The position numbers and the translations under genes were made by a program. Under the pieces are notes generated by a model. It searched no databases and was not told the DNA's origin. It was given only the letters and a program-made list of their open reading frames with translations. From the IMG/VR virus record IMGVR_UViG_3300008050_000048, positions 1 through 55,533 of that record: a stretch of 55,533 nt of DNA; one strand, given 5' to 3'. Source of the stretch: a virus. Position 1 is the first letter of the stretch; every line of letters begins with the position of its first letter. Positions 1 to 55,533 of the stretch are shown here, in pieces.

Positions 1-2
1 AA

Positions 3-2003
3 AAGAGAGACGAGGACTTTTTCAAGTTGTCGGACTTGAGATTTAATCTGAGGAAAGTTGCGCAAGATCTTAGGGATGAGGCCATTAATACTTTAAGGTA
101 TCCTGGGTCAAGGGCAACCTTGGAGCGGGATGCTGGTGTTCCTTTTAATGCAAGAGCGGAAGGTGCCATTATACAATTTTTTGAAATCAATAGAGAAGAA
201 TTATACGAAGTTTTTGCTTTCTTTGACAAAATCGCTTTTGGTGCGTTTAAAGATAATTATGAAGTTTATGCAGAAACAAAAGCTCAAGAAGAGAAAGCTC
301 TTACTCTTATCGGGTTCGTTATTGAAGAGTTTGATTACATTATCGATAATCCACAATTATATAATGCATCAATTATGAAACAAAAACTAGGCGCATTAGA
401 GAAGGAAATAGTTAAGAGAAGAGAATGGCTTGCAAGAAATGAAAAACATGAAGAGGAAGAGATATCGGCTATAAAAAAGTTTAAAAACTTTGGTGGCGAA
501 AATCGGCTATTAAAAAAGTATCAAACAATGTTAGATTGGTGGAATAAAAACTCAGAAGAAGCACTTAGAGATCTCAATGGTGAATCAACTAAAGACCCTG
601 GGTTTGTCTATATCTTTTCAAAACATCCAATTGATGTCCTGAGAATGGGCGATCATGATGGTATTACATCATGCCACTCCCCATCACAAGGATATTTTAA
701 ATGCGCAGTAGCTGATGCGAAAGGTGGCGGTGCTGTCGTATATTTAATCAACTCAGACCAATATGATGTGCTTAACAGGGTTAATAGCAATTGGGAGAGG
801 AGCAAAGAAGAAATCTTCTTTGATAAAGATCGCCCAGATAACCAAAACATGGAAGACGAAATCTCGAAAGGTAAGCTTGTTCCAAGTGCAAGATTCAGAA
901 TCCGAAGAATTGTTCATTATGAAAATGGAAGACCTGCAAGAGATTTTGGCGTGCCAGAGCTTCGAATTTATTCAAATAAGTTTACAGAGATAGGCGAAAC
1001 TGTTCGGGCGAAGTTTCTAAAAGAAATAACAATAATTCTTAGAGATTTACAGAAAGAAGTCTTTCAGGCAGGTTTACCAGATGAAGAAGATCTAAAACTA
1101 GCTGGTGGTGATTATCAAGATACACCTCCTTCCAAACTATTCAAAAACTTCTTTGGATTAGAGTATGTGTCATCATATGTTCTTGATAATCATCCACTTG
1201 AGAATAAGGCAAATAGCACAAAACACTTATTTGCTCACTTTAAGAAAATATACGCCATTAATGAGGAATCCGAAGCTCATTCTAACCATACAACTTATAA
1301 TTTTTATTCAAGCTTTGCCGAACACCCAGAGGATCGGGTATATCCAAACGAAACGGGGATGCCTTGGCGGGTGCAGTATTTTGAAGGAGGAAACAATGGA
1401 GATTCTCTTCAATTTGACATTGAAGACCCATTTCCAGGACTTGGAACTAAAGTTGGCTTTCTGATGCCACTCAACAAACACCAATCCAATAGATTTATTA
1501 TGAGCTCCTATGTTGATCAGGAATTCCGAGGCTTTGTTATTGAACAATTTGTTAAATCTATATCATCTAAACCTTCTTATCTTAGAGCTAGGTGTTATAA
1601 CCTAGAAGAAAACAATATTTTTGCTATTGATTTTGATGGAGATAAACAAGTCTTTAGTTTTCGTGGTATTGAGTTTTCATTTTCAGATTCTAAAGAAGAC
1701 ATATTAAGCAAATTGATAGAACATAGAGATAGCGAAATCAAGGCTTACGACAAGGTTAGTCAAAAATCGAAAAGAATTCTGGCCAAAAAGAATATAAACC
1801 CGACAAGCATAGTCAATAAAAATTTCGCATCAATCATTGCAACTTTCGAAAGCACCGACGAGTATTATCTTAAAAGTTTCTTCACTTCACTCGTTCAGAA
1901 CTATAGAAACTTTAAGAAACAAGAAGCAATTCTTAGAGACGTTATTTTTGCTATCCAAAAACTTAATCCAGACTTTAGATTTGAATATAAATATTTAGAA
2001 TGA
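3..2003 (+). CDS. Large phage protein of unknown function, 5' end outside the window
   Basis: I do not recognise this protein. The frame is open to the left edge: the codons before the first possible start (TTG at 27) read KRDEDFFK without a stop, so the gene probably begins upstream. The visible part is about 660 residues, mostly charged and helical at the N-terminus. A conserved-looking segment around residues 195-245 reads SKHPIDVLRM, then GITSCHSP, then GGGAVVYLI. The Cys-His pair in a Gly/Ser setting looks like an active or metal site, but I cannot name the family. It lies just before the neck genes, so a virion or packaging-associated role is possible only by position. Confidence 0.75.
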   Translation, partial: KRDEDFFKLSDLRFNLRKVAQDLRDEAINTLRYPGSRATLERDAGVPFNARAEGAIIQFFEINREELYEVFAFFDKIAFGAFKDNYEVYAETKAQEEKALTLIGFVIEEFDYIIDNPQLYNASIMKQKLGALEKEIVKRREWLARNEKHEEEEISAIKKFKNFGGENRLLKKYQTMLDWWNKNSEEALRDLNGESTKDPGFVYIFSKHPIDVLRMGDHDGITSCHSPSQGYFKCAVADAKGGGAVVYLINSDQYDVLNRVNSNWERSKEEIFFDKDRPDNQNMEDEISKGKLVPSARFRIRRIVHYENGRPARDFGVPELRIYSNKFTEIGETVRAKFLKEITIILRDLQKEVFQAGLPDEEDLKLAGGDYQDTPPSKLFKNFFGLEYVSSYVLDNHPLENKANSTKHLFAHFKKIYAINEESEAHSNHTTYNFYSSFAEHPEDRVYPNETGMPWRVQYFEGGNNGDSLQFDIEDPFPGLGTKVGFLMPLNKHQSNRFIMSSYVDQEFRGFVIEQFVKSISSKPSYLRARCYNLEENNIFAIDFDGDKQVFSFRGIEFSFSDSKEDILSKLIEHRDSEIKAYDKVSQKSKRILAKKNINPTSIVNKNFASIIATFESTDEYYLKSFFTSLVQNYRNFKKQEAILRDVIFAIQKLNPDFRFEYKYLE

Positions 2004-2028
2004 TCTAGTTATAAAAGAGGGACCATAG

Positions 2029-3276
2029 ATGTCACAACCAATATTAACTCCAGCGAGTACAACAAGTACCACAATTTTATCAGCTTCAGCAACGCCTGCG
2101 GAGGCTGCTGCTTATGCTTTTAAAGCAGACGCTTATGCAGCAAATCAATATTTTTTATCAGGAGCGGCGGATCAGGTATCTTATACATATAAGAGATTGG
2201 GTGGCGATGTTCTTGATATCGAAATTGTTAATGATATGGTCTTCGAAGCATATGAAGAAGCAGTTGTGGAATATAGTTATCTTGTTAATATTCATCAAGC
2301 AAAAAATGCACTCCCGAGTCTTCTTGGAGACACTACAGGAAGTTTTGATCATACAGGACAATTAATATCAGGCGATTCCCTTGAAAACATTAATGTCGAG
2401 TTAAAGTATCCAAGGTTTGAAATGCCACATCCAAAAAGAGTCGGAATTGGACTTGGACGAGAAGGCGGGTTCGGTGGCGACGCTCAAATTCACACAGGTT
2501 CTTTTACTCCGGTGGTAAGACAGCAAGAATACGATCTACAGGCTTTAGTGTCTGATAGCCATCCAACTCTTGATATTGGAAATAAAAGAATTGTTATTCA
2601 AACAGTATATTATAAGACTCCAAGAACTATGTGGAGGTTCTTTTCATATTATGGTGGCTTGAATGTTGTTGGAAACCTTATGGACTATGGACAATACTCA
2701 GACCGCTCTACATATGAGATTGTTCCAACTTGGCAAAATAAGTTGCAGGCCATGCAGTTTGAAGACTCTTTATATACAAGAACTTCACACTACTCTTATG
2801 ATGTGATTAATAATAGGTTGAGAATATTTCCAACTCCAGAAGCTTCATTGTATCCAGATAAGATTTATTTTAGATTTTATGTCCCAGCAGATGCTTGGGT
2901 TGAAGAGGCTGATCGCCAAACTGGCACTTCTGGTATCAACAATATGAATACACTTCCTTTTGCTAACGTACCATATACAAGCATCAACTCAATTGGCAAG
3001 CAGTGGATTCGTAGATATGGCTTTTCTGTGGCTAAAAGGATGCTTGGACGGGTGCGCTCCAAATTGGACAGCCTCCCCTTCTCAGGGCAAGATGTGACCC
3101 TGGATGGGAAAGACCTCATTTCAGAGGCAACAGAGGAACAAGAAAAGCTCAGAGAAGAGCTTAAAACTGTTCTTGACGAGCTTACTTATAATCAAGTGGC
3201 AGAGAATCAAGCAAAGATGGTCGAGGATTCCAGGAAGGCTATACGCGGAACACCTCTTAAGATTTACGTGGGATAA
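2029..3276 (+). CDS. Neck protein, T4 gp13-like
   Basis: Head-completion/neck protein that would sit between portal and tail. Two blocks match my recollection of T4 gp13. Near the N-terminus, YKRLGGDVLDIEI followed by an acidic helix (VFEAYEEAVVEY) parallels the gp13 RRLG...QRALELYGEY region. The C-terminus (GFSVAKRMLGRVRSK, DVTLDGKDLISEA, EEQEKLREEL and the terminal KIYVG) parallels the gp13 tail, which also ends in VG. At 415 residues it is longer than T4 gp13 (about 309), with extra sequence in the middle. It is followed by gp14- and gp15-like genes, as in T4. The ATG start has a GAGGG ribosome site upstream. Confidence 0.8.
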   Translation: MSQPILTPASTTSTTILSASATPAEAAAYAFKADAYAANQYFLSGAADQVSYTYKRLGGDVLDIEIVNDMVFEAYEEAVVEYSYLVNIHQAKNALPSLLGDTTGSFDHTGQLISGDSLENINVELKYPRFEMPHPKRVGIGLGREGGFGGDAQIHTGSFTPVVRQQEYDLQALVSDSHPTLDIGNKRIVIQTVYYKTPRTMWRFFSYYGGLNVVGNLMDYGQYSDRSTYEIVPTWQNKLQAMQFEDSLYTRTSHYSYDVINNRLRIFPTPEASLYPDKIYFRFYVPADAWVEEADRQTGTSGINNMNTLPFANVPYTSINSIGKQWIRRYGFSVAKRMLGRVRSKLDSLPFSGQDVTLDGKDLISEATEEQEKLREELKTVLDELTYNQVAENQAKMVEDSRKAIRGTPLKIYVG

Positions 3277-3281
3277 AAGTT

Positions 3282-3482
3282 ATGTTTGAAAAGTGGAAAC
3301 TATTTCTCGAAGCAAAATGCAAGACTCCTGGCGCAATCTATCACTTTAATATTAATAATAAAAGTGTTGGAGTTGAGGTAGAGTTGCCCTCTGAAATCGA
3401 TCTTGATGAAGAGAAGGCTAAAGAACTTGAAAATGAAATACATGATGCACTAGAGAACATATTAGCGAGGTTTTTTGAATAA
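3282..3482 (+). CDS. Small acidic hypothetical protein in the neck operon
   Basis: A 66-residue protein with no family I recognise. It has a short basic N-terminus (MFEKWKLFLEAKCK) and an acidic helical second half rich in Glu and Asp. It begins six bases after the gp13-like stop, and its stop shares a base with the next start (TAATG), so it is co-translated with the neck genes. A structural or assembly role is inferred from position only. Confidence 0.7.
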   Translation: MFEKWKLFLEAKCKTPGAIYHFNINNKSVGVEVELPSEIDLDEEKAKELENEIHDALENILARFFE

Positions 3483-3967
3483 TGGCAGACGAATGGACAC
3501 AACCAGCAGCACCTCCTTCACCTCTTTTTACTGGAAAGAAAGAAAAGGATTTTGTTAAACAAGTAGCTGACGAAGTTATAGAAAGAGTTATTGGGCAAGC
3601 AATTATGTATTACCCAATAAGTATTGAAGATACCAACTTTCATCCCCTATATGGTGAAGCGATCGAAAAAACATTCCTTCCACCAGTCAGAGTGTATGCA
3701 TTGGTTGAGTTAACAGAATATGTAACAGAAACAACAGATTTGGGTGTTGACCATAGGTCTTCCATTGTTGTTAACTTTCATAAGCGACGCTTAACTGAGG
3801 ATCAAAATCTGTATGTCAGAGAAGGTGATTTCGTGCTCTATGACGATATCTATTATGAAATTGTAATGATCGGGGAACCAAGAAGGCTATTTGGTCAGAT
3901 GGACTCCCGAATTGAAATCTCAGCAACCTGTATTAGAGCTAGAGATGGGAAGTTTAACGCGAAATGA
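3482..3967 (+). CDS. Neck protein, T4 gp14-like
   Basis: Probable second neck protein. The order of conserved pieces matches gp14 of T4-like phages: an N-terminal helix (FVKQVADEVIERVIGQAIMY), an YGEA segment, VRVYALVEL, a basic VNFHKRRL strand, then YVREGDFVLYDDIYYEIV and a final RIEISATCIRARDG strand. At 161 residues it is shorter than T4 gp14 (about 256), so this may be the core fold without decorations. It lies between gp13- and gp15-like genes and its stop overlaps the next ATG by four bases. In virions this family caps the tail-proximal side of the portal. Confidence 0.75.
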   Translation: MADEWTQPAAPPSPLFTGKKEKDFVKQVADEVIERVIGQAIMYYPISIEDTNFHPLYGEAIEKTFLPPVRVYALVELTEYVTETTDLGVDHRSSIVVNFHKRRLTEDQNLYVREGDFVLYDDIYYEIVMIGEPRRLFGQMDSRIEISATCIRARDGKFNAK

Positions 3968-4755
3968 AAACACTAGTTTATGTGCCATCAACAATAGAAA
4001 CAGTAGATTACGCTCTGTATGACTGGTTAGAAGGTCTCAATATCAAAACGAGAACTAATAGTGGAGTCAGAGTGGTTCCGTTGGTATGGCTTTCCTCAGA
4101 AAGAGTCTTTCAGGTTAAGAATGATAAAGATTTACGAGAAGTAGATTCAAATTCAATTATCTTGCCAATTATAACAATTGAAAGAACATCTATGTCTAAA
4201 ACTCCTGCCGGTGAGAGAGCTTTTCCTGGAAACGTGTTTCCGGTTAATGACCATCGCAAAGGGGCTGTAACTATATATAAGAAAATAGTTCAAGATAAGA
4301 CTGCCAACTTTGCGAATGCAGATTCAAAACGAGTATATGGGCAAAACAACTTCCCTTTTGACAACAAGAAGGTGGTTAATAAGGCTATCTCCATCCCATA
4401 TCCAGTCTTTATGAATATGAACTATACGATTAAGATTAGAACAGATTACTTACAACAGATGAATGAAGCAACAACTCCGTTTTATAGATATACAAGTGGT
4501 ATCAATCAGTTTATTGTAAAACGTGATGGACATCGATATGAGGCCTTTCTTGATGATGACTTTCCGATTGAAAGTAATGCCTCTGGTTTAGGTGAGGAAG
4601 AAAAGAAGTTTGAAGCAACAATATCGATTAAGGTTTTAGGTTATTTAAGCTCAGACGATACTAATCAAGAATCCCCAGAAGTCGTAGTAAGAGAAAATGC
4701 AGTTCAAGTAAGAATGCAAAGAGAACGGAGCGTCCTAGACAGCGAATCTTTTTAG
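3964..4755 (+). CDS. Tail sheath stabiliser / tail completion protein, T4 gp15-like
   Basis: Predicted to close the head-proximal end of the contractile tail. The N-terminal third follows the gp15 layout: ALYDWLEGLNIKTR, then RVVPLVWLSSERVFQVKND, then SIILPIITIERTS. In T4 gp15 the corresponding region reads IRVPITYASKEHFMMKLN and LPRINLHLVDFSY. The C-terminal part (KKFEATISIKVLGYL) also matches the gp15 end. It is 263 residues, close to T4 gp15 (272). It sits directly after the gp14-like gene and before the sheath gene, as expected for a neck-tail junction operon. Confidence 0.78.
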   Translation: MKTLVYVPSTIETVDYALYDWLEGLNIKTRTNSGVRVVPLVWLSSERVFQVKNDKDLREVDSNSIILPIITIERTSMSKTPAGERAFPGNVFPVNDHRKGAVTIYKKIVQDKTANFANADSKRVYGQNNFPFDNKKVVNKAISIPYPVFMNMNYTIKIRTDYLQQMNEATTPFYRYTSGINQFIVKRDGHRYEAFLDDDFPIESNASGLGEEEKKFEATISIKVLGYLSSDDTNQESPEVVVRENAVQVRMQRERSVLDSESF

Positions 4756-4783
4756 ATGTTATCGAAATTGAGTCTTTATCAAA

Positions 4784-4792
4784 CTATTTATT
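4784..4792 (+). promoter_or_regulatory. Putative late promoter element (CTATTTATT) before the sheath gene
   Basis: CTATTTATT lies in the short gap before the tail sheath gene, 41 bases before its ATG. It differs by one base from CTATTTATA, which recurs before other late-looking genes at 25642, 35061, 38457 and 39404. Its position before a major structural gene supports a late promoter role, but no transcription start can be seen. Confidence 0.4.
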
Positions 4793-4832
4793 GTAGTGAT
4801 TGCACACGAGATCTATTTAGGAGCAATTTATA

Positions 4833-7802
4833 ATGGCAGAATCAGCAAAGAATTTTCATTTCAGATCCCCTGGGATTAAGACACAAGAAATCGACCAATC
4901 GGAGATCCCAAACGCTGCGGAAGCACTTGGACCCGTAATTATTGGACGTGCAAAACGCGGACCAGCGTTTAAACCTGTTAAAGTCAACTCCTTTGATGAG
5001 TTTGTTAAGATCTTTGGCGAGCCTGTTGCTGGTGGAACTTCAAATGATGTTTGGAGAGACGGCAATCTTACCTCCCCAATGTATGGAGTCTATGGCGCAC
5101 AGTCTTGGTTAAAGAATGGTGAAGCTCTTACCTATGTTAGAGTTCTTGGTGATGCAAGTCCACAAGCAACTTCAGCCGGAAAGGCTGGTTGGACTGCTGG
5201 AGCTATTGGGACAGCGAAAGAGGCTGGTGGAGCTTACGGACTGTTTGTATTCCCATCTTCAAGTGCTGGCAACGTAGCTACTGCTCATTTGACAGGTGCT
5301 CTTGCTGCTGTCTTTTACATGGCCACAGGCTCAGGTGCTCCACAACTATCTGGTAACATCTATGCTGCACCAGGGCCAGTCGGTGCTACAACAGCAAGCA
5401 ACTCTATCCTAATCGAAAGTAATAATTCAGGAGATTTTGTAATTCAATTTACAGGCTCTAACTTACCATCAAGTAAGACAACTTTTTCGATGACAAAGAC
5501 GAAAGGCAACTTCATCAGAAAGGTATTTAATACCAACCCAACTCTTCTTGGAAGAAACAGTGAAACAGATGGTCAAGTTAACTATTTCCTAGGTGAAACC
5601 TACGAAGATACTTACAAGAGCGCAGTTTCAACAGGCTCTTATTTTACTGGTAGCGGTACTATCAGTTCTGATAAGTATGTCGGTGTTATCTTAGGCCTAA
5701 TGAGTGGAAGTTCGGTAGCAAACCACTCTATTAATCAAAACAGAGCACTACAAAGCTCAACTCTTCCAAAATCAGGTTGGTTCTTTACTCAGCATTTGTC
5801 ACAAGATACTGGTAGTTTTGATCCATCTAGCACAACTTTCTTTACAGATGGTACTGTAAAGAAGTTATTCAGATTCGTAGGTTTAGATACTGGCGAAGAT
5901 CTTCAGAATAACTTCAAAGTATCTATCGCTAACATTAAGCCATCATCTAATGAAGATGTAGAGCCTTATGGAACTTTCGATGTTGAAGTTCGTAGAATTC
6001 ACGACACTGATGAAAATATTTCCATGGTTGAAAGATACGTTGGGTGCACTCTGGACGTAAGCGCAGAATCTTACATTCTTAATGTAATCGGTGATAAGTA
6101 CACAGAATACGACGATACAAAAGCTCGACTTATCGAGAAAGGCTCCTACCCAAATAAGTCTAAATACATTAGAGTTGAAATCAACTCAGAGTTTGAGAGT
6201 GGTTTCGAGCCATCATATGTTCCTTTCGGAATTACAGGTCCTACAAAGTATAAAAACATTGACATCGATTCCGATAGTGCATTACGCGATGCAACTACTG
6301 CTTGGGTTACTGGTGGAACTAGCGCAGTATATGGAGCTTCGGCAGATGCAATAGTCACAGGCTCGGGTGCTGACATTCCTAACTTAAAGATTATGTTCCC
6401 AGAAGTTCCTGTTAGAACATCAACCTCGACACTTACTAATATTAGACAAGGATATTGGGGTGCATACTTAACTCCTGATGGAACAGACGCTTTTAACAAT
6501 TCAGTAAAAGACCACATTAGGTGCAAGCCAACTAATGTTGCTAACCATGATGAAGATACTTCAACAGTTTATCAATGGGTTATCTCACTTGACAACGTTA
6601 AGTATGATACAGCACCTGCTGCTAGTGCAAAAGGAGTTGGGACACTTGTTTACAGCAACTCTGCTAGGTATGATGGTTATTCGCTAACAGCAACAGCATC
6701 ATTGCCAACTAACTACCCTGATAGTAGCGATGCCCTGCTTTCTTACAAAGCACCACTCGCTCTTGGAGTTGGTAATCTTACTTCAGTATTCTATGGTGGA
6801 ACTAACGGCTTTGATATTACAGAGTCCGACCCTCTGAGAAATTCAAAGATTGCAACATCACCAACTTTAACAACAGATCCAGTTTATTACTCTTACAGAA
6901 GAGCGATTGACACGGTAAAGCATCCAGAAATTGCAGAGTATCACTTGATTGCAATCCCTGGAATGAATAACGAGAGTCTAAACAAAACTTTGGTAAACAA
7001 CTCTGCTGAGAGATCTGATGCTCTTGCTGTCATCGACATTGAAGAGAGTTACTTGCCTCCTCATGAGAGACTTTATGATTCTAGTGATAGAAATGCTGCT
7101 CAAATGGGTGATATTCAAACAGCTCTTGAAACATTTAAGAGTTGGAAGATGAACTCAAGTTATGGCGCTGCTTATTACCCATGGGTTCAGATTAGAGACT
7201 CAATTAGTGAGAAATCTGTATGGGTCCCACCTTCTGTTGCTGCCCTAGGAGCTCTGGCTTACACTGACAAGGTTGGTGGTCAATGGCAAGCTCCTGCTGG
7301 TTTCAACCGAGCAGGCCTCTCAAGTGGCGAAGCTGGTCTTCCAGTAAGCAACGTAGCTCTTAAACTCTTTAGTTCTGATAGAGATGACCTATATGACATC
7401 AATATCAACCCAATCGCTTCATTCCCAAACCAGGGTGTTGTAATTTGGGGTCAAAAGACTTTGCAGGTTAAGAGAAGTGGACTTGATAGAGTTAACGTCA
7501 GAAGACTAATGTTGCACCTTAAGAGAGGAATCTCACTTATCGGTGACACAGTTTTGTTTGAGCCAAACCTTGATGACACTTGGAAGAACTTCAAGAGACA
7601 AGCAGAGCCATTTTTGGCAGAAATTAAGGCGAAATTCGGCTTGGTAGATTATAAGCTTGTTCTCGATGAAACAACAACAACACCTGATCTAGTCGATCAG
7701 AACATAATGTATGTTCAAATTTGGGTTAAACCAGCGAAATCAATTGAATTTATTGCAGTTGACTTCTATTTAACTACATCAGGCGCTACCTTTAATGGAT
7801 AA
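4833..7802 (+). CDS. Contractile tail sheath protein, T4 gp18-like
   Basis: Main tail sheath subunit. The N-terminus has the sheath-type opening FRSPGIKTQEIDQSE, then GPVIIGRAKRGPAF and FDEFVKIFGEP. The conserved C-terminal domain has PWVQIRDS, VWVPPSVAALGALAYTD, then NININPIASFPNQGVVIWGQ followed by a RVNVRRLMLHLKRGI block and a terminal EFIAVDFYL strand. At 989 residues it is far longer than T4 gp18 (about 659). The excess is a Ser/Thr/Gly-rich middle region (roughly residues 130-560) that probably forms surface domains on the sheath. Start is ATG after AGGAGC. It is followed by two tail tube genes. The fold assignment is firm. Confidence 0.95.
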   Translation: MAESAKNFHFRSPGIKTQEIDQSEIPNAAEALGPVIIGRAKRGPAFKPVKVNSFDEFVKIFGEPVAGGTSNDVWRDGNLTSPMYGVYGAQSWLKNGEALTYVRVLGDASPQATSAGKAGWTAGAIGTAKEAGGAYGLFVFPSSSAGNVATAHLTGALAAVFYMATGSGAPQLSGNIYAAPGPVGATTASNSILIESNNSGDFVIQFTGSNLPSSKTTFSMTKTKGNFIRKVFNTNPTLLGRNSETDGQVNYFLGETYEDTYKSAVSTGSYFTGSGTISSDKYVGVILGLMSGSSVANHSINQNRALQSSTLPKSGWFFTQHLSQDTGSFDPSSTTFFTDGTVKKLFRFVGLDTGEDLQNNFKVSIANIKPSSNEDVEPYGTFDVEVRRIHDTDENISMVERYVGCTLDVSAESYILNVIGDKYTEYDDTKARLIEKGSYPNKSKYIRVEINSEFESGFEPSYVPFGITGPTKYKNIDIDSDSALRDATTAWVTGGTSAVYGASADAIVTGSGADIPNLKIMFPEVPVRTSTSTLTNIRQGYWGAYLTPDGTDAFNNSVKDHIRCKPTNVANHDEDTSTVYQWVISLDNVKYDTAPAASAKGVGTLVYSNSARYDGYSLTATASLPTNYPDSSDALLSYKAPLALGVGNLTSVFYGGTNGFDITESDPLRNSKIATSPTLTTDPVYYSYRRAIDTVKHPEIAEYHLIAIPGMNNESLNKTLVNNSAERSDALAVIDIEESYLPPHERLYDSSDRNAAQMGDIQTALETFKSWKMNSSYGAAYYPWVQIRDSISEKSVWVPPSVAALGALAYTDKVGGQWQAPAGFNRAGLSSGEAGLPVSNVALKLFSSDRDDLYDININPIASFPNQGVVIWGQKTLQVKRSGLDRVNVRRLMLHLKRGISLIGDTVLFEPNLDDTWKNFKRQAEPFLAEIKAKFGLVDYKLVLDETTTTPDLVDQNIMYVQIWVKPAKSIEFIAVDFYLTTSGATFNG

Positions 7803-7814
7803 GGAGAATAGATA

Positions 7815-8336
7815 ATGGCAACACCAATTTGGTCCCCAACCGCAGAGCCGATAAGAAAATTTAAGTTCTTATTAAATATCGCTGGTATTCCAACGTATAT
7901 GATTAAGACTTCCGACAGGCCACAGCAGACTATTGGGCAGCAAGAACACAAGTTCTTAGCTCAGACTTATAAGTTCCCTGGACAAGTTACCTGGAATGAC
8001 ATTGGAGTTACAATGGTTGATCTTGTTGATGTTGAAGCTGCTAAGGTATTATACAAAGCAGTCAAAGCATCTGGTTATGTTGCTCCAAGTGATTACGATA
8101 TGAGTGATAGCTCAAGTTCAAACTATTACAGAAGAACTCCTTCAAAGAGAAACGCTGTAAACTCACTTGGTAATGTAACTATCGAGATGCTAGATTCAGA
8201 CGGTAAGGTTGTTGAAGAATGGAAGCTTCATAATGTCTGGATTAAAGACGTTAATAACGATGGAGTTGGATATGAAGATGAAGGCCTTATCAATTTAACA
8301 CTGCAACTAGCTTATGATTGGGCTATTCTTACATAA
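7815..8336 (+). CDS. Tail tube protein, T4 gp19-like (first copy)
   Basis: Forms the inner tail tube beneath the sheath. At 173 residues it is close to T4 gp19 (163). Diagnostic features are a tube-type N-terminus (IRKFKFLLNIAG), a KFPGQVTWNDIGVTMVD strand pair, and a C-terminal IEMLDSDGKVVEEWKLHNVW motif ending in LAYDWAIL. The ATG is preceded by AAGGAG and lies 12 bases after the sheath stop. The next gene is a diverged copy, so this phage has two tube-type proteins. Confidence 0.92.
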   Translation: MATPIWSPTAEPIRKFKFLLNIAGIPTYMIKTSDRPQQTIGQQEHKFLAQTYKFPGQVTWNDIGVTMVDLVDVEAAKVLYKAVKASGYVAPSDYDMSDSSSSNYYRRTPSKRNAVNSLGNVTIEMLDSDGKVVEEWKLHNVWIKDVNNDGVGYEDEGLINLTLQLAYDWAILT

Positions 8337-8360
8337 ACTATTTTACAGGCTATTTAGAGT

Positions 8361-8963
8361 ATGGCATTTAAGTTAAATTTAGATTTACCCGGAGAGCTTG
8401 CTCGGTTTGCTTCTAATAAGCGGATCAAGCAGGCTCCTCTATTTCAAAAAGACATGTTCTTTGATGCTCAACAGGCACATCGATTCTTTTTGAATATGCA
8501 TGGTATTAAAGCAGCATACATTTCAAATGTTGAAAGACCTTCCTATTCAATAGGAACAGAACAATATGTCTACCTAAACCATAAATTAAATTACCCAGGC
8601 CTAATTGAGTGGAGCCCTATTTCACTTACAATTAGAGAAATCTATACACCAGAAGCTTTTGGCTCTGTTTTGAGTAATCTAATGGCTAAATTAACTCATA
8701 TTTCTTATGAGACACCAACAGATCTTAGTCCAGATTTTGCAAAAAATATCTCAAAACAGAATTTAACTCTTGCTATGGAAAATACTATAATAGAATCTCT
8801 TGATCATAATGGAGTAACCCATGAAGCCTGGAAGCTTCACGGTGCCATGATAACATCTCTGAAGCCTTCACGACTATCCTATGAAGAGGACTCTCTTACG
8901 GGCATTGATGTTACGATTACTTATGATTGGGCCGACTATGCCTTCAAGGGCGTCTTTTTATAG
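8361..8963 (+). CDS. Tail tube-like protein (second copy)
   Basis: Paralog of the preceding tube protein. It shares the paired motifs KLNYPGLIEWSPISLTI, IIESLDHNGVTHEAWKLHG and the terminal TITYDWADYAF. It is 200 residues, with a longer N-terminus (residues 1-45). Such second gp19-like proteins may form a specialised ring (tube end or baseplate contact) rather than the bulk tube. That role is inferred, and which copy is the major tube protein cannot be decided from sequence. Confidence 0.85.
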   Translation: MAFKLNLDLPGELARFASNKRIKQAPLFQKDMFFDAQQAHRFFLNMHGIKAAYISNVERPSYSIGTEQYVYLNHKLNYPGLIEWSPISLTIREIYTPEAFGSVLSNLMAKLTHISYETPTDLSPDFAKNISKQNLTLAMENTIIESLDHNGVTHEAWKLHGAMITSLKPSRLSYEEDSLTGIDVTITYDWADYAFKGVFL

Positions 8964-8971
8964 AGGATTAA

Positions 8972-9790
8972 ATGAGAGATAACGAGAACAGGCTTCAAGC
9001 CAACCAAAGTATGCCAACTCCGAGCATGCCTACCTATACAGTACCAACAGATTTCGCAAAACTACCATCAGAGGGCAGGTTTTACCCACAAGAACACCCT
9101 TTGTATGGAAAAAAAGATGTTGAAATCAAGTTCATGACCACAAAAGAAGAAGATATTATTTCGAATGAGTCATATATTAAAAAAGGCATCACAGTTGAAA
9201 GATTATTGGGTAGTTTGCTGGTTGATAAGCGTATTGACCCAAAAACACTGCTCGCCGGGGATCAGAATGCAATTCTTGTTAATGCTAGAAAGAATGCTTA
9301 CGGTCCAAACTATGAACTAAACGTATCTTGCGAAGTATGTGAGACCAAAAATGATATTGTTATAGATCTTAACAGTGATGACTTCGTAATCAAGTCAGAT
9401 CCAGAGCTTGCAGTTACTAATTCGGGAACTTTCTTTGTAGAATTACCAGTAAGTAAATTAAAACTTGAACTAAGACTGCTGACAGGTGAAGATGAAGCCG
9501 AAATCGAGAAATCTTTGAAACAAAAGGCTGACGCTGGATTAGAACTAGAACCCTTATCCGCTCGACTGATGAAAATGATTGTATCAATTAACGGAAATGC
9601 ATCCTTCCCGGTAAAAGCAGGTCTGGTCTCGCAAGGCTTGCTTTTGAGAGACTCAGATGCGGTAAAGGATGCACATTTTAAAGCGAATCCCGCTTATCGA
9701 GTAAGTATGGATGTTCCTTGTAAAATGTGTGGAACGCATATTAAGGGGGTTGTGCCCTTAACGGCTAACTTTTTTTGGCCTAACGGATAA
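8972..9790 (+). CDS. Baseplate hub / tail assembly protein, T4 gp26-like (frame 0 product)
   Basis: 272-residue protein of the gp26-type family found in T4-like marine phages. Its core is FAKLPSEGRFYPQEHP, then VEIKFMTTKEEDIISNESYI, then GITVERLLGSLLVDKRIDPK, GDQNAILVNARKNAYGPNYE, and two Cys pairs (CEVC near residue 122 and CKMC near residue 249) that could bind zinc. It ends NFFWPNG on a run of seven T, and another open frame continues directly after it. It lies just before the tape measure gene, the usual place of a frameshifted tail assembly chaperone. Confidence 0.82.
   Translation: MRDNENRLQANQSMPTPSMPTYTVPTDFAKLPSEGRFYPQEHPLYGKKDVEIKFMTTKEEDIISNESYIKKGITVERLLGSLLVDKRIDPKTLLAGDQNAILVNARKNAYGPNYELNVSCEVCETKNDIVIDLNSDDFVIKSDPELAVTNSGTFFVELPVSKLKLELRLLTGEDEAEIEKSLKQKADAGLELEPLSARLMKMIVSINGNASFPVKAGLVSQGLLLRDSDAVKDAHFKANPAYRVSMDVPCKMCGTHIKGVVPLTANFFWPNG
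9767..9778 (+). other. Probable programmed frameshift site (T7 slippery run, +1 or -2)
   Basis: In the gp26-like frame the codons read AAC TTT TTT TGG, followed by three sense codons and TAA. The run of seven T (9770-9776) allows a tRNA-Phe to re-pair after a +1 or -2 slip. The shifted frame is open from 9762 and continues for about 50 codons through 9923. That product has the look of the C-terminal extension seen in related hub/chaperone proteins. Slippage itself is not demonstrated by sequence. Confidence 0.55.
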
Positions 9791-9923
9791 ATACGTTACA
9801 GAAATCTATGATGCTATTTTCGAGTTCACAATAAGAACTTCGTGGACATTCTTTCAATTGTATTCAATACCTATTAAGCTAAGGGATTATTATATCAATA
9901 AGCTTTATAATGAAAAGAAATAA
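9774..9923 (+). CDS. C-terminal extension of the gp26-like protein reached by frameshift
   Basis: Short frame without a good start of its own. From the slippery run it reads GLTDKYVTEIYDAIFEFTI, continuing to YSIPIKLRDYYINKLYNEKK and TAA. In related proteins the segment after FFxP typically continues as a helical IYEEIF...LPVxxRxW block in one frame, and this sequence has that pattern (IYDAIF, then IPIKLRDYY). It therefore looks like coding sequence fused by frameshifting, not an independent gene. A weak alternative is a separate small gene starting at GTT or ATT inside this frame. Confidence 0.6.
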   Translation, partial: FGLTDKYVTEIYDAIFEFTIRTSWTFFQLYSIPIKLRDYYINKLYNEKK

Positions 9924-9950
9924 GATACTAGTTATAGATGAGGTATTCTA

Positions 9951-11579
9951 ATGTCAACAAAAGAAAATCAAGTTGCAGCATTCTGGAAAGCAGTTAGAAA
10001 TGATAACACAAAAGCGGCAAGACGTGTTCTTGATGCGATGCCGAGCGGAACTGAAACAAACAAACTCAGGAAATATCTATCAAGTATAAAAGCAAGTGGC
10101 AACAAGAGTTTTAAACAGAATGTAAAAGATGAATTTAACCTCAATGGATTTTCATCTTTCGGTGAAACTATTCGCACCTTGACACAGAAATCATATAATC
10201 TTTCAAAAGTAGTAGAAACAAATCGCATTGAGTTGCAGAAATCCTTCGGGAAAAACTCAGCATTTACCAGAGAGTTTATTGTAAATCTTGAGAAGAAAGG
10301 TAGAAATCTTGCGGACCTGGGATCCTCTTTCGATGAGCTTACCGAAGTTTCCACTGCTTTCGCAGAAGGCTATGTTAAAACTGCGACAAAGCCTATGTCC
10401 AAGACTATAGATCATTATAGTGAATTTGCGATGGTCAATAAAAGATTTGGTTTTGGTGTTAAAGAGACTGTAGAGTTTGTGAACAAGCTGACTACTGGGG
10501 CAAATTTAGCAGGAAACAAGATTCGTGACCTAGGTTCAAGAATGTTTCAAGCTCATAGGGAGACTGGCGTTCCTTACGGAACCCTTATGCGGGATCTTAC
10601 AAGCAACTTTTATGATTTATCTGATCAAGTTACTAAGGTTTCAACGAGTAGTGTTTCAAAAGAGTTTATGAAGTTCTCTGCTGTTGCCAGAAGGACTGGT
10701 GAAAGTGTCTCAACTCTTATTGGAATGACGAAACAATTTGATACTATTGGCACTGGTATGGCTGCCGGTGGTAAAATGAACAGGTTGCTACAACACTTTG
10801 GAAGCTCATTTGACACAGCCAAAGCCATGTTGATGAACCGCTCAGATCGTATGAAATATATTATCTCAAGAGTAGCTAAAGCCGGTGATCGATTTAGACA
10901 AGGCTCAGAGCACCAAAGAAGAGCTATGATGGTAGCTTTTAGAGATACTGGCTTACCAGAAGGCCTTATCAGACAAGCCCTCGCTGTAAAAAGTGCATCA
11001 GGAATTCAAGCCCTGATGGAAAGGACTATGAAAACTAGTGGCGGTAACAGTGCCAAAGGTGCTATGAGAGATCGAGCAGGTGAAATGACATCAAGGGCTC
11101 AAAGAGAGAGGGCTAGATATGATGGTCTGTTAAAAGCAGCAGTTTCTCTTGAGAGAATCACTTCGAAAGTTGAAAGAGGAATCACTCTTACTTTCAGGAA
11201 AGTGATCCCAACCTTACTCGGTAAGTTATTCGATAACAAAATTGGAAAAAGTTTAGGAAATATTAGCTCAGGATTTGAAGAAAAAGTTAACGAAATACTT
11301 GAAAAAGGCCTCCGAGCAAAATTAGGAGGCCTTAACGGCCCGGTTACAATTAATTGGGCAGAAGAATCAAGAGTTGGTGAGATCCAGGCGAATACACTTA
11401 AGATCAGAACCGTCGAAAACCAAGCTTCTCAAGAGCGCAGCCGAATAAAAGAAAGACGAGATGCCGAATCTCACTCACATCTTAGTTATTTACCTATAAT
11501 AGCAAGGCACTTGGAAAGAATAGCATCTAGGAGCGGACAACCAGTTGCGCCTGTTAGGCCTAAAAGAATAGGAGAATAA
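9951..11579 (+). CDS. Tail tape measure protein (gp29-like position)
   Basis: Largely helical 542-residue protein, lysine- and arginine-rich, with Gly/Ala stretches (roughly residues 255-300) and an amphipathic C-terminal half. It lies right after the putative frameshifting chaperone and before the tube-initiator and baseplate genes, the standard tape measure position. Its length is similar to T4 gp29 (590), which would predict a tail of roughly T4-like length. No lytic domain is visible. The call rests on position, composition and size; I see no catalytic motif. Confidence 0.65.
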   Translation: MSTKENQVAAFWKAVRNDNTKAARRVLDAMPSGTETNKLRKYLSSIKASGNKSFKQNVKDEFNLNGFSSFGETIRTLTQKSYNLSKVVETNRIELQKSFGKNSAFTREFIVNLEKKGRNLADLGSSFDELTEVSTAFAEGYVKTATKPMSKTIDHYSEFAMVNKRFGFGVKETVEFVNKLTTGANLAGNKIRDLGSRMFQAHRETGVPYGTLMRDLTSNFYDLSDQVTKVSTSSVSKEFMKFSAVARRTGESVSTLIGMTKQFDTIGTGMAAGGKMNRLLQHFGSSFDTAKAMLMNRSDRMKYIISRVAKAGDRFRQGSEHQRRAMMVAFRDTGLPEGLIRQALAVKSASGIQALMERTMKTSGGNSAKGAMRDRAGEMTSRAQRERARYDGLLKAAVSLERITSKVERGITLTFRKVIPTLLGKLFDNKIGKSLGNISSGFEEKVNEILEKGLRAKLGGLNGPVTINWAEESRVGEIQANTLKIRTVENQASQERSRIKERRDAESHSHLSYLPIIARHLERIASRSGQPVAPVRPKRIGE

Positions 11580-11585
11580 CAAATA

Positions 11586-12353
11586 ATGTCAAGTTTCGAA
11601 CTATCAGGTCATATACAAAAAGCAATAGCAGCAGCTAATGCAAGCCCAACAGAAGCATCTTTAAGAACTAAGTATCCATTTGCAAATGTTATTATACAAT
11701 TTGCTACAAGAAAAGAGGCTGCTCCTGTTATACTGCCAGCTTATGTTAAGACTGTGGATAATAGTTTTACTCCTGGTTTCTCAAACGTTGAGGTCTATGG
11801 ACGTATGGATCCAATCCCAGTTTACTCAGGAACTACAAGAACTGTGACTCTAACACTTGGGTTGCCAGTTTTTAGTGAGACTCACGGTCTTTACCTGCTT
11901 GAACAAATGAATACTATAGCAAAAGGCCTTTATCCGACTTATGAAAACTCTCAAGGGAGTCTAATTATTAATAGCCCTCCTCTTTGGAGATTAAAGTTTG
12001 CAAACCTAATTTGCAACCCAGTAAACAATAAACTTGGCCTACTTGGATATGTAAATGGTGGCCTTAATATGTCCCATGCTATTGAACAGAAAGGAGTTTT
12101 CGTTTCATCTGAGGATGGACAAGGTCTTTTGATTCCTAAATCTTGGGAACTTAGTTTAAGTTACAATGTATTACACGAAAAAACTCCTGGGTTTGTAAAA
12201 GGAAAGTTTAAGGGTGGAGACAGTTTTCCACATAGCACAGGCTTTGAAGAAGTATTGGTCGACACAGTAACCGATGCGCTACCTGAAACTAGCGCAAAGA
12301 ATACTGCAAGATTTTTAAACTCTCCAGAAAGCATGAAAATTTTGGAGAATTAA
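11586..12353 (+). CDS. Baseplate tail-tube initiator, gp48/gp54-like
   Basis: 255-residue protein with a central VEVYGRMDPIPVYSGTTRTV block followed by a TLTLGLPVF strand and a helix (THGLYLLEQMNTIAKGLYP). The motif [DE]VYGRMDPI near a polar turn is, as I recall it, typical of gp48/gp54-type proteins that nucleate tube polymerisation on the baseplate. The fold is tube-like. It sits between the tape measure and the LysM wedge gene and starts just after the tape measure stop (ATG with GGAG upstream). gp48 versus gp54 cannot be separated here. Confidence 0.7.
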   Translation: MSSFELSGHIQKAIAAANASPTEASLRTKYPFANVIIQFATRKEAAPVILPAYVKTVDNSFTPGFSNVEVYGRMDPIPVYSGTTRTVTLTLGLPVFSETHGLYLLEQMNTIAKGLYPTYENSQGSLIINSPPLWRLKFANLICNPVNNKLGLLGYVNGGLNMSHAIEQKGVFVSSEDGQGLLIPKSWELSLSYNVLHEKTPGFVKGKFKGGDSFPHSTGFEEVLVDTVTDALPETSAKNTARFLNSPESMKILEN

Positions 12354-12698
12354 ATGCCAACATCAAGATACGAAAAATCAGAAGACACTGTTATCACGGA
12401 TTTAAGATACAAGCAGAAATTCAACTCAAGATGGATGCCTAATGGAATTTCTGTTTTAGAAAACCCAGAACTTCATTACCCAACTGATATTGAAAAACAA
12501 GATCTAACGATTGCCAGTATCAGGTGGAAACTTGGAGATCGTCTATATAAGTTAGCTCATACTTATTATGGAGACTCTTCATACTGGTGGATTATAGCTT
12601 TCTATAACAAAAAACCAACAGAACAATCAATCGAGATTGGCGATCTAATTGAAGTCCCAACGTCCCTTACCGACATCCTCTCAATTTATGGTGTATAA
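12354..12698 (+). CDS. Baseplate wedge protein with LysM-like domain (gp53-like)
   Basis: 114-residue protein whose second half is a LysM-like unit: WKLGDRLYKLAHTYYGDSSY, then WWIIAFYNKK, then IEIGDLIEVPTSLTDIL. In T4-like tails this small LysM-containing protein is the gp53 class that joins wedges to the hub. Here the N-terminal 50 residues are an extension that may contact partners. The ATG directly abuts the previous TAA, and the TAATG end overlaps the next start, so translation is coupled. Confidence 0.75.
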   Translation: MPTSRYEKSEDTVITDLRYKQKFNSRWMPNGISVLENPELHYPTDIEKQDLTIASIRWKLGDRLYKLAHTYYGDSSYWWIIAFYNKKPTEQSIEIGDLIEVPTSLTDILSIYGV

Positions 12699-15238
12699 TG
12701 AAACACGTTTATTTTCCGATAAATAACCTGAATTCTCAGGGATGGATTACTGATTTTATCACAAGTAAGATTAGTAGAAGCCCAAGAGATCAGTTGGCTA
12801 ACGCTTTCTATGGAAATGTAGATCATAAATCTAAGATCTTTAGTATACATCCTAAATTTCATGACGAGATTCAGAGTAGGTGTCTAACTCCAAAGACTAG
12901 GAAGGACTCTGTCGAATATGCTAAATATCTAAAGTTTATGTCTAATATTAGACCAGAGCAAGTTGCGGCTTTATACCCAAAACTACAATTAAGTTATATC
13001 TACCAGAAAGATAAGAAATCACCAAAGGTTAAAATCCCATTCCCATTCAGACTTACAACTGATGTTGACTCCATACTAGAAAACGCATTTAGTCGTGGTG
13101 ATGGTTCTGGTATTCAAAGTATGACAACCAAAAGAGAATTCAAATATCTTGGAGATGTTATGAATGTAGAGGTAGACTTGTCTTTCTACTTTCAAAGTAT
13201 GTCTACTTTTACGAAAGAGATTGAGCACAAGAAGTTACCATCTGGTGTGAAGTTCAGCTTCATTAAATTAATTTCTGCTTTAAAACCTAACGAAAAAATT
13301 GAACTTGAATATGGTTGGGGCGCTAGTCATGGAGTTGAAAACGCTCTGATCCCGACAGCAATGATTGAAGCAATTAATAAATATGAAACAAAGAAGTTTT
13401 TATTGCACTATATTAATCACGACCTATCTTTTGAGAAGGATGGTTCGATTAGTCTAAGAGGAACCTACTATTGGAGTGGAGAAGCTGGGCTATATGCACA
13501 AGCAGAGCTTACCGATATTGATAAAAAGAAAATTGATGGTATGGATAATATTGAAGTCTCTAAGAAGCAAAAGAAGATATTGAAAAAGGCTGCTGCTTAT
13601 AAATCTAGTATAAAAATAATAGAAGAGTATCTTAAAAACACAAAACCAATAAAGAGAAATAATAACCCTGTCACTCTTACCGAGGATGATTTTTATGATG
13701 AACTTCTAGATGAGCTTGATGGGCCAAGAATATCCTCTGGTTTTCTAGAAAGACAAAATAGATTATCCAAATCAGATAAAAGCCTCAAGGCTCTTAAAAA
13801 AGTAAGACGAAAAAAAGACAGACTAAATAAGAAGTTAAACTCTCTTAACCGAGAAATAAGACAAGGGTTGTCAGGATTTATTATTGACAACCTTATACTT
13901 GAGCATAAAATGTTTCATGTTAATTTTAAAACAAGCAAATCTAATGCTGTCGTAGACAATATCTATACAGCCGAGGCCGATATCAGCAAGATTATGTATG
14001 TTGATGGCAAGAAAGAAATTTTTAAGATAAAAACTATTCAAGATCAAGTCCGAGTTGAGAAGATCCAAAAAGCATACACTCTTATGTATGATAAGATTTT
14101 TAATATCAACTCGAAAGGGAAGTATTTTGGTGACGCCACCTTTTTCAGCTTTAGATCTTTAGCTGAAGTAGTGTATTCATTATTAAACAAGGAACAAGCC
14201 GCACCACTACCTCTTATGTGTCTTGGTAATGTTACTGCTAGAAGCTCAGATGATTTGTATACTATCAATATTGGAGATGTTCTTATAGAAACAAAGACAT
14301 TTCAGGATTGGTTTTACACAAATTTCATAAGAACTGATCTTGCTAATATTTCATTTATTGATTTTATGAACGAGGCAATGGAAGACTTAATTCCTACTGT
14401 TTTAAATGAGAATTTAGTGCTCGATAATAGCCAGACAAGAATTGGTGTCATCAAGAAGACGTTCTTAACATATGAAGGCAATGTCGGAGATCCTTTATTT
14501 GCTCAACTATATGAAAGAGCAGATAGGTTCGCTTTAGAACAATTTTTAGAAAAAACAAGTGATAGAGGGTTAAAAATAGGAACTCCTATGGTGATATTCC
14601 ATGAGGTAAAGACAACTAGCACGTCTCTTAATTCTGGATATTTTAGCAAGATTATTGGAAACAAAACAGAAAGCTTTAACGAGATAAGAGATTCTAAACT
14701 AGGAATTCCTCATATTAAAATCGGAGCAGATGATGGCTTGTTGATAAATGTTAGTTTTGCAGGTGTTGGTCAGCCAGGGATAAGAACATCATATTGGCTT
14801 GCTGCAAATAAAGACAGCACTGAGAGTATCATGACCGAGCATTACACAGCTACCTTGTCTCTTATCGGAAACAACATATTCTTTAAAGGAGGCTACTTTG
14901 CTATTCCATCAAACCCACTTGGGGGCAGAGGTGCTTTTGACCCTGGTATTGTTGGATATTACTCTATGATCTCAGTAACTGATTCTATTGATTCAAACGG
15001 TAATTATACAACTCAAGTATCTGGTCCCTGGATGGATAATCCAGAAGCCAGGAAAAGAACTTCAGATAAAGCAAAGTTCAAGGAAAAAATCGACACTAAT
15101 AAAATCGATGATCACACAAAACACTTTTCTTCCATTACATATATAAAAGATTATCTAGATAGCAATATTGAATTAGGAGATAATGTTGGTTTAAATGATA
15201 ATAAAGCAATTAAGAAGCTAAAAAAACTAGGGTTTTAA
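12698..15238 (+). CDS. Large baseplate or hub structural protein
   Basis: 846-residue protein not identified beyond its class. Features include an IELEYGWGASHG motif near residue 205, a highly charged Lys/Glu segment (roughly 275-395) that looks like a coiled linker, and a C-terminal region (HYTATLSLIGNNIFFKGGYF followed by AIPSNPLGG) that resembles hub proteins with a gpD/VgrG-like strand order. It is translationally coupled to the LysM gene. A gp27-like hub role is possible but unproven. Alternative: a wedge or tail-fibre attachment protein. Confidence 0.6.
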   Translation: MKHVYFPINNLNSQGWITDFITSKISRSPRDQLANAFYGNVDHKSKIFSIHPKFHDEIQSRCLTPKTRKDSVEYAKYLKFMSNIRPEQVAALYPKLQLSYIYQKDKKSPKVKIPFPFRLTTDVDSILENAFSRGDGSGIQSMTTKREFKYLGDVMNVEVDLSFYFQSMSTFTKEIEHKKLPSGVKFSFIKLISALKPNEKIELEYGWGASHGVENALIPTAMIEAINKYETKKFLLHYINHDLSFEKDGSISLRGTYYWSGEAGLYAQAELTDIDKKKIDGMDNIEVSKKQKKILKKAAAYKSSIKIIEEYLKNTKPIKRNNNPVTLTEDDFYDELLDELDGPRISSGFLERQNRLSKSDKSLKALKKVRRKKDRLNKKLNSLNREIRQGLSGFIIDNLILEHKMFHVNFKTSKSNAVVDNIYTAEADISKIMYVDGKKEIFKIKTIQDQVRVEKIQKAYTLMYDKIFNINSKGKYFGDATFFSFRSLAEVVYSLLNKEQAAPLPLMCLGNVTARSSDDLYTINIGDVLIETKTFQDWFYTNFIRTDLANISFIDFMNEAMEDLIPTVLNENLVLDNSQTRIGVIKKTFLTYEGNVGDPLFAQLYERADRFALEQFLEKTSDRGLKIGTPMVIFHEVKTTSTSLNSGYFSKIIGNKTESFNEIRDSKLGIPHIKIGADDGLLINVSFAGVGQPGIRTSYWLAANKDSTESIMTEHYTATLSLIGNNIFFKGGYFAIPSNPLGGRGAFDPGIVGYYSMISVTDSIDSNGNYTTQVSGPWMDNPEARKRTSDKAKFKEKIDTNKIDDHTKHFSSITYIKDYLDSNIELGDNVGLNDNKAIKKLKKLGF

Positions 15239-15241
15239 ACA

Positions 15242-16381
15242 ATGATATCAAAAGCAAACAATAAATCCGGGCCTAAAGAGTTCTATAAAAATAGAGTTAA
15301 GTTTGAAGAGTCTGTTGATAAGACACAGCAAATAGATTTATGGAAAGAAATCCCGCTATATGGAAAAATAAATACTATTGGGACATCTGTTGTGGTAAGG
15401 GAAAATAAATTATCTTTATTCTCGGCAGATAGTCAAAATGTTCATGGATTACTAGATTTTGCAGCAGATGCTTTTTTAGCTTTGAAGGCTGAGTATGATT
15501 CTTTTTCTAATCGAGGTCTTTTAAATCAAAATTCATTATTTGGAGTAAAACTCATCCCAAAATTAGGATGGGTTAGCGCTAAAACAAGATATTCAAGTTA
15601 CATAACAGAATACTACAATATAATGATGCAGAAATATCTGGCAAAGAACGCTTTTAGTGACAACCTTGTAGACTATCCCTCTTTCGTTTCAGGGGTTGAA
15701 TCTTATATCTTAGATAACAATAACCCTTTTACTAGGCATGGATTTCACGAATCTAACTTTAATCATAGCCTTACATCTGGCTTGTCAATTGAGTTCGAAA
15801 CGGTAGCAGATGTAACAGATGCTATTAGGGAAGAATGGTTCACTGATCCAAACTTTAATTTCTTTAAGAATCTTTGTGTAAGACATGGGTTCAAAGTTAA
15901 CAGAGGCTTGCCTTGGAGAATCACTTTTGATATAAGGTCAAAACTATCTACTCCTTATATTGTTTCGAGGAACAAAAATATACCACAGGAGTTTACCTCA
16001 GCGATAGAGTATGTATTTAAGACTTATTACCAAGATTTATTAACCAGTGACATTTTTAAAGAATTCAAATTCTTGCTAGGAAGAACGTATGATATATTCA
16101 GATATCAATTCCCTCTGTATGGTGAGAATAAGAAAAGAATCAATAATCAAGATGTGTTTACAGACCTTGACTACTTTGAACTTTATGGTAGAATAAGAAA
16201 CCAAGAAAGAAAAGAAGAAATTAGTAAGAAAGAAATAAGTTCTATATATAAAAACTCTAAACTAGAAAGTAAAGATTATATAGCTAAGAAAGTTCTAGAA
16301 TATATAGAGCTAAAAACAGGCACAATTGGATACAGACGGAAGACAGCGAATTTGATCAACTTGCAGAGAAAGTTGATCTAG
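15242..16381 (+). CDS. Hypothetical protein at the end of the baseplate operon
   Basis: 379-residue protein with no family I recognise. It is aromatic-rich and mixed alpha/beta, with no signal peptide, membrane segment or catalytic motif. The C-terminal 60 residues are strongly basic (RNQERKEEISKKEISS and onward). The start follows the previous stop by three bases, so it is probably the last gene of the tail operon and may be a minor virion component. That role is inferred from position only. Confidence 0.7.
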   Translation: MISKANNKSGPKEFYKNRVKFEESVDKTQQIDLWKEIPLYGKINTIGTSVVVRENKLSLFSADSQNVHGLLDFAADAFLALKAEYDSFSNRGLLNQNSLFGVKLIPKLGWVSAKTRYSSYITEYYNIMMQKYLAKNAFSDNLVDYPSFVSGVESYILDNNNPFTRHGFHESNFNHSLTSGLSIEFETVADVTDAIREEWFTDPNFNFFKNLCVRHGFKVNRGLPWRITFDIRSKLSTPYIVSRNKNIPQEFTSAIEYVFKTYYQDLLTSDIFKEFKFLLGRTYDIFRYQFPLYGENKKRINNQDVFTDLDYFELYGRIRNQERKEEISKKEISSIYKNSKLESKDYIAKKVLEYIELKTGTIGYRRKTANLINLQRKLI

Positions 16382-16412
16382 GATAGACTTATTCTCACAA
16401 ATAGAGGTGAAA

Positions 16413-17585
16413 ATGAGCTTTCAAGTTTTAGAAACAAGTAAAAAATGTGCAACGATATATAAAGATGATAAATTACATACAAGAATCTTTCCAAAAAACC
16501 TAGATGCTACTTGGTCTCCACACTGTGAGATGCCATTAGACGTGTTATATGCAAAACACTATGTGGCAGGGCTCTCAATCGAAGAAGTCACGCCAGAGAA
16601 CCTCCTAGGCCCCTTGAAGAAGGCATCTGATAAGATGCAGGCCTGTGCGAAAGCATTGGTAAGCTCAAAAGTAAACTTAACAGATAATTGTCTTCATGAA
16701 GTCATACCTTTTAGAATTTTAAAAGAGTTTTATGACCTTAAAAATCAAGTTGTCGATCATGTTATTGAGTCAAGGGAGCAACCAAAGAATTATCAATTCC
16801 TGGTAGACTTAGATCTCTTACTGCAAGAAATGGCTAAACAAGAGTTAAATCTTAAAAGAGTTCGAACTCTTATGTTGCCAACTAGATCAGACAAGATCAA
16901 AGCAACAAAGCTCGTTAAGGGACCCAACAAGGTCTTGTATAAAATGAATGCTTCGAAAACTGGGAGGCTTACTTTACATGAAGAAAGTTTCCCTATTCTT
17001 AATTTAAAGAAGAATCTCAGAACTGTAATATATCCAAAAAATGATTTATTTCTAGAATTGGATTTTAATGCTAGTGAAGTAAGAACTCTTTTGGCTTTAT
17101 CCGGTATTGAACAGCCAGGAATAGATATTCATGAGTGGAATATTCTGAATATTTTCAAAGGAAATACAGATAGGGCCGAAGCAAAGAGTAAGTTCTTCTT
17201 CTGGTTATTTAATCCAGAAGCAGTAAATCTTGCCATAGAGAAATTCTATAGTAAGAAGATAGTTGACAATTACTACCAAGATGGTATGATAGTGACACCT
17301 TTCCACAGAAAGATTCCGTCAGATGATTTTCACGCACTAAATTACTTAGTGCAGAGCACTGCATCTGATAACTTTTTAACACAAGCTCTAAAATTACATA
17401 AGTATCTAAATAAGAAACGCTCGTTCGTGTCATTGTTGATGCACGATGCTATCCTAATAGACTTATCGTATGAAGAGATATCGGATCTTGAGGAAATTGT
17501 GGATATATTCTCTAAAACTACTCTTGGTAAGTTTAAGATAAACAAGTCCATTGGTAAGAATTACGGAGAAATGAAAGCAGTATGA
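16413..17585 (+). CDS. Minimal family A DNA polymerase (palm/fingers only, no proofreading domain)
   Basis: Compact Pol I-type polymerase of 390 residues. Every active-site motif is visible: TGRL (183-186), motif A DFNASEVR with catalytic D217 and E222, a fingers block DRAEAKSKFFFW (253-264), NYLVQSTASD (310-319, the family A NxxxQxxxxD pattern) and motif C MHDAI with H344 and D345. Motif A normally reads DYSQIELR; the N and A at its centre are unusual. There is no 3'-5' or 5'-3' exonuclease domain. GTG at 16407 is also possible, but AGAGGTGA fits ATG at 16413. The stop overlaps the next start (ATGA). Confidence 0.88.
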   Translation: MSFQVLETSKKCATIYKDDKLHTRIFPKNLDATWSPHCEMPLDVLYAKHYVAGLSIEEVTPENLLGPLKKASDKMQACAKALVSSKVNLTDNCLHEVIPFRILKEFYDLKNQVVDHVIESREQPKNYQFLVDLDLLLQEMAKQELNLKRVRTLMLPTRSDKIKATKLVKGPNKVLYKMNASKTGRLTLHEESFPILNLKKNLRTVIYPKNDLFLELDFNASEVRTLLALSGIEQPGIDIHEWNILNIFKGNTDRAEAKSKFFFWLFNPEAVNLAIEKFYSKKIVDNYYQDGMIVTPFHRKIPSDDFHALNYLVQSTASDNFLTQALKLHKYLNKKRSFVSLLMHDAILIDLSYEEISDLEEIVDIFSKTTLGKFKINKSIGKNYGEMKAV

Positions 17586-18382
17586 AAACAATAATAGGAT
17601 TAGGAAAAGCAGGTTGTTCAACAGCAAGGCTCTTCAAAGGCAACATGTATGATGTACAAACGATAGATACATCAAATGCAGATGTTCTTATTGAAGAAGT
17701 CGACACAATTGAGGCCTATGAAAAAGCAGCAGCCTCGATGAGCTCATTAACGACAGAGGATGAAGTCTATTTTATTCTAGCAGGTGGGGGAAAGATTGCT
17801 GGAGCTTCTTTATCAATATTGGAAAAGATTAAAGATAAGAAAATTACAGTAGTGTATATAAAACCTGATATCGGGCTGTTAAATGACCACGAAAAACTCA
17901 GCGAAAGGCTCATTTACAAGGTCTTGCAGGAATTCGTTAGATCAGGTATGATTCATGGGTTGGTTCTGGCAAGTAATTCGCACATAGAGAAGCAATTAGG
18001 CGGAATAGGATTTAATGATTATTATCATCTTATAAACGAAAGAATAGCAAAAACTCTACAGATGTGTGATTATTTGTCACAAGCAAAATCTATAATTGGA
18101 GAATTGAGAGAACCTTCTGATTATAGCAGGATTGGAACAATAGGTGTCCGTGAAGGTGGAAAAGATTACCTTCTTTTCCCTATTGACTTAATCCGAGAGA
18201 AACGGTATCTTTATGCCATACCAGAAGAGAAACTTGCAACACACAAGACTCTTCTGTCAGAAATTAAAGAGGTATTAGAAGTTGGCAAAGAGGCCATCAA
18301 GATATCATATAAGGTCGTGTCCACCACATATAAGGACACACAAGTTTTTGTTCAATGTTATTCAAACAAGGTTCAAGATTAA
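17582..18382 (+). CDS. Diverged FtsZ/tubulin-superfamily-like protein
   Basis: 266-residue protein whose motifs follow FtsZ order. They are an N-terminal nucleotide-loop start IIGLGKAGCSTARLF (4-18), a T4 tubulin-signature-like AGGGKIAGA (67-75), a TVVYIKPD strand (89-96; FtsZ has VVTKPF), LVLASNSHIEK (127-137; FtsZ IVIPNDKLL), a helix with N152 (FNDYYHLINERIAKTL), and SDYSRIGTIG (179-188), matching the T7-loop region DFADVKTVM. The second acidic residue of the T7 loop is Arg here, so GTP hydrolysis may be altered. It is shorter than FtsZ. It overlaps the polymerase gene and precedes SSB. The assignment is from motif reading only; a generic Rossmann protein is the alternative. Confidence 0.5.
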   Translation: MKTIIGLGKAGCSTARLFKGNMYDVQTIDTSNADVLIEEVDTIEAYEKAAASMSSLTTEDEVYFILAGGGKIAGASLSILEKIKDKKITVVYIKPDIGLLNDHEKLSERLIYKVLQEFVRSGMIHGLVLASNSHIEKQLGGIGFNDYYHLINERIAKTLQMCDYLSQAKSIIGELREPSDYSRIGTIGVREGGKDYLLFPIDLIREKRYLYAIPEEKLATHKTLLSEIKEVLEVGKEAIKISYKVVSTTYKDTQVFVQCYSNKVQD

Positions 18383-18408
18383 ACAAAAACACCCAAAACA
18401 AGTATAAT
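18380..18408 (+). promoter_or_regulatory. Putative sigma70-type promoter for the SSB gene
   Basis: TATAAT at 18403-18408 with TAAACA at 18380-18385, spacing 17. It lies 60 bases before the SSB ATG, and the intervening leader contains a small hairpin. The -10 is perfect, the -35 four of six. Confidence 0.5.
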
Positions 18409-18418
18409 ACTAATCGCG

Positions 18419-18440
18419 GAGAGGGAATATTTGCTCTCTC
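18419..18440 (+). promoter_or_regulatory. Leader hairpin upstream of the SSB gene
   Basis: GAGAG (18419-18423) and CTCTC (18434-18438, with one more TC) can pair around an A/T-rich loop, followed by a U-rich and then A-rich single-stranded leader up to the GG ribosome site. T4 gene 32 mRNA carries a structured leader that the protein itself represses, so this may be an autoregulatory operator. This is inferred only. Confidence 0.3.
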
Positions 18441-18467
18441 TATAATTTTAAAAAGGAAAAAAATAAT

Positions 18468-19187
18468 ATGGCTTTAGACTTACGAAAAATGAAATCAAAA
18501 CAACAGAATCTCAACGGCGGAGGGTTTCAATGGAAGCCTCAAGACGGTGAGAATCTGATTCGCATCGTGCCGGTGCCAGACGGAGACCCCTTCAAGGAAG
18601 TCCATCTGCACTATAACATTGAAAGAGGTGGTGTCCTCTGCCCAAAGAGAAACTTTGGTGAAGAGTGCCCTGCTTGTGACTATGCTTCATCACTATTTAA
18701 CAGTGGCGATGAGGAGAGCCGAAAGGCAGCAAAAGATATCGTGGCAAAAAAGAGATTCTACTCTCCTGTCATTGATAGAAACGATGCAAACGGAGGTGTC
18801 CGTTGGTATGCATATAGCAAGACAGTATATGAAAAAATGTTGAGCTTGGTTCTAAACCCTGATTATGGAGATATTACTGACCCTGAATCAGGAACTGACC
18901 TAAATATTACATACTCAAAGGGTGGAAAGGGTACGTTCCCATCAACTGACGTGCAGCCGAAGCGAAAATCGTCTATTCTCTCGAAAGACGAGGCTCTATT
19001 GACTGAAATTGCTGAAAAAGATTATGATATCTTTAACAACTTCAAGCGAAAGAGCCCTGAAGAGATCAAGGAATTGCTAGATGTTTACCTACTAGGCGAT
19101 GATAACGCCGAAGAAGGAGGTGATGTATCACCGGCAAATGAAAAATCGTTGGTAGACGAAGTTTACCAGAAGCTTAGAAAAAGCTAA
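18468..19187 (+). CDS. Single-stranded DNA-binding protein, T4 gp32-like
   Basis: 239-residue ssDNA-binding protein. The gp32-type core is present: NLIRIVPVPDGDPFKEVHLH, followed by a metal site CPKRNFGEECPACDYA (three Cys plus the preceding His, the gp32 zinc arrangement), then WYAYSKTVYEKML and a strand ending in NITYSKGGKG. The C-terminus is acidic (DDNAEEGGD) as in gp32, where it contacts replication partners, but it ends with a short basic segment. It has its own promoter and is followed by a strong terminator, so it is expressed as a single-gene unit, in keeping with the high level SSB requires. Confidence 0.9.
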   Translation: MALDLRKMKSKQQNLNGGGFQWKPQDGENLIRIVPVPDGDPFKEVHLHYNIERGGVLCPKRNFGEECPACDYASSLFNSGDEESRKAAKDIVAKKRFYSPVIDRNDANGGVRWYAYSKTVYEKMLSLVLNPDYGDITDPESGTDLNITYSKGGKGTFPSTDVQPKRKSSILSKDEALLTEIAEKDYDIFNNFKRKSPEEIKELLDVYLLGDDNAEEGGDVSPANEKSLVDEVYQKLRKS

Positions 19188-19202
19188 GGGTCTAGCATAG
19201 TG

Positions 19203-19245
19203 AGTTCCAAGCTATGTTGAAATATATGTAGCTTGGAACTTTTTT
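19203..19245 (+). terminator. Rho-independent terminator after the SSB gene
   Basis: Perfect 12-bp inverted repeat AGTTCCAAGCTA (19203-19214) and TAGCTTGGAACT (19229-19240) followed by TTTTT. It ends the SSB transcript and separates it from the recombinase gene, whose ribosome site CGGAG follows immediately. Confidence 0.85.
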
Positions 19246-19262
19246 ACAATAACGGAGTAGTG

Positions 19263-20390
19263 ATGGCAAGGGCTAAGAAAAAGAAAGAAGTAGTAAGAGG
19301 CAAGATAAGCACTGAACAACTAAGAGGCCTTCTTAATAAGAAGGCTGGTGAAACAATTGCTTATGACTTGGGAGCTAATAACCCTACTGATGTAGTGGAT
19401 TGGATTCCTACAGGCGCGAGATGGTTAGACTCCATTATTTGCAAAGGCAAGTTGGCAGGTATTCCTGTTGGCAAAGTTTCTGAAATCGCAGGACTAACTG
19501 CGACAGGAAAGAGCTATATGGCTGCGCAGATTGCGGCTAATGCCCAGAAGAAAGGAATCGTCCCTGTTTACTTCGACTCAGAGTCAGCACTAGACTCTGA
19601 CTTCTTAATTAATGCCGGATGTAACTTGGAAGAGTTGATTTACATCCAGGCAAGGTCTGTAGAATTCGTTCTAGAGACAATTGAGGATATTATGGCAGCT
19701 TCTGAGACGAGGCACTTATTTATCCTTGATTCCCTTGCCTTCACTCCTGCTGAGTCAGACATTGCTGGTGATTATAATCCGCAATCTTCGATGGCAGTGA
19801 AGCCGCGAGTTATGGCCAAGGGTTTATCGAAATTGATAATTCCCTTGGCCAACACTCAGTCAACATTTTTGATTCTAAATCAACTTAAAACAAACATCTC
19901 GTCAAATCTCTTTGATATGAAGATGAATCCATATTTTACTCCTGGTGGTAAAGCAACCGCCTACTCTTACTCATTAAGAATCTGGCTAACTGGGAAACAA
20001 ACGAAAGACTCAGCTATCTATGATGATAAGGGATATAAAGTCGGATCTGAGATTAAAGCTCGGCTAAAGAAGTCGAGATTTGGAACTGAAAACAGGACCT
20101 GTGAGTTCAAGATCTTATGGGGCGCTGACTCGGTTGCTATCCAAGATGAAGAGTCCTGGCTTGAGGCAATAAGGCCTTCGGATCAGATTAAAACAGGAGC
20201 CTGGAACACTCTCTTCTATCAAGACGGCACTGAAAAGAAGTTCCAAAGAGCTACTTGGCTTAAAGAATTAGAAGACCCTCTATTCAGAGCCGAAGTGTTA
20301 AGAATCATGGATGAAGAAGTCATCCAGAAGTTTGAGTCAAGAGAAGGAAATGCTTCCGACTATTATGACTCACAAGATTCAGAGGAATAA
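19263..20390 (+). CDS. uvsX: RecA/UvsX-like recombinase
   Basis: 375-residue strand-exchange ATPase. Walker A is AGLTATGKSYMAAQ, with the following VYFDSESALD block typical of RecA/UvsX, and Walker B is HLFILDSLAFT. The motif STFLILNQLKTNIS is the L2/sensor region with the catalytic Gln, followed by PGGKATAYSYSLRIWL. The first 14 residues are very basic. ATG at 19263 with CGGAG upstream is preferred over an in-frame TTG at 19233, which lies inside the terminator stem. It is followed by tightly overlapping small genes and the nuclease gene. It acts with gp32-like SSB in recombination-dependent replication. Confidence 0.9.
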   Translation: MARAKKKKEVVRGKISTEQLRGLLNKKAGETIAYDLGANNPTDVVDWIPTGARWLDSIICKGKLAGIPVGKVSEIAGLTATGKSYMAAQIAANAQKKGIVPVYFDSESALDSDFLINAGCNLEELIYIQARSVEFVLETIEDIMAASETRHLFILDSLAFTPAESDIAGDYNPQSSMAVKPRVMAKGLSKLIIPLANTQSTFLILNQLKTNISSNLFDMKMNPYFTPGGKATAYSYSLRIWLTGKQTKDSAIYDDKGYKVGSEIKARLKKSRFGTENRTCEFKILWGADSVAIQDEESWLEAIRPSDQIKTGAWNTLFYQDGTEKKFQRATWLKELEDPLFRAEVLRIMDEEVIQKFESREGNASDYYDSQDSEE

Positions 20391-20392
20391 CA

Positions 20393-20491
20393 GTGAATTA
20401 CTATAAGGTAACTCTGGTTTATGACGGAAAAGAGTTCCATGGTGGGCGACTCTTGGAAGAACTTAAGAGAATGGCAGAAGGCAATGAATAA
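20393..20491 (+). CDS. Small hypothetical protein (32 residues)
   Basis: GTG-started reading frame with AGAGGA six bases upstream. It reads MNYYKVTLVYDGKEFHGG and so on and ends in TAA at 20489-20491, where it overlaps the next ATG (AATGAATAA). The overlap arrangement and the beta-hairpin-like VTLVYDGKEF sequence favour a real small gene. No function can be assigned. Confidence 0.5.
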   Translation: MNYYKVTLVYDGKEFHGGRLLEELKRMAEGNE

Positions 20492-20762
20492 TTTAAAGAA
20501 CCAAGGTCCTTTGAAAAAAGTTGGCGATACTCTTGGGCACTTCATAGGCGAAAATTATGTAACCATAGAAGGAAAACGTTACCCACTCTTTAAGGATGCA
20601 CGACCACACCAGTTTAGCTCAATAGCATTCCCGATAATAACAAGAGCATTTCCACCACAACTGAGAAACAGCCTTGTTTCAGTTCAACCAATGAGTGTTC
20701 CATCTGAACAGATTTTTAAAATGGATTTCAAATACACAAACAAGGAAGAAGACGATGAGTGA
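20484..20762 (+). CDS. Hypothetical protein
   Basis: 92-residue protein starting at ATG 20484, inside the stop of the previous small gene, with GAAGG upstream. An ATG at 20421 in the same frame exists but would overlap the small gene completely and has no ribosome site. The protein has a glycine-rich first half (LGHFIGENYVTIEGKRYPLF) and a proline-containing second half, ending in an acidic KEEDDE tail. Its stop overlaps the next start (ATGAGTGA). No family recognised. Confidence 0.6.
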   Translation: MNNLKNQGPLKKVGDTLGHFIGENYVTIEGKRYPLFKDARPHQFSSIAFPIITRAFPPQLRNSLVSVQPMSVPSEQIFKMDFKYTNKEEDDE

Positions 20763-21009
20763 ACGAGATTTTGTATACTGGCTTCAAGGATATCTTGAAG
20801 TTAGTAATGCTAATGAATTAGATGAGTCACAGCTACAAATAGTTAAGGATCACCTAGCCTTGGTCTTAAAAAAAGTAACACCAGAATATGATGGGAATAG
20901 GTTCGTAAACAACCTCGCTAGACTAAGAGGGGAAAGAGATGCGAAGCTTTGTAGCAACGCAGAACTAGAGGAAATAGGTAATGCTCTTCCAGCTCAATTA
21001 ACATGCTAA
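20755..21009 (+). CDS. Small phage protein starting DFVYWLQGYLE
   Basis: 84-residue protein, ATG at 20755 overlapping the preceding TGA. The N-terminal sequence MSERDFVYWLQGYLEV is of a kind I recall from many small phage proteins of unknown role. The remainder is helical (QLQIVKDHLALVLKKV). An upstream in-frame start at 20695 would overlap the previous gene by 68 bases and is less likely. It lies between the recombinase and nuclease genes, so it may act in replication, but this is inference. Confidence 0.6.
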   Translation: MSERDFVYWLQGYLEVSNANELDESQLQIVKDHLALVLKKVTPEYDGNRFVNNLARLRGERDAKLCSNAELEEIGNALPAQLTC

Positions 21010-21018
21010 AGGAACCGA

Positions 21019-21981
21019 ATGAACCAACCAAATAGAATATTAATAATTGATGCATTAAACATGTATCTAAGAAGCTTCATTATCAATCCCACACTGACAC
21101 CATCTGGCGACCCTGCCGGTGGTGTTGTTGGTTTTATGAAGAGTTTACAAAAAACAATTAGGGAGATGCAACCAGATCAGGTGTATATTTGCTGGGATGG
21201 TCAGAGAGGCACCAATAACCGAAAGAACTTGAATAAAGACTATAAAGAAGGGCGTAAGCCCATTCGATTCAATCGAAGATTTGCAGAACTCAACGAAGAA
21301 CAAGAGCTCCAAAATAAAATCTGGCAACAGCAGAGACTTATTGAGTATCTTAATGAAATGCCAGTTGCACAGTTGCTATTTGATGAAGCGGAGGCTGATG
21401 ATGTTATCTCAGCCATCGTAGCAGATACTCCTGGCGTTGAAAAAGTGATTATTTCCATGGATAAAGACTTTTATCAACTCTTAGACAAAGAAACTATCAT
21501 TTATAGCCCAGTTCAAAAGAAGTTTGTGTCGGAAGTTTCTCTTTTGGAAGAAGAAAACATACACCCAGCCAATTTTGCACTAGCAAAAGCAATTGTTGGA
21601 GACAAATCTGACAATATTCTTGGTGTTCAAGGTGTTGGAATGAAGACTCTAACCAAAAGATTCCCAATGCTAGCGGATCCTAACGCCCATACCATCTCGG
21701 AATTGCTAATGAAAGCAAAAACAGTCGAGAAACCTTTAAAAATACACACGAATATTATTGAAAGTGAAGATCGAATACGAGAAAACTATAAAGTCGTGCA
21801 GTTGCATATCCCTTCCATTTCCCCAACAAGTAGGGGTACTATTAGGGGGGTACTAGGTGCGTATCCATACATGTTAAACAGGACCGAGATTACGAAAATG
21901 ATGATTCAAGACGGGTTTACCGATCTTAACTGGAATCCATTATTCGCAAATCTACAAAGAATAAGCTTAAATAACAAATAG
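21019..21981 (+). CDS. rnh: 5'-3' exonuclease / RNase H (FEN-like)
   Basis: 320-residue flap nuclease of the T4 RNase H/Pol I 5'-nuclease family. Metal-binding acidic clusters are visible: ILIIDALNMYLRSF near the N-terminus, VYICWDGQRG, then LLFDEAEADDVISAIV and IISMDKDFYQLL. A helix-hairpin-helix region follows: AIVGDKSDNILGVQGVGMKT. It would remove RNA primers from lagging strands. Its position between recombinase and helicase genes fits the replication module. The minimal family A polymerase here lacks its own 5'-nuclease domain, and this gene supplies that function. Confidence 0.9.
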   Translation: MNQPNRILIIDALNMYLRSFIINPTLTPSGDPAGGVVGFMKSLQKTIREMQPDQVYICWDGQRGTNNRKNLNKDYKEGRKPIRFNRRFAELNEEQELQNKIWQQQRLIEYLNEMPVAQLLFDEAEADDVISAIVADTPGVEKVIISMDKDFYQLLDKETIIYSPVQKKFVSEVSLLEEENIHPANFALAKAIVGDKSDNILGVQGVGMKTLTKRFPMLADPNAHTISELLMKAKTVEKPLKIHTNIIESEDRIRENYKVVQLHIPSISPTSRGTIRGVLGAYPYMLNRTEITKMMIQDGFTDLNWNPLFANLQRISLNNK

Positions 21982-21988
21982 GAATAAT

Positions 21989-22252
21989 ATGATTAAATAT
22001 ATTGATGAGAGCGATAAAGAACACCCAGAAGTTCATTGGGGGGTTTATGGTGATGTTAAGACTAACGAAATAGTTGTTATCGCTACTCTTGAAGGAAAAA
22101 AATACGAGAAACGGGAAAAAAGTCCAATTCTTCATCCTGCCATGATTGATCGAATTTTTGGCATAGACATAGCAGACGGAGATGTTGCTGCTAGGTTATC
22201 AAATGAAATTTATGATGAAAGTCTTCAGACTCACTTAGAAAATAACAAATAG
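21989..22252 (+). CDS. Hypothetical protein before the helicase gene
   Basis: 87-residue acidic protein starting MIKYIDESDKEHPEVHWG. It has no recognisable domain, membrane segment or metal site. It lies seven bases after the nuclease stop and eight before the helicase start, and so shares their transcript. In T4-like phages a small helicase loader can occupy such a place, but its size and sequence do not support that call. Confidence 0.6.
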   Translation: MIKYIDESDKEHPEVHWGVYGDVKTNEIVVIATLEGKKYEKREKSPILHPAMIDRIFGIDIADGDVAARLSNEIYDESLQTHLENNK

Positions 22253-22260
22253 GAGGCCAT

Positions 22261-23676
22261 ATGAGCCATGAATTCGAGAAAGACTTTTCAAAATTTGGAA
22301 AGCTTTTCCAAGAGAAATTGGTTAAAATCATGTTCTATGAAAGACCATTTTTTAACCAATTTATGGAAGTGTTAAACATTAACTTCCTGGAAGTAAAATA
22401 TCTACAGAAATTTGTAGAACTAATGTTTGATTATAAAAATGAATACGGAAGCCACCCAACAGAAGACGCCATGACAATGCTCATGGCTTCGTCATTAGAT
22501 GGTGAAAATAAAGTCCTAGATACGCAAATAAGGAACTTCTATGCAAGGATCCTATCTGCTTCCGGGGAAGAGTCTGACGCGGAATATGTGAAAAACACTG
22601 CTTTGGATTTCTGCAAGAAGCAAAAACTAAGAGAAGCTATGATTAAGTCAGCAGGACTTTTGAAGTCTTCCTCTTTTGATGAGATTGCTTCACTTGTAAA
22701 TGATGCTTTAAAACTAGGAATGTCTAATGATTTTGGTCATGATTATGTAGCTGATTTTGAAGAACGATATAAGACAAGTTTTAGAAATCAAATCACAACT
22801 GGATGGGAACTTATCGATAAAATCACCAAAGGTGGACACGGAGCAGGTGAGTTGGGAGTAGTTATTGCACCAACAGGTGCCGGAAAAAGCATGTGTTTGG
22901 TGCATTTAGCGACCAAAGCCCTTCTTGAGGGCAAGAATGTAGTGTATTATACATTAGAACTTTCTGAGGCTGTTGTTGGAAAGAGATTTGACTCTTGTCT
23001 TACTCAGGTTCATCTTGGAGATCTGGAGCTTTTCAAGGAAGATATTAAGGAACAAGTCCTTGGCAACGCATCTCTTGGTAATCTTATTATTAAGCAATAT
23101 CCAACAAAAAAGGCGACAACCTCAACAATTAAGAATCACCTTGAAAAAGTAAGAAGTTCAGGCACAGATATTGAATTCGTATGTGTTGACTATGGCGATC
23201 TTTTAAGATCAGTGTCTTCGTATAAAGAAAAAAGACACGAACTTGAAGGCATTTATGAAGAACTAAGAGGTCTTGCAGTTGAGTTTGCTTGTCCTTTCTG
23301 GACTGCTAGCCAGACAAATCGCGGTGCCTTGAATCAAGAGGTAATCACTATGGAAGCAATCTCGGAGGCATATAACAAATGTTTCCCTGCTGACTTCATT
23401 ATCACTATTTCTAGAACGATCGAAGATAAAAATAAAAACGCAGGAAAAATGTTTATTGCTAAAAATAGAAATGGGCCAGATGGGCTTATTTTTGAACTAT
23501 TTATGGATACCTCTAACGTTACTATTGAAGTTTTGGAGCCAGTTGAGACAACTATCGAGTCAACTACAACCAAGGCTACTGCCGAGAGAAAGACGGTTTT
23601 GGCGGCAAAGTATAAAGAATATCTTGAGAGCAAAAAAGAAAAAGTTGGAAATCAAAAAGAATCTAACTTTAACTAA
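22261..23676 (+). CDS. Replicative DNA helicase, DnaB/T4 gp41-like
   Basis: 471-residue hexameric helicase. Walker A is APTGAGKSMCLVHLA, the following H1a-type segment is VVYYTLELSEAVVGKR, Walker B is EFVCVDYGDLL, and the sensor/H4 region is PFWTASQTNRGAL with a final IAKNRNGPDGLIF. The N-terminal 170 residues are a helical gp41-type domain. A Ser/Thr/Lys-rich C-terminal tail (residues about 430-471) may contact the primase. No primase gene is visible in this window. AGGAGG lies directly before the ATG. Confidence 0.92.
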   Translation: MSHEFEKDFSKFGKLFQEKLVKIMFYERPFFNQFMEVLNINFLEVKYLQKFVELMFDYKNEYGSHPTEDAMTMLMASSLDGENKVLDTQIRNFYARILSASGEESDAEYVKNTALDFCKKQKLREAMIKSAGLLKSSSFDEIASLVNDALKLGMSNDFGHDYVADFEERYKTSFRNQITTGWELIDKITKGGHGAGELGVVIAPTGAGKSMCLVHLATKALLEGKNVVYYTLELSEAVVGKRFDSCLTQVHLGDLELFKEDIKEQVLGNASLGNLIIKQYPTKKATTSTIKNHLEKVRSSGTDIEFVCVDYGDLLRSVSSYKEKRHELEGIYEELRGLAVEFACPFWTASQTNRGALNQEVITMEAISEAYNKCFPADFIITISRTIEDKNKNAGKMFIAKNRNGPDGLIFELFMDTSNVTIEVLEPVETTIESTTTKATAERKTVLAAKYKEYLESKKEKVGNQKESNFN

Positions 23677-23679
23677 ACC

Positions 23680-23708
23680 TTGTTATTAAGTCGTAATAGG
23701 GGTAAACT
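23680..23708 (+). promoter_or_regulatory. Possible sigma70-type promoter for the ribonucleotide reductase gene
   Basis: TTGTTA (23680-23685) and TAAACT (23703-23708) with 17-base spacing, 26 bases before the RNR ATG. Each hexamer matches the consensus at four of six positions, so support is moderate. Confidence 0.35.
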
Positions 23709-23733
23709 AGTCCATATAGAATAAGGAGTATAA

Positions 23734-25590
23734 ATGGAATTATCAGCAGAAATATTAAGCAATATTACAACGCATATGAAATATGCAAAGTATTTGCCAA
23801 TGGAATTAAGAAGAGAAAATTGGCAGGAACTTGTTTCTCGCAATGAAGAGATGCATGTTCGAAAATATCCACAAATTAAAAGCGAAATTAGAGAAGCTTA
23901 TAAGTTTGTTTATGACAAGAAGGTGTTGCCTTCAATGAGAGCGATGCAATTCTCAGGTAAGCCAATTGAGATTACGCCAAGTCGTATATTTAATTGCGCT
24001 TATTTGCCAGTAGATGATTGGAGAGCATTTTCAGAGACAATGTTTTTACTTCTTGGAGGAACAGGAGTTGGTTATTCGGTGCAAAAACACCATATTGAAA
24101 AATTACCAGATATTATTCGCCCAAATGAAAAAAGAACCAGAAGATATCTAATTGGAGACTCCATCGAGGGTTGGGCTGACGCTGTAAAGATTTTAATGAG
24201 AAGTTACTTCTTTGGGGGCTCGAAAATTCGATTTGACTTTTCTGATATTAGAAAGAAAGGAGCTAGGCTTGTCACTTCAGGAGGAAAAGCACCAGGACCT
24301 CAACCTCTCAAAGAGTGTTTATTAAAGATTGAAGGAATATTAGATGAAAAACAAAATGGTTCAAAACTTACAACACTGGAGACACACGATATTGTCTGTT
24401 ATATTGCAGATGCAGTTCTTGCTGGCGGGATACGAAGAGCAGCTCTTATTTCACTTTTTAGCGCTGATGATGATGATATAATTTCTTGTAAATCAGGAAA
24501 TTGGTGGGAACTAAATCCTCAAAGAGGCCGAGCAAATAACTCGGCAGTCTTGTTAAGGCACAAAATAAATGAGCCTTTCTTTCTAAAGCTTTGGGAACGT
24601 ATTAAGAATTCTGGTTCTGGCGAGCCTGGGATTTATTTTTCAAATGATAAAGATATGGGAACCAATCCTTGTTGTGAGATCTCGTTGAAGCCTCATCAAT
24701 TTTGTAACCTTACAGAAGTAAATGCTAGTGATATTGTTTCACAGGAAGATCTTAACGAGAGAGTCCGAGTCGGAGCTTTTATCGGCACACTTCAAGCTGG
24801 ATATACCGATTTTCACTATTTACGTGAAAAATGGAAACGTAATACAGAAAAAGAAGCTCTAATCGGTGTATCTATGACAGGTATTGCTTCTGGTGAGGTT
24901 ATCAAGCTTGATATGAAAGAGGCAAGCCAGGAAGTCAAGAAAGAGAATGCAAGAGTTGCAAATTTGATTGGCATCAATCGGGCAGCAAGAACGACTTGTG
25001 TAAAACCTGCGGGAACAACAAGTCTGGTTTTGGGAACTTCCAGCGGAATCCATGCTTGGCATGATGACTTCTATATCCGAAGACTTCGTGTTGGAAAGAA
25101 TGAGGCAATTTATCATTACCTAGTAACAAACCACCCTTCTTTGATAGAAGATTGCGAAATGAGACCACATGATACTGGTATTATCAAAGTACCAATCAAA
25201 GCACCTAGCGGTGCTATCACTAGAAGAGAGTCGGCTCTGCATCTTCTTGAGAGAGTCAAAAGAGTAAGTCTTGAATGGGTTCGAACGGGACACCGAAAAG
25301 GTTCAAATACAAATAACGTTTCTGCCACAATCTCAGTAAGAGAGCATGAGTGGGACGAAGTTGGTAATTGGATGTGGAATAATCGAAATTCTTATAATGG
25401 ACTTTCAATTCTTCCGTTTAGTGACCATAGTTATGTTCAGGCTCCTTTTGAATCAATTACAGAACTAGAGTATAATGCCCTGTATACTAATCTTCAAAAA
25501 ATTGATCTAAATTATGTCTTAGAACATGGAGATAACACTGATTTAAGTGGAGAAATTGCATGTGGAGCTGGTGGTTGTGAAGTAATTTAA
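23734..25590 (+). CDS. nrdJ: Class II (adenosylcobalamin-dependent) ribonucleoside-triphosphate reductase
   Basis: Reduces ribonucleotides to deoxyribonucleotides using B12. It is 618 residues and monomeric-type. Active-site elements are C88 in RIFNCAYLP, GGTGVGYSV (108-116) as in Lactobacillus RTPR, and NPCCEISL (311-318) with the radical Cys and Glu. C324 in HQFCNLTEVN is the second redox Cys. PAGTTSLVLGTSSGIHAWHD is the conserved beta-hairpin/phosphate region. The C-terminal pair C610 and C615 (CGAGGC) would relay electrons. No small subunit gene is nearby, in agreement with class II. A thioredoxin-like gene occurs at 37168 and could be the reductant. Confidence 0.9.
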   Translation: MELSAEILSNITTHMKYAKYLPMELRRENWQELVSRNEEMHVRKYPQIKSEIREAYKFVYDKKVLPSMRAMQFSGKPIEITPSRIFNCAYLPVDDWRAFSETMFLLLGGTGVGYSVQKHHIEKLPDIIRPNEKRTRRYLIGDSIEGWADAVKILMRSYFFGGSKIRFDFSDIRKKGARLVTSGGKAPGPQPLKECLLKIEGILDEKQNGSKLTTLETHDIVCYIADAVLAGGIRRAALISLFSADDDDIISCKSGNWWELNPQRGRANNSAVLLRHKINEPFFLKLWERIKNSGSGEPGIYFSNDKDMGTNPCCEISLKPHQFCNLTEVNASDIVSQEDLNERVRVGAFIGTLQAGYTDFHYLREKWKRNTEKEALIGVSMTGIASGEVIKLDMKEASQEVKKENARVANLIGINRAARTTCVKPAGTTSLVLGTSSGIHAWHDDFYIRRLRVGKNEAIYHYLVTNHPSLIEDCEMRPHDTGIIKVPIKAPSGAITRRESALHLLERVKRVSLEWVRTGHRKGSNTNNVSATISVREHEWDEVGNWMWNNRNSYNGLSILPFSDHSYVQAPFESITELEYNALYTNLQKIDLNYVLEHGDNTDLSGEIACGAGGCEVI

Positions 25591-25599
25591 GTTAATTGG

Positions 25600-25635
25600 A
25601 TCCAAGGAGAATCACATGTGTGATTCTCCTTGGAT
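25600..25635 (+). terminator. Long hairpin, probable terminator after RNR
   Basis: Seventeen-base perfect inverted repeat: left arm 25600-25616, right arm 25619-25635, only two bases between arms. It is followed by TTATTGACTATTTATAA, not a pure T run. It ends the RNR transcript and insulates the following CTATTTATA promoter element. Confidence 0.65.
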
Positions 25636-25641
25636 TATTGA

Positions 25642-25650
25642 CTATTTATA
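25642..25650 (+). promoter_or_regulatory. Putative late promoter element (CTATTTATA)
   Basis: Exact CTATTTATA directly after a terminator hairpin and 25 bases before the ATG of a small membrane-anchored coiled-coil protein. It is one of six such sites in the window. Confidence 0.45.
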
Positions 25651-25674
25651 ATAAGAAAGGGGACATAAATATAA

Positions 25675-26127
25675 ATGGAAAATCTTCAAGCTAAAATAAT
25701 TTTACAAACACTAACAGACCTAGGTTTAAAAATAGATAAGTTTCAAGAAAACTTAGCATCAGATAGAGAAAGGATCGTTGCACTAGAGGTTGAAGAGCGT
25801 AGCAATCAAGAAAACAAGAAAACTTTTAATGAAATCACTTGGCCAAATTTAGAGGAAGAAGTTAGAGGGATAAAAGACAGGCTTGTTAAGATAGAAAAAG
25901 AGACTGTTTCACTAAGAAAAATCGAAAATATTGAAAGTAAACTAACAACCGTACTAACTAAAATAGAAATTTGGATTCCAAGAATGGAAAAAATTGAAGA
26001 AAAATTACCTAAGCTTGATGAAGTGAATTGGAAAATGAAGTTAATCTGGGCAGGTTCAGCAGCAGGTATATCATTTTTAACAGCTAGTGTTGTTGCTATT
26101 TTTCTTAAGATTGCTGGGTTAGGATAG
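25675..26127 (+). CDS. Coiled-coil protein with a C-terminal membrane anchor
   Basis: 150-residue protein. Residues 1-115 are a long Lys/Glu-rich coiled coil (for example KIEKETVSLRKIENIESKLT). The last 28 residues form one hydrophobic span (LIWAGSAAGISFLTASVVAI) ending after a short polar tail. The layout recalls XhlA-type phage lysis accessory or holin-associated proteins, which are N-cytoplasmic with one C-terminal helix. Its own late-type promoter element supports late expression. A lysis role is plausible, not shown, and no endolysin gene is adjacent. Confidence 0.7.
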   Translation: MENLQAKIILQTLTDLGLKIDKFQENLASDRERIVALEVEERSNQENKKTFNEITWPNLEEEVRGIKDRLVKIEKETVSLRKIENIESKLTTVLTKIEIWIPRMEKIEEKLPKLDEVNWKMKLIWAGSAAGISFLTASVVAIFLKIAGLG

Positions 26128-26128
26128 C

Positions 26129-26157
26129 TTGACGTTTAAACCTCTTCGATGTATGAT
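26129..26157 (+). promoter_or_regulatory. Sigma70-type promoter for the IMP dehydrogenase gene
   Basis: TTGACG (26129-26134), 17-base spacer, TATGAT (26152-26157). It lies 22 bases before the ATG. The spacer CCTCTTCGATG partly complements the downstream TGCATCTTGAGGAGG that contains the ribosome site, giving an imperfect inverted repeat. Confidence 0.7.
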
Positions 26158-26179
26158 TGGTGCATCTTGAGGAGGATAC

Positions 26180-27247
26180 ATGAAAGAGGCTTTGACCTAT
26201 GATGACTTATTATTACAACCACAATATTCGGATATTAAATCTCGCAAAGAGATTAATCTAAAACCTACAGATGTAAAACTAGGCGAAGATAGACAATTAG
26301 CAATACCAATTATTAGTAGTCCCATGGATACTGTAACTGAGGCTGATATGTGTAATGCTATGGATGCTGCTGGTGGTCTTGGGATTATTCATCGTTATAA
26401 TACAGTAGAAGAGCAAACACGGATAGTGGGAAAGGTCGAAGATTCGGTATACTATGATGACTGGAATAAACCTATTACACCAAATTATGCTTGTGCGATC
26501 GGAGCAACTGGTGACTATTATGAACGTTTATGTTCTTTATATATGCGAGGTTGTCGAACTTTCTGCATAGATATCGCTCACGGTCATCACATTGTCATGA
26601 AAGAAGCATTAGCGAAAATTAAACTACATCCTGCTAGGAGTTATTTTACAGTAATTGCTGGTAATGTAGCAACTTCGGAAGGTGCTTGGGATTTGCAGTC
26701 GTGGGGAGCTGATATCGTTAAGGTTGGAATCGGTGGCGGATCTATCTGTTCAACGAGAATCGAGACAGGACACGGAGTTCCTAACGTAGAAGCTCTATCG
26801 CAAATTGCAGATATGAGAAAAATACACAAGCTAGATTTTGGAATTATCGCTGACGGTGGAATTAAAAGCGCTGGTGATGTAGTTAAGGCACTTGCGCTTG
26901 GAGCTGACTATGTAATGCTAGGTTCGATGCTAGCAGGAACTGATGAAACGCCTGGGATAATCCATACTTCAAACAGTGGTAGAAAAATTAAAGAATATAG
27001 AGGGATGGCAAGCCCGGAATCACAACTTGCTTGGAAAGGCTCAGTCTCCTCAGAAGAGGGGATTGCAACTTATATACCAGCAAAAGGACCTGTCTCTAGG
27101 GTCTTGGAACATATTGACAAAGGACTACGTTCTGGGTTATCCTATACGGGAGCTAGGACAATTAAAGAACTTCAAACAAAAGCAAAGTTCATTCGACAAT
27201 CGAACTCCTCCAAGGTGGAGAGTTCGACACACATTTTAAACAAATAA
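26180..27247 (+). CDS. guaB: IMP dehydrogenase (GuaB family) without CBS domains
   Basis: Oxidises IMP to XMP on the route to GMP. The (beta/alpha)8 barrel motifs are clear: ALTYDDLLLQPQYSDI, SSPMDTVTEADM, the catalytic loop VGIGGGSICSTRIETGHG with the active Cys, IIADGGIKSAGDVVKALALG, MLGSMLAGTDETPG and EYRGMASPESQ. The C-terminus GPVSRVLEHIDKGLRSGLSY followed by TGARTIKELQ favours IMPDH over GMP reductase. The protein is 355 residues because the regulatory CBS pair found in cellular IMPDH is absent, as in some other reduced IMPDHs. GMP reductase remains an alternative. It has its own TTGACG/TATGAT promoter and GAGGAGG ribosome site. Confidence 0.85.
   Translation: MKEALTYDDLLLQPQYSDIKSRKEINLKPTDVKLGEDRQLAIPIISSPMDTVTEADMCNAMDAAGGLGIIHRYNTVEEQTRIVGKVEDSVYYDDWNKPITPNYACAIGATGDYYERLCSLYMRGCRTFCIDIAHGHHIVMKEALAKIKLHPARSYFTVIAGNVATSEGAWDLQSWGADIVKVGIGGGSICSTRIETGHGVPNVEALSQIADMRKIHKLDFGIIADGGIKSAGDVVKALALGADYVMLGSMLAGTDETPGIIHTSNSGRKIKEYRGMASPESQLAWKGSVSSEEGIATYIPAKGPVSRVLEHIDKGLRSGLSYTGARTIKELQTKAKFIRQSNSSKVESSTHILNK
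27199..27226 (+). repeat. Inverted repeat at the 3' end of the IMP dehydrogenase gene
   Basis: TCGAACTCCTCCA and TGGAGAGTTCGA can pair around AGG with one bulged base. It lies inside the last codons and is not followed by a T run, so it may stabilise the mRNA end or mark processing, not termination. Confidence 0.4.
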
Positions 27248-27256
27248 GGAATATTA

Positions 27257-27538
27257 ATGAGTATTACAAACGCAGTGACGATTTCACCAGAATCAACAAA
27301 GAAAGAGCGAGCAATTGACTATATCAAGAGCATCTATGCCCTGGATCAAGCGATTGAGCCCTATCAATCACAAAAGAAAGAGCTTCGAAAGAGCTATGTT
27401 TCTAACGGATGGCTTGATGCTGAAGAGATTAAGAGTGCAATGAGAGTATATAGGCTCCTAAAGATTGATGCAGACTTTGAACAGCTTGCTGACTTCTATG
27501 AAGCAACTAAGGGAAATGTAACAGAAGAGGACGAATAA
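27257..27538 (+). CDS. Hypothetical protein before the GroES-like gene
   Basis: 93-residue helical protein, Lys/Glu-rich (KERAIDYIKSIYALDQAIEP, then KKELRKSYVSNGWLDAEEIK). Its pattern, with a conserved-looking GWLDAEEIKSAMRVYRLLK, resembles small phage coiled-coil proteins, but I cannot name a family. The TAATG junction overlaps the GroES-like start. It shares the IMPDH transcript. Confidence 0.6.
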   Translation: MSITNAVTISPESTKKERAIDYIKSIYALDQAIEPYQSQKKELRKSYVSNGWLDAEEIKSAMRVYRLLKIDADFEQLADFYEATKGNVTEEDE

Positions 27539-27807
27539 TGAAGATTTATCCACAAAATGGATGGTTGCTTCTCAAAAGAGCCCTTAGCGATCATGATTTA
27601 CAAACGCTAGAATACACGAGTATGTTGCCACCATTAGAAAGGGTAGACCATTTTACTGTCGTTGGGGCTCCTGAAGACAATGAGGGCTATCATGTTGGTA
27701 ATAAGGTTCTAGTATTGACACATGCAATCGAAGAACTAGAAATAGAGGGCGACCTTTATTACTTTGCTAAGGTTCAATCTATTATGGGGGTCTTACTCAA
27801 TGACTGA
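27538..27807 (+). CDS. GroES-like co-chaperonin
   Basis: 89-residue protein with the GroES beta-barrel layout: an N-terminal strand with basic end (MKIYPQNGWLLLKRA), a variable stretch that would hold the mobile loop, FTVVGAPEDNEGYHVGNKVL as the G-x-x-x...V-G-D-x-V-L element, and a C-terminal DLYYFAKVQSIMGVL strand like GroES EVLIMSESDILAIV. The phage GroEL at 40556 makes a co-chaperonin expected. T4 gp31 is a functional analogue. The mobile loop lacks the usual GGI triplet, so recognition of GroEL may differ. The stop overlaps the thyX start. Confidence 0.65.
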   Translation: MKIYPQNGWLLLKRALSDHDLQTLEYTSMLPPLERVDHFTVVGAPEDNEGYHVGNKVLVLTHAIEELEIEGDLYYFAKVQSIMGVLLND

Positions 27808-28504
27808 TGACACTAAATATCTATACGGTGACAAGATTGGTAGAGTTGAGCTTATCAACCACTGGGGAACTGACAAGATGGTTGTTAACGCAGCTAGGGT
27901 TAGTTTCGGTCAAGATAGCGATAAGCCCTTAGTTGCTAAGGATATCAAGCTTATTAAGTATCTTATCAAGCATAGGCATACTTCAACTCTTGAGCACTGT
28001 GGGGTGACTTTCAAGTTCACTGTTCCGCTATATGTCAGATCTCAACACCATAGACATAGAACATGGTCATATAACGAGATTTCTCGTAGGTATACATCTG
28101 AGGATATTAGGTTCTATGAACCTAAAGCTTTCAGGACTCAACACAAGAGCAATCGACAAGCTTCGAATGAGGCCGAGTTGATAAACCCAGGCTGGGCTCC
28201 TCACACGGCGTTCGTGTTGACAGATCGAATAAGTGAACACCACGAAGACTGCTTAGAATTATATGAAGGCTGTCTGAAACTGGGCATGTGTCGTGAGCAA
28301 GCAAGAGGTGTTCTTCCACAGAACATGTATACCCAATACTATGGAACTGTGAATATGAACAACCTAATGAAGTTCATATCCCTCAGAACACATGAGGGCG
28401 CTCAGTGGGAAATTCAAAAAGTAGCAGAGGCCTGTCTAGACTTTGCGAGAGAGCTCTGGCCTGAAACAATTAATGCATATGACGAGGTCCATAATGAGTC
28501 CTGA
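27800..28504 (+). CDS. thyX: Flavin-dependent thymidylate synthase ThyX
   Basis: Makes dTMP from dUMP using FAD and methylene-tetrahydrofolate. The ThyX signature RHRTWSYNEISRRY is intact (family consensus RHRxxSxNExSxRY), preceded by HRHTSTLEHCGVTFKF and followed by REQARGVLPQNMYTQY and a C-terminal FISLRTHEGAQWEIQKVA. At 234 residues it is of normal length. The ATG at 27800 overlaps the stop of the GroES-like gene. A longer TTG start at 27764 would lie inside that gene. It works with RNR, dUTPase and the broken dCMP deaminase in thymidine supply. Confidence 0.95.
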   Translation: MTDDTKYLYGDKIGRVELINHWGTDKMVVNAARVSFGQDSDKPLVAKDIKLIKYLIKHRHTSTLEHCGVTFKFTVPLYVRSQHHRHRTWSYNEISRRYTSEDIRFYEPKAFRTQHKSNRQASNEAELINPGWAPHTAFVLTDRISEHHEDCLELYEGCLKLGMCREQARGVLPQNMYTQYYGTVNMNNLMKFISLRTHEGAQWEIQKVAEACLDFARELWPETINAYDEVHNES

Positions 28505-28781
28505 ATTACAATTTGAAATCATATTAGACTTCTTCAATAAATTGCATAAGTCAGATCCGGTATTTACCGATAGTATTTTAAGGAGCCGACATTCTTTCAG
28601 TGTCGGTGAGGATGAACTTCCAGAAGACTTAATAGTCAGGATAGAAGATGATGAGATGAGCGCATCTGTCCTTGGAGTTTTCAACACTCTTCTTGAGAGG
28701 TTGCGAATTCCGAAACTTGCAGTTTCTGTCGATCTTGATACGGATGAAACTTTAAAGTATGTTAATTACACTGGAGGATAA
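28494..28781 (+). CDS. Hypothetical protein
   Basis: 95-residue acidic protein beginning at ATG 28494, which overlaps the thyX stop by 11 bases. An upstream in-frame start at 28443 is less likely because it lies deep in thyX. The protein starts MSPELQFEIILDFFNKLHKS and contains an acidic turn, with no recognised domain. The stop overlaps the next ATG (TAATG). It belongs to a chain of six or seven short overlapping genes. Confidence 0.6.
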   Translation: MSPELQFEIILDFFNKLHKSDPVFTDSILRSRHSFSVGEDELPEDLIVRIEDDEMSASVLGVFNTLLERLRIPKLAVSVDLDTDETLKYVNYTGG

Positions 28782-29005
28782 TGATGAAGCTATCTGATAA
28801 ACTTGGCCTTTGGTTTGTTTTACTAGTTTTGGTGACAGTCTTTACTTGTTTTGTTTGGGGTATCTGCAATCACCACCAATCATCGGAAAGTTGTAAAAAA
28901 GTGTGTGCTCCGTATGCCTGGGAAGTATCAGGTCTCAGATGTTATTGCGGAAACAATAAACACTATACCTTTGAACGAAAGATGACTCATGTGAGGGTTA
29001 GATGA
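28781..29005 (+). CDS. Small membrane protein with a Cys-rich exposed domain
   Basis: 74 residues (or 73 if ATG 28784 is used). There is one hydrophobic span near the N-terminus (LWFVLLVLVTVFTCFVWGI), then a periplasmic-type tail with five Cys (ICNHHQ, ESCKKVCAP, LRCYCGN). An N-in, C-out single-span topology would place the cysteines outside, where they could form disulfides. The pattern KKVCAP...RCYCG recalls short phage membrane proteins, but the function is unknown. Its stop overlaps the zinc-finger gene start. Confidence 0.65.
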   Translation: MMKLSDKLGLWFVLLVLVTVFTCFVWGICNHHQSSESCKKVCAPYAWEVSGLRCYCGNNKHYTFERKMTHVRVR

Positions 29006-29175
29006 TAAACAAATGTAACTATTGTAATTTTTCATATGAAAAATCAAAGGATTATATTAAGCATTTAAACGAAAAACACATAAAATGTTTATGTGGAAAA
29101 GTCTTTGACAAGAACGACAGTTCAGATAATTTAGCACTTTGTAAAAAATGCAAGGAGAGTCAAAATGATAAGTAA
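29002..29175 (+). CDS. Small C2H2 zinc-finger protein
   Basis: 57-residue protein starting at ATG 29002, overlapping the preceding TGA, and ending in TAA at 29173-29175. Residues 5-26 form a classical C2H2 finger: CNYC, twelve residues, H, four residues, H. A second metal site follows: CLCG, then CKKC near the C-terminus. Canonical C2H2 fingers are rare in phages, and here it would bind DNA, RNA or protein. Adjacent genes are also small and unknown. The coding call is supported by the overlaps on both sides. Confidence 0.65.
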   Translation: MINKCNYCNFSYEKSKDYIKHLNEKHIKCLCGKVFDKNDSSDNLALCKKCKESQNDK

Positions 29176-29452
29176 AAGAAAGATCCCGAGAATTAAAATG
29201 GTAGAGATTTTAGAAGGTAGCGCCGGCAAAGTCTTAAGCGATACACTCTACGATCATCATGACTGGACAGTAGAGCGTCGATTGATTTTTGAATTTGAAG
29301 GGAAGACCTGGAGAACTTATTATCAGGTTGGAGCAACTGAATATCAGGAAGCTCCTCCGTGGGAAGACCAAAAACAAGTTGGGGTTTGGGAAGTTAAAGA
29401 AGTAACCGTCCCCAAGAAAGATTGGATAATAGTATATACAGAGGATAAATAA
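29165..29452 (+). CDS. Hypothetical protein
   Basis: 95-residue beta-rich protein (for example RRLIFEFEGKTWRTYYQVGA, then VGVWEVKEVTVPKKDW). The alternating pattern suggests a small beta sandwich or barrel. No family recognised. The ATG lies within the tail of the zinc-finger gene, and the TAATG end overlaps the next start. Confidence 0.6.
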   Translation: MISKRKIPRIKMVEILEGSAGKVLSDTLYDHHDWTVERRLIFEFEGKTWRTYYQVGATEYQEAPPWEDQKQVGVWEVKEVTVPKKDWIIVYTEDK

Positions 29453-29706
29453 TGAAAACAGCAACAATTTTAAATAAAGATATGGTTAATGATAACCAGT
29501 GGTTGGTTAAAGTATCACCTCCACATGATGGACACGAGTTTATTGTAGTCAGTGTAGGAAATTCAGGCTTCAATGAGACTTATTTATTCGGAGCCAATGA
29601 GGACGGAATCATTACAAATTGGATGGAATTGTCAGGTAGTCGAAAAGGATTTCGTGATCACAGAAGAGTTTTATGTGAAGCTGGCTTCATTATTTCGGAG
29701 GATTAA
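29452..29706 (+). CDS. Hypothetical protein
   Basis: 84-residue protein with a beta-hairpin pattern (NQWLVKVSPPHDGHEFIVVS, then ETYLFGANEDG). No known domain is visible. Start and stop overlap or abut neighbouring small genes, so it belongs to the same translationally coupled cassette. Confidence 0.55.
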   Translation: MKTATILNKDMVNDNQWLVKVSPPHDGHEFIVVSVGNSGFNETYLFGANEDGIITNWMELSGSRKGFRDHRRVLCEAGFIISED

Positions 29707-29708
29707 GA

Positions 29709-29921
29709 ATGACAGCAGGACAATTAATTTTACTTCTAGAAGAATATCCACCAGCTACCGAAGTCGTAATGATGACAGACTCTGAAGGCAATGGAGTTAA
29801 TGAACTCGACACCGTTGAGCCTGGATTCTATCACGAAGAAGATAGAGAACTTTACAGTCCTGATGAAGATCTGGAAGATCTTCCAAAGGATTGCAGAAAG
29901 GTATTAGTAATCTGGCCGTAA
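29709..29921 (+). CDS. Small acidic hypothetical protein
   Basis: 70-residue very acidic protein. It begins MTAGQLILLLEEYPPATEVV, a helix-Pro-strand opening that I recall from many short phage and bacterial proteins, then GNGVNELDTVEPGFYHEEDR. It ends CRKVLVIWP, and its TAA directly precedes the next ATG. Function unknown. Confidence 0.55.
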   Translation: MTAGQLILLLEEYPPATEVVMMTDSEGNGVNELDTVEPGFYHEEDRELYSPDEDLEDLPKDCRKVLVIWP

Positions 29922-30800
29922 ATGTCATCTAAAAAACAAAGAATAATTAAATATGACACTATAGTTGTCGGTGATACAATTGAAGCTTTGGTTTATGCAT
30001 TCATAAATCAGGCTCCCTGTATCACCGACAACTCTTTGTTGTTTGATCGAGATATTGATAAACTCGATCCTTCAATTGATCTTGTCCCAATATTATTACC
30101 ACACCCAACAACCCAGATAAGAACAGTAAAGGGTATTGAGACTCGTGGCATCTCTATGCTTGATTTGCAGAATTATTTAAAATTCTGCTTATCAATGGAT
30201 GGATATCTACCATTTAACGGAACTATCCGTAGTATCCGCATTAATGATGATAATAGTCTTACTGTTAGAAATGGTGACTCTGGCAAACATATCTTAAAAT
30301 ACAAGAAGCTTGAGATCTTTACACCAGGGCAGGTTCATGGGTTAGAAATCGAAACCTATAAAGAACCAATCTATAGAATAGTCCACAACTTTAAATTCGC
30401 ACACTTATTAGCTTGGGATTACGACGTTATCAGGACAGATGAGCCTTTCCTAAGAGAAGTCTATCAACTCTCTAAAACCAAAGGAAAAGGAGTTAGTTTC
30501 CTAACCAAGAAAGAACGAGAATCCCATGATTTCTCAGACTTCTTTGTAAAAAGAAAACTAAAAGAAGTTCTAAAGGAAATGGGAGCGACGAGTCCTCCTC
30601 GAAATTGGACCAAACGGTATATATTAGATAGAACAGTTACCAAGATCAATCGAAATACCTATATAATGCCAAACAAGGTAAACCTGAATACTCTAACACT
30701 AAAGGAAATATTATGTCTTCAAAAAACTTGGTCGGTATCGTACCAGTGGAAAATACAAATGAGATATTCGGTATGCCATGGCCCGACGCTCTTCAAGTAA
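29922..30800 (+). CDS. Hypothetical protein with a Rossmann-like start
   Basis: 292-residue protein. The N-terminus IKYDTIVVGDTIEALVYAFI has the shape of a beta-alpha-beta dinucleotide fold (as in flavin enzymes: DVVVIGgG...A), but the glycine triplet is not complete, so cofactor binding is uncertain. No other motif is visible. The last 29 codons overlap the next gene in another frame, and the C-terminal ILCLQKTWSVSYQWKIQMRY looks unnatural. The functional end may be before residue 265, or a frameshift may have extended the frame. Confidence 0.6.
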   Translation: MSSKKQRIIKYDTIVVGDTIEALVYAFINQAPCITDNSLLFDRDIDKLDPSIDLVPILLPHPTTQIRTVKGIETRGISMLDLQNYLKFCLSMDGYLPFNGTIRSIRINDDNSLTVRNGDSGKHILKYKKLEIFTPGQVHGLEIETYKEPIYRIVHNFKFAHLLAWDYDVIRTDEPFLREVYQLSKTKGKGVSFLTKKERESHDFSDFFVKRKLKEVLKEMGATSPPRNWTKRYILDRTVTKINRNTYIMPNKVNLNTLTLKEILCLQKTWSVSYQWKIQMRYSVCHGPTLFK

Positions 30801-31621
30801 TTTCATCAAGATTTACACTAATGCAGCGTGCAATCTATGAATGTGCTTGTGCTGGCTGCAAAAGTATCTGGGTGGCTGTTGAACCTGAGTATTTCGATCT
30901 ATATAAGCACTTTGTGAAGGATAGTCTTGAGGATCCTTATAACCTGCTTATCAATAAATTCCAATATGGAATTACTAAAAAAGCAAAAATGGAAATTCCA
31001 ATCTATTTTACACCTACCATGCCAAAAGACGTAAAGGCTAGAAAAAGCCAAGCATGGAGTATCATTACAGCAGCACGTTCAGCGAATAGAATCTTTGCTA
31101 CTATTGCAGAGGAGTCAAAACCTTTAAGATTCTATGTAGCGTTTACTAATGGGATTTATAATGAGGATGCATTACTGCATGACAGGCCCCTGCTTTGTGC
31201 AAAAAGTCCGTTTCACTTTTCATTTCAGAAGAAAACCTTTAAGGATGACTTACCTTTAGGCTTCACCTTTACTCAGGACGAGCTAAAGGAAGCTATAAAA
31301 TACGTCAGAGTAAACAGTACCGGGCTCTATAGGATCAAAGATGAATACCTAAACAACAACGACCCAAGCCTTCCATCTAGAGAGAAACTAGAGAGGATCT
31401 CTAAAGAAGATCGCATAGATGCTAAAAAACTAACAGTTTCAGAGGTATTCAACCACGTAGACCTGAGCGGAGAGCGATACTATTCTTTAGACTGGCTCTA
31501 CGACATAAGAGAATATGAAGATTGGGATAAATATATAGTTTCTAAGAAGAAAAAGAAGTATTACTGGAAATTATTCAAACAAGCAAGAATCGAGAAAATA
31601 GGAGAAAACATTGAGCAATAA
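30713..31621 (+). CDS. Nucleotidyltransferase-like hypothetical protein
   Basis: 302-residue protein. The first 70 residues have a nucleotide-sugar transferase-like pattern: VGIVPVENTNEIFGMPWP, then FTLMQRAIYECACAGCKSIW followed by VAVEPEYF, similar in order to the GlmU/RmlA opening (strand, loop, polar xMP, L-x-R-A-I, strand). The remainder is helical and basic with a C-terminal Lys-rich helix. A glycosyltransferase A-type fold is therefore suggested weakly. The ATG has AAAGGA upstream, and the ORF overlaps the previous gene by 88 bases. Confidence 0.6.
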   Translation: MSSKNLVGIVPVENTNEIFGMPWPDALQVISSRFTLMQRAIYECACAGCKSIWVAVEPEYFDLYKHFVKDSLEDPYNLLINKFQYGITKKAKMEIPIYFTPTMPKDVKARKSQAWSIITAARSANRIFATIAEESKPLRFYVAFTNGIYNEDALLHDRPLLCAKSPFHFSFQKKTFKDDLPLGFTFTQDELKEAIKYVRVNSTGLYRIKDEYLNNNDPSLPSREKLERISKEDRIDAKKLTVSEVFNHVDLSGERYYSLDWLYDIREYEDWDKYIVSKKKKKYYWKLFKQARIEKIGENIEQ

Positions 31622-34600
31622 AATTAAATTTACAAACCTTCACGCTCACACTACATTTAGCACTTTTGATGGTTTAGGATATCCTGCCGAGCATTATGAC
31701 TATGCTTTTGAAAACGGCATGGACGCTATGGCTATTACAGATCATGGCAATATGAACTCGCTTAGTTACTGCCTAGAACATATTAAGAAGATGAAAAAAG
31801 AAGGCAAGGACTTCAAACCAATTTTTGGCATTGAAGCATATTTTGTAGACTCTGTATCGGATTGGAAAATAGCATATGACAAAGAACGAGAAAATAAGAA
31901 AGCTAAAAGCAAGAAGGCAAGCGCTGACGAAAAAAATGGCACAATTGTTGAAGACGAAAATGCTTCAAAAGCAGCCGGAAAAACACTCCGAAGTCGTGCT
32001 CACCTTGTCCTTCTAGCCAAGAATGAAGTTGGCCTAAAGAACATCTTCTCGATGATTTCACAATCATATAAATCACCTAACTTCTATTACTACCCAAGAA
32101 TTGATTTTGACTTGCTTCGAAAGCATTCAGAAGGGGTTATTGTTAGTTCGGCTTGCCTTGGTGGTCCTCTTTCAAAGATCTTCTGGAACAACCAAGAAGA
32201 GTCGGATGAGCATCTTGTAGAGTTAATGCTTGAGAAAGTGAACAAGTTCAAGGAAATTCTAGGCGAGGATTTTTACGGTGAAATCCAATGGAACAGAATA
32301 GAGGAGCAACATAAGGTAAACAAGCTCGTTATTGAGGCATGTAAACAAGCTAATGTTGAGATTATTTCAACCGCAGATAGTCACTACCCAAGACCTGAGC
32401 TTTGGAAAGAGCGACAGATCTATAAGTCAATTGGTTGGATGAAAAAATCCTCTAGTGAAGAACTTCTAGCCTCTATTGACCCAGATAGGGAGTCACTAAA
32501 GGGTGAATATTACCCAAAGAATGGCGAGCAAATGTGGGATGCTTACAAGAAATACTCAGATGAACTTGGGTATTCTTATGATGATGACTTTATTCGTTCA
32601 ACCATGGAAAGAACACACCAAATATCTTCAGATAAAATTACAGAGTTTGCTCTAGATAATACTCCGAGACTGCCAGATTTCGTCGTTCCAGAGGGGAAAA
32701 CACCCGAAGAAACGCTCAGAGAACTCTCTCTAGCAGGTCTCAAAGATAAGGGTAGGGACCAAGACCTTGAGTATATCGAGAGACTGAACAGCGAGCTTGA
32801 AGTAATTGAGTATCGAGGGTTCTCAAAGTATTTCATCACAATGAAGGCTATTATCGATCTTGCGAAAGACACTCAGTTAATTGGCCCTGGTCGAGGATCT
32901 GCTGCTGGCTCCTTGGTTGCTTATGTTCTTGAAATTACACAAGCTGACCCCATCAAGTATGGTCTACAGTTTAGCAGATTCTTGAGAAGAGACGCTAACG
33001 ATTATCCAGACATTGATGTTGACTTTGGTTATAATATGGAACTTAAGAATCTTCTTATTGAAGAATGGGGAGCAGACACAGTTGTTCCTATTACAAACTT
33101 CAATACGCTGAAGCTACGTTCTTTGATTAAGGACTTATCAAAACTTTATGGTATTCCATTTATGGAAGTAAATAAGGTCACTTCGGTAATGGAAGAAGAG
33201 GCTACACCTGGGGCTAAGAAAGCAAGAGGCATGAAGACTGGTCATATTGTTCCAACTTTTGATGAGTTAATGAAGCACTCGCCTTCGCTTATCTCTTTCA
33301 TGAAGAAACACTCACAGATTGCTTCTCACGTTAAAGTTCTTCATGGGCAAGTGAGAAGTATCGCAAGGCACGCTGGTGGCGTTGTTATCGCAGATGACCT
33401 GAATAACCACATGCCGTTGATTTCATCAAAAGGAATTACACAAACTCCTTGGAGTGAAGGGCAAAACGTAAGACACTTGGAGCCCATGGGCTTCATTAAG
33501 TTTGATATTTTGGCTCTTGATGCTTTAAAAATGTTTGACTCGTGTATCAATACAATTCTAAAGAGAAAATATGGTATTGCAGAGCCTACTTTTGCTCAAA
33601 GATTAGATTTTTACAACAAGAATCTTCATCCTGATGTTATGGATATGGAAGATCAGGAAGTCTTTGAAAACGTATTTCATGAGGGCAAGTGGGTCGGAAT
33701 ATTTCAATTTACAGAGTCCACTGCACAAGACCTCTGTAGTGCTTCTAAGCCAAGGTCAATTGTTGACATATCAGCCGTAACAAGCATTGTAAGACCAGGA
33801 CCATTAGAGGCTGATGTAGATAAGTCTTATCTGAAAGCAAAGAAGAGTCCAAGATCAGTAAGATATCTTAACAAGACTGTGGAAGAGGTCACGAAAGAAA
33901 CATCAGGTTTTTTGATTTTTCAAGAGCAAATTGCATTACTAGCTCACAAGCTAGGCAAGGATATCTCACTAGATGAGGGTAATAAGCTAAGAAAGCTTCT
34001 AACCAAGAAAGGAATCGATGAAATCGAGGAAAAGAAAAAGAAGATTAAAGATAAGTTTGATGCTGGTTGTCTTGAGAAGAAGATTTCAAAGAAAGATGCC
34101 ACCGATATGTGGAAGACCTTCGAGTTCTTTTCAGGTTATGGATTCAATAAGTCACACGCAGTTTGTTACAGTATGATTTCATATCAGTGTGCGTGGTTAA
34201 TGACATATCACGAGCCTGAGTGGGTTGCAGCTTTCCTTGATAAAGAGCCTGATTCTAGAAAAGAGAAGGCAATTTCACTAGCAAGAACACTGGGATATGA
34301 GATTGTCAAACCAACAATTAATCATTCTGGATTCAAATGGGAGCCTATTGATATTGATGGAACAACTAAGCTCGTGCAGCCATTGAGTTCGATCAAAGGA
34401 CTCGGAGTAACAGCTATTTCACAAATTCTAGAACATAGACCCTTTAAGACAGTTGAAGAAACATTATTCAATGACAAGATTTCCTATCGTGCTTTCAACA
34501 AAAAAGCTTTTGATGTTCTGTGTAGGTCTGGAGCTATGAATAGTCTTATGGATTCTAGGTTCACAGGTAGTAAACATTTCTGGACTGTAGTTGCGGCGAA

Positions 34601-35042
34601 CAAGCCAACAAAGAAGCAACAAAAAATCTTTAAAGAAAATATTGCCGTTTTTGCAGGAGAAGGTGAGTTTAGTAGGGATGAGCAGATTGAAAATATTCTG
34701 TCACTAACAGGTTTCTATCCGTTAGAACTTGTTGTTGGGCAAGAATCTCTAGATAAGCTTGAAGAGTGTGGAATTCCTCCCTTAGGAGAATTTGATAAAG
34801 ATCTGCAAGTTGCATGGTGTATTCCAAGAGAGATCATAAAAAGAGTAACGAAGAAAAATAAGCAATATTGGATTGTGAAGGTTACTGATTCTACGAATAC
34901 GATGATTGACATTAAGTGTTGGGGTATTAGACCAATTCTTGACACTTTAAAGCTTAATGCTATATATATTGTTAATCCCAAGTTTGAGCAGACTTGGGGC
35001 TTCTCAACCTCATCAATTTCAACACAGTGGAAAAAACTATAA
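31611..35042 (+). CDS. dnaE: DNA polymerase III alpha subunit (DnaE-type replicase)
   Basis: 1143-residue family C polymerase. The PHP domain starts at once (LHAHTTFSTFDGLGYP, then AITDHGNMNSL). The palm is visible as IGPGRGSAAGSLVAYVLEIT, then ANDYPDIDVDFGYN with catalytic Asp. The fingers contain WVGIFQFTES and SIVRPGPLEADVDKSYL, and the beta-interaction/HhH part carries IKGLGVTAIS. No exonuclease domain is inserted, so this is DnaE, not PolC. Proofreading would come from the separate DnaQ-like protein at 44141. The start is TTG with AGGAG upstream, overlapping the previous stop. An OB domain lies near the C-terminus. Confidence 0.95.
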   Translation: MSNKIKFTNLHAHTTFSTFDGLGYPAEHYDYAFENGMDAMAITDHGNMNSLSYCLEHIKKMKKEGKDFKPIFGIEAYFVDSVSDWKIAYDKERENKKAKSKKASADEKNGTIVEDENASKAAGKTLRSRAHLVLLAKNEVGLKNIFSMISQSYKSPNFYYYPRIDFDLLRKHSEGVIVSSACLGGPLSKIFWNNQEESDEHLVELMLEKVNKFKEILGEDFYGEIQWNRIEEQHKVNKLVIEACKQANVEIISTADSHYPRPELWKERQIYKSIGWMKKSSSEELLASIDPDRESLKGEYYPKNGEQMWDAYKKYSDELGYSYDDDFIRSTMERTHQISSDKITEFALDNTPRLPDFVVPEGKTPEETLRELSLAGLKDKGRDQDLEYIERLNSELEVIEYRGFSKYFITMKAIIDLAKDTQLIGPGRGSAAGSLVAYVLEITQADPIKYGLQFSRFLRRDANDYPDIDVDFGYNMELKNLLIEEWGADTVVPITNFNTLKLRSLIKDLSKLYGIPFMEVNKVTSVMEEEATPGAKKARGMKTGHIVPTFDELMKHSPSLISFMKKHSQIASHVKVLHGQVRSIARHAGGVVIADDLNNHMPLISSKGITQTPWSEGQNVRHLEPMGFIKFDILALDALKMFDSCINTILKRKYGIAEPTFAQRLDFYNKNLHPDVMDMEDQEVFENVFHEGKWVGIFQFTESTAQDLCSASKPRSIVDISAVTSIVRPGPLEADVDKSYLKAKKSPRSVRYLNKTVEEVTKETSGFLIFQEQIALLAHKLGKDISLDEGNKLRKLLTKKGIDEIEEKKKKIKDKFDAGCLEKKISKKDATDMWKTFEFFSGYGFNKSHAVCYSMISYQCAWLMTYHEPEWVAAFLDKEPDSRKEKAISLARTLGYEIVKPTINHSGFKWEPIDIDGTTKLVQPLSSIKGLGVTAISQILEHRPFKTVEETLFNDKISYRAFNKKAFDVLCRSGAMNSLMDSRFTGSKHFWTVVAANKPTKKQQKIFKENIAVFAGEGEFSRDEQIENILSLTGFYPLELVVGQESLDKLEECGIPPLGEFDKDLQVAWCIPREIIKRVTKKNKQYWIVKVTDSTNTMIDIKCWGIRPILDTLKLNAIYIVNPKFEQTWGFSTSSISTQWKKL

Positions 35043-35060
35043 AACTTCGGCATGTCAATA

Positions 35061-35069
35061 CTATTTATA
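35061..35069 (+). promoter_or_regulatory. Putative late promoter element (CTATTTATA)
   Basis: Exact CTATTTATA in the 57-base gap after the polymerase gene, 31 bases before the ATG of a virion-like protein. The gap also has the AAGGAG ribosome site. Confidence 0.45.
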
Positions 35070-35099
35070 TTAGCCACCCCCTTAAGGAGACTATTATAA

Positions 35100-35870
35100 A
35101 TGGTATCGCCACGAAAAAGAAAAGTCAAAAAATATTTAATCGGAACATATGTTAATAACGCTGGGTTATCAACGACAGGAATTCTTGCAGCAAACGATGC
35201 TAGTTTGCTTAGTGCAAGCCTTGCCGACCCTGCTGTTGTTGGTACAAGCAGCGCAGCAGGATATTTTGCTAATGCAAGCACCGCTCTATTGACAGATGGA
35301 GCTTCTGACGGTGACGGAAACTTCTCAAATGCTGGAGTTGCTCCTAAAACTGGTGAAACTACGGACTTTTCTGGTGAGACTGTTTCCCATTTTAAGTTAT
35401 CACTCCCAGGTGAAGCAGCAATTCAAGTTTCTGCAACAAACTGGCCTGTAATTATTTATAGTCCTGATGGGCCTTCTGCTAATTCACATAAGACTTACTC
35501 TAGTTGGGGACTCAATGCAACTGCTTCTATCGGGTTTGATAATCAAGTCACAGGCTCGGTAAACGAAGTTACTCACTTGCAAGTTTACTATGCCGGTACT
35601 CTACACTCAAATTCTTTAGGGTATGATAAGTTAGAGATATATGCAGGGGCGGGACCATCCCTTGTAGCTTCGGTATCTGGAACAAATGAATATGTGTCTG
35701 GAAATCTATACATTGAAACAGCATCCATAGGTGGGTCTGGTTTTCTAATGGCTACCTTATCATCATCAGCAGATCAAACTAACACCGATTGGTTAAGTGG
35801 TTTCTTAGTTCACGTTTCTGGTACCGTTGGCACAACCACTCCAACAGGTTCAGCTTGGACTTTAGCTTAA
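35100..35870 (+). CDS. Probable virion surface or decoration protein
   Basis: 256-residue protein, small-residue rich (Gly, Ala, Ser, Thr), with a basic start (MVSPRKRKVKKYLIGTYVN). The repeated beta-strand pattern (for example THLQVYYAGTL, YDKLEIYAGAG, GFLMATLSSSAD) suggests an extracellular beta sandwich, as in decoration proteins or fibre heads. No signal peptide. It sits alone behind a late-type promoter element, after the replication genes. The virion role is inferred from composition and promoter. Confidence 0.6.
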   Translation: MVSPRKRKVKKYLIGTYVNNAGLSTTGILAANDASLLSASLADPAVVGTSSAAGYFANASTALLTDGASDGDGNFSNAGVAPKTGETTDFSGETVSHFKLSLPGEAAIQVSATNWPVIIYSPDGPSANSHKTYSSWGLNATASIGFDNQVTGSVNEVTHLQVYYAGTLHSNSLGYDKLEIYAGAGPSLVASVSGTNEYVSGNLYIETASIGGSGFLMATLSSSADQTNTDWLSGFLVHVSGTVGTTTPTGSAWTLA

Positions 35871-35877
35871 TTTAGAG

Positions 35878-35906
35878 TTGACATAAAATAAAACCTCCTG
35901 TATGAT
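35878..35906 (+). promoter_or_regulatory. Strong sigma70-type promoter for the dUTPase gene
   Basis: TTGACA (35878-35883), 17-base spacer, TATGAT (35901-35906). The -35 is perfect and the -10 five of six. A start near 35913 would fall in the loop of the surrounding inverted repeat. Confidence 0.8.
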
Positions 35907-35933
35907 ATCTTAATGATGCCATACAGGAGGTTT
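35891..35933 (+). promoter_or_regulatory. Inverted repeat containing the dUTPase ribosome site
   Basis: AAACCTCCTGTATG (35891-35904) pairs perfectly with CATACAGGAGGTTT (35920-35933), three bases before the dUTPase ATG. The right arm contains the AGGAGG Shine-Dalgarno and runs into TTTTT, so the hairpin can both hide the ribosome site and resemble a terminator in transcripts arriving from upstream. RNA started at the embedded promoter would lack the left arm. Confidence 0.7.
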
Positions 35934-35935
35934 TT

Positions 35936-36394
35936 ATGGTTTTACACACAGCAATCTTGAGAGACAGAGTAAAAAAGCCAAAACGAGCACACAATACGGA
36001 TGCTGGTATTGATTTTTTTTACTGTCCAATAGAAAAATTAACATTAGCAATTAGGCCGGGAGAGACTAAGTTGTTAAAAACCGGGGTATCCGTTGCGGTC
36101 CCTGAGGGTTTTTATTTAGAAATAAAAAACAAATCAGGTATGGCTTACAAAAAACAATTACTAGTTGGCGCTTGTGTTATCGACGCTGGGTATGATGGTG
36201 AGGTTTTTGTTAACCTACACAATGTAGGTAATAAGATTACATTTATAGATCCTGGTGATAAGATTGCTCAAGGAGTTTTATTAAGGCACCATCTAACTTC
36301 ATTAAAATTTGAAGAACCTACAAAAGTTTCAGAAAGAAATTCTATGATTTCAAAACGAGGTTCCGGCGCGCTTGGAAGCACGGGAGTCAAATAA
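35936..36394 (+). CDS. dut: dUTP pyrophosphatase
   Basis: Trimeric dUTPase, 152 residues. All five motifs are visible: 1 TDAGIDFFY, 2 IKNKSGMA, 3 GACVIDAGYDGEV, 4 GDKIAQGVL and 5 RGSGALGSTG. Catalytic Asp is in motif 3. It keeps uracil out of DNA and supplies dUMP for ThyX. The gene is controlled by its own promoter plus a hairpin over the ribosome site. The last bases (AATAATGAC) place its TAA overlapping the ATG of the methylase gene. Confidence 0.95.
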   Translation: MVLHTAILRDRVKKPKRAHNTDAGIDFFYCPIEKLTLAIRPGETKLLKTGVSVAVPEGFYLEIKNKSGMAYKKQLLVGACVIDAGYDGEVFVNLHNVGNKITFIDPGDKIAQGVLLRHHLTSLKFEEPTKVSERNSMISKRGSGALGSTGVK

Positions 36395-36915
36395 TGACTA
36401 ATCCAAATGGACAACTTAAAAACCTGAATCAGGTCCACTATACATCAAATTCTGATGAGTGGGGAACTCCTGATGCTTTTATGGAAGTTTTAAATCAGAG
36501 GTTTGGTGATTTTACACTTGATCCCTGTTGCACAATAAACAGTGCAAAAGCTCCAAATTTTATAACTTCAAATGAAAATGGACTAACAAAAGATTGGAGC
36601 GGAAATGTTTATATGAACCCTCCATATTCTAGTGTTTCTAAGTGGATTGACAAGGCTATCTTTGAAACGGCCTCCGGTAATACGGATAGAGTAGTCTGTC
36701 TCGTACCAGCTAGGACGGCTACCAAGTGGTTTTACAGGGCTGCAATCGAGGCTTCTGAGGTTCTTTTTGTCCATGGAAGACTCTCATTTGAAAACCCTGT
36801 AAACAAAAATAAGAACTCTGCACCATTCCCTTCAGTTGTTATTGTCTTTGAAAAGAAAAGTGCTCTAACCCCACTAAGTGGAGCTAAATTTGGCTTTCTA
36901 GGGAGGACATTATAA
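36394..36915 (+). CDS. Phage-type DNA N6-adenine methyltransferase (Dam-like)
   Basis: 173-residue methylase of the phage DNA N-6-adenine-methyltransferase family. It has DEWGTPDAFMEVLNQRFGDF, then TLDPCCTINSAKAPNF, and the catalytic motif IV as NPPYSSVSKWIDKA (D/N-PP-Y). The end motif LFVHGRLSFENP matches this family. It would methylate adenine in phage DNA, perhaps to resist restriction. No restriction partner is adjacent. The start overlaps the dUTPase stop and the TAATG end overlaps the next gene. Confidence 0.9.
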   Translation: MTNPNGQLKNLNQVHYTSNSDEWGTPDAFMEVLNQRFGDFTLDPCCTINSAKAPNFITSNENGLTKDWSGNVYMNPPYSSVSKWIDKAIFETASGNTDRVVCLVPARTATKWFYRAAIEASEVLFVHGRLSFENPVNKNKNSAPFPSVVIVFEKKSALTPLSGAKFGFLGRTL

Positions 36916-37175
36916 TGTCCTCAATTGCAAGAAATTTAGAAAAGAAAAAAGAACGTAACGAAGATAAGAAGGCTGAGAAGAATATGGCCAAGAAGATTTC
37001 TATGTTTGATAGAATTCCTGATGAATGTCTAACCTGTAAAGCTCCTTTTGACAAGAAAAGTAAAATACATGCACAGACCTGGATTGTATCCGTCTTTACT
37101 GAACAGAAGAAGGTTGTAATTATATGCCCAGAATGTTATAATAAGAAGGTAGCAGAAAGGAGCAGCAATGATTGA
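36915..37175 (+). CDS. Small zinc-ribbon-like protein
   Basis: 86-residue protein with a strongly charged helical N-terminus (ARNLEKKKERNEDKKAEKNM) and a C-terminal metal site formed by ECLTCKAPFD and IICPECYNKK, two CxxC pairs about 35 residues apart. The arrangement suggests a zinc ribbon that may bind nucleic acid. It overlaps the methylase and thioredoxin-like genes by a few bases. Confidence 0.65.
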   Translation: MSSIARNLEKKKERNEDKKAEKNMAKKISMFDRIPDECLTCKAPFDKKSKIHAQTWIVSVFTEQKKVVIICPECYNKKVAERSSND

Positions 37176-37449
37176 GCAAGATTGTTTATTATATTTTTCA
37201 AGTGATATGTGTGGTTTATGTGAGGTTTTAGATGAAGTCCTCGTTAAAATAGAGCGATTATATCCTAGCTTAACGGTATATAAACTAAACCAAGAAGAAG
37301 ACCTTCAGCTTTTTGAAAAGTTTGAAATTGACGGAGTGCCAACTTTATATATGAGAAGAGTGGAGGGGTTCGTTGAAATACCCTACCCCGAAACTGGTTA
37401 TCAGTATGAGTATTTAAAGGATTACTTTGAAGAGGTATACAGTGTATAA
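37168..37449 (+). CDS. Thioredoxin-like redox protein
   Basis: 93-residue thioredoxin fold. The active site is MCGLCEVLDEVLVKIE (CxxC with Gly-Leu between) after the strand LLYFSSD, and the cis-Pro is in IDGVPTLYM, both at the expected spacing. It could reduce the class II RNR at 23734 through its C-terminal Cys pair, as phage thioredoxin/glutaredoxin proteins do. That link is inferred. Confidence 0.8.
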   Translation: MIEQDCLLYFSSDMCGLCEVLDEVLVKIERLYPSLTVYKLNQEEDLQLFEKFEIDGVPTLYMRRVEGFVEIPYPETGYQYEYLKDYFEEVYSV

Positions 37450-37759
37450 CTTTCCTTACAAAGTGTCGCTTAGGATCGGGTATCATAAACTAACACAATT
37501 AAAAGTATATGCTAGATATGACGGCATGAGTTATATTAAACTTCTTAAAGCCCTAGCAACAGGATATGTTGACGGAGACCCAGACATTCGGTCTTTCGTT
37601 GAGAAACATAAGCTTAAAGAAAAACTTAGTTATAAGAAATATATAAAAGTATCAAAAAATAGTTTTCAAAAAAAGCAAGAAATCAACAAATTGTATAATA
37701 TTAATCAAGCTTTTAATAAGAAAAATGTTCAAGACGTTGAGGAGATTAGTGGAATATGA
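37442..37759 (+). CDS. Hypothetical basic protein
   Basis: 105-residue very basic protein, possible start GTG at 37442 with GAAGAGG upstream; a TTG at 37427 is the in-frame alternative. The first part (KVSLRIGYHKLTQLKVYARY, then DGMSYIKLLKALATGYVDGD) resembles a short ribbon-helix-helix or similar DNA-binding element, and the C-terminal half is Lys-rich. It is likely a nucleic-acid-binding protein. Its end overlaps the sigma-like gene start. Confidence 0.55.
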   Translation: MYNFPYKVSLRIGYHKLTQLKVYARYDGMSYIKLLKALATGYVDGDPDIRSFVEKHKLKEKLSYKKYIKVSKNSFQKKQEINKLYNINQAFNKKNVQDVEEISGI

Positions 37760-37986
37760 ATTGCCATGAAACTTGTGAGTTAGCCTGTGAAGGCTGCCCA
37801 GTCCAAAAATGTAAATTCTGGATAGATTATCCCGAAGAGTTTAATTGCTCAAAAATTTCAGTCGAAAAGAATGGAGCAATGACTCTAAGAGAAACAGCTA
37901 AAAGGCTCGGCATATCATATGTAAGAGTTAAGCAATTAGAAGATGAAGCCTTAGAAGCCCTTTCTACTATCGAAGACAAAAGATAA
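37756..37986 (+). CDS. Sigma factor region 4-like protein with an N-terminal Cys cluster
   Basis: 76-residue protein. Residues 40-68 (GAMTLRETAKRLGISYVRVK) are a sigma-4-type helix-turn-helix, followed by QLEDEALEAL as in sigma70 region 4.2. The N-terminus has CHETCELACEGCPVQKCKFW, six Cys likely to bind zinc or an iron-sulfur cluster. There is no region 2. It could anchor host RNA polymerase at the phage CTATTTATA promoters, as T4 gp55 and gp33 do in that system. That role is inference. It precedes two genes with this motif upstream. Confidence 0.6.
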   Translation: MNCHETCELACEGCPVQKCKFWIDYPEEFNCSKISVEKNGAMTLRETAKRLGISYVRVKQLEDEALEALSTIEDKR

Positions 37987-37998
37987 CAATAAATTGAA

Positions 37999-38007
37999 TT
38001 ATTTATA
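37999..38007 (+). promoter_or_regulatory. Putative late promoter element (TTATTTATA) with repeated leader
   Basis: TTATTTATA, one mismatch from CTATTTATA, begins a leader of about 30 bases that is almost identical to the one at 38460-38490. It ends in GGAGGTTTTT before the ATG of the 131-residue gene. Confidence 0.45.
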
Positions 38008-38036
38008 CCTGTATACCGTTGGAGGTTTTTTAAGCT

Positions 38037-38432
38037 ATGAGTGTATCAAAAGAAAATGTGGTTAAAAAGTGGAAAAAACTATCAGGAGAAGAGTACGATA
38101 AAGCTGTAACCAGTTTGTACGAGATAGATGACCGCTACATGACGATGAGTGCTAAACGAAGCCACGAGATTGATTTGACGATCAGTCACCTCCTCGGCCT
38201 TGACTTTCCAGTCAAGAGGCGCAAAGCAATCAAGAAGGCATTGGGCAAAATCAACCGACGCCTCTTTTTGAAGCATGTCGTGATTATAGTGCGCGGATTT
38301 TTTGACAAACAGTTTATTCCAGAAACTGGAGAATTTGCAAGAGTTACCCGAGAATGCCTCGGTGAAGTTTTGTCTGATGATGAACTGAATGACTATCTAG
38401 GTGAATGGATTAAATCCAACAAACTAATATAA
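38037..38432 (+). CDS. Hypothetical protein expressed from a late-type leader
   Basis: 131-residue basic protein, helical, starting MSVSKENVVKKWKKLSGEEY. It shares the KENVV start with the next gene product. There is no domain I recognise. The duplicated promoter-leader suggests strong expression, perhaps as a virion-internal or capsid-associated protein. The GC-rich central part (bases 38110-38270) differs in base use from surrounding AT-rich genes. Confidence 0.6.
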   Translation: MSVSKENVVKKWKKLSGEEYDKAVTSLYEIDDRYMTMSAKRSHEIDLTISHLLGLDFPVKRRKAIKKALGKINRRLFLKHVVIIVRGFFDKQFIPETGEFARVTRECLGEVLSDDELNDYLGEWIKSNKLI

Positions 38433-38456
38433 GTTGAAATTAACGTTTTTTATATA

Positions 38457-38465
38457 CTATTTATA
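38457..38465 (+). promoter_or_regulatory. Putative late promoter element (CTATTTATA)
   Basis: Exact CTATTTATA 29 bases before the acidic repeat protein gene, inside copy 2 of the repeated leader. Confidence 0.45.
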
Positions 38466-38493
38466 TCTGTATACCGTTGGAGGTTTTTAAATA

Positions 38494-39348
38494 ATGACTT
38501 TACTAAAAGAAAATGTAGTTGTAGATTTCATGAGGCACGCTGGCCTCTCTACGCATACTACGAAGATTATCAGAGAAATGAAAGAAGCAGACGAAGAAGT
38601 CCAAGAAGAAGGCAAGAGCTGCGAAGATTGCGATTGTGGCGAGAAAGGCTGCGAGAAGTGTAAAAAGGGCAAAAAAGTTGTTGAAGAAGCCGAAGCCGAA
38701 GACGACAGCGCTCTTTATGAAGAACTAAAGAGTCTTATGGAAGCCGAAGGTTTTGGCGAAGAAGATGAAGAGGAACCCGGTATGGAATACGGGAACGAGA
38801 GAGGCGAAGAAGAGATGGGTGATGACGAAGACCTTGATATGAGCGACGAAGACGTTGATGATGAGGATCTTGGCCTAGAAGATGATAGTATGGATATGGA
38901 AGACGACGAGGCGGGTGTTTCGTCCGGTAGTCCAGAAGTTGAAGATGCAATCAAGCAAGTTCTTGAAGCATTTGCTGAGGCTGTAAGTTCAACTCTCGGA
39001 ATCAAAATCGATGTTACTCAAGGTGACGATGATGATGATGAAGGCATGGAAGGCATGGAAGGCATGGAAGACATGGGCGATGAAGGCATGGAAGACATGG
39101 GCGATGAAGGCATGGAAGACATGGACGATGAAGGCATGGAAGACATGGACGATGAAGAAGATATGGGTGGCGAAGAAGAACTCGCTCCTGAAGAAGAAGA
39201 AGCCCTACAAGAAGCTATCAATCTTCTAAAGAAGAGCATGCGAAAGAAGACAAAAAAAGCTACAAGGCTTAAAGAGTCTAAGATGTCAAACAAAGCTCTT
39301 ATTAGCCGAGTAAAGAGAAGAATTGCAAAAAGAGTTTCAAAAAAGTAA
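38494..39348 (+). CDS. Acidic repeat protein, candidate prohead core or internal protein
   Basis: 284-residue protein, extremely rich in Glu, Asp, Gly and Met. After a normal N-terminus (MTLLKENVVVDFMRHAGLST) there is a Cys-rich stretch (CEDCDCGEKGCEKC), a long acidic domain and a tandem repeat of eight-residue DEGMEDM units (about residues 182-222). It ends with a basic tail (RVKRRIAKRVSKK). Acidic low-complexity proteins with a basic end serve as prohead core or internal proteins in T4-like phages (gp67, gp22). The function here is inferred. It has its own late-type promoter and leader. Confidence 0.6.
   Translation: MTLLKENVVVDFMRHAGLSTHTTKIIREMKEADEEVQEEGKSCEDCDCGEKGCEKCKKGKKVVEEAEAEDDSALYEELKSLMEAEGFGEEDEEEPGMEYGNERGEEEMGDDEDLDMSDEDVDDEDLGLEDDSMDMEDDEAGVSSGSPEVEDAIKQVLEAFAEAVSSTLGIKIDVTQGDDDDDEGMEGMEGMEDMGDEGMEDMGDEGMEDMDDEGMEDMDDEEDMGGEEELAPEEEEALQEAINLLKKSMRKKTKKATRLKESKMSNKALISRVKRRIAKRVSKK
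39079..39150 (+). repeat. Tandem 24-bp repeats coding DEGMEDM units
   Basis: Three near-identical 24-bp units start at 39079, 39103 and 39127 (GATGAAGGCATGGAAGACAT followed by GGGC or GGAC), preceded by degenerate 9-bp units. It is a minisatellite within the acidic gene and could change length by slippage. Confidence 0.8.
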
Positions 39349-39373
39349 TTTAAAATATTAAATGGTATACACA

Positions 39374-39402
39374 AAAGAGTCATCCGAAAGGGTGGCTCTT
39401 TT
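39374..39402 (+). terminator. Terminator hairpin after the acidic repeat gene
   Basis: AAAGAGTCATCC pairs with GGGTGGCTCTTT around a GAAA tetraloop, with G-U pairs, followed by a short T run. It lies immediately before a CTATTTATA element. Confidence 0.7.
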
Positions 39403-39403
39403 A

Positions 39404-39412
39404 CTATTTATA
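39404..39412 (+). promoter_or_regulatory. Putative late promoter element (CTATTTATA) upstream of the GroEL operon
   Basis: Exact CTATTTATA directly after a terminator and 28 bases before ATG 39432. It would drive the 375-residue gene and groEL. Confidence 0.45.
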
Positions 39413-39431
39413 CATATATATGGAGACAAAC

Positions 39432-40559
39432 ATGACAAAGCCCGGTGATACCTTAATGGATGAAATTTTTTCGAAAAAGAAAAGAATAAATATATTGAAT
39501 ACTCTCATTAGAGAGTCTATATCTGATTTTCGGTCAGAGTCTCAGAAAGAACCCAGGACTATTAATTTCCCAACTTTCAAATTCACAACAAAAACAGGAG
39601 TTCCTGATACAAAAGATCGTGTTCACTTCGAGAAGATAGCTAGGGGTATCAAAGGGGATACTGTTAAAGACAAGCTCACTAATTTAGATAGAGCCTTATA
39701 TCCAAGGAATGGTAGCACAGGGCAGGTTGGATTAGATCACTTAATATCAAGCCTAATGATTTCAGATATTATGCTCGGGATGGTTCAGAACTTCAACAGA
39801 TCTGCTGCTGGTTTCTTGTTTGAAACATTCTGTGCTGCCTTGTTCGAAGGCACTTCAGACGGCTTTGGTGGCATTAATAATGTACCAGACGTTGCAATTC
39901 AGATTATAAAAGGATACGAGGGAGAACTCCCACTTATTCCAGTTTCACTTAAATTAAGAGCACCAAATTCAGACCTTAGTGGTAGTTTCACAAATTTACT
40001 TAAGTATTTTAATAAGGAAAGAGAATTATTCCACTTAATAGGTGAAAAAATAGTAGACAAAAATTCTCTTAAAAGAGTTGAATTTTATGCCTACAGACTT
40101 ACTGCGGATCCTTATCATTTCGGGAAGGACATAAATAATTTGGACAAACTATTGATGATTACAAGAGAGCAGGAAAAACAAGCCCTGCCAACTGTAAGAG
40201 ATATGCAAAGTCGATTCTTGAATAATATTTGGAAAGAAAAGGAACTCAAGGGAACCAAAGACGAATTTAAGTTAGAAAAAACATTTAGAATCCCAGCAAA
40301 AACCTGGAAGAATTCCTCTACATATCTTGGCGCAATCATAATTGACGAAGAGTTCTTAGCTAGAAATACAAGTAGATATCTAGAAACTTTCCAAACTAAC
40401 GTCGAGGAGATCTTTGACACACTAAAGACCTTGACAGAAAGCATGTCCTACTATTATACTGATGCTGAGAACAAATTCGAACACGGTAGGCAGGCCAGAG
40501 AAAAGTCTGCACACTTAAAAGAGTTGGTTCATGAAGAAATTACTATGGAGGGTAAATGA
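39432..40559 (+). CDS. Hypothetical protein preceding groEL, possible PD-(D/E)xK-like fold
   Basis: 375-residue protein with no clear family. Around residues 120-180 the pattern E (GFLFETFCAALFEG), D (NNVPDVAIQI) and S-L-K-L (PVSLKLRAP) has the order of a PD-(D/E)xK nuclease core; this is suggestive only. The start ATG 39432 follows TGGAGA; an upstream ATG at 39420 overlaps that ribosome site and is less likely. Its stop overlaps the groEL ATG, so the two are co-translated. A prohead-related client of GroEL is another possibility. Confidence 0.6.
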   Translation: MTKPGDTLMDEIFSKKKRINILNTLIRESISDFRSESQKEPRTINFPTFKFTTKTGVPDTKDRVHFEKIARGIKGDTVKDKLTNLDRALYPRNGSTGQVGLDHLISSLMISDIMLGMVQNFNRSAAGFLFETFCAALFEGTSDGFGGINNVPDVAIQIIKGYEGELPLIPVSLKLRAPNSDLSGSFTNLLKYFNKERELFHLIGEKIVDKNSLKRVEFYAYRLTADPYHFGKDINNLDKLLMITREQEKQALPTVRDMQSRFLNNIWKEKELKGTKDEFKLEKTFRIPAKTWKNSSTYLGAIIIDEEFLARNTSRYLETFQTNVEEIFDTLKTLTESMSYYYTDAENKFEHGRQAREKSAHLKELVHEEITMEGK

Positions 40560-42136
40560 GTGAGTTTAATAAGGTTTTCTCAAATAATCAAGAGTTGTTT
40601 GAGAAGTTACAAGAAGGTGTTGGCAAGTTAGCAGACAACGTAGCTACGACACTTGGGCCAGCAGGAAGAAATGTGATCCTGCAACAGAAAGGTCGTAAAC
40701 CCTTTATTACAAAGGACGGAGTTACGGTTGCTAAATTTGTGAGTTTAGAAGATCCTGTCGAGGATTTAGGCGCTCAGATTGTTAAAGAAGTTGCCTTAAA
40801 AACTAACGAACAGGCTGGTGATGGAACTACTACTTCTATCGTTCTTGCAAGAGAACTTCTTAAAAACTCAGGTAGGGCTCTAAAAGAGCAGCATCGTCCA
40901 ATCGATCTCAAGAGAGGCATGGATTATGCTCTTGAAGATGTGATTTCTTATCTAACCTCCAATTCGATTGCAGTCAAGTCTCTCGATGATATTAAGAATG
41001 TTGCCAAGATATCAGCTAATAATGATGAATCCATTGGAGAACTAATCAGGATGGCAATAGACCAAGCTGGAAAGAATGGAGCGATCTCAATTGAAGAAGC
41101 GCGCCAAGCAGAGACTGAGCTTGAGCTTAGAGAAGGCTTCAGGTTTGACGCAGGCTGGTCTTCCCAAGAATTTACGAATGACGAGAAAGGTAAACAAACT
41201 AAGTTTAATGACTCTCTTGTATTTGTTTCTGAAAAGCCACTTGAAAGTATTCAAGAAATCATGCCTATGTTAGAGAAGGCAGCTAGAGAAACAAGGCCGT
41301 TATTTATTGTTGCAGAGGATTATTCAAAAGAGGTTCTTGCTGGATTCATCATGAATGCTTCTAGGGGAACAATGAAAGTCTGTGTAGTTAAGGCTCCCTT
41401 ATACGGGCAAGAGCGCAGAAACTTGCTCAGTGACTTGGCGATTAGTGTTGGTGCTAAGTTGTATAATCGGAAGAATACGCTTGATCTAAAGAACTTTAAA
41501 CTAGAGGATTTTGGTAAGGCGGATAATATCGAAGTAACTAAAACATCAACAACAATTATTGGTGGAATGGGCGATGAAGAAGAACTAGACGCTCGCATTG
41601 AAAGTTTAAAGGAAGACATCAAAGAGGAAGATGATTTTAGTATTTGTGAGCAAATCCAAGAGCGTATAACTAGACTTAGTAGTGGCGTTGCTATTATTAA
41701 AGTTGGTGCATCATCTGAGATCGAATTGATTGAGAAAAAGCACCGAATTGAAGATGCCTTGGAGGCTGTAGGTGCCGCGCAGAAGAGCGGGATACATGCT
41801 GGCGGCGGTGTTGCTCTTATGAGGGCACAACGAGCCATGAAGAAGAAAGTAAAAGGAGAGACCGAAGCAGAGCGCGTCGGCTATCTTGTTGTTTTAGAAT
41901 CGCTATCAGCACCGCTCAAGCAGATGTGTACGAACGCAGGGATTAGTAATCAAGTTGTTGATAAAGTTACTAGGATGAAAGGCAACTATGGCTATGATAT
42001 TAAGTCAAATAAGAAAGTTGACATGGTTAAGATCGGGATCATTGATCCAGTGGCGGTAACATGCTCTGCTTTGATTAACGCAGTTTCTGTCGTTTCAACA
42101 GTTGTGACAACAAACTATGCAATCTTGGAGACTTAA
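40556..42136 (+). CDS. groEL: Phage-encoded chaperonin GroEL
   Basis: 526-residue type I chaperonin. Hallmarks: TLGPAGRNVILQQKGRKP, then ITKDGVTVAKFVSLEDPVED, GDGTTTSIVLARELL (with catalytic Asp), the apical domain, and the equatorial IHAGGGVALMRAQ, then YGYDIKSNKKVDMVKIGIID. Cellular GroEL has about 548 residues with a GGM-rich C-terminal tail; that tail is missing here. Such truncated forms occur in other jumbo phages. Client proteins are presumably phage virion or replication proteins. It pairs with the GroES-like gene at 27538, but the two are not in one operon. Confidence 0.95.
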   Translation: MSEFNKVFSNNQELFEKLQEGVGKLADNVATTLGPAGRNVILQQKGRKPFITKDGVTVAKFVSLEDPVEDLGAQIVKEVALKTNEQAGDGTTTSIVLARELLKNSGRALKEQHRPIDLKRGMDYALEDVISYLTSNSIAVKSLDDIKNVAKISANNDESIGELIRMAIDQAGKNGAISIEEARQAETELELREGFRFDAGWSSQEFTNDEKGKQTKFNDSLVFVSEKPLESIQEIMPMLEKAARETRPLFIVAEDYSKEVLAGFIMNASRGTMKVCVVKAPLYGQERRNLLSDLAISVGAKLYNRKNTLDLKNFKLEDFGKADNIEVTKTSTTIIGGMGDEEELDARIESLKEDIKEEDDFSICEQIQERITRLSSGVAIIKVGASSEIELIEKKHRIEDALEAVGAAQKSGIHAGGGVALMRAQRAMKKKVKGETEAERVGYLVVLESLSAPLKQMCTNAGISNQVVDKVTRMKGNYGYDIKSNKKVDMVKIGIIDPVAVTCSALINAVSVVSTVVTTNYAILET

Positions 42137-42142
42137 AACTCC

Positions 42143-42171
42143 TTCCTAGAAAGTCCCTCCCTTGGTATAGT
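42143..42171 (+). promoter_or_regulatory. Possible extended -10 promoter inside an inverted repeat
   Basis: TATAGT (42166-42171) preceded by TGG (extended -10), with TTCCTA 17 bases upstream as a poor -35. It is located within the hairpin that precedes the next gene. Confidence 0.45.
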
Positions 42172-42195
42172 AAGACATAAGCTACCAAGGGAGGG
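42155..42195 (+). promoter_or_regulatory. Inverted repeat containing the ribosome site of the next gene
   Basis: CCCTCCCTTGGTA (42155-42167) pairs perfectly with TACCAAGGGAGGG (42183-42195), three bases before ATG 42199. The right arm holds the GGGAGGG Shine-Dalgarno. The architecture mirrors the dUTPase leader at 35891-35933. Confidence 0.65.
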
Positions 42196-42198
42196 GTT

Positions 42199-42537
42199 AT
42201 GAGTGATGAGCAAAGAGATAGATTAATAGAGTTGCTATCTGACATTAATGTCGGATATAGTGAGCTAGCAAATAATGTTTATTCAGTAAAAGAAGTATTT
42301 TACCACTATCAAAATATTATAACTGATGAGACGTTTATGGTGATGTTAAATAATTTAGGAAAGAAGCAGGATAAGCTTTCAAAGATCTATGATGAAATAG
42401 GGTCGATTTTAGAAAATAAAAAAGACGTTGTTGAGAAACATAATCAGGAAGATCTTGATCTTAAGAAAAAAGAAGTCAAGAAAGAACTTGATGAAATGTT
42501 GGAAATACTAAAAGTTGATCCACTCTCAAGGAGATGA
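42199..42537 (+). CDS. Hypothetical coiled-coil protein
   Basis: 112-residue Lys/Glu-rich helical protein (KKQDKLSKIYDEIGSILENK and KKKEVKKELDEMLEIL) with no known domain. Its ribosome site lies in the right arm of a perfect inverted repeat, so translation may depend on how the transcript starts. The C-terminal RR codons overlap the ribosome site of the next gene. Confidence 0.65.
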   Translation: MSDEQRDRLIELLSDINVGYSELANNVYSVKEVFYHYQNIITDETFMVMLNNLGKKQDKLSKIYDEIGSILENKKDVVEKHNQEDLDLKKKEVKKELDEMLEILKVDPLSRR

Positions 42538-42538
42538 T

Positions 42539-43228
42539 ATGCATAATGTTGTAAGTATCAGTTTAATTTTAGCAGTGGCTCTTACTGTCACTATCCGAAC
42601 CGACCATCTTAACGACGATTTTGTAAGTCCTTATTGGAGAGCTAGGAGCGGGTTTAAAATTGCAAAAGTGGATAGGCGTGTCTTACCCAAGGCAAGAAGA
42701 GTTGTAAATGCTTTCTCTTCAAGATACAAAAATAAACTTCTGAGAGAAACACTCAAATCTGTAAATATTGTCGGGATCTTTAGAATAGGAAAGATGAATT
42801 ACAGTGGCTCTTATCGCCGTAATACAATAGTGTTGAAAGTCCCGATGAGACATTCTGACTTCTATCTTGAAAGAGTCTTGCATCATGAGTATTCGTCTAT
42901 TCTTTTGAACAAATATTCTATGCCTTGGAAAGATAAATTAAAGTGGAAGCAGAGTTCTGATGTATACGGAGGCAAGAAACTTCGAAACTACTATCTTCGA
43001 AATAGTCAAGGAGCACGCTCTGAACACAAATCTCTTCTTCGAAAAGGGTTCTTAACTCCATATTCGGCCACAACTTTTGAAAATGATTTTAATATTCTAG
43101 CTGAATATTTATTTATGAAACCTAGGCATTTTAAATATCTTGCTAAAAAATATCCAAAAATACGGATTAAACGAGATATTGCCATAAGATACTATTGTAA
43201 ACTTAAAGCGAGGATTAGTTGCAATTAA
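42539..43228 (+). CDS. Exported protein with a HHEYSSIL motif, metallopeptidase-like
   Basis: 229 residues with AAGGAG before ATG 42539. The N-terminal hydrophobic stretch (MHNVVSISLILAVALTVTI) looks like a signal peptide or anchor. Residues about 115-125 read RVLHHEYSSILLNKY. HHE[FY]SSIL is, as I recall, characteristic of a putative zinc-binding metallo-peptidase family in bacteria, although the second His of HExxH is missing. The later FENDFNILAEYLF may supply a third ligand. It could act on the host envelope. It overlaps a membrane protein gene. Confidence 0.55.
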   Translation: MHNVVSISLILAVALTVTIRTDHLNDDFVSPYWRARSGFKIAKVDRRVLPKARRVVNAFSSRYKNKLLRETLKSVNIVGIFRIGKMNYSGSYRRNTIVLKVPMRHSDFYLERVLHHEYSSILLNKYSMPWKDKLKWKQSSDVYGGKKLRNYYLRNSQGARSEHKSLLRKGFLTPYSATTFENDFNILAEYLFMKPRHFKYLAKKYPKIRIKRDIAIRYYCKLKARISCN

Positions 43229-43563
43229 CATTAATTCTTTTTCTTTTTTCACTAGGATACACTTTAAGTTGGTTTCAGACATACAGCCAAGTTGCTTGGG
43301 AATTTTGGAGTGATAAGCCGCTCTTAAGCGCATTAATCTATGCCATACCGACTAGTTTATTATTTTGGTATGGCACAAAATTAGGTTATGATTTCTTTAA
43401 TAAAGAAGCGTGGACAGTTCGACTAATAATGTTTGCTGTATCATACTTGGTTTTTCCAATCTTGACACATTGTTTTATAGGAGAAACAATGTTTACCGGA
43501 AAAACTATAACTTGTGTTTTATTAAGTTTTTTAATAGTTTTAATACAAATATTTTGGAGATAA
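43219..43563 (+). CDS. Small multi-span membrane protein
   Basis: 114 residues with three or four hydrophobic segments (residues about 1-17, 33-52, 64-82 and 93-112) separated by short loops. The TTG start overlaps the upstream stop. I recognise no family. The gene follows the exported protein closely, so the pair may act together at the membrane. Confidence 0.6.
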   Translation: MQLTLILFLFSLGYTLSWFQTYSQVAWEFWSDKPLLSALIYAIPTSLLFWYGTKLGYDFFNKEAWTVRLIMFAVSYLVFPILTHCFIGETMFTGKTITCVLLSFLIVLIQIFWR

Positions 43564-43564
43564 T

Positions 43565-44026
43565 ATGGATAATTTAGAAAAAGCTCTTGGTACAGAATAC
43601 ATCAAGACATATGCCGAAAAAAAATATGACGAAATGATAGCCGAAGAAAAAAAAAGAACAGATTTAGCGAAAAAAGACTACGAAGAAAGACATTCTAATT
43701 CTGAGCTTGAAAAGAAACCTGCTAAATTAAATGTGATCAGAGAGGCAATGCTCAGAATTGTCAATGTAAACGAAAATCTGAAGCATTTTGTCTTGGCTTT
43801 ACCGGGAGCCACCAAGGGTGATATACAGGTTACACAGAAAGGAAGAGAGCTCACAGTAAAGACACCAAAGAGTCAATATGGATTTTACTCTACTTTACAC
43901 AGGCGATTTTTTTTAAATCCACTTCAGCACGTTGAGGGTGTTTCCTACTCTGATGGACTACTATGTATAACAGTATTGGAAATAGAAGAAGAAGAACCTG
44001 AGGAATTTGTTCACGTTGTTATTTAA
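43565..44026 (+). CDS. Hsp20 / alpha-crystallin-type small heat shock protein
   Basis: 153-residue small chaperone. The alpha-crystallin domain covers residues about 70-140: HFVLALPGATKGDIQVTQKG, then RELTVKT, LHRRFFLN (strand before the V...G turn), then GVSYSDGLLCITV, the last matching the A-x-x-x-n-G-v-L/I-x-I element. It has a charged N-terminus and a C-terminal acidic extension. Similar proteins occur in T4-like cyanophages. With GroEL and GroES-like genes it completes a phage folding set. Confidence 0.8.
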   Translation: MDNLEKALGTEYIKTYAEKKYDEMIAEEKKRTDLAKKDYEERHSNSELEKKPAKLNVIREAMLRIVNVNENLKHFVLALPGATKGDIQVTQKGRELTVKTPKSQYGFYSTLHRRFFLNPLQHVEGVSYSDGLLCITVLEIEEEEPEEFVHVVI

Positions 44027-44034
44027 CAATCTTT

Positions 44035-44061
44035 AAAAGCTGCCCGTGGGCAGCTTTTTTT
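44035..44061 (+). terminator. Rho-independent terminator after the Hsp20 gene
   Basis: AAAGCTGCCC pairs with GGGCAGCTTT around a two-base loop, followed by TTTT. It ends the upstream transcript before the exonuclease gene. Confidence 0.9.
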
Positions 44062-44140
44062 GTTTTAGGGAACTTTCAAAAAGTTAGACTATTTGCATTT
44101 TTAAATACTAATTATAGTAGATTTTTGGAGACTATACTAT

Positions 44141-45388
44141 ATGAACGATATGAAACTTATAATGGAAAACTTCGACAAGAAAATTAAATTAAAACAAGAG
44201 CTTCTTAAAGAAGTTAACCTAAACGGAATGACTAACCAAGACATCCTTGCTTTGCTTGAAGAGTATGGAAAAAGTGTATGGGTTGTTTTTGACACCGAGA
44301 CTATGGGTTTTGATCAGGTAAAGAATCAAATAACAGAAATTGCTGGTATTGCTATTGATGTTGGTAATTGGGAAACTGATCCTCAAGAAATTGAGACTTA
44401 CCATAAGAAAATTACACTCTCTAGAAGCACGACTCGTTCTCTTGATTGGTATGTTCAACAAGCCTTAAAGACTGGTACACCACTTATCCGAGATCCTTTA
44501 AAGGGTAGACCAAACCCATTCGAGCTTCTAGACATGACTGGGTATTTTGAAGTTAACCCATCTATCGATCCTCAAACTGGCAAAGTAAATTATGGCAAGC
44601 TAGACGCAAGTGTTCCTCATGTTGATGAATTAGAAGCACTCTCTGGTTTCTATAAGTTTATTAGCAAATTTGGCGACAATACAATCATTTGTGCTCACAA
44701 TGCTACTTTTGACATGCAAATGGTAAACACTAGAATGCATGGCAAGTCCCCAAGGTACAGGGTCTTTGACACGCTTCCTTTAATCCAATACTTCCTAATC
44801 CCAACTCTACATGCGCTTGCCGCCCAAGGCAACGAAGAAGCAATAGCGAAACTAGACGTGATTAAGAATGTATGGAAGAACGGTCGTGTCGTATACTCAG
44901 CATCTCTTGGTAAGGTTCGTGATATGTATGGAGTGACAGGTCAATGGCACTCTGCTCTCGCAGACGTTCAGATGACAATTCAAGTTGCTAAATATGTAAT
45001 CCAGGAACTTAAAGCAAACCCTGACCTTGATATTTCTGAATTCCATGATGCGGCAGTTAGAAAGAAAAGAGGATATAAAAGCAACCCAGCAAAGAAATTA
45101 AAGGCTGCTGCTGGCCTTGAAGATATGGAAGCTTTGGCAGATCAGCTTCAACAACATGCCCAAGATGCTGGTAGAGAACTATCTGACGGAGATGCTCTAT
45201 CCCTAGCAAAACAAATGAGAGCCGAGTGGGCACGAGAGAAACTTGAGAAGAAGGGTCAAGGCTGGAAACCTTCTGGTAGAGAAAAGAGGCGTCGTAAGAT
45301 TAAGAAGAAAGATGCTTTCGAAAGATCACGACTCGATCCAGATAGTCCAGAAGGTCGTGCCCTTGAGATTCCACCAACAGGCAACTAA
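44141..45388 (+). CDS. DnaQ-like 3'-5' exonuclease (DEDDh type)
   Basis: 415-residue exonuclease. Exo I is VWVVFDTETMGFDQV (D, E), Exo II is IICAHNATFDMQMVN (H-N-x-x-F-D), and Exo III is WHSALADVQMTIQVAKY (H...D). This is the Pol III epsilon/RNase T pattern. The C-terminal 120 residues are Lys-rich (GREKRRRKIKKKDAF) and could bind DNA or the polymerase. As DnaE at 31611 lacks its own proofreading domain, this gene probably supplies it. It has a long leader and its own TGGAGA ribosome site after a terminator. Confidence 0.85.
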   Translation: MNDMKLIMENFDKKIKLKQELLKEVNLNGMTNQDILALLEEYGKSVWVVFDTETMGFDQVKNQITEIAGIAIDVGNWETDPQEIETYHKKITLSRSTTRSLDWYVQQALKTGTPLIRDPLKGRPNPFELLDMTGYFEVNPSIDPQTGKVNYGKLDASVPHVDELEALSGFYKFISKFGDNTIICAHNATFDMQMVNTRMHGKSPRYRVFDTLPLIQYFLIPTLHALAAQGNEEAIAKLDVIKNVWKNGRVVYSASLGKVRDMYGVTGQWHSALADVQMTIQVAKYVIQELKANPDLDISEFHDAAVRKKRGYKSNPAKKLKAAAGLEDMEALADQLQQHAQDAGRELSDGDALSLAKQMRAEWAREKLEKKGQGWKPSGREKRRRKIKKKDAFERSRLDPDSPEGRALEIPPTGN

Positions 45389-45399
45389 AGAGGCTAATT

Positions 45400-48201
45400 T
45401 TGAGAAATAAAATTATTAATGAATTCAATAATGTAGACCGAAAAACTCTTCATGATATTCAAGATCAGTTTACAATCGCTTATGAAATTGAGCTTGAGTC
45501 GCAAGACAATATCGGAGAGCCGGGAGAGGAGAGCGGCAATTACTATATGAACTCAGACCAGATCTATGAACGACTGGCTGAAACATACCATATGGATAAC
45601 TACATTGATGATATTTATGAATATATTCGCGATAATGTATATAATCACAGTGGTGATATTGAAACCTACACTGAGAAACTAGAGGTTATTGCTGCTTTTG
45701 AAGCTACAGATCGAAAATCAAACCTTAATAAGAAAATTTTTGAAGCCTATAAGCAGTATATGGATTGGAAAAACAATTCTATTGCAGTTAATTTTCTGAG
45801 AGACCTTGTTGAGACTTATGATGCAGATGAGTTAGCGGGAAGGCTAACTCCCGGTTATGAACTTTATGACAATGACGGAGTTGGATTTGTTCCAAAAGGA
45901 AACTTATCTTTTGATTTTGAGAAAGGCCTAAAGAAAGCTGAGGATTACGGCCCTGAGGATGTCGCTAAGGGCATAAAGCCTCTTGAGGAAAATTACTCAG
46001 ATTTCTTGCATAGGCTTTGGTGTTGTTTTGTTGTTGACCTTGAGTTTACAGAGTTTGCAAATAGAGAAGACGAGTTAGATGAGGTGTATGAATATGAGGA
46101 ATTCTCAGTGTATACAACTCTATCTGTAATGGGCTTTAAAGAGTTAGCACTTGAGATAAAAAAAGAAGGAAGTAGTCTCTATACAGATCTTCAAGGCTCT
46201 TCTGATACAATAAATGAATTTGAGCCTTCTTGGTATGCTGATGGTTCTGACTTTCTACTGGAAATCGCACAAGGTATCTTAAGTGGCTTTAAAGATTTAG
46301 TTGAAGATCTAGCAGAGACAGAAGAGATCGACAATCCAGATGCCTGGGTCATTGAAGACTCACAAAGAGGAGGGGGCGAGCCAAAAGAGGTTCTAAGCCA
46401 GTATCTTCCAAAATTTATGAGAAGATGGGAAGATGAACTTAAATTTGAAGAAGATGGTTCACTTCAGAATGGTATTGAGTTCTCACCAGAAACCTATCTT
46501 GAAGGCCTCAAAGAAGCACAAGACTTTCTAAATGATTTCTTTGATGATTTTAATTACCAAAGCAACTTTAGATTTTCTAGTAGGACTGGGCTTCATATTA
46601 ATATTGGCTTAGAAGCGTATGATGGTTCATTTAACTTAATGAAGGGTCTGTTATTCTTATCAGAACCACGAACAAAAAGCATTGATTCCAATAAGAAATA
46701 TTATGCATATCAAGGAGCGAAAAGTCGCCTATACTCACAATGGGCAAGGGCACTTAGCCCAAAGGTTAGAGAGTTAATCATCAAAGAGTTAGCGATCGGA
46801 ACTCAAGATCTTGGGCAACGTTTCCGAGAATTAACTTTTGAGAACGATACAATGCAACATGCCCTGTCCAACTTGGTTCTTAGAGCTAACAGAGAGAACG
46901 GAGTTAAGAGCACTGGGTTTAATGTTACTCACACTGAACACTTTCACTATGTCGAGTTTAGATACCCTGGACACGGGATGGATAAAGACGCGATTTATAA
47001 TCTAACAGAATATTACTGCTATATCATTAAACTAATGACAGACCCTGAATATAAAAAGAAAGAATATATGAAGAAGCTCATTGGTTATATGTCCTTAGCG
47101 GAGAGCGAAGCCAGTAGCATAGAGAAAGAGCGTATAGATGTTATTAAGACTATACCGAAAGGCACTATTCTAAAAACTAATGTTGTCTTAACGAATTCTG
47201 ACAACATTTTTGAAAGTCTTGACTCTTTTATAAATATATATGATGAATATAATGTTTGGTTGAATAGAGGAGGGAACACTCATGACGAAGAAGAGGATGC
47301 TCGTAATCTTGTAAACAGCAATATTATAGGTTTAAGAGGATCGGCTACTAAGTATATTAGGTTTGAAAAGCTTGTTAAAAGTAAAGATAAGACAGTTGTT
47401 AAATTTGATAGCTTTACTTTGAAAGATGGGTTTCAAAAAGAAGAGACTAGTGTGGCTCTCTTTCTAGCAATGTTTTCTGATCAGAGAACACTAGAAGACG
47501 CAAAACTCACAAAACCAACAACAAATGAGTTCTTCCCAGATAAAATTAGATCAAATAAGGAAATGGGTGGGTTTTTATCTAAATTTACTGTTGCTTATAA
47601 CAATTTGTTTACGACAGAAGAAGGGAGGAGTTTGTTATATCTTCCTAGGGATAATCAACCAAAATTATTAAAACTATTAAAAACTCTAAAAGAATTTATT
47701 ATAAAAAAACTACCATATTCTAAAGTTTATGAAGATAATCATATGTCTATGATGAAAAAAATAGAAAGCAATAACTCTTCTTATTATGAGAGGATTACTC
47801 TTCAAAACCGTCATGTAGTTTTTCGTAAGAAAGGGATAGATAATTTATTAATAAGAGTCTTTCGGCTTTCCTTGCACGTTTTGAATGAATTTACAACTCC
47901 GGCTTTTCTTGGAGAAAACAAAAACACGGCATTTCCTAAGAGAAAATACGCCAAACTTAGAAAAGGAACCACTTCTAAAGACCCAGTAATTCGAACTTTG
48001 AATTTTAATGAAGAACTTCAAATTTTAAAAACTGGAAAATACTTTGCAAAAGTTAAAACAAGTAAGAACGAAATTGGTTATGTTGCCCTCCAGAATCTAA
48101 GTAAAAAACCATTAAAAAGAATAAGTAAAAAAGCTCTAAACAAAGCAGCAAGAGACAATTCTATATCTTCAATCAACCCCACTGCTGGGGCTAGAGGTTA
48201 G
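45400..48201 (+). CDS. Giant amidoligase-like protein with a C-terminal SH3 domain
   Basis: 933-residue protein. Features fit the amidoligase family (COOH-NH2 ligases with an ATP-grasp-like core): IAYEIELES near residue 28 (family motif GxExE), FSSRTGLHINIGLEAYD at about 393-409 (family xGxHxHv), an R-containing helix, and HFHYVEFRYPGHGMDKDAIY at about 514-533 (family tvEfRxf). A 350-residue acidic insertion separates the first two. The C-terminus (KYAKLRKGTTSKDPVIRTLN, then KVKTSKNEIGYVALQNL) is an SH3b-type domain. It may ligate amino groups on peptides or cell wall. The start is TTG with AGAGG upstream. Confidence 0.6.
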   Translation: MRNKIINEFNNVDRKTLHDIQDQFTIAYEIELESQDNIGEPGEESGNYYMNSDQIYERLAETYHMDNYIDDIYEYIRDNVYNHSGDIETYTEKLEVIAAFEATDRKSNLNKKIFEAYKQYMDWKNNSIAVNFLRDLVETYDADELAGRLTPGYELYDNDGVGFVPKGNLSFDFEKGLKKAEDYGPEDVAKGIKPLEENYSDFLHRLWCCFVVDLEFTEFANREDELDEVYEYEEFSVYTTLSVMGFKELALEIKKEGSSLYTDLQGSSDTINEFEPSWYADGSDFLLEIAQGILSGFKDLVEDLAETEEIDNPDAWVIEDSQRGGGEPKEVLSQYLPKFMRRWEDELKFEEDGSLQNGIEFSPETYLEGLKEAQDFLNDFFDDFNYQSNFRFSSRTGLHINIGLEAYDGSFNLMKGLLFLSEPRTKSIDSNKKYYAYQGAKSRLYSQWARALSPKVRELIIKELAIGTQDLGQRFRELTFENDTMQHALSNLVLRANRENGVKSTGFNVTHTEHFHYVEFRYPGHGMDKDAIYNLTEYYCYIIKLMTDPEYKKKEYMKKLIGYMSLAESEASSIEKERIDVIKTIPKGTILKTNVVLTNSDNIFESLDSFINIYDEYNVWLNRGGNTHDEEEDARNLVNSNIIGLRGSATKYIRFEKLVKSKDKTVVKFDSFTLKDGFQKEETSVALFLAMFSDQRTLEDAKLTKPTTNEFFPDKIRSNKEMGGFLSKFTVAYNNLFTTEEGRSLLYLPRDNQPKLLKLLKTLKEFIIKKLPYSKVYEDNHMSMMKKIESNNSSYYERITLQNRHVVFRKKGIDNLLIRVFRLSLHVLNEFTTPAFLGENKNTAFPKRKYAKLRKGTTSKDPVIRTLNFNEELQILKTGKYFAKVKTSKNEIGYVALQNLSKKPLKRISKKALNKAARDNSISSINPTAGARG

Positions 48202-48484
48202 GACTAGGGCAGGAGGAGGACAGGAGGGGGTCCATGCAGACCTGTAAAAGCCTATACTACGCTCTATAATTCCTCTCGTAGGCGAGGGCACCTTTGGAAT
48301 AAGAGCGCCCTCTGATGAGGTTTCATCAACTAGTTTTATATAAATTGGATTATAAATAAAAGCAAACTTCTTTAGGGTCTAGAGTTAAGTTTCTTTATTT
48401 ATTATAGCAAAACTTGTAATTCATAGAACTGAGTATAAAAAGTTTGCTCGCCTTCCTTAGAAATTTTCCTAAGATACAATCCTG

Positions 48485-48513
48485 TTGACTTTGATATAAG
48501 ATTCATATATACT
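48485..48513 (+). promoter_or_regulatory. Strong sigma70-type promoter in the non-coding region
   Basis: TTGACT (48485-48490), 17-base spacer, TATACT (48508-48513). Both hexamers are five of six. The next gene starts 340 bases downstream, leaving a long structured leader or separate RNA. Confidence 0.7.
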
Positions 48514-48561
48514 TTAAAACAAGAAAAAGAACTTCTCTTCTAGAATGTTTCTAGCAGGGAA

Positions 48562-48604
48562 TTTGATTAGTAAATTACATTTCTAAAATTTCTAATCAAA
48601 CTTA
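48562..48604 (+). repeat. Inverted repeat in the structured leader
   Basis: TTTGATTAG and AAATT on the left pair with AATTT and CTAATCAAA on the right around a short A/T-rich loop, about 14 pairs with one bulge. It lies downstream of the promoter at 48485, so it would be in its RNA. Confidence 0.55.
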
Positions 48605-48855
48605 AACTACAACTTGAACAAGTAAGTAAAAACATCAAGTAGAGTTCTATATAGTGCAGCTTACTTTATCATCTATACAACAGTCAAGTATCAACTAGAT
48701 GTTTGTATAGTGTGTTTAGTTTTAATATTTTGATTATATCATGACGTATTAGAAAAGAAAATAGCTTAAGAACAAGCAAAAACAATGAGTTGCATTGCTT
48801 GAACAATAATTCTGTTCACGATATGATGAAGCTCAACCAAACGAGGAGGGCCATA

Positions 48856-49308
48856 ATGGCTAGTGCGAAAAAGAAGTCAGATCGAAAATGTGGATTTTGT
48901 GGAAAACTTGGACACGACAAGAGGACTTGTGTGGAAAAAAAGAATGCTGACTCTGTAACTAAGGCTTACATCAGCCAAGGCCGTAAAGACTTAAAAGAAT
49001 ACTTCATGAGTATTGGCCTTGGTATTGGTTCGGTTATTAGCCGTAGAGTTGTGATCTTTTCTAAAGATCAAACCGCATCTTTTAAAGATATTGTTGCGAT
49101 CGTAACGCATATCGATCTAAAAGATCTTCTTGTAGACAACAATATTGATGTTATTACATATTCAAGACTAGATGATCTCAATTCAACATCATTGTCTGAT
49201 TTTGGTATCCATTCTAAATATAACGTGAATGGGACTAAAATAAAAGTAGTCAAGCCGACATCTCAGAAAGAGATTCAGAATATGTTTGATAAAGCCTATA
49301 ACTTTTAG
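48856..49308 (+). CDS. CCHC zinc-knuckle protein
   Basis: 150-residue protein starting at ATG 48856 after GAGGAGGG; an earlier in-frame ATG at 48790 lacks a ribosome site. Residues 10-24 contain a CCHC knuckle: KCGFCGKLGHDKRTC (C-x2-C-x4-H-x4-C), a nucleic-acid-binding module best known from retroviral nucleocapsids and some cellular RNA proteins. The rest is a mixed alpha/beta domain without a known motif (IDLKDLLVDNNIDVITYSRL). It lies behind the structured leader, so it may bind RNA, possibly that leader. Confidence 0.65.
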   Translation: MASAKKKSDRKCGFCGKLGHDKRTCVEKKNADSVTKAYISQGRKDLKEYFMSIGLGIGSVISRRVVIFSKDQTASFKDIVAIVTHIDLKDLLVDNNIDVITYSRLDDLNSTSLSDFGIHSKYNVNGTKIKVVKPTSQKEIQNMFDKAYNF

Positions 49309-49315
49309 GATACAA

Positions 49316-49726
49316 ATGGCAACCTTTGATGAACTTTCTAAGAAAAAACAAAAATACTTCAACGTAGCGTTGAATGCAGCGAAACTTTCCGATTACGGAA
49401 AGTTTCGGCATGGTGCATTGCTTGTTAAAGGTGGTTCAATTATCAATATTGGCTATAACAACGGTGGACATTCTAAATTTGGCAGCTTTCATCGATGTCT
49501 TACACCAGGGGTTGCGACAAACCATGCTGAGATTAGCACAGTAAAGTGTCTTCCATGAAACGCAACAAAGAAGGCGATTCTCTATGTCGTAAGAATCAAT
49601 AAAAACGATGAGATGGGCATGTCGAAGCCATGCCCTATATGCCACTCAGTTCTTGACAGCCTTGGTATTAAGAAAGTATTTTATAGCACTGGCTCTAATG
49701 AGTGGGAGAGTTATGGATTTGGATAG
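49316..49726 (+). pseudogene. dCMP/cytidine deaminase-like gene interrupted by one in-frame UGA
   Basis: Reading starts at ATG 49316 and stops at TGA 49556-49558 after 80 residues, but the same frame continues to TAG at 49724. The two parts make one zinc deaminase: VALNAAKLSDYGKFRHGALL, then VATNHAEISTVKCLP before the stop, then NATKKAILYVVRINK, and SKPCPICHSVLDSLGIKKVF after it. The catalytic HAE lies before the TGA and the zinc-binding PCPIC lies after it, so the first part alone cannot work. No other lesion is seen. It is a nonsense mutation (CGA or TGG to TGA), sequence error or UGA recoding. Confidence 0.75.
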
Positions 49727-49955
49727 TCTTGTAGATAGAAAGGAGTTTATTTATATTCTTGATGAAACTTACTATCATATAAAATTAATAGATGAAACTT
49801 ACTATTATTATTGGCACTTCCAACGCGAATCTCAACGTCTAAGTTGCCAGCAGGAAACCCGTGGCTTATTAAAAAGGAAACGATGGTTAGAAGACATGTT
49901 TGCCTGTGGATCTAGAAAAGTTTGTCCAAAAATGCCAATTTATTATGAGGAATAA
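49713..49955 (+). CDS. Small hypothetical protein
   Basis: 80-residue protein from ATG 49713, overlapping the end of the deaminase frame. It contains a duplicated stretch (LDETYYHIKLIDETYYYY), from a repeat of GATGAAACTTACTAT at 49762 and 49793, then a basic helix and two Cys near the C-terminus (FACGSRKVCPKM). No family recognised. Confidence 0.5.
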   Translation: MDLDSLVDRKEFIYILDETYYHIKLIDETYYYYWHFQRESQRLSCQQETRGLLKRKRWLEDMFACGSRKVCPKMPIYYEE

Positions 49956-49956
49956 C

Positions 49957-50145
49957 ATGAAGAAGTATGATTTAAAACTAATAAGAACAATTGATGGTCT
50001 ATTTATCTTGATGACAATTAAAGCGAAGTCCTTTGAAGAGGCCGCATCTAGATCATATTTAGCAAAATCTAGAGTTCGACAAGAGAATAGACTAAACGGA
50101 GTCTTGCAGGATTGGAATATCTGCCATTTAATTGAAGTAATTTAA
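49957..50145 (+). CDS. Small hypothetical protein
   Basis: 62-residue protein from ATG 49957 with GAGGAA upstream; a longer frame from 49900 would overlap the previous gene. It reads MKKYDLKLIRTIDGLFILMT and continues with KAKSFEEAASRSYLAKSRVR, a beta-alpha pattern. No function can be assigned. Confidence 0.5.
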   Translation: MKKYDLKLIRTIDGLFILMTIKAKSFEEAASRSYLAKSRVRQENRLNGVLQDWNICHLIEVI

Positions 50146-50254
50146 TAATTGCTACTTTCATGGTATGATAAACTTGGCAGCCTCGCGGGCGCGCACATTA
50201 TATAACGCCATTCACGGAGGTTGAACGACTTTCGAAATAGCACGGAGAGACAAA
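50146..50254 (+). promoter_or_regulatory. Leader of the HNH gene with an extended -10 element
   Basis: TGGTATGAT (50161-50169) is an extended -10 (TGnTATGAT). The gap then has a GC-rich block (CCTCGCGGGCGCGC) unusual for this AT-rich genome, followed by CACGGAG and other purine runs before ATG 50255. No clear -35 is present. Confidence 0.35.
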
Positions 50255-50776
50255 ATGGATACACTGGTATTGAGCAGTGCTTATCAACCACTTAGAGCAG
50301 TTTCTTGGAAGAGAGCTATGGGGCTTATCAGCGCTGGGAAAGTAGAGGTTGTTAAGCAATACAAAAACAGGCAGATTAGAACTGCACATGAGACAATCAA
50401 AATCCCATCTATAATTAGATTTCTTGGTAAAGAAGTGATAAAACGCTTTCTTCACAAAAAGAAGATTCCCTACTCAAAAGACAATATTTGGATCAGAGAT
50501 GAGGGCGAATGTCAATACTGTAGTAAAAAGTTAGAAAGACGTAAGTTTACCCTGGATCACATCTTGCCTATTAGCAAGGGTGGTAAGACTTCTTGGACAA
50601 ATATTGTTGCATGTTGTCAAGAGTGTAATACTTATAAGAGAGATATGACTTTGAAGGAATCTAAGATGAAGCTTCGAAAAGAGCCAATTAGGCCTGCTCC
50701 ATCAAATAAATATTTCAAAGACCCTGCTGCTGGTTTGAAAGGAAAGAACACGCACTGGACAGACTTTTTATATTAG
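50255..50776 (+). CDS. HNH endonuclease family protein
   Basis: 173-residue protein. The HNH domain spans about residues 85-130: ECQYCSKKLERRKFTLDHIL, then PISKGGKTSWTNIVACCQEC, followed by N. Its two CxxC pairs, DHI and N fit the HNH/zinc-finger nuclease pattern. The N-terminal domain (MDTLVLSSAYQPLRAVSWKR) matches the common stand-alone bacterial and phage HNH protein of this type, not an intron-homing enzyme. Neighbouring genes are uninterrupted. It could cut host DNA or act in packaging. Confidence 0.85.
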   Translation: MDTLVLSSAYQPLRAVSWKRAMGLISAGKVEVVKQYKNRQIRTAHETIKIPSIIRFLGKEVIKRFLHKKKIPYSKDNIWIRDEGECQYCSKKLERRKFTLDHILPISKGGKTSWTNIVACCQECNTYKRDMTLKESKMKLRKEPIRPAPSNKYFKDPAAGLKGKNTHWTDFLY

Positions 50777-50785
50777 GAGTATAAC

Positions 50786-51541
50786 ATGAAGAAGATTTTA
50801 GAGAGCTTTAGAAAATATGTTGAGGATAAGAAAAATAATGGCTTTGCATCAAAAGTAGATGAGACTGCTGCAAATACAATGTCAGCTATGTCTGTATTTG
50901 AAGAGGAAATGCTTGAGGAGGGATTTGAACCAGACTCAATCGACTATGAAGTTAGCGAGGTTAACGAGCCTGACCCTGAAGTGGCCCAAAGGTTCATAGA
51001 CTCTTTATACGCGGGTAAGCGAGCAGGGTTCTTATCTCCCTACTCACTTCAAGAGCTTTCGGCAATGAACCTTTATTTAGTAAAGGGACATAACGCAGGC
51101 TTTGCTGTAAAACCCGATGGCGATATTGTCAGTGTTCATAATAATTCTGAACTCCGTAGACTTGGGAGTGAGTTCATGAGAAAAGCCATCGAAGTTGGTG
51201 GTGTGAAGCTAGATCACTTCGATGGCTTTCTCAGTGGACTGTATCGTAAATATGGCTTTACAGATGTGACTGAGATGTATGAGTGGGATGAGCAATACAA
51301 GCCGAAAGCTTGGACTTATTCCGCAGTGGATATTACAAACCCAAAAACTTCGGTCTACTCAGAAGCATTTAGCGAATTGACACACCAAGATTCAAAGACT
51401 TCACCAGACTTGACCCTTAGTGAAGAATCTACTATAGTGGTCATCGAAGGCGGCTTGAAGTTCGAGATCGTTCCAAGAAATAAATTTAATCAGTATAAAT
51501 ACGGAAGACCAGATGTGATCTTTCGACAATTAAAACAATAA
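50786..51541 (+). CDS. Hypothetical protein, possible GNAT-like core
   Basis: 251-residue protein. Residues about 95-170 contain FAVKPDGDIVSVHNNSELRR, then KAIEVGGVKLDHFDGFLSGL and YRKYGFTDVTEMYEWD. This order (strand, D-G-D-I-V-S-V, helix, G-G-x-K-L-D, helix, Y-x-x-x-G-F) resembles GNAT-type or related small-molecule-modifying folds I recall from phage proteins, but it is not decisive. The N-terminus is a charged helix. ATG with AGGAG upstream. Confidence 0.5.
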   Translation: MKKILESFRKYVEDKKNNGFASKVDETAANTMSAMSVFEEEMLEEGFEPDSIDYEVSEVNEPDPEVAQRFIDSLYAGKRAGFLSPYSLQELSAMNLYLVKGHNAGFAVKPDGDIVSVHNNSELRRLGSEFMRKAIEVGGVKLDHFDGFLSGLYRKYGFTDVTEMYEWDEQYKPKAWTYSAVDITNPKTSVYSEAFSELTHQDSKTSPDLTLSEESTIVVIEGGLKFEIVPRNKFNQYKYGRPDVIFRQLKQ

Positions 51542-51548
51542 GGAAAAT

Positions 51549-51770
51549 ATGAACCTAGCGAGAGTACACACTGCCTGCACAATCGATGCAGAGCAGGTCG
51601 TAGCTGTATGGTCTGAAATGTATGCAGATCCAAAACTAGATAAAGCAAATTACTTAACCAAGGTTTGCTTTAAAAACGGCTTCGTTCTAACTGTTGCTGG
51701 ATATGATTCTAAGGACGATGCTGACCAAATGGTCCACCTAATCACAGATAAAATGGAGAGTTATGTATAG
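51549..51770 (+). CDS. Small hypothetical protein
   Basis: 73-residue protein, mixed alpha/beta (NLARVHTACTIDAEQVVAVW, then GFVLTVAGYDSKDDADQMVH). No family recognised. Its end overlaps the start of the first nucleotidyltransferase-like gene, so it is part of that operon. Confidence 0.55.
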   Translation: MNLARVHTACTIDAEQVVAVWSEMYADPKLDKANYLTKVCFKNGFVLTVAGYDSKDDADQMVHLITDKMESYV

Positions 51771-52755
51771 TATAAGTAACGCTAAGTTTACCCCAAGCGG
51801 AATGAAAATCCTAGAAGATATGACAGAGATGGATCTTCCTAGTTTTTTTAGTCAAGTAAAAGGCTCTCAAGAGTTTTACAATAAACATAAAGACATGCTT
51901 GAGGCTGGTGGTGTTATTTGTGGTGGCAAACTGCGACGTGCTTGGCTTTCAAAGGATATGAATGCCACCAAGGGGAAGCGAAGTTCTCACTCCCCTTGGT
52001 GGCAAAAACCCAAAGAATGTGACATCGACATTTATGTAACAGACGAAGCTGATGTGTATGGAGTTTGTAAGGCTCTTGAGAAAGAAGGCGGAAACTCACT
52101 TAAAACAGCGGAAATGGAAAAATCACTTAAAAACGAAGTTAAGGAACTTGAACGAAAGTTTGGTGTCCAGATCGACAGATATTACATTGACAAAGGATTC
52201 AATAAGGCTTTTAAGAAGCTTAAGAGCTACTTTAATAAAAAAGAAGTCAAGAGTAGTGGTGTTCATGTAACATATAATGCAATTAATTACAAGATTAAAG
52301 ACACTAAATATCAAGTTGTTGAGTTCCTTGAGGGACAGGAGACAGTTCCTAAGATTCTTGGCAATTTCGACATTATCAACTGTATGATTGGTATGTCAAA
52401 AGATAAGATTTATTATCATAAAGAGGCTCTCGATCTAATCGATAAGAAGATTCTAAAGTTTAATGACAATCCAATCTCTATGAGAACTTCTGAGTTCATT
52501 CATTTCAGTCGGATTTCAAGATACTTTGCTATGGAAGAGCACAACGAGATCCATAATCCTAAGTTGTTTCGAAAAGCTATTGCTGCGAGACGGCAGGCCT
52601 CTCCTTATAGCAGGAACAAAATTGATTGGGAAGAAAAGTCTCTTTACAGATTTGCATTCTCAAAACTAAGGACAAAAGACTTGTCACAGTTCCTGTTGAT
52701 TTGTAATAGTATTGATGATTATGTAACCAAAGAGATTCACAAGAGAATCAAGTAG
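51763..52755 (+). CDS. Pol-beta-type nucleotidyltransferase-like protein (copy 1)
   Basis: 330-residue protein with a nucleotidyltransferase signature: GGVICGGKLRRAWLSKD, then after a variable loop ECDIDIYVTDEAD (GG...LRR...DxD), as in poly(A)/tRNA nucleotidyltransferases. A later FDIINCMIGMSKDKIYYHKE and a helix with RISRYFAM resemble the neck region of that superfamily. A 14-bp perfect inverted repeat lies in the loop between the two motifs. The next gene is a diverged paralog and a tRNA array follows 2 kb downstream, so a tRNA end-processing or RNA-tailing role is possible. Confidence 0.6.
   Translation: MYSISNAKFTPSGMKILEDMTEMDLPSFFSQVKGSQEFYNKHKDMLEAGGVICGGKLRRAWLSKDMNATKGKRSSHSPWWQKPKECDIDIYVTDEADVYGVCKALEKEGGNSLKTAEMEKSLKNEVKELERKFGVQIDRYYIDKGFNKAFKKLKSYFNKKEVKSSGVHVTYNAINYKIKDTKYQVVEFLEGQETVPKILGNFDIINCMIGMSKDKIYYHKEALDLIDKKILKFNDNPISMRTSEFIHFSRISRYFAMEEHNEIHNPKLFRKAIAARRQASPYSRNKIDWEEKSLYRFAFSKLRTKDLSQFLLICNSIDDYVTKEIHKRIK
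51963..52004 (+). repeat. Perfect 14-bp inverted repeat inside the nucleotidyltransferase-like gene
   Basis: TGCCACCAAGGGGA (51963-51976) and TCCCCTTGGTGGCA (51991-52004) pair perfectly around a 14-base loop. It codes for a variable loop (NATKGKRSSHSPWWQ) between the GG and DxD motifs. It is not followed by a T run. The paralog at 52763 has no such repeat. Confidence 0.7.
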
Positions 52756-52762
52756 GAAATCA

Positions 52763-53734
52763 ATGGTATTTTCAACAATTATGAGTGGAGTGAGTTCTAA
52801 TTCAATATCACCTTTCTTTATGCCGACTGTTGAAAAAGGTAAGGGGCTTAAGATTATTAAGGTAGGTCTTGCAGAAGCAGTAAAGAAAGGACTACTTCCG
52901 AGTGACTTGCCAAAGCTTGTTGAAAGTCCTATGGTCAAGCACCTTTTGGATAAGGATGGTATGCTTGCGGGTGGTGCTCTAAGAAGGACAATCGTTCGTG
53001 GTTCTTGCATCGATTTGGTAAAATACAAGATCGGCAAGAGCCACACAGACGGCGAACTAAGGCCAGAACTTCTGTTGGGTGGCGAGGTTGCTTTTGATTT
53101 AGATTTTTATTTTGAGTCAATAGGGGCAACTGTGGATGCTATCCAAAGCATTGAAGCCGATATGTTGCTCAAGAGAGCTTCATCTTCTTATTGTGCAACT
53201 ACATTTGTTATACCGAAAGGTATGTCTCCTTACGATGGCGAGACTCATGGACAGATAATTGACAACAAGAATAAAAATTCATTTGAAGAAATTCTACAGA
53301 GTTTTGATATTGTCAATTGTATGTTAGGGATTACCAAGACGCATTTCTATTATGCTGAAGAAGCTTATGACGCTATTGTTAATAACACAATTCGAGTGAA
53401 TAAAGAGCTTGAAGCTTACAAGTCTGAAGAGGAGATTACAGATCATCAATATCGATTTAGGATGAAAAGATATATTAAATATCTTGACATGCCAGAACAT
53501 CGTGTTATGTGTTCCAAGACAGCAGATTTTATCTTAACAAGGATTTTGAATCGCAAAGTAGAGCAACGAGATATGTATATTTCTACTAACCTTAGTGACT
53601 CCTTGGTTCCCGTTGTCAACAGATTGATTGATCAAGCTAGCCTAGCAACTCTTGTGGGTATGTATGGAAACTGTAAGTTCAGGGACGAACGGATTGATTT
53701 AAGATTTAGTGACTACAAAAAGGAAAAGAAGTGA
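52763..53734 (+). CDS. Pol-beta-type nucleotidyltransferase-like protein (copy 2)
   Basis: 323-residue paralog of the previous gene. GMLAGGALRRTIVRGS is followed by VAFDLDFYFESIGATVD, the same GG-ALRR...DxDxYF order. FDIVNCMLGITKTHFYYAEE parallels FDIINCMIGMSKDKIYYHKE of copy 1, and a RMKRYIKYLDMPEH segment parallels RISRYFAMEEHN. The catalytic Asp pair is preserved in both copies, suggesting both are active. The gene starts eight bases after copy 1 and its end overlaps the next small gene. Function (tRNA repair, polyadenylation or small-molecule transfer) is unknown. Confidence 0.6.
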   Translation: MVFSTIMSGVSSNSISPFFMPTVEKGKGLKIIKVGLAEAVKKGLLPSDLPKLVESPMVKHLLDKDGMLAGGALRRTIVRGSCIDLVKYKIGKSHTDGELRPELLLGGEVAFDLDFYFESIGATVDAIQSIEADMLLKRASSSYCATTFVIPKGMSPYDGETHGQIIDNKNKNSFEEILQSFDIVNCMLGITKTHFYYAEEAYDAIVNNTIRVNKELEAYKSEEEITDHQYRFRMKRYIKYLDMPEHRVMCSKTADFILTRILNRKVEQRDMYISTNLSDSLVPVVNRLIDQASLATLVGMYGNCKFRDERIDLRFSDYKKEKK

Positions 53735-53961
53735 GCAAAATAAAAGTAGGGATTGTTATTTACTATGTTCCATACAATACTGTAGTATATGAAAGAGATT
53801 TCGGATTAGTAACCGAGATAATTGATTGCAATTTTGAGGTGACTTCACTAAAGAATGGACTTGGGGATGAGCGAATATTTCCTTTGAAATATCTTGGAAA
53901 AAAAATCTTTCTAAATAAAGCAACTGCTGACAAAGTTGCCGAGCAAAGAACCAATCATTGA
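53731..53961 (+). CDS. Small hypothetical protein
   Basis: 76-residue beta-rich protein, GTG start overlapping the previous TGA (GTGA). It begins MSKIKVGIVIYYVPYNTVVY and contains FGLVTEIIDCNFEVTSLKNG. The pattern suggests an SH3/KOW-like barrel. Possibly related in style to the small proteins downstream, but no family is recognised. Confidence 0.5.
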   Translation: MSKIKVGIVIYYVPYNTVVYERDFGLVTEIIDCNFEVTSLKNGLGDERIFPLKYLGKKIFLNKATADKVAEQRTNH

Positions 53962-54057
53962 CAAGAAGTGTGATCTGCCGTAGAATTAAGGACCGGCAAC
54001 AAGAGGGAGTATAAACCAATGATCTACATTATAAACATCTATAGTTAAGGATTAGCT

Positions 54058-54294
54058 ATGACTAGAGAAGAAGTTAAAAAGCACGGCTGGCCTATCGGAA
54101 CCGTCTTAAGGATCAGGGAAGACATTAGACGAAATAATCACATCATGCTCATTGTAGGTGGTCTGGTAAAGAAAGAAAAAGATTACCCAGGTTTGAGAGC
54201 TGGTGAGTACCAGCAAGATGCCGTAAATTTAGCCAATTTTCTTAAAGAGGAAAGGATCTTATCTTTAGCAACATGGGATAAGTTGGAGGACTAA
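54058..54294 (+). CDS. Small hypothetical protein (paralog A)
   Basis: 78 residues. MTREEVKKHGWPIGTVLRIR parallels the start of the next gene product, and HIMLIVGGLVKKEK parallels its YLITGPLTREK. The two are diverged tandem duplicates, probably a small beta-barrel fold. No function can be assigned. It lies before the tRNA array. Confidence 0.55.
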   Translation: MTREEVKKHGWPIGTVLRIREDIRRNNHIMLIVGGLVKKEKDYPGLRAGEYQQDAVNLANFLKEERILSLATWDKLED

Positions 54295-54296
54295 AT

Positions 54297-54551
54297 ATGT
54301 CTGACGAAGAACTTAAAGTAAGCGGCTACAAGATTGGATCTGTGATCTATACAATATTGGACAGTGTAATAGATCCGAGAAAACATACATATCTGATTAC
54401 TGGGCCTTTAACTAGAGAAAAACCCTTTACGAATGTGTTGTATGATACAAGTTATGTACAAAAAGCTGTTTTTCTTTATGACACTAGTAGAGAAACTGAA
54501 TTATATATTCTTTGTCCAAATTTAACACTAAGTGAAAAACGTGTAATATGA
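54297..54551 (+). CDS. Small hypothetical protein (paralog B)
   Basis: 84 residues. MSDEELKVSGYKIGSVIYTI matches paralog A in the order [ST]xEE[VL]KxxG[WY]xIG[TS]V, and HTYLITGPLTREKP matches its second strand. It begins two bases after the stop of paralog A. The gene ends just before the tRNA promoter. Unknown function. Confidence 0.55.
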   Translation: MSDEELKVSGYKIGSVIYTILDSVIDPRKHTYLITGPLTREKPFTNVLYDTSYVQKAVFLYDTSRETELYILCPNLTLSEKRVI

Positions 54552-54572
54552 AATCAACAAGTTCGAAAGAGC

Positions 54573-54601
54573 TTGCAAGAAAGTCCCCTCCACGCTATGA
54601 T
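54573..54601 (+). promoter_or_regulatory. Sigma70-type promoter for the tRNA array
   Basis: TTGCAA (54573-54578), 17-base spacer, TATGAT (54596-54601), 16 bases before the first tRNA. CCCTCC (54586-54591) and GGAGGG (54603-54608) flank the -10 as a short inverted repeat, like those around the dUTPase and 42166 promoters. No start codon follows, so here the repeat is not a ribosome-site device. Confidence 0.7.
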
Positions 54602-54616
54602 GGGAGGGCGAAAGAG

Positions 54617-54697
54617 GCTGGTGTGGTGGAATGGTAGACACGCTGGTTTTAGGTACCAGTGCCGCAAGGCGTGCAGGTTCAAGTCCTGTCACCAGTA
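54617..54697 (+). tRNA. tRNA-Leu (UAG anticodon)
   Basis: Cloverleaf: acceptor GCTGGTG with CACCAGT, anticodon loop TTTAGGT giving TAG, a variable arm GCC-GCAA-GGC as in type II tRNAs, and T-loop TTCAAGT. The 3' CCA is not encoded (A then CCG). Confidence 0.9.
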
Positions 54698-54707
54698 CCG
54701 TAAGGAA

Positions 54708-54725
54708 GCATCCTGAATAAGATGT
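54708..54725 (+). repeat. Small hairpin with CTGAATAA loop in a tRNA spacer
   Basis: GCATC - CTGAATAA - GATGT can pair (one G-U). A second hairpin with the same eight-base loop but a different stem lies at 55164-55183. Confidence 0.5.
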
Positions 54726-54797
54726 TACAGCTTGTTTTCAGCGAGTAAAAACTATTCAACATACGAAAGGGAACTTCAAGTGAGTTCCTCCTGTTTA

Positions 54798-54830
54798 GAG
54801 TTATATCCTCTAAACAGATTTGACAATTGA
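54798..54830 (+). repeat. Hairpin in tRNA spacer
   Basis: CTGTTTAGAG and CTCTAAACAG pair around a short A/T loop in the spacer between the two tRNA-Leu genes. It is not followed by a T run, so it is more likely a processing or structural element than a terminator. Confidence 0.4.
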
Positions 54831-54877
54831 ATACAATAGCAGCACAGGTGTGAAATAATCATCTAGTGCTGCTCTAT

Positions 54878-54961
54878 GCGAGAGTGGTGGAATGGTATAC
54901 ACAGGACACTTAAAATGTTCTGGCCTTTATGGCCATGCGGGTTCGATTCCCGTCTCTCGTA
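54878..54961 (+). tRNA. tRNA-Leu (UAA anticodon)
   Basis: Acceptor GCGAGAG with CTCTCGT, anticodon loop CTTAAAA giving TAA, variable arm TGGCC-TTTAT-GGCCA, and T-loop TTCGATT. The 3' CCA is not encoded. Confidence 0.9.
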
Positions 54962-55011
54962 CTGTTTTCCCTGAGCATGGAGTCCGACACATTAGGACAT
55001 AACTGCTTAAC

Positions 55012-55086
55012 GCGAATAAGGATCATTTGGTAGATCATCTGCCTTCCAAGCAGACCATCGTGCGGGTTCGAACCCCGCTATTCGCT
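55012..55086 (+). tRNA. tRNA-Gly (UCC anticodon)
   Basis: Acceptor GCGAATA with TATTCGC, anticodon stem-loop CTGC-CTTCCAA-GCAG giving TCC, and T-loop TTCGAAC. CCA is not encoded. Confidence 0.88.
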
Positions 55087-55163
55087 CTGACCCTCCTAAA
55101 TATGAGGACATCTCCAGAACATCTGCTCTGATGAGACCGAAACCGAAAAACTGTTTATGACCA

Positions 55164-55183
55164 GTAATCCTGAATAAGATTAT
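55164..55183 (+). repeat. Small hairpin with CTGAATAA loop in a tRNA spacer
   Basis: GTAATC - CTGAATAA - GATTAT. Same loop as at 54713-54720 with compensatory changes in the stem, suggesting selection on the RNA shape. Confidence 0.5.
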
Positions 55184-55229
55184 GTTCTCCTGGGCGTGCA
55201 AAGCTTCGGAGATTAAAACTGTTCAATAT

Positions 55230-55303
55230 CTATGTGTGGCGAAATTTGGTATCGCGCTCCGTTTGGGTCGGAGAGATTGGAGGTTCAAATCCTCTCACAT
55301 AGA
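55230..55303 (+). tRNA. tRNA-Pro (UGG anticodon)
   Basis: Acceptor CTATGTG with CACATAG, anticodon stem-loop CTCCG-TTTGGGT-CGGAG giving TGG, and T-loop TTCAAAT. The C1-G72 pair is typical of bacterial tRNA-Pro. CCA is not encoded. Confidence 0.85.
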
Positions 55304-55330
55304 CCTTATAGACTTCAAGAAGGGTTTACT

Positions 55331-55533
55331 ATGAAGGAAACAGGAATCATCCTTGGGCAAGAATATAAATGGATTGTGAATGGTCAAATAGCTATAGTTA
55401 TAGGTTATGATGAAACGAGAGCGTTCCCATTCGACATTTTTGTATGCAACTGTCTTGAAAGACTCACTTCCTATAGGTGTGCATCCCGAATGGAGCTTTC
55501 AACTTTCCCTGGTTCCAAAAAATATCCTGTATT
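55331..55533 (+). CDS. Hypothetical protein, 3' end outside the window
   Basis: Open frame from ATG 55331 to the right edge, beginning MKETGIILGQEYKWIVNGQI. It has a hairpin-like G-Q-x-Y-K-W start similar in style to the small barrel proteins upstream. Only 67 codons are visible, so the identity remains open. Confidence 0.5.
   Translation, partial: MKETGIILGQEYKWIVNGQIAIVIGYDETRAFPFDIFVCNCLERLTSYRCASRMELSTFPGSKKYPV

Follow-up and report, generated by a model that had tools for sequence, protein, structure and literature searches.

The window analysed here, a 55,533-nucleotide stretch of viral DNA (positions 1 to 55,533 of IMG/VR record IMGVR_UViG_3300008050_000048), carries a gene of the T4 gp26 family that would give rise to a pair of tail assembly chaperones, one short and one long, by slippage on a run of T residues near its 3′ end. 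On the basis of the sequence comparisons described below, we put the probability of this reading at roughly 85%. In many T4-like phages, one tail-building protein seems to be produced in two lengths, with the ribosome slipping at a conserved T run of this kind, and the arrangement is more general than a preliminary description of this DNA had supposed.

The 5′ region of the window is a myovirus tail module, composed of a sheath gene (4833-7802), two tail tube genes and the gp26-like gene. The two gp19-like tube genes are consecutive, at 7815-8336 (plus strand; PHROG 4542, E = 2e-20) and 8361-8963 (plus strand; PHROG 4542, E = 9e-17), the latter lying directly 5′ of the gp26-like gene. In the zero frame, the gp26-like gene (8972-9790, plus strand) encodes a short product of 272 residues. 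This protein is a member of PF12322 (T4_baseplate), which it matches over residues 46-268 with a Pfam E value of 9e-10 and a score of 39.0 bits, above the curated cut-off of 24.5, and it also matches PHROG 150 (baseplate hub) with an E value of 1.1e-14. Elsewhere in the window, 16407-17585 encodes a DNA polymerase A-like protein of 392 residues, of which only a 60-residue stretch aligns with PF00476, slightly below the cut-off.

The 3′ end of the gp26-like gene reads AAC TTT TTT TGG CCT AAC GGA TAA, with seven consecutive T residues at 9770-9776 in the putative frameshift site TTT TTT TGG CCT (9770-9781, plus strand). The frame that would be reached by a +1 or a −2 shift is open from 9762 to 9923, immediately 3′ of a TAA at 9759-9761, and encodes ...FFGLTDKYVTEIYDAIFEFTIRTSWTFFQLYSIPIKLRDYYINKLYNEKK. 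Both the T run and the overlapping open frame had been pointed out in the preliminary description, and both are present. The sole ATG, GTG or TTG in the open frame is a TTG at 9858, far inside it. We propose that peptidyl-tRNA-Phe slips by +1 at this site, moving from UUU to the UUU that begins one base further along. Such a slip would add an extension in the shifted frame (9774-9923, plus strand), consisting of 49 residues past the slip and ending at a TAA stop (9921-9923). The fused long product (8972-9920, plus strand) would contain 316 residues, with one base skipped, or 317 residues if the shift were −2.

The next ORF (9951-11579, plus strand) was previously described as the tape measure gene. 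It does start at 9951, and its identity is presumed from its position: a Pfam search of this ORF gave no match above the cut-off, and its comparison with the annotated tape measure protein of phage immuto revealed no similarity. It matches just two of the 155 next-ORF proteins, its own protein being in that set. Among the relatives, 129 of 155 have a next ORF similar to the annotated tape measure of immuto, and other neighbours lie beside the gp26-like gene in several jumbo phages.

The junction is conserved in distant relatives. A tblastn search with the zero-frame protein detected nine phage records with 25-32% identity, corresponding to five distinct phages (immuto, Mel-JY01, LR756508, LR756511 and SP-15). 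In one record of each, the gp26-like frame stops soon after an F-F/L motif and the overlapping frame continues. Two IMG/VR contigs with different metagenome identifiers (L001 and L002) bear a junction identical to that of the window, their samples possibly not being independent. We pooled the tblastn records with three IMG/VR profile scans, each represented by its best 80 of some 600 matches. The resulting 244 records were reduced to 241, the rest having no stop before the contig end, and then to 193 distinct junctions, the window included, as compared over a 210-base stretch at the junction.

Among the matches listed, TTT is followed by a pyrimidine-initial codon in all 193 junctions, and 190 of the 193 have the site TTT-YTT-T. 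The twelve bases of the window, TTT TTT TGG CCT, are found in 140 of these 193 listed junctions; the others have TTT CTT TGG CCT (26/193), TTT TTT TAC CCT (12/193), TTT TTT TGG CCA (5/193), TTT CTT TAC CCT (3/193) or one of seven further variants, T8 and T9 runs included. An extension profile matched 190 of the 193 listed junctions, always in the +1/−2 frame; since it was built from 186 of these same loci, this figure reflects consistency and is no independent test. Of the three junctions without a profile match, two are truncated where their contigs stop, and the third, in L006, uses −1. The longest downstream frame is other than +1 in seven of the 193 junctions, six of which still bear the +1 extension according to the profile, the seventh being L006. 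In bacterial bins 14 loci were found, and all 12 that were examined agree in both site and extension; L255 and L257 were omitted (same contig; partial). Homologues without the extension, or with unrelated sequence in its place, had been named beforehand as evidence against the proposal that a +1 or −2 slip on T7 yields a longer gp26-type hub protein or chaperone. The proposal withstood this comparison over the 193 junctions and the 12 bacterial-bin loci, and the conserved site and extension argue for such a slip.

In L137 and L149, an in-frame TGA occurs within the extension, at 3294-3296 in both. Further in-frame TGA codons are present in the sheath-position frame (four in each) and the tube-position frame (three in each), and L137 has another ten in its downstream long frame. 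These two look like phages in which TGA has been reassigned, with the TTTTTTTGG site still in use, and the reassignment would explain the TGA in their extensions. As regards existing annotation, a small separate hypothetical gene is placed over the extension in L003 (3333-3443), L004 (3234-3470), L007 (3312-3431) and L298 (3244-3366), and no gene is annotated over it in Listeria phage LIS04 (L290).

The extension is under protein-level selection. Over 41 independent pairs, its dN/dS is 0.144 in the shifted frame, as compared to 1.39 and 1.98 in the other two frames, which are interrupted by 271 and 651 stop codons, respectively, across 82 sequences. In the same 41 pairs, the differences by codon position of the shifted frame number 331, 211 and 863. 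In L058, where the site has TGG GTT in place of TGG CCT, the Gly-Leu of the shifted frame is kept and the zero-frame Pro is changed to Val.

With regard to the direction of the slip, the pairing arguments assume standard anticodons. A single rule, by which tRNA-Phe leaves UUU and re-pairs with the UUY one base further along (+1), fits every +1 locus read, and pairing considerations favour +1 at UUU_Y rather than −2. Codon 1 is TTT in 192 of 192 junctions, a count over related and thus not independent sequences, while TTT accounts for 79% of the upstream Phe codons in the same genes. At 187 of 192 loci, the third codon read in the zero frame across the site specifies Trp or Tyr. The odd sites, namely TTT CTA TTC in L005, TTT TTT AGT in LIS04 and TTC TTT CGT in Streptococcus phage GXN1, are also compatible with +1 at UUU_Y. 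A slip resembling that of prfB, on the second codon only, would not need an invariant TTT at codon 1; this candidate was rejected, as it fails for L005 and LIS04. Given that neither of these two can use the second codon for +1, UUU_Y would be the common denominator.

A −2 shift, as in phage Mu, reaches the same frame and would leave an extra Phe in the product (NFFFGL as compared to NFFGL). The invariance of the third T of codon 1 (192/192) suits it equally, as this base would also be needed for re-pairing with YUU at −2. However, the GXN1 site, GAA TTC TTT CGT, would put a C at the middle position after a −2 shift, whereas the +1 re-pairing from UUU to UUC is perfect, and −2 pairing is also poor at L005 (TTT CTA). 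We therefore regard the −2 shift as unlikely. The predicted tryptic peptide across the window junction is GVVPLTANFFGLTDK for +1 and GVVPLTANFFFGLTDK for −2. When 70 nucleotides on each side were folded for 71 loci, no clear signal of a stimulatory RNA structure emerged (mean z −0.61 downstream and −0.62 upstream; z < −2 in 12 and 9 of the 71 loci, respectively), and no other stimulator was found near the slip site.

Beyond the relatives that share the +1 frame, cyanophages, jumbo phages and some Straboviridae have a gp26-like gene with the same kind of end and a −1 continuation. The gene ends with T TTT TTC and continues in the −1 frame in the jumbo phages MIJ3, Atu_ph07, RaK2, 121Q and Vibrio 2.275.O, as well as in cyanophage DSL-LC02 and the Straboviridae member Ah1, and RAS14 has T TTT TTT followed by a −1 continuation. 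The −1 arrangement is also found in L006, L285-L287, P-SSM2 and ValKK3. The Straboviridae with −1 at T_TTT_TTY are Ah1, ValKK3 and Aeh1. In Aeh1, gp26 ends with GAT TTT TTC GAC TGA, and the −1 frame continues from the TTTTTTC site with an unannotated extension (L385, 1167-1346) that matches the Ah1 tail.

A scan with a cyanophage protein, from which the best 80 of 127 matches were used, provided 69 distinct junctions after L368, which has no stop, was dropped. Within these best 80 of 127 matches, TTTTTTY occurs in 69 of 69 junctions (68 TTTTTTC and one TTTTTTT), and the −1 tail exceeds 35 residues in 68 of the 69. A profile of the cyanophage tail was built from 68 of the 69, the omitted one apparently being L322, whose contig ends early. 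In hhalign comparisons, this profile matched the window-type extension with an E value of 2.9e-6 (0 of 50 shuffles) and the tail of T4 gp51 with an E value of 1.2e-13 and a score of 64 (0 of 50 shuffles, maximum 24.8). A profile of nine jumbo-type −1 tails likewise matched the window-type extension (E = 9.9e-10; 0 of 50 shuffles) and the gp51 tail (E = 1e-4; 0 of 50 shuffles). The +1 extension profile alone did not detect the −1 tail of L006.

Cyanophages and vibriophages have the same gp26 end as the window and a tail related to its extension, but they would use −1 at T_TTT_TTC, in contrast to +1 in the window clade, and their tail is annotated as a separate gene, a small 'gp51'. In Sullivan et al. 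2010 (PMC3037559), cyanophage gp51 is described as having about 20% of the usual length, with the first ~200 residues absent, and as resembling the C-terminal part of other gp51 proteins, and gp51 is said to be missing only in Aeh1. Both the shortness of the cyanophage 'gp51' and its absence from Aeh1 would follow if the tail is the −1 extension of gp26, and we consider it likely that what is annotated as a truncated 'gp51' in cyanophages is the tail that gp26 gains by frameshifting. PMC5349666 lists both gp51 and gp26 for phage DLP6, in adjacent entries, with a gp51 far closer to that of cyanophages than to that of T4.

In T4 itself, both gp26 (208 residues) and gp51 (249 residues) belong to PF12322, with E values of 9e-64 and 4e-52. 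T4 gp26 stops at the end of the domain, where the short form of the window also ends, and gp51 runs about 48 residues further and bears the same kind of tail as the window fusion. The window-type extension profile aligned with the gp51 tail with an hhalign score of 23.0 and an E value of 2.6e-4 (0 of 100 shuffles, maximum 16.7). The profile of the phage fusion could be aligned with ten gp51 proteins up to their ends, and with gp26 only up to a point no more than six residues from the junction; the whole-length hhalign matches of the fusion are weak (gp51, E = 3e-4, probability 18%; gp26, E = 1e-4, probability 29%). From these profile alignments, the window fusion appears to be a gp51-type long form, with a PF12322 domain followed by a tail like residues 201-249 of gp51.

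The difference is that T4 would obtain the short and long forms from two genes, with no T6 run at the end of gp26, whereas the window would obtain them from one. The last 15 codons of gp26 lack a T6 run in 10 of 10 two-gene Straboviridae. In a rough tree whose root was not placed, the single-gene proteins, including those of Ah1 and ValKK3, group with a support of 0.995. The gp51 proteins make up a clade, but the gp26 proteins are split, those of RB43 and KLB15 lying beside gp51 (0.586). The two T4 genes probably arose by duplication. In RB43 and in a Slopekvirus (L282, 1001-2294, and L283, 1001-2295), the gp51-like and gp26-like genes are in tandem, the long one preceding the short one, and the T4 pair is divergent.

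The two parts also occur as a single ORF elsewhere, as the preliminary description had suggested looking for: in addition to T4 gp51, six proteins drawn from an actinobacterial phylum encode the gp26-like domain and the tail without interruption (L264, 1349-2080, minus strand; L265, 1387-2121; L268, L269, L270 and L274). They come from genomes belonging to the same phylum as a bin with the title Actinomycetes; L271 and L273 were set aside as partial or unrelated, and L272 was left out. By eye, two of the six adjoin a gp19-like tube gene. A PF12322 match turned up in 3 of 296 genomes drawn from the phylum, and the L265 protein was present in 7 of 198. The direct HMM match between the phage fusion and these proteins amounts to 3-4 bits only, and profile-profile comparison performed better: the window-type extension aligned with the six tails with a score of 18.0 (0 of 100 shuffles, maximum 15.1). 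Judging from their uninterrupted frames, these relatives would make only the long form, which counts against the model of a short and long pair.

Separate translation of the extension, from an internal start or by re-initiation after the gp26 stop, is what the annotated small 'gp51' gene of cyanophages assumes. Among the 533 records that matched the cyanophage tail, at least 33 of the 60 rows listed carry a 'hub assembly catalyst' annotation at the match. In P-SSM2, an ATG follows the gp26 stop at a distance of three bases, and an ATG lies within the first 12 codons in 59 of the 69 cyanophage-type junctions (best 80 of 127 matches). Yet seven of the 69 have no start within those codons, while TTTTTTY is present in all 69; separate initiation of the cyanophage tail does not explain the invariant T6 run. 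In the window clade, some ATG, GTG or TTG occurs within the inspected stretch in 123 of 188 loci (ATG in 69), but without a conserved start position, and only 19 of the 188 combine a start with an SD-like motif, five of them with ATG. The window holds one internal TTG only, and the two parts are fused in gp51 and in the single-ORF relatives. Separate translation seems very unlikely as a general explanation of the extension, although it may apply in cyanophages.

Slippage of RNA polymerase on the T run would produce mixed mRNAs, and the extension would be reached without a ribosomal shift. Runs of T7-T9 at many sites are in keeping with this, but 29 of the 193 sites are interrupted (TTTCTTT) and offer T3 runs only, and the frame is still kept, making polymerase slippage highly improbable. 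An assembly or sequencing error, to which a homopolymer is prone, or a decaying pseudogene is contradicted by conservation over 193 junctions and in isolated named phages, under purifying selection, and has a negligible chance of being correct.

Ribosomal slippage to a conserved extension is in agreement with the organization of known frameshifted chaperones. As in lambda gpG/gpGT, two overlapping frames, here close to a presumed tape measure gene, are joined by a slip site, and a short and a C-terminally extended product would result; on its overlapping frames, conserved slip site and conserved extension, the window locus seems to fit the G/GT kind. It differs from lambda in its protein family, T4 gp26 (PF12322; ~250-270 residues), which has a weak fold similarity to the HK97 chaperone. 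An AlphaFold2 model of the short form of the window had a pLDDT of 91.3, and the best solved fold for the gp26 model was the HK97 tail assembly chaperone (2ob9_B), with a Z score of 5.8, below the safe level, over 86 of 104 residues at an rmsd of 4.9; the next solved fold had a Z score of 2.9. Foldseek placed the HK97 chaperone at rank 4 (E = 1.3, probability 0.41). This link between predicted and solved folds is weak, a lead rather than proof. The fused window protein folded as a single sequence gave a pLDDT of 31.7 and was discarded, and the fused alignment (A5), when searched against the sequences of solved structures, returned a de novo protein alone (E = 0.24). DUF6760, which we take to be an eCIS neighbour, had no mention that we could find in the open-access literature.

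The slip proposed for the window is like that of prfB (RF2), where the P-site tRNA slips by +1 on a U-rich codon at CUU_UGA, and 29 relatives have TTT CTT T. It differs in that the A site of the window holds no stop codon and no conserved stimulator was seen. A slip at CUU_U is described in PMC10885494. The preliminary description had considered a +1 or −2 shift unusual for a gp26-type protein; according to PMC5009743, frameshifted chaperones, a group to which that of P2 also belongs, vary in direction, being −1, −2 (Mu) or, very likely, +1 (HSTV-2). The same review describes the G-T frameshift as widely conserved 'except T4'.

We infer that slippage does occur at the window locus, in the +1 direction and with an efficiency that would let most ribosomes stop at 9788, releasing the short gp26-like protein. 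In a minority, tRNA-Phe on UUU would slip by +1 and re-pair with the UUY one base on, producing the 316-residue protein, which would end in a C-terminal tail of ~50 residues. If the lambda gpG/gpGT pair is a guide, the domain common to both forms may bind or coat the tape measure protein, and the tail carried by the less abundant long form may recruit tube subunits; this is a candidate role that rests on functional analogy. In T4, the short form would be gp26, which has no slippery site, and the long form gp51, from two genes.

Previous work on T4 bears on this model in both directions. PMC3004832 lists gp26 and gp51 as hub assembly chaperones, and PMC9024508 mentions proposals of chaperone or cofactor roles for both. 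In the former source, the tape measure protein gp29 is a hub component, so that an effect of gp26 and gp51 on the T4 hub would fit the model. On the other hand, that source cites genetic work for gp26 within the hub, and reports gp51 as absent from the particle and gp26 as disputed; a gp26 located in the hub would fit poorly with a chaperone that leaves. In PMC5587285, PMC6992544 and PMC9837993, the gene numbers 26 and 51 are used for other things. We found no paper in the open-access literature that proposes a gp26 frameshift or a short and long gp26/gp51 pair.

Taken together, the comparisons make it likely that T4 is no exception to the G/GT scheme: gp26 and gp51 would be the short and long chaperones for gp29, made from two related genes, while other T4-type phages would make them from one gene, by −1 at T_TTT_TTY or +1 at UUU_Y, the cyanophage 'gp51' being the gp26 tail. 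This reading offers an answer to the seeming lack of a frameshifted tail chaperone in T4 and to the role of the essential, non-structural gp51. It would also explain why cyanophage gp51 seems to be 80% truncated and why Aeh1 seems to be without gp51, and it suggests that in many phage records this gene has been entered as two, or in truncated form. Finally, a +1 site at UUU_Y that has no stop codon and is found in well over 100 natural variants of its surroundings would serve the study of the frameshift mechanism.
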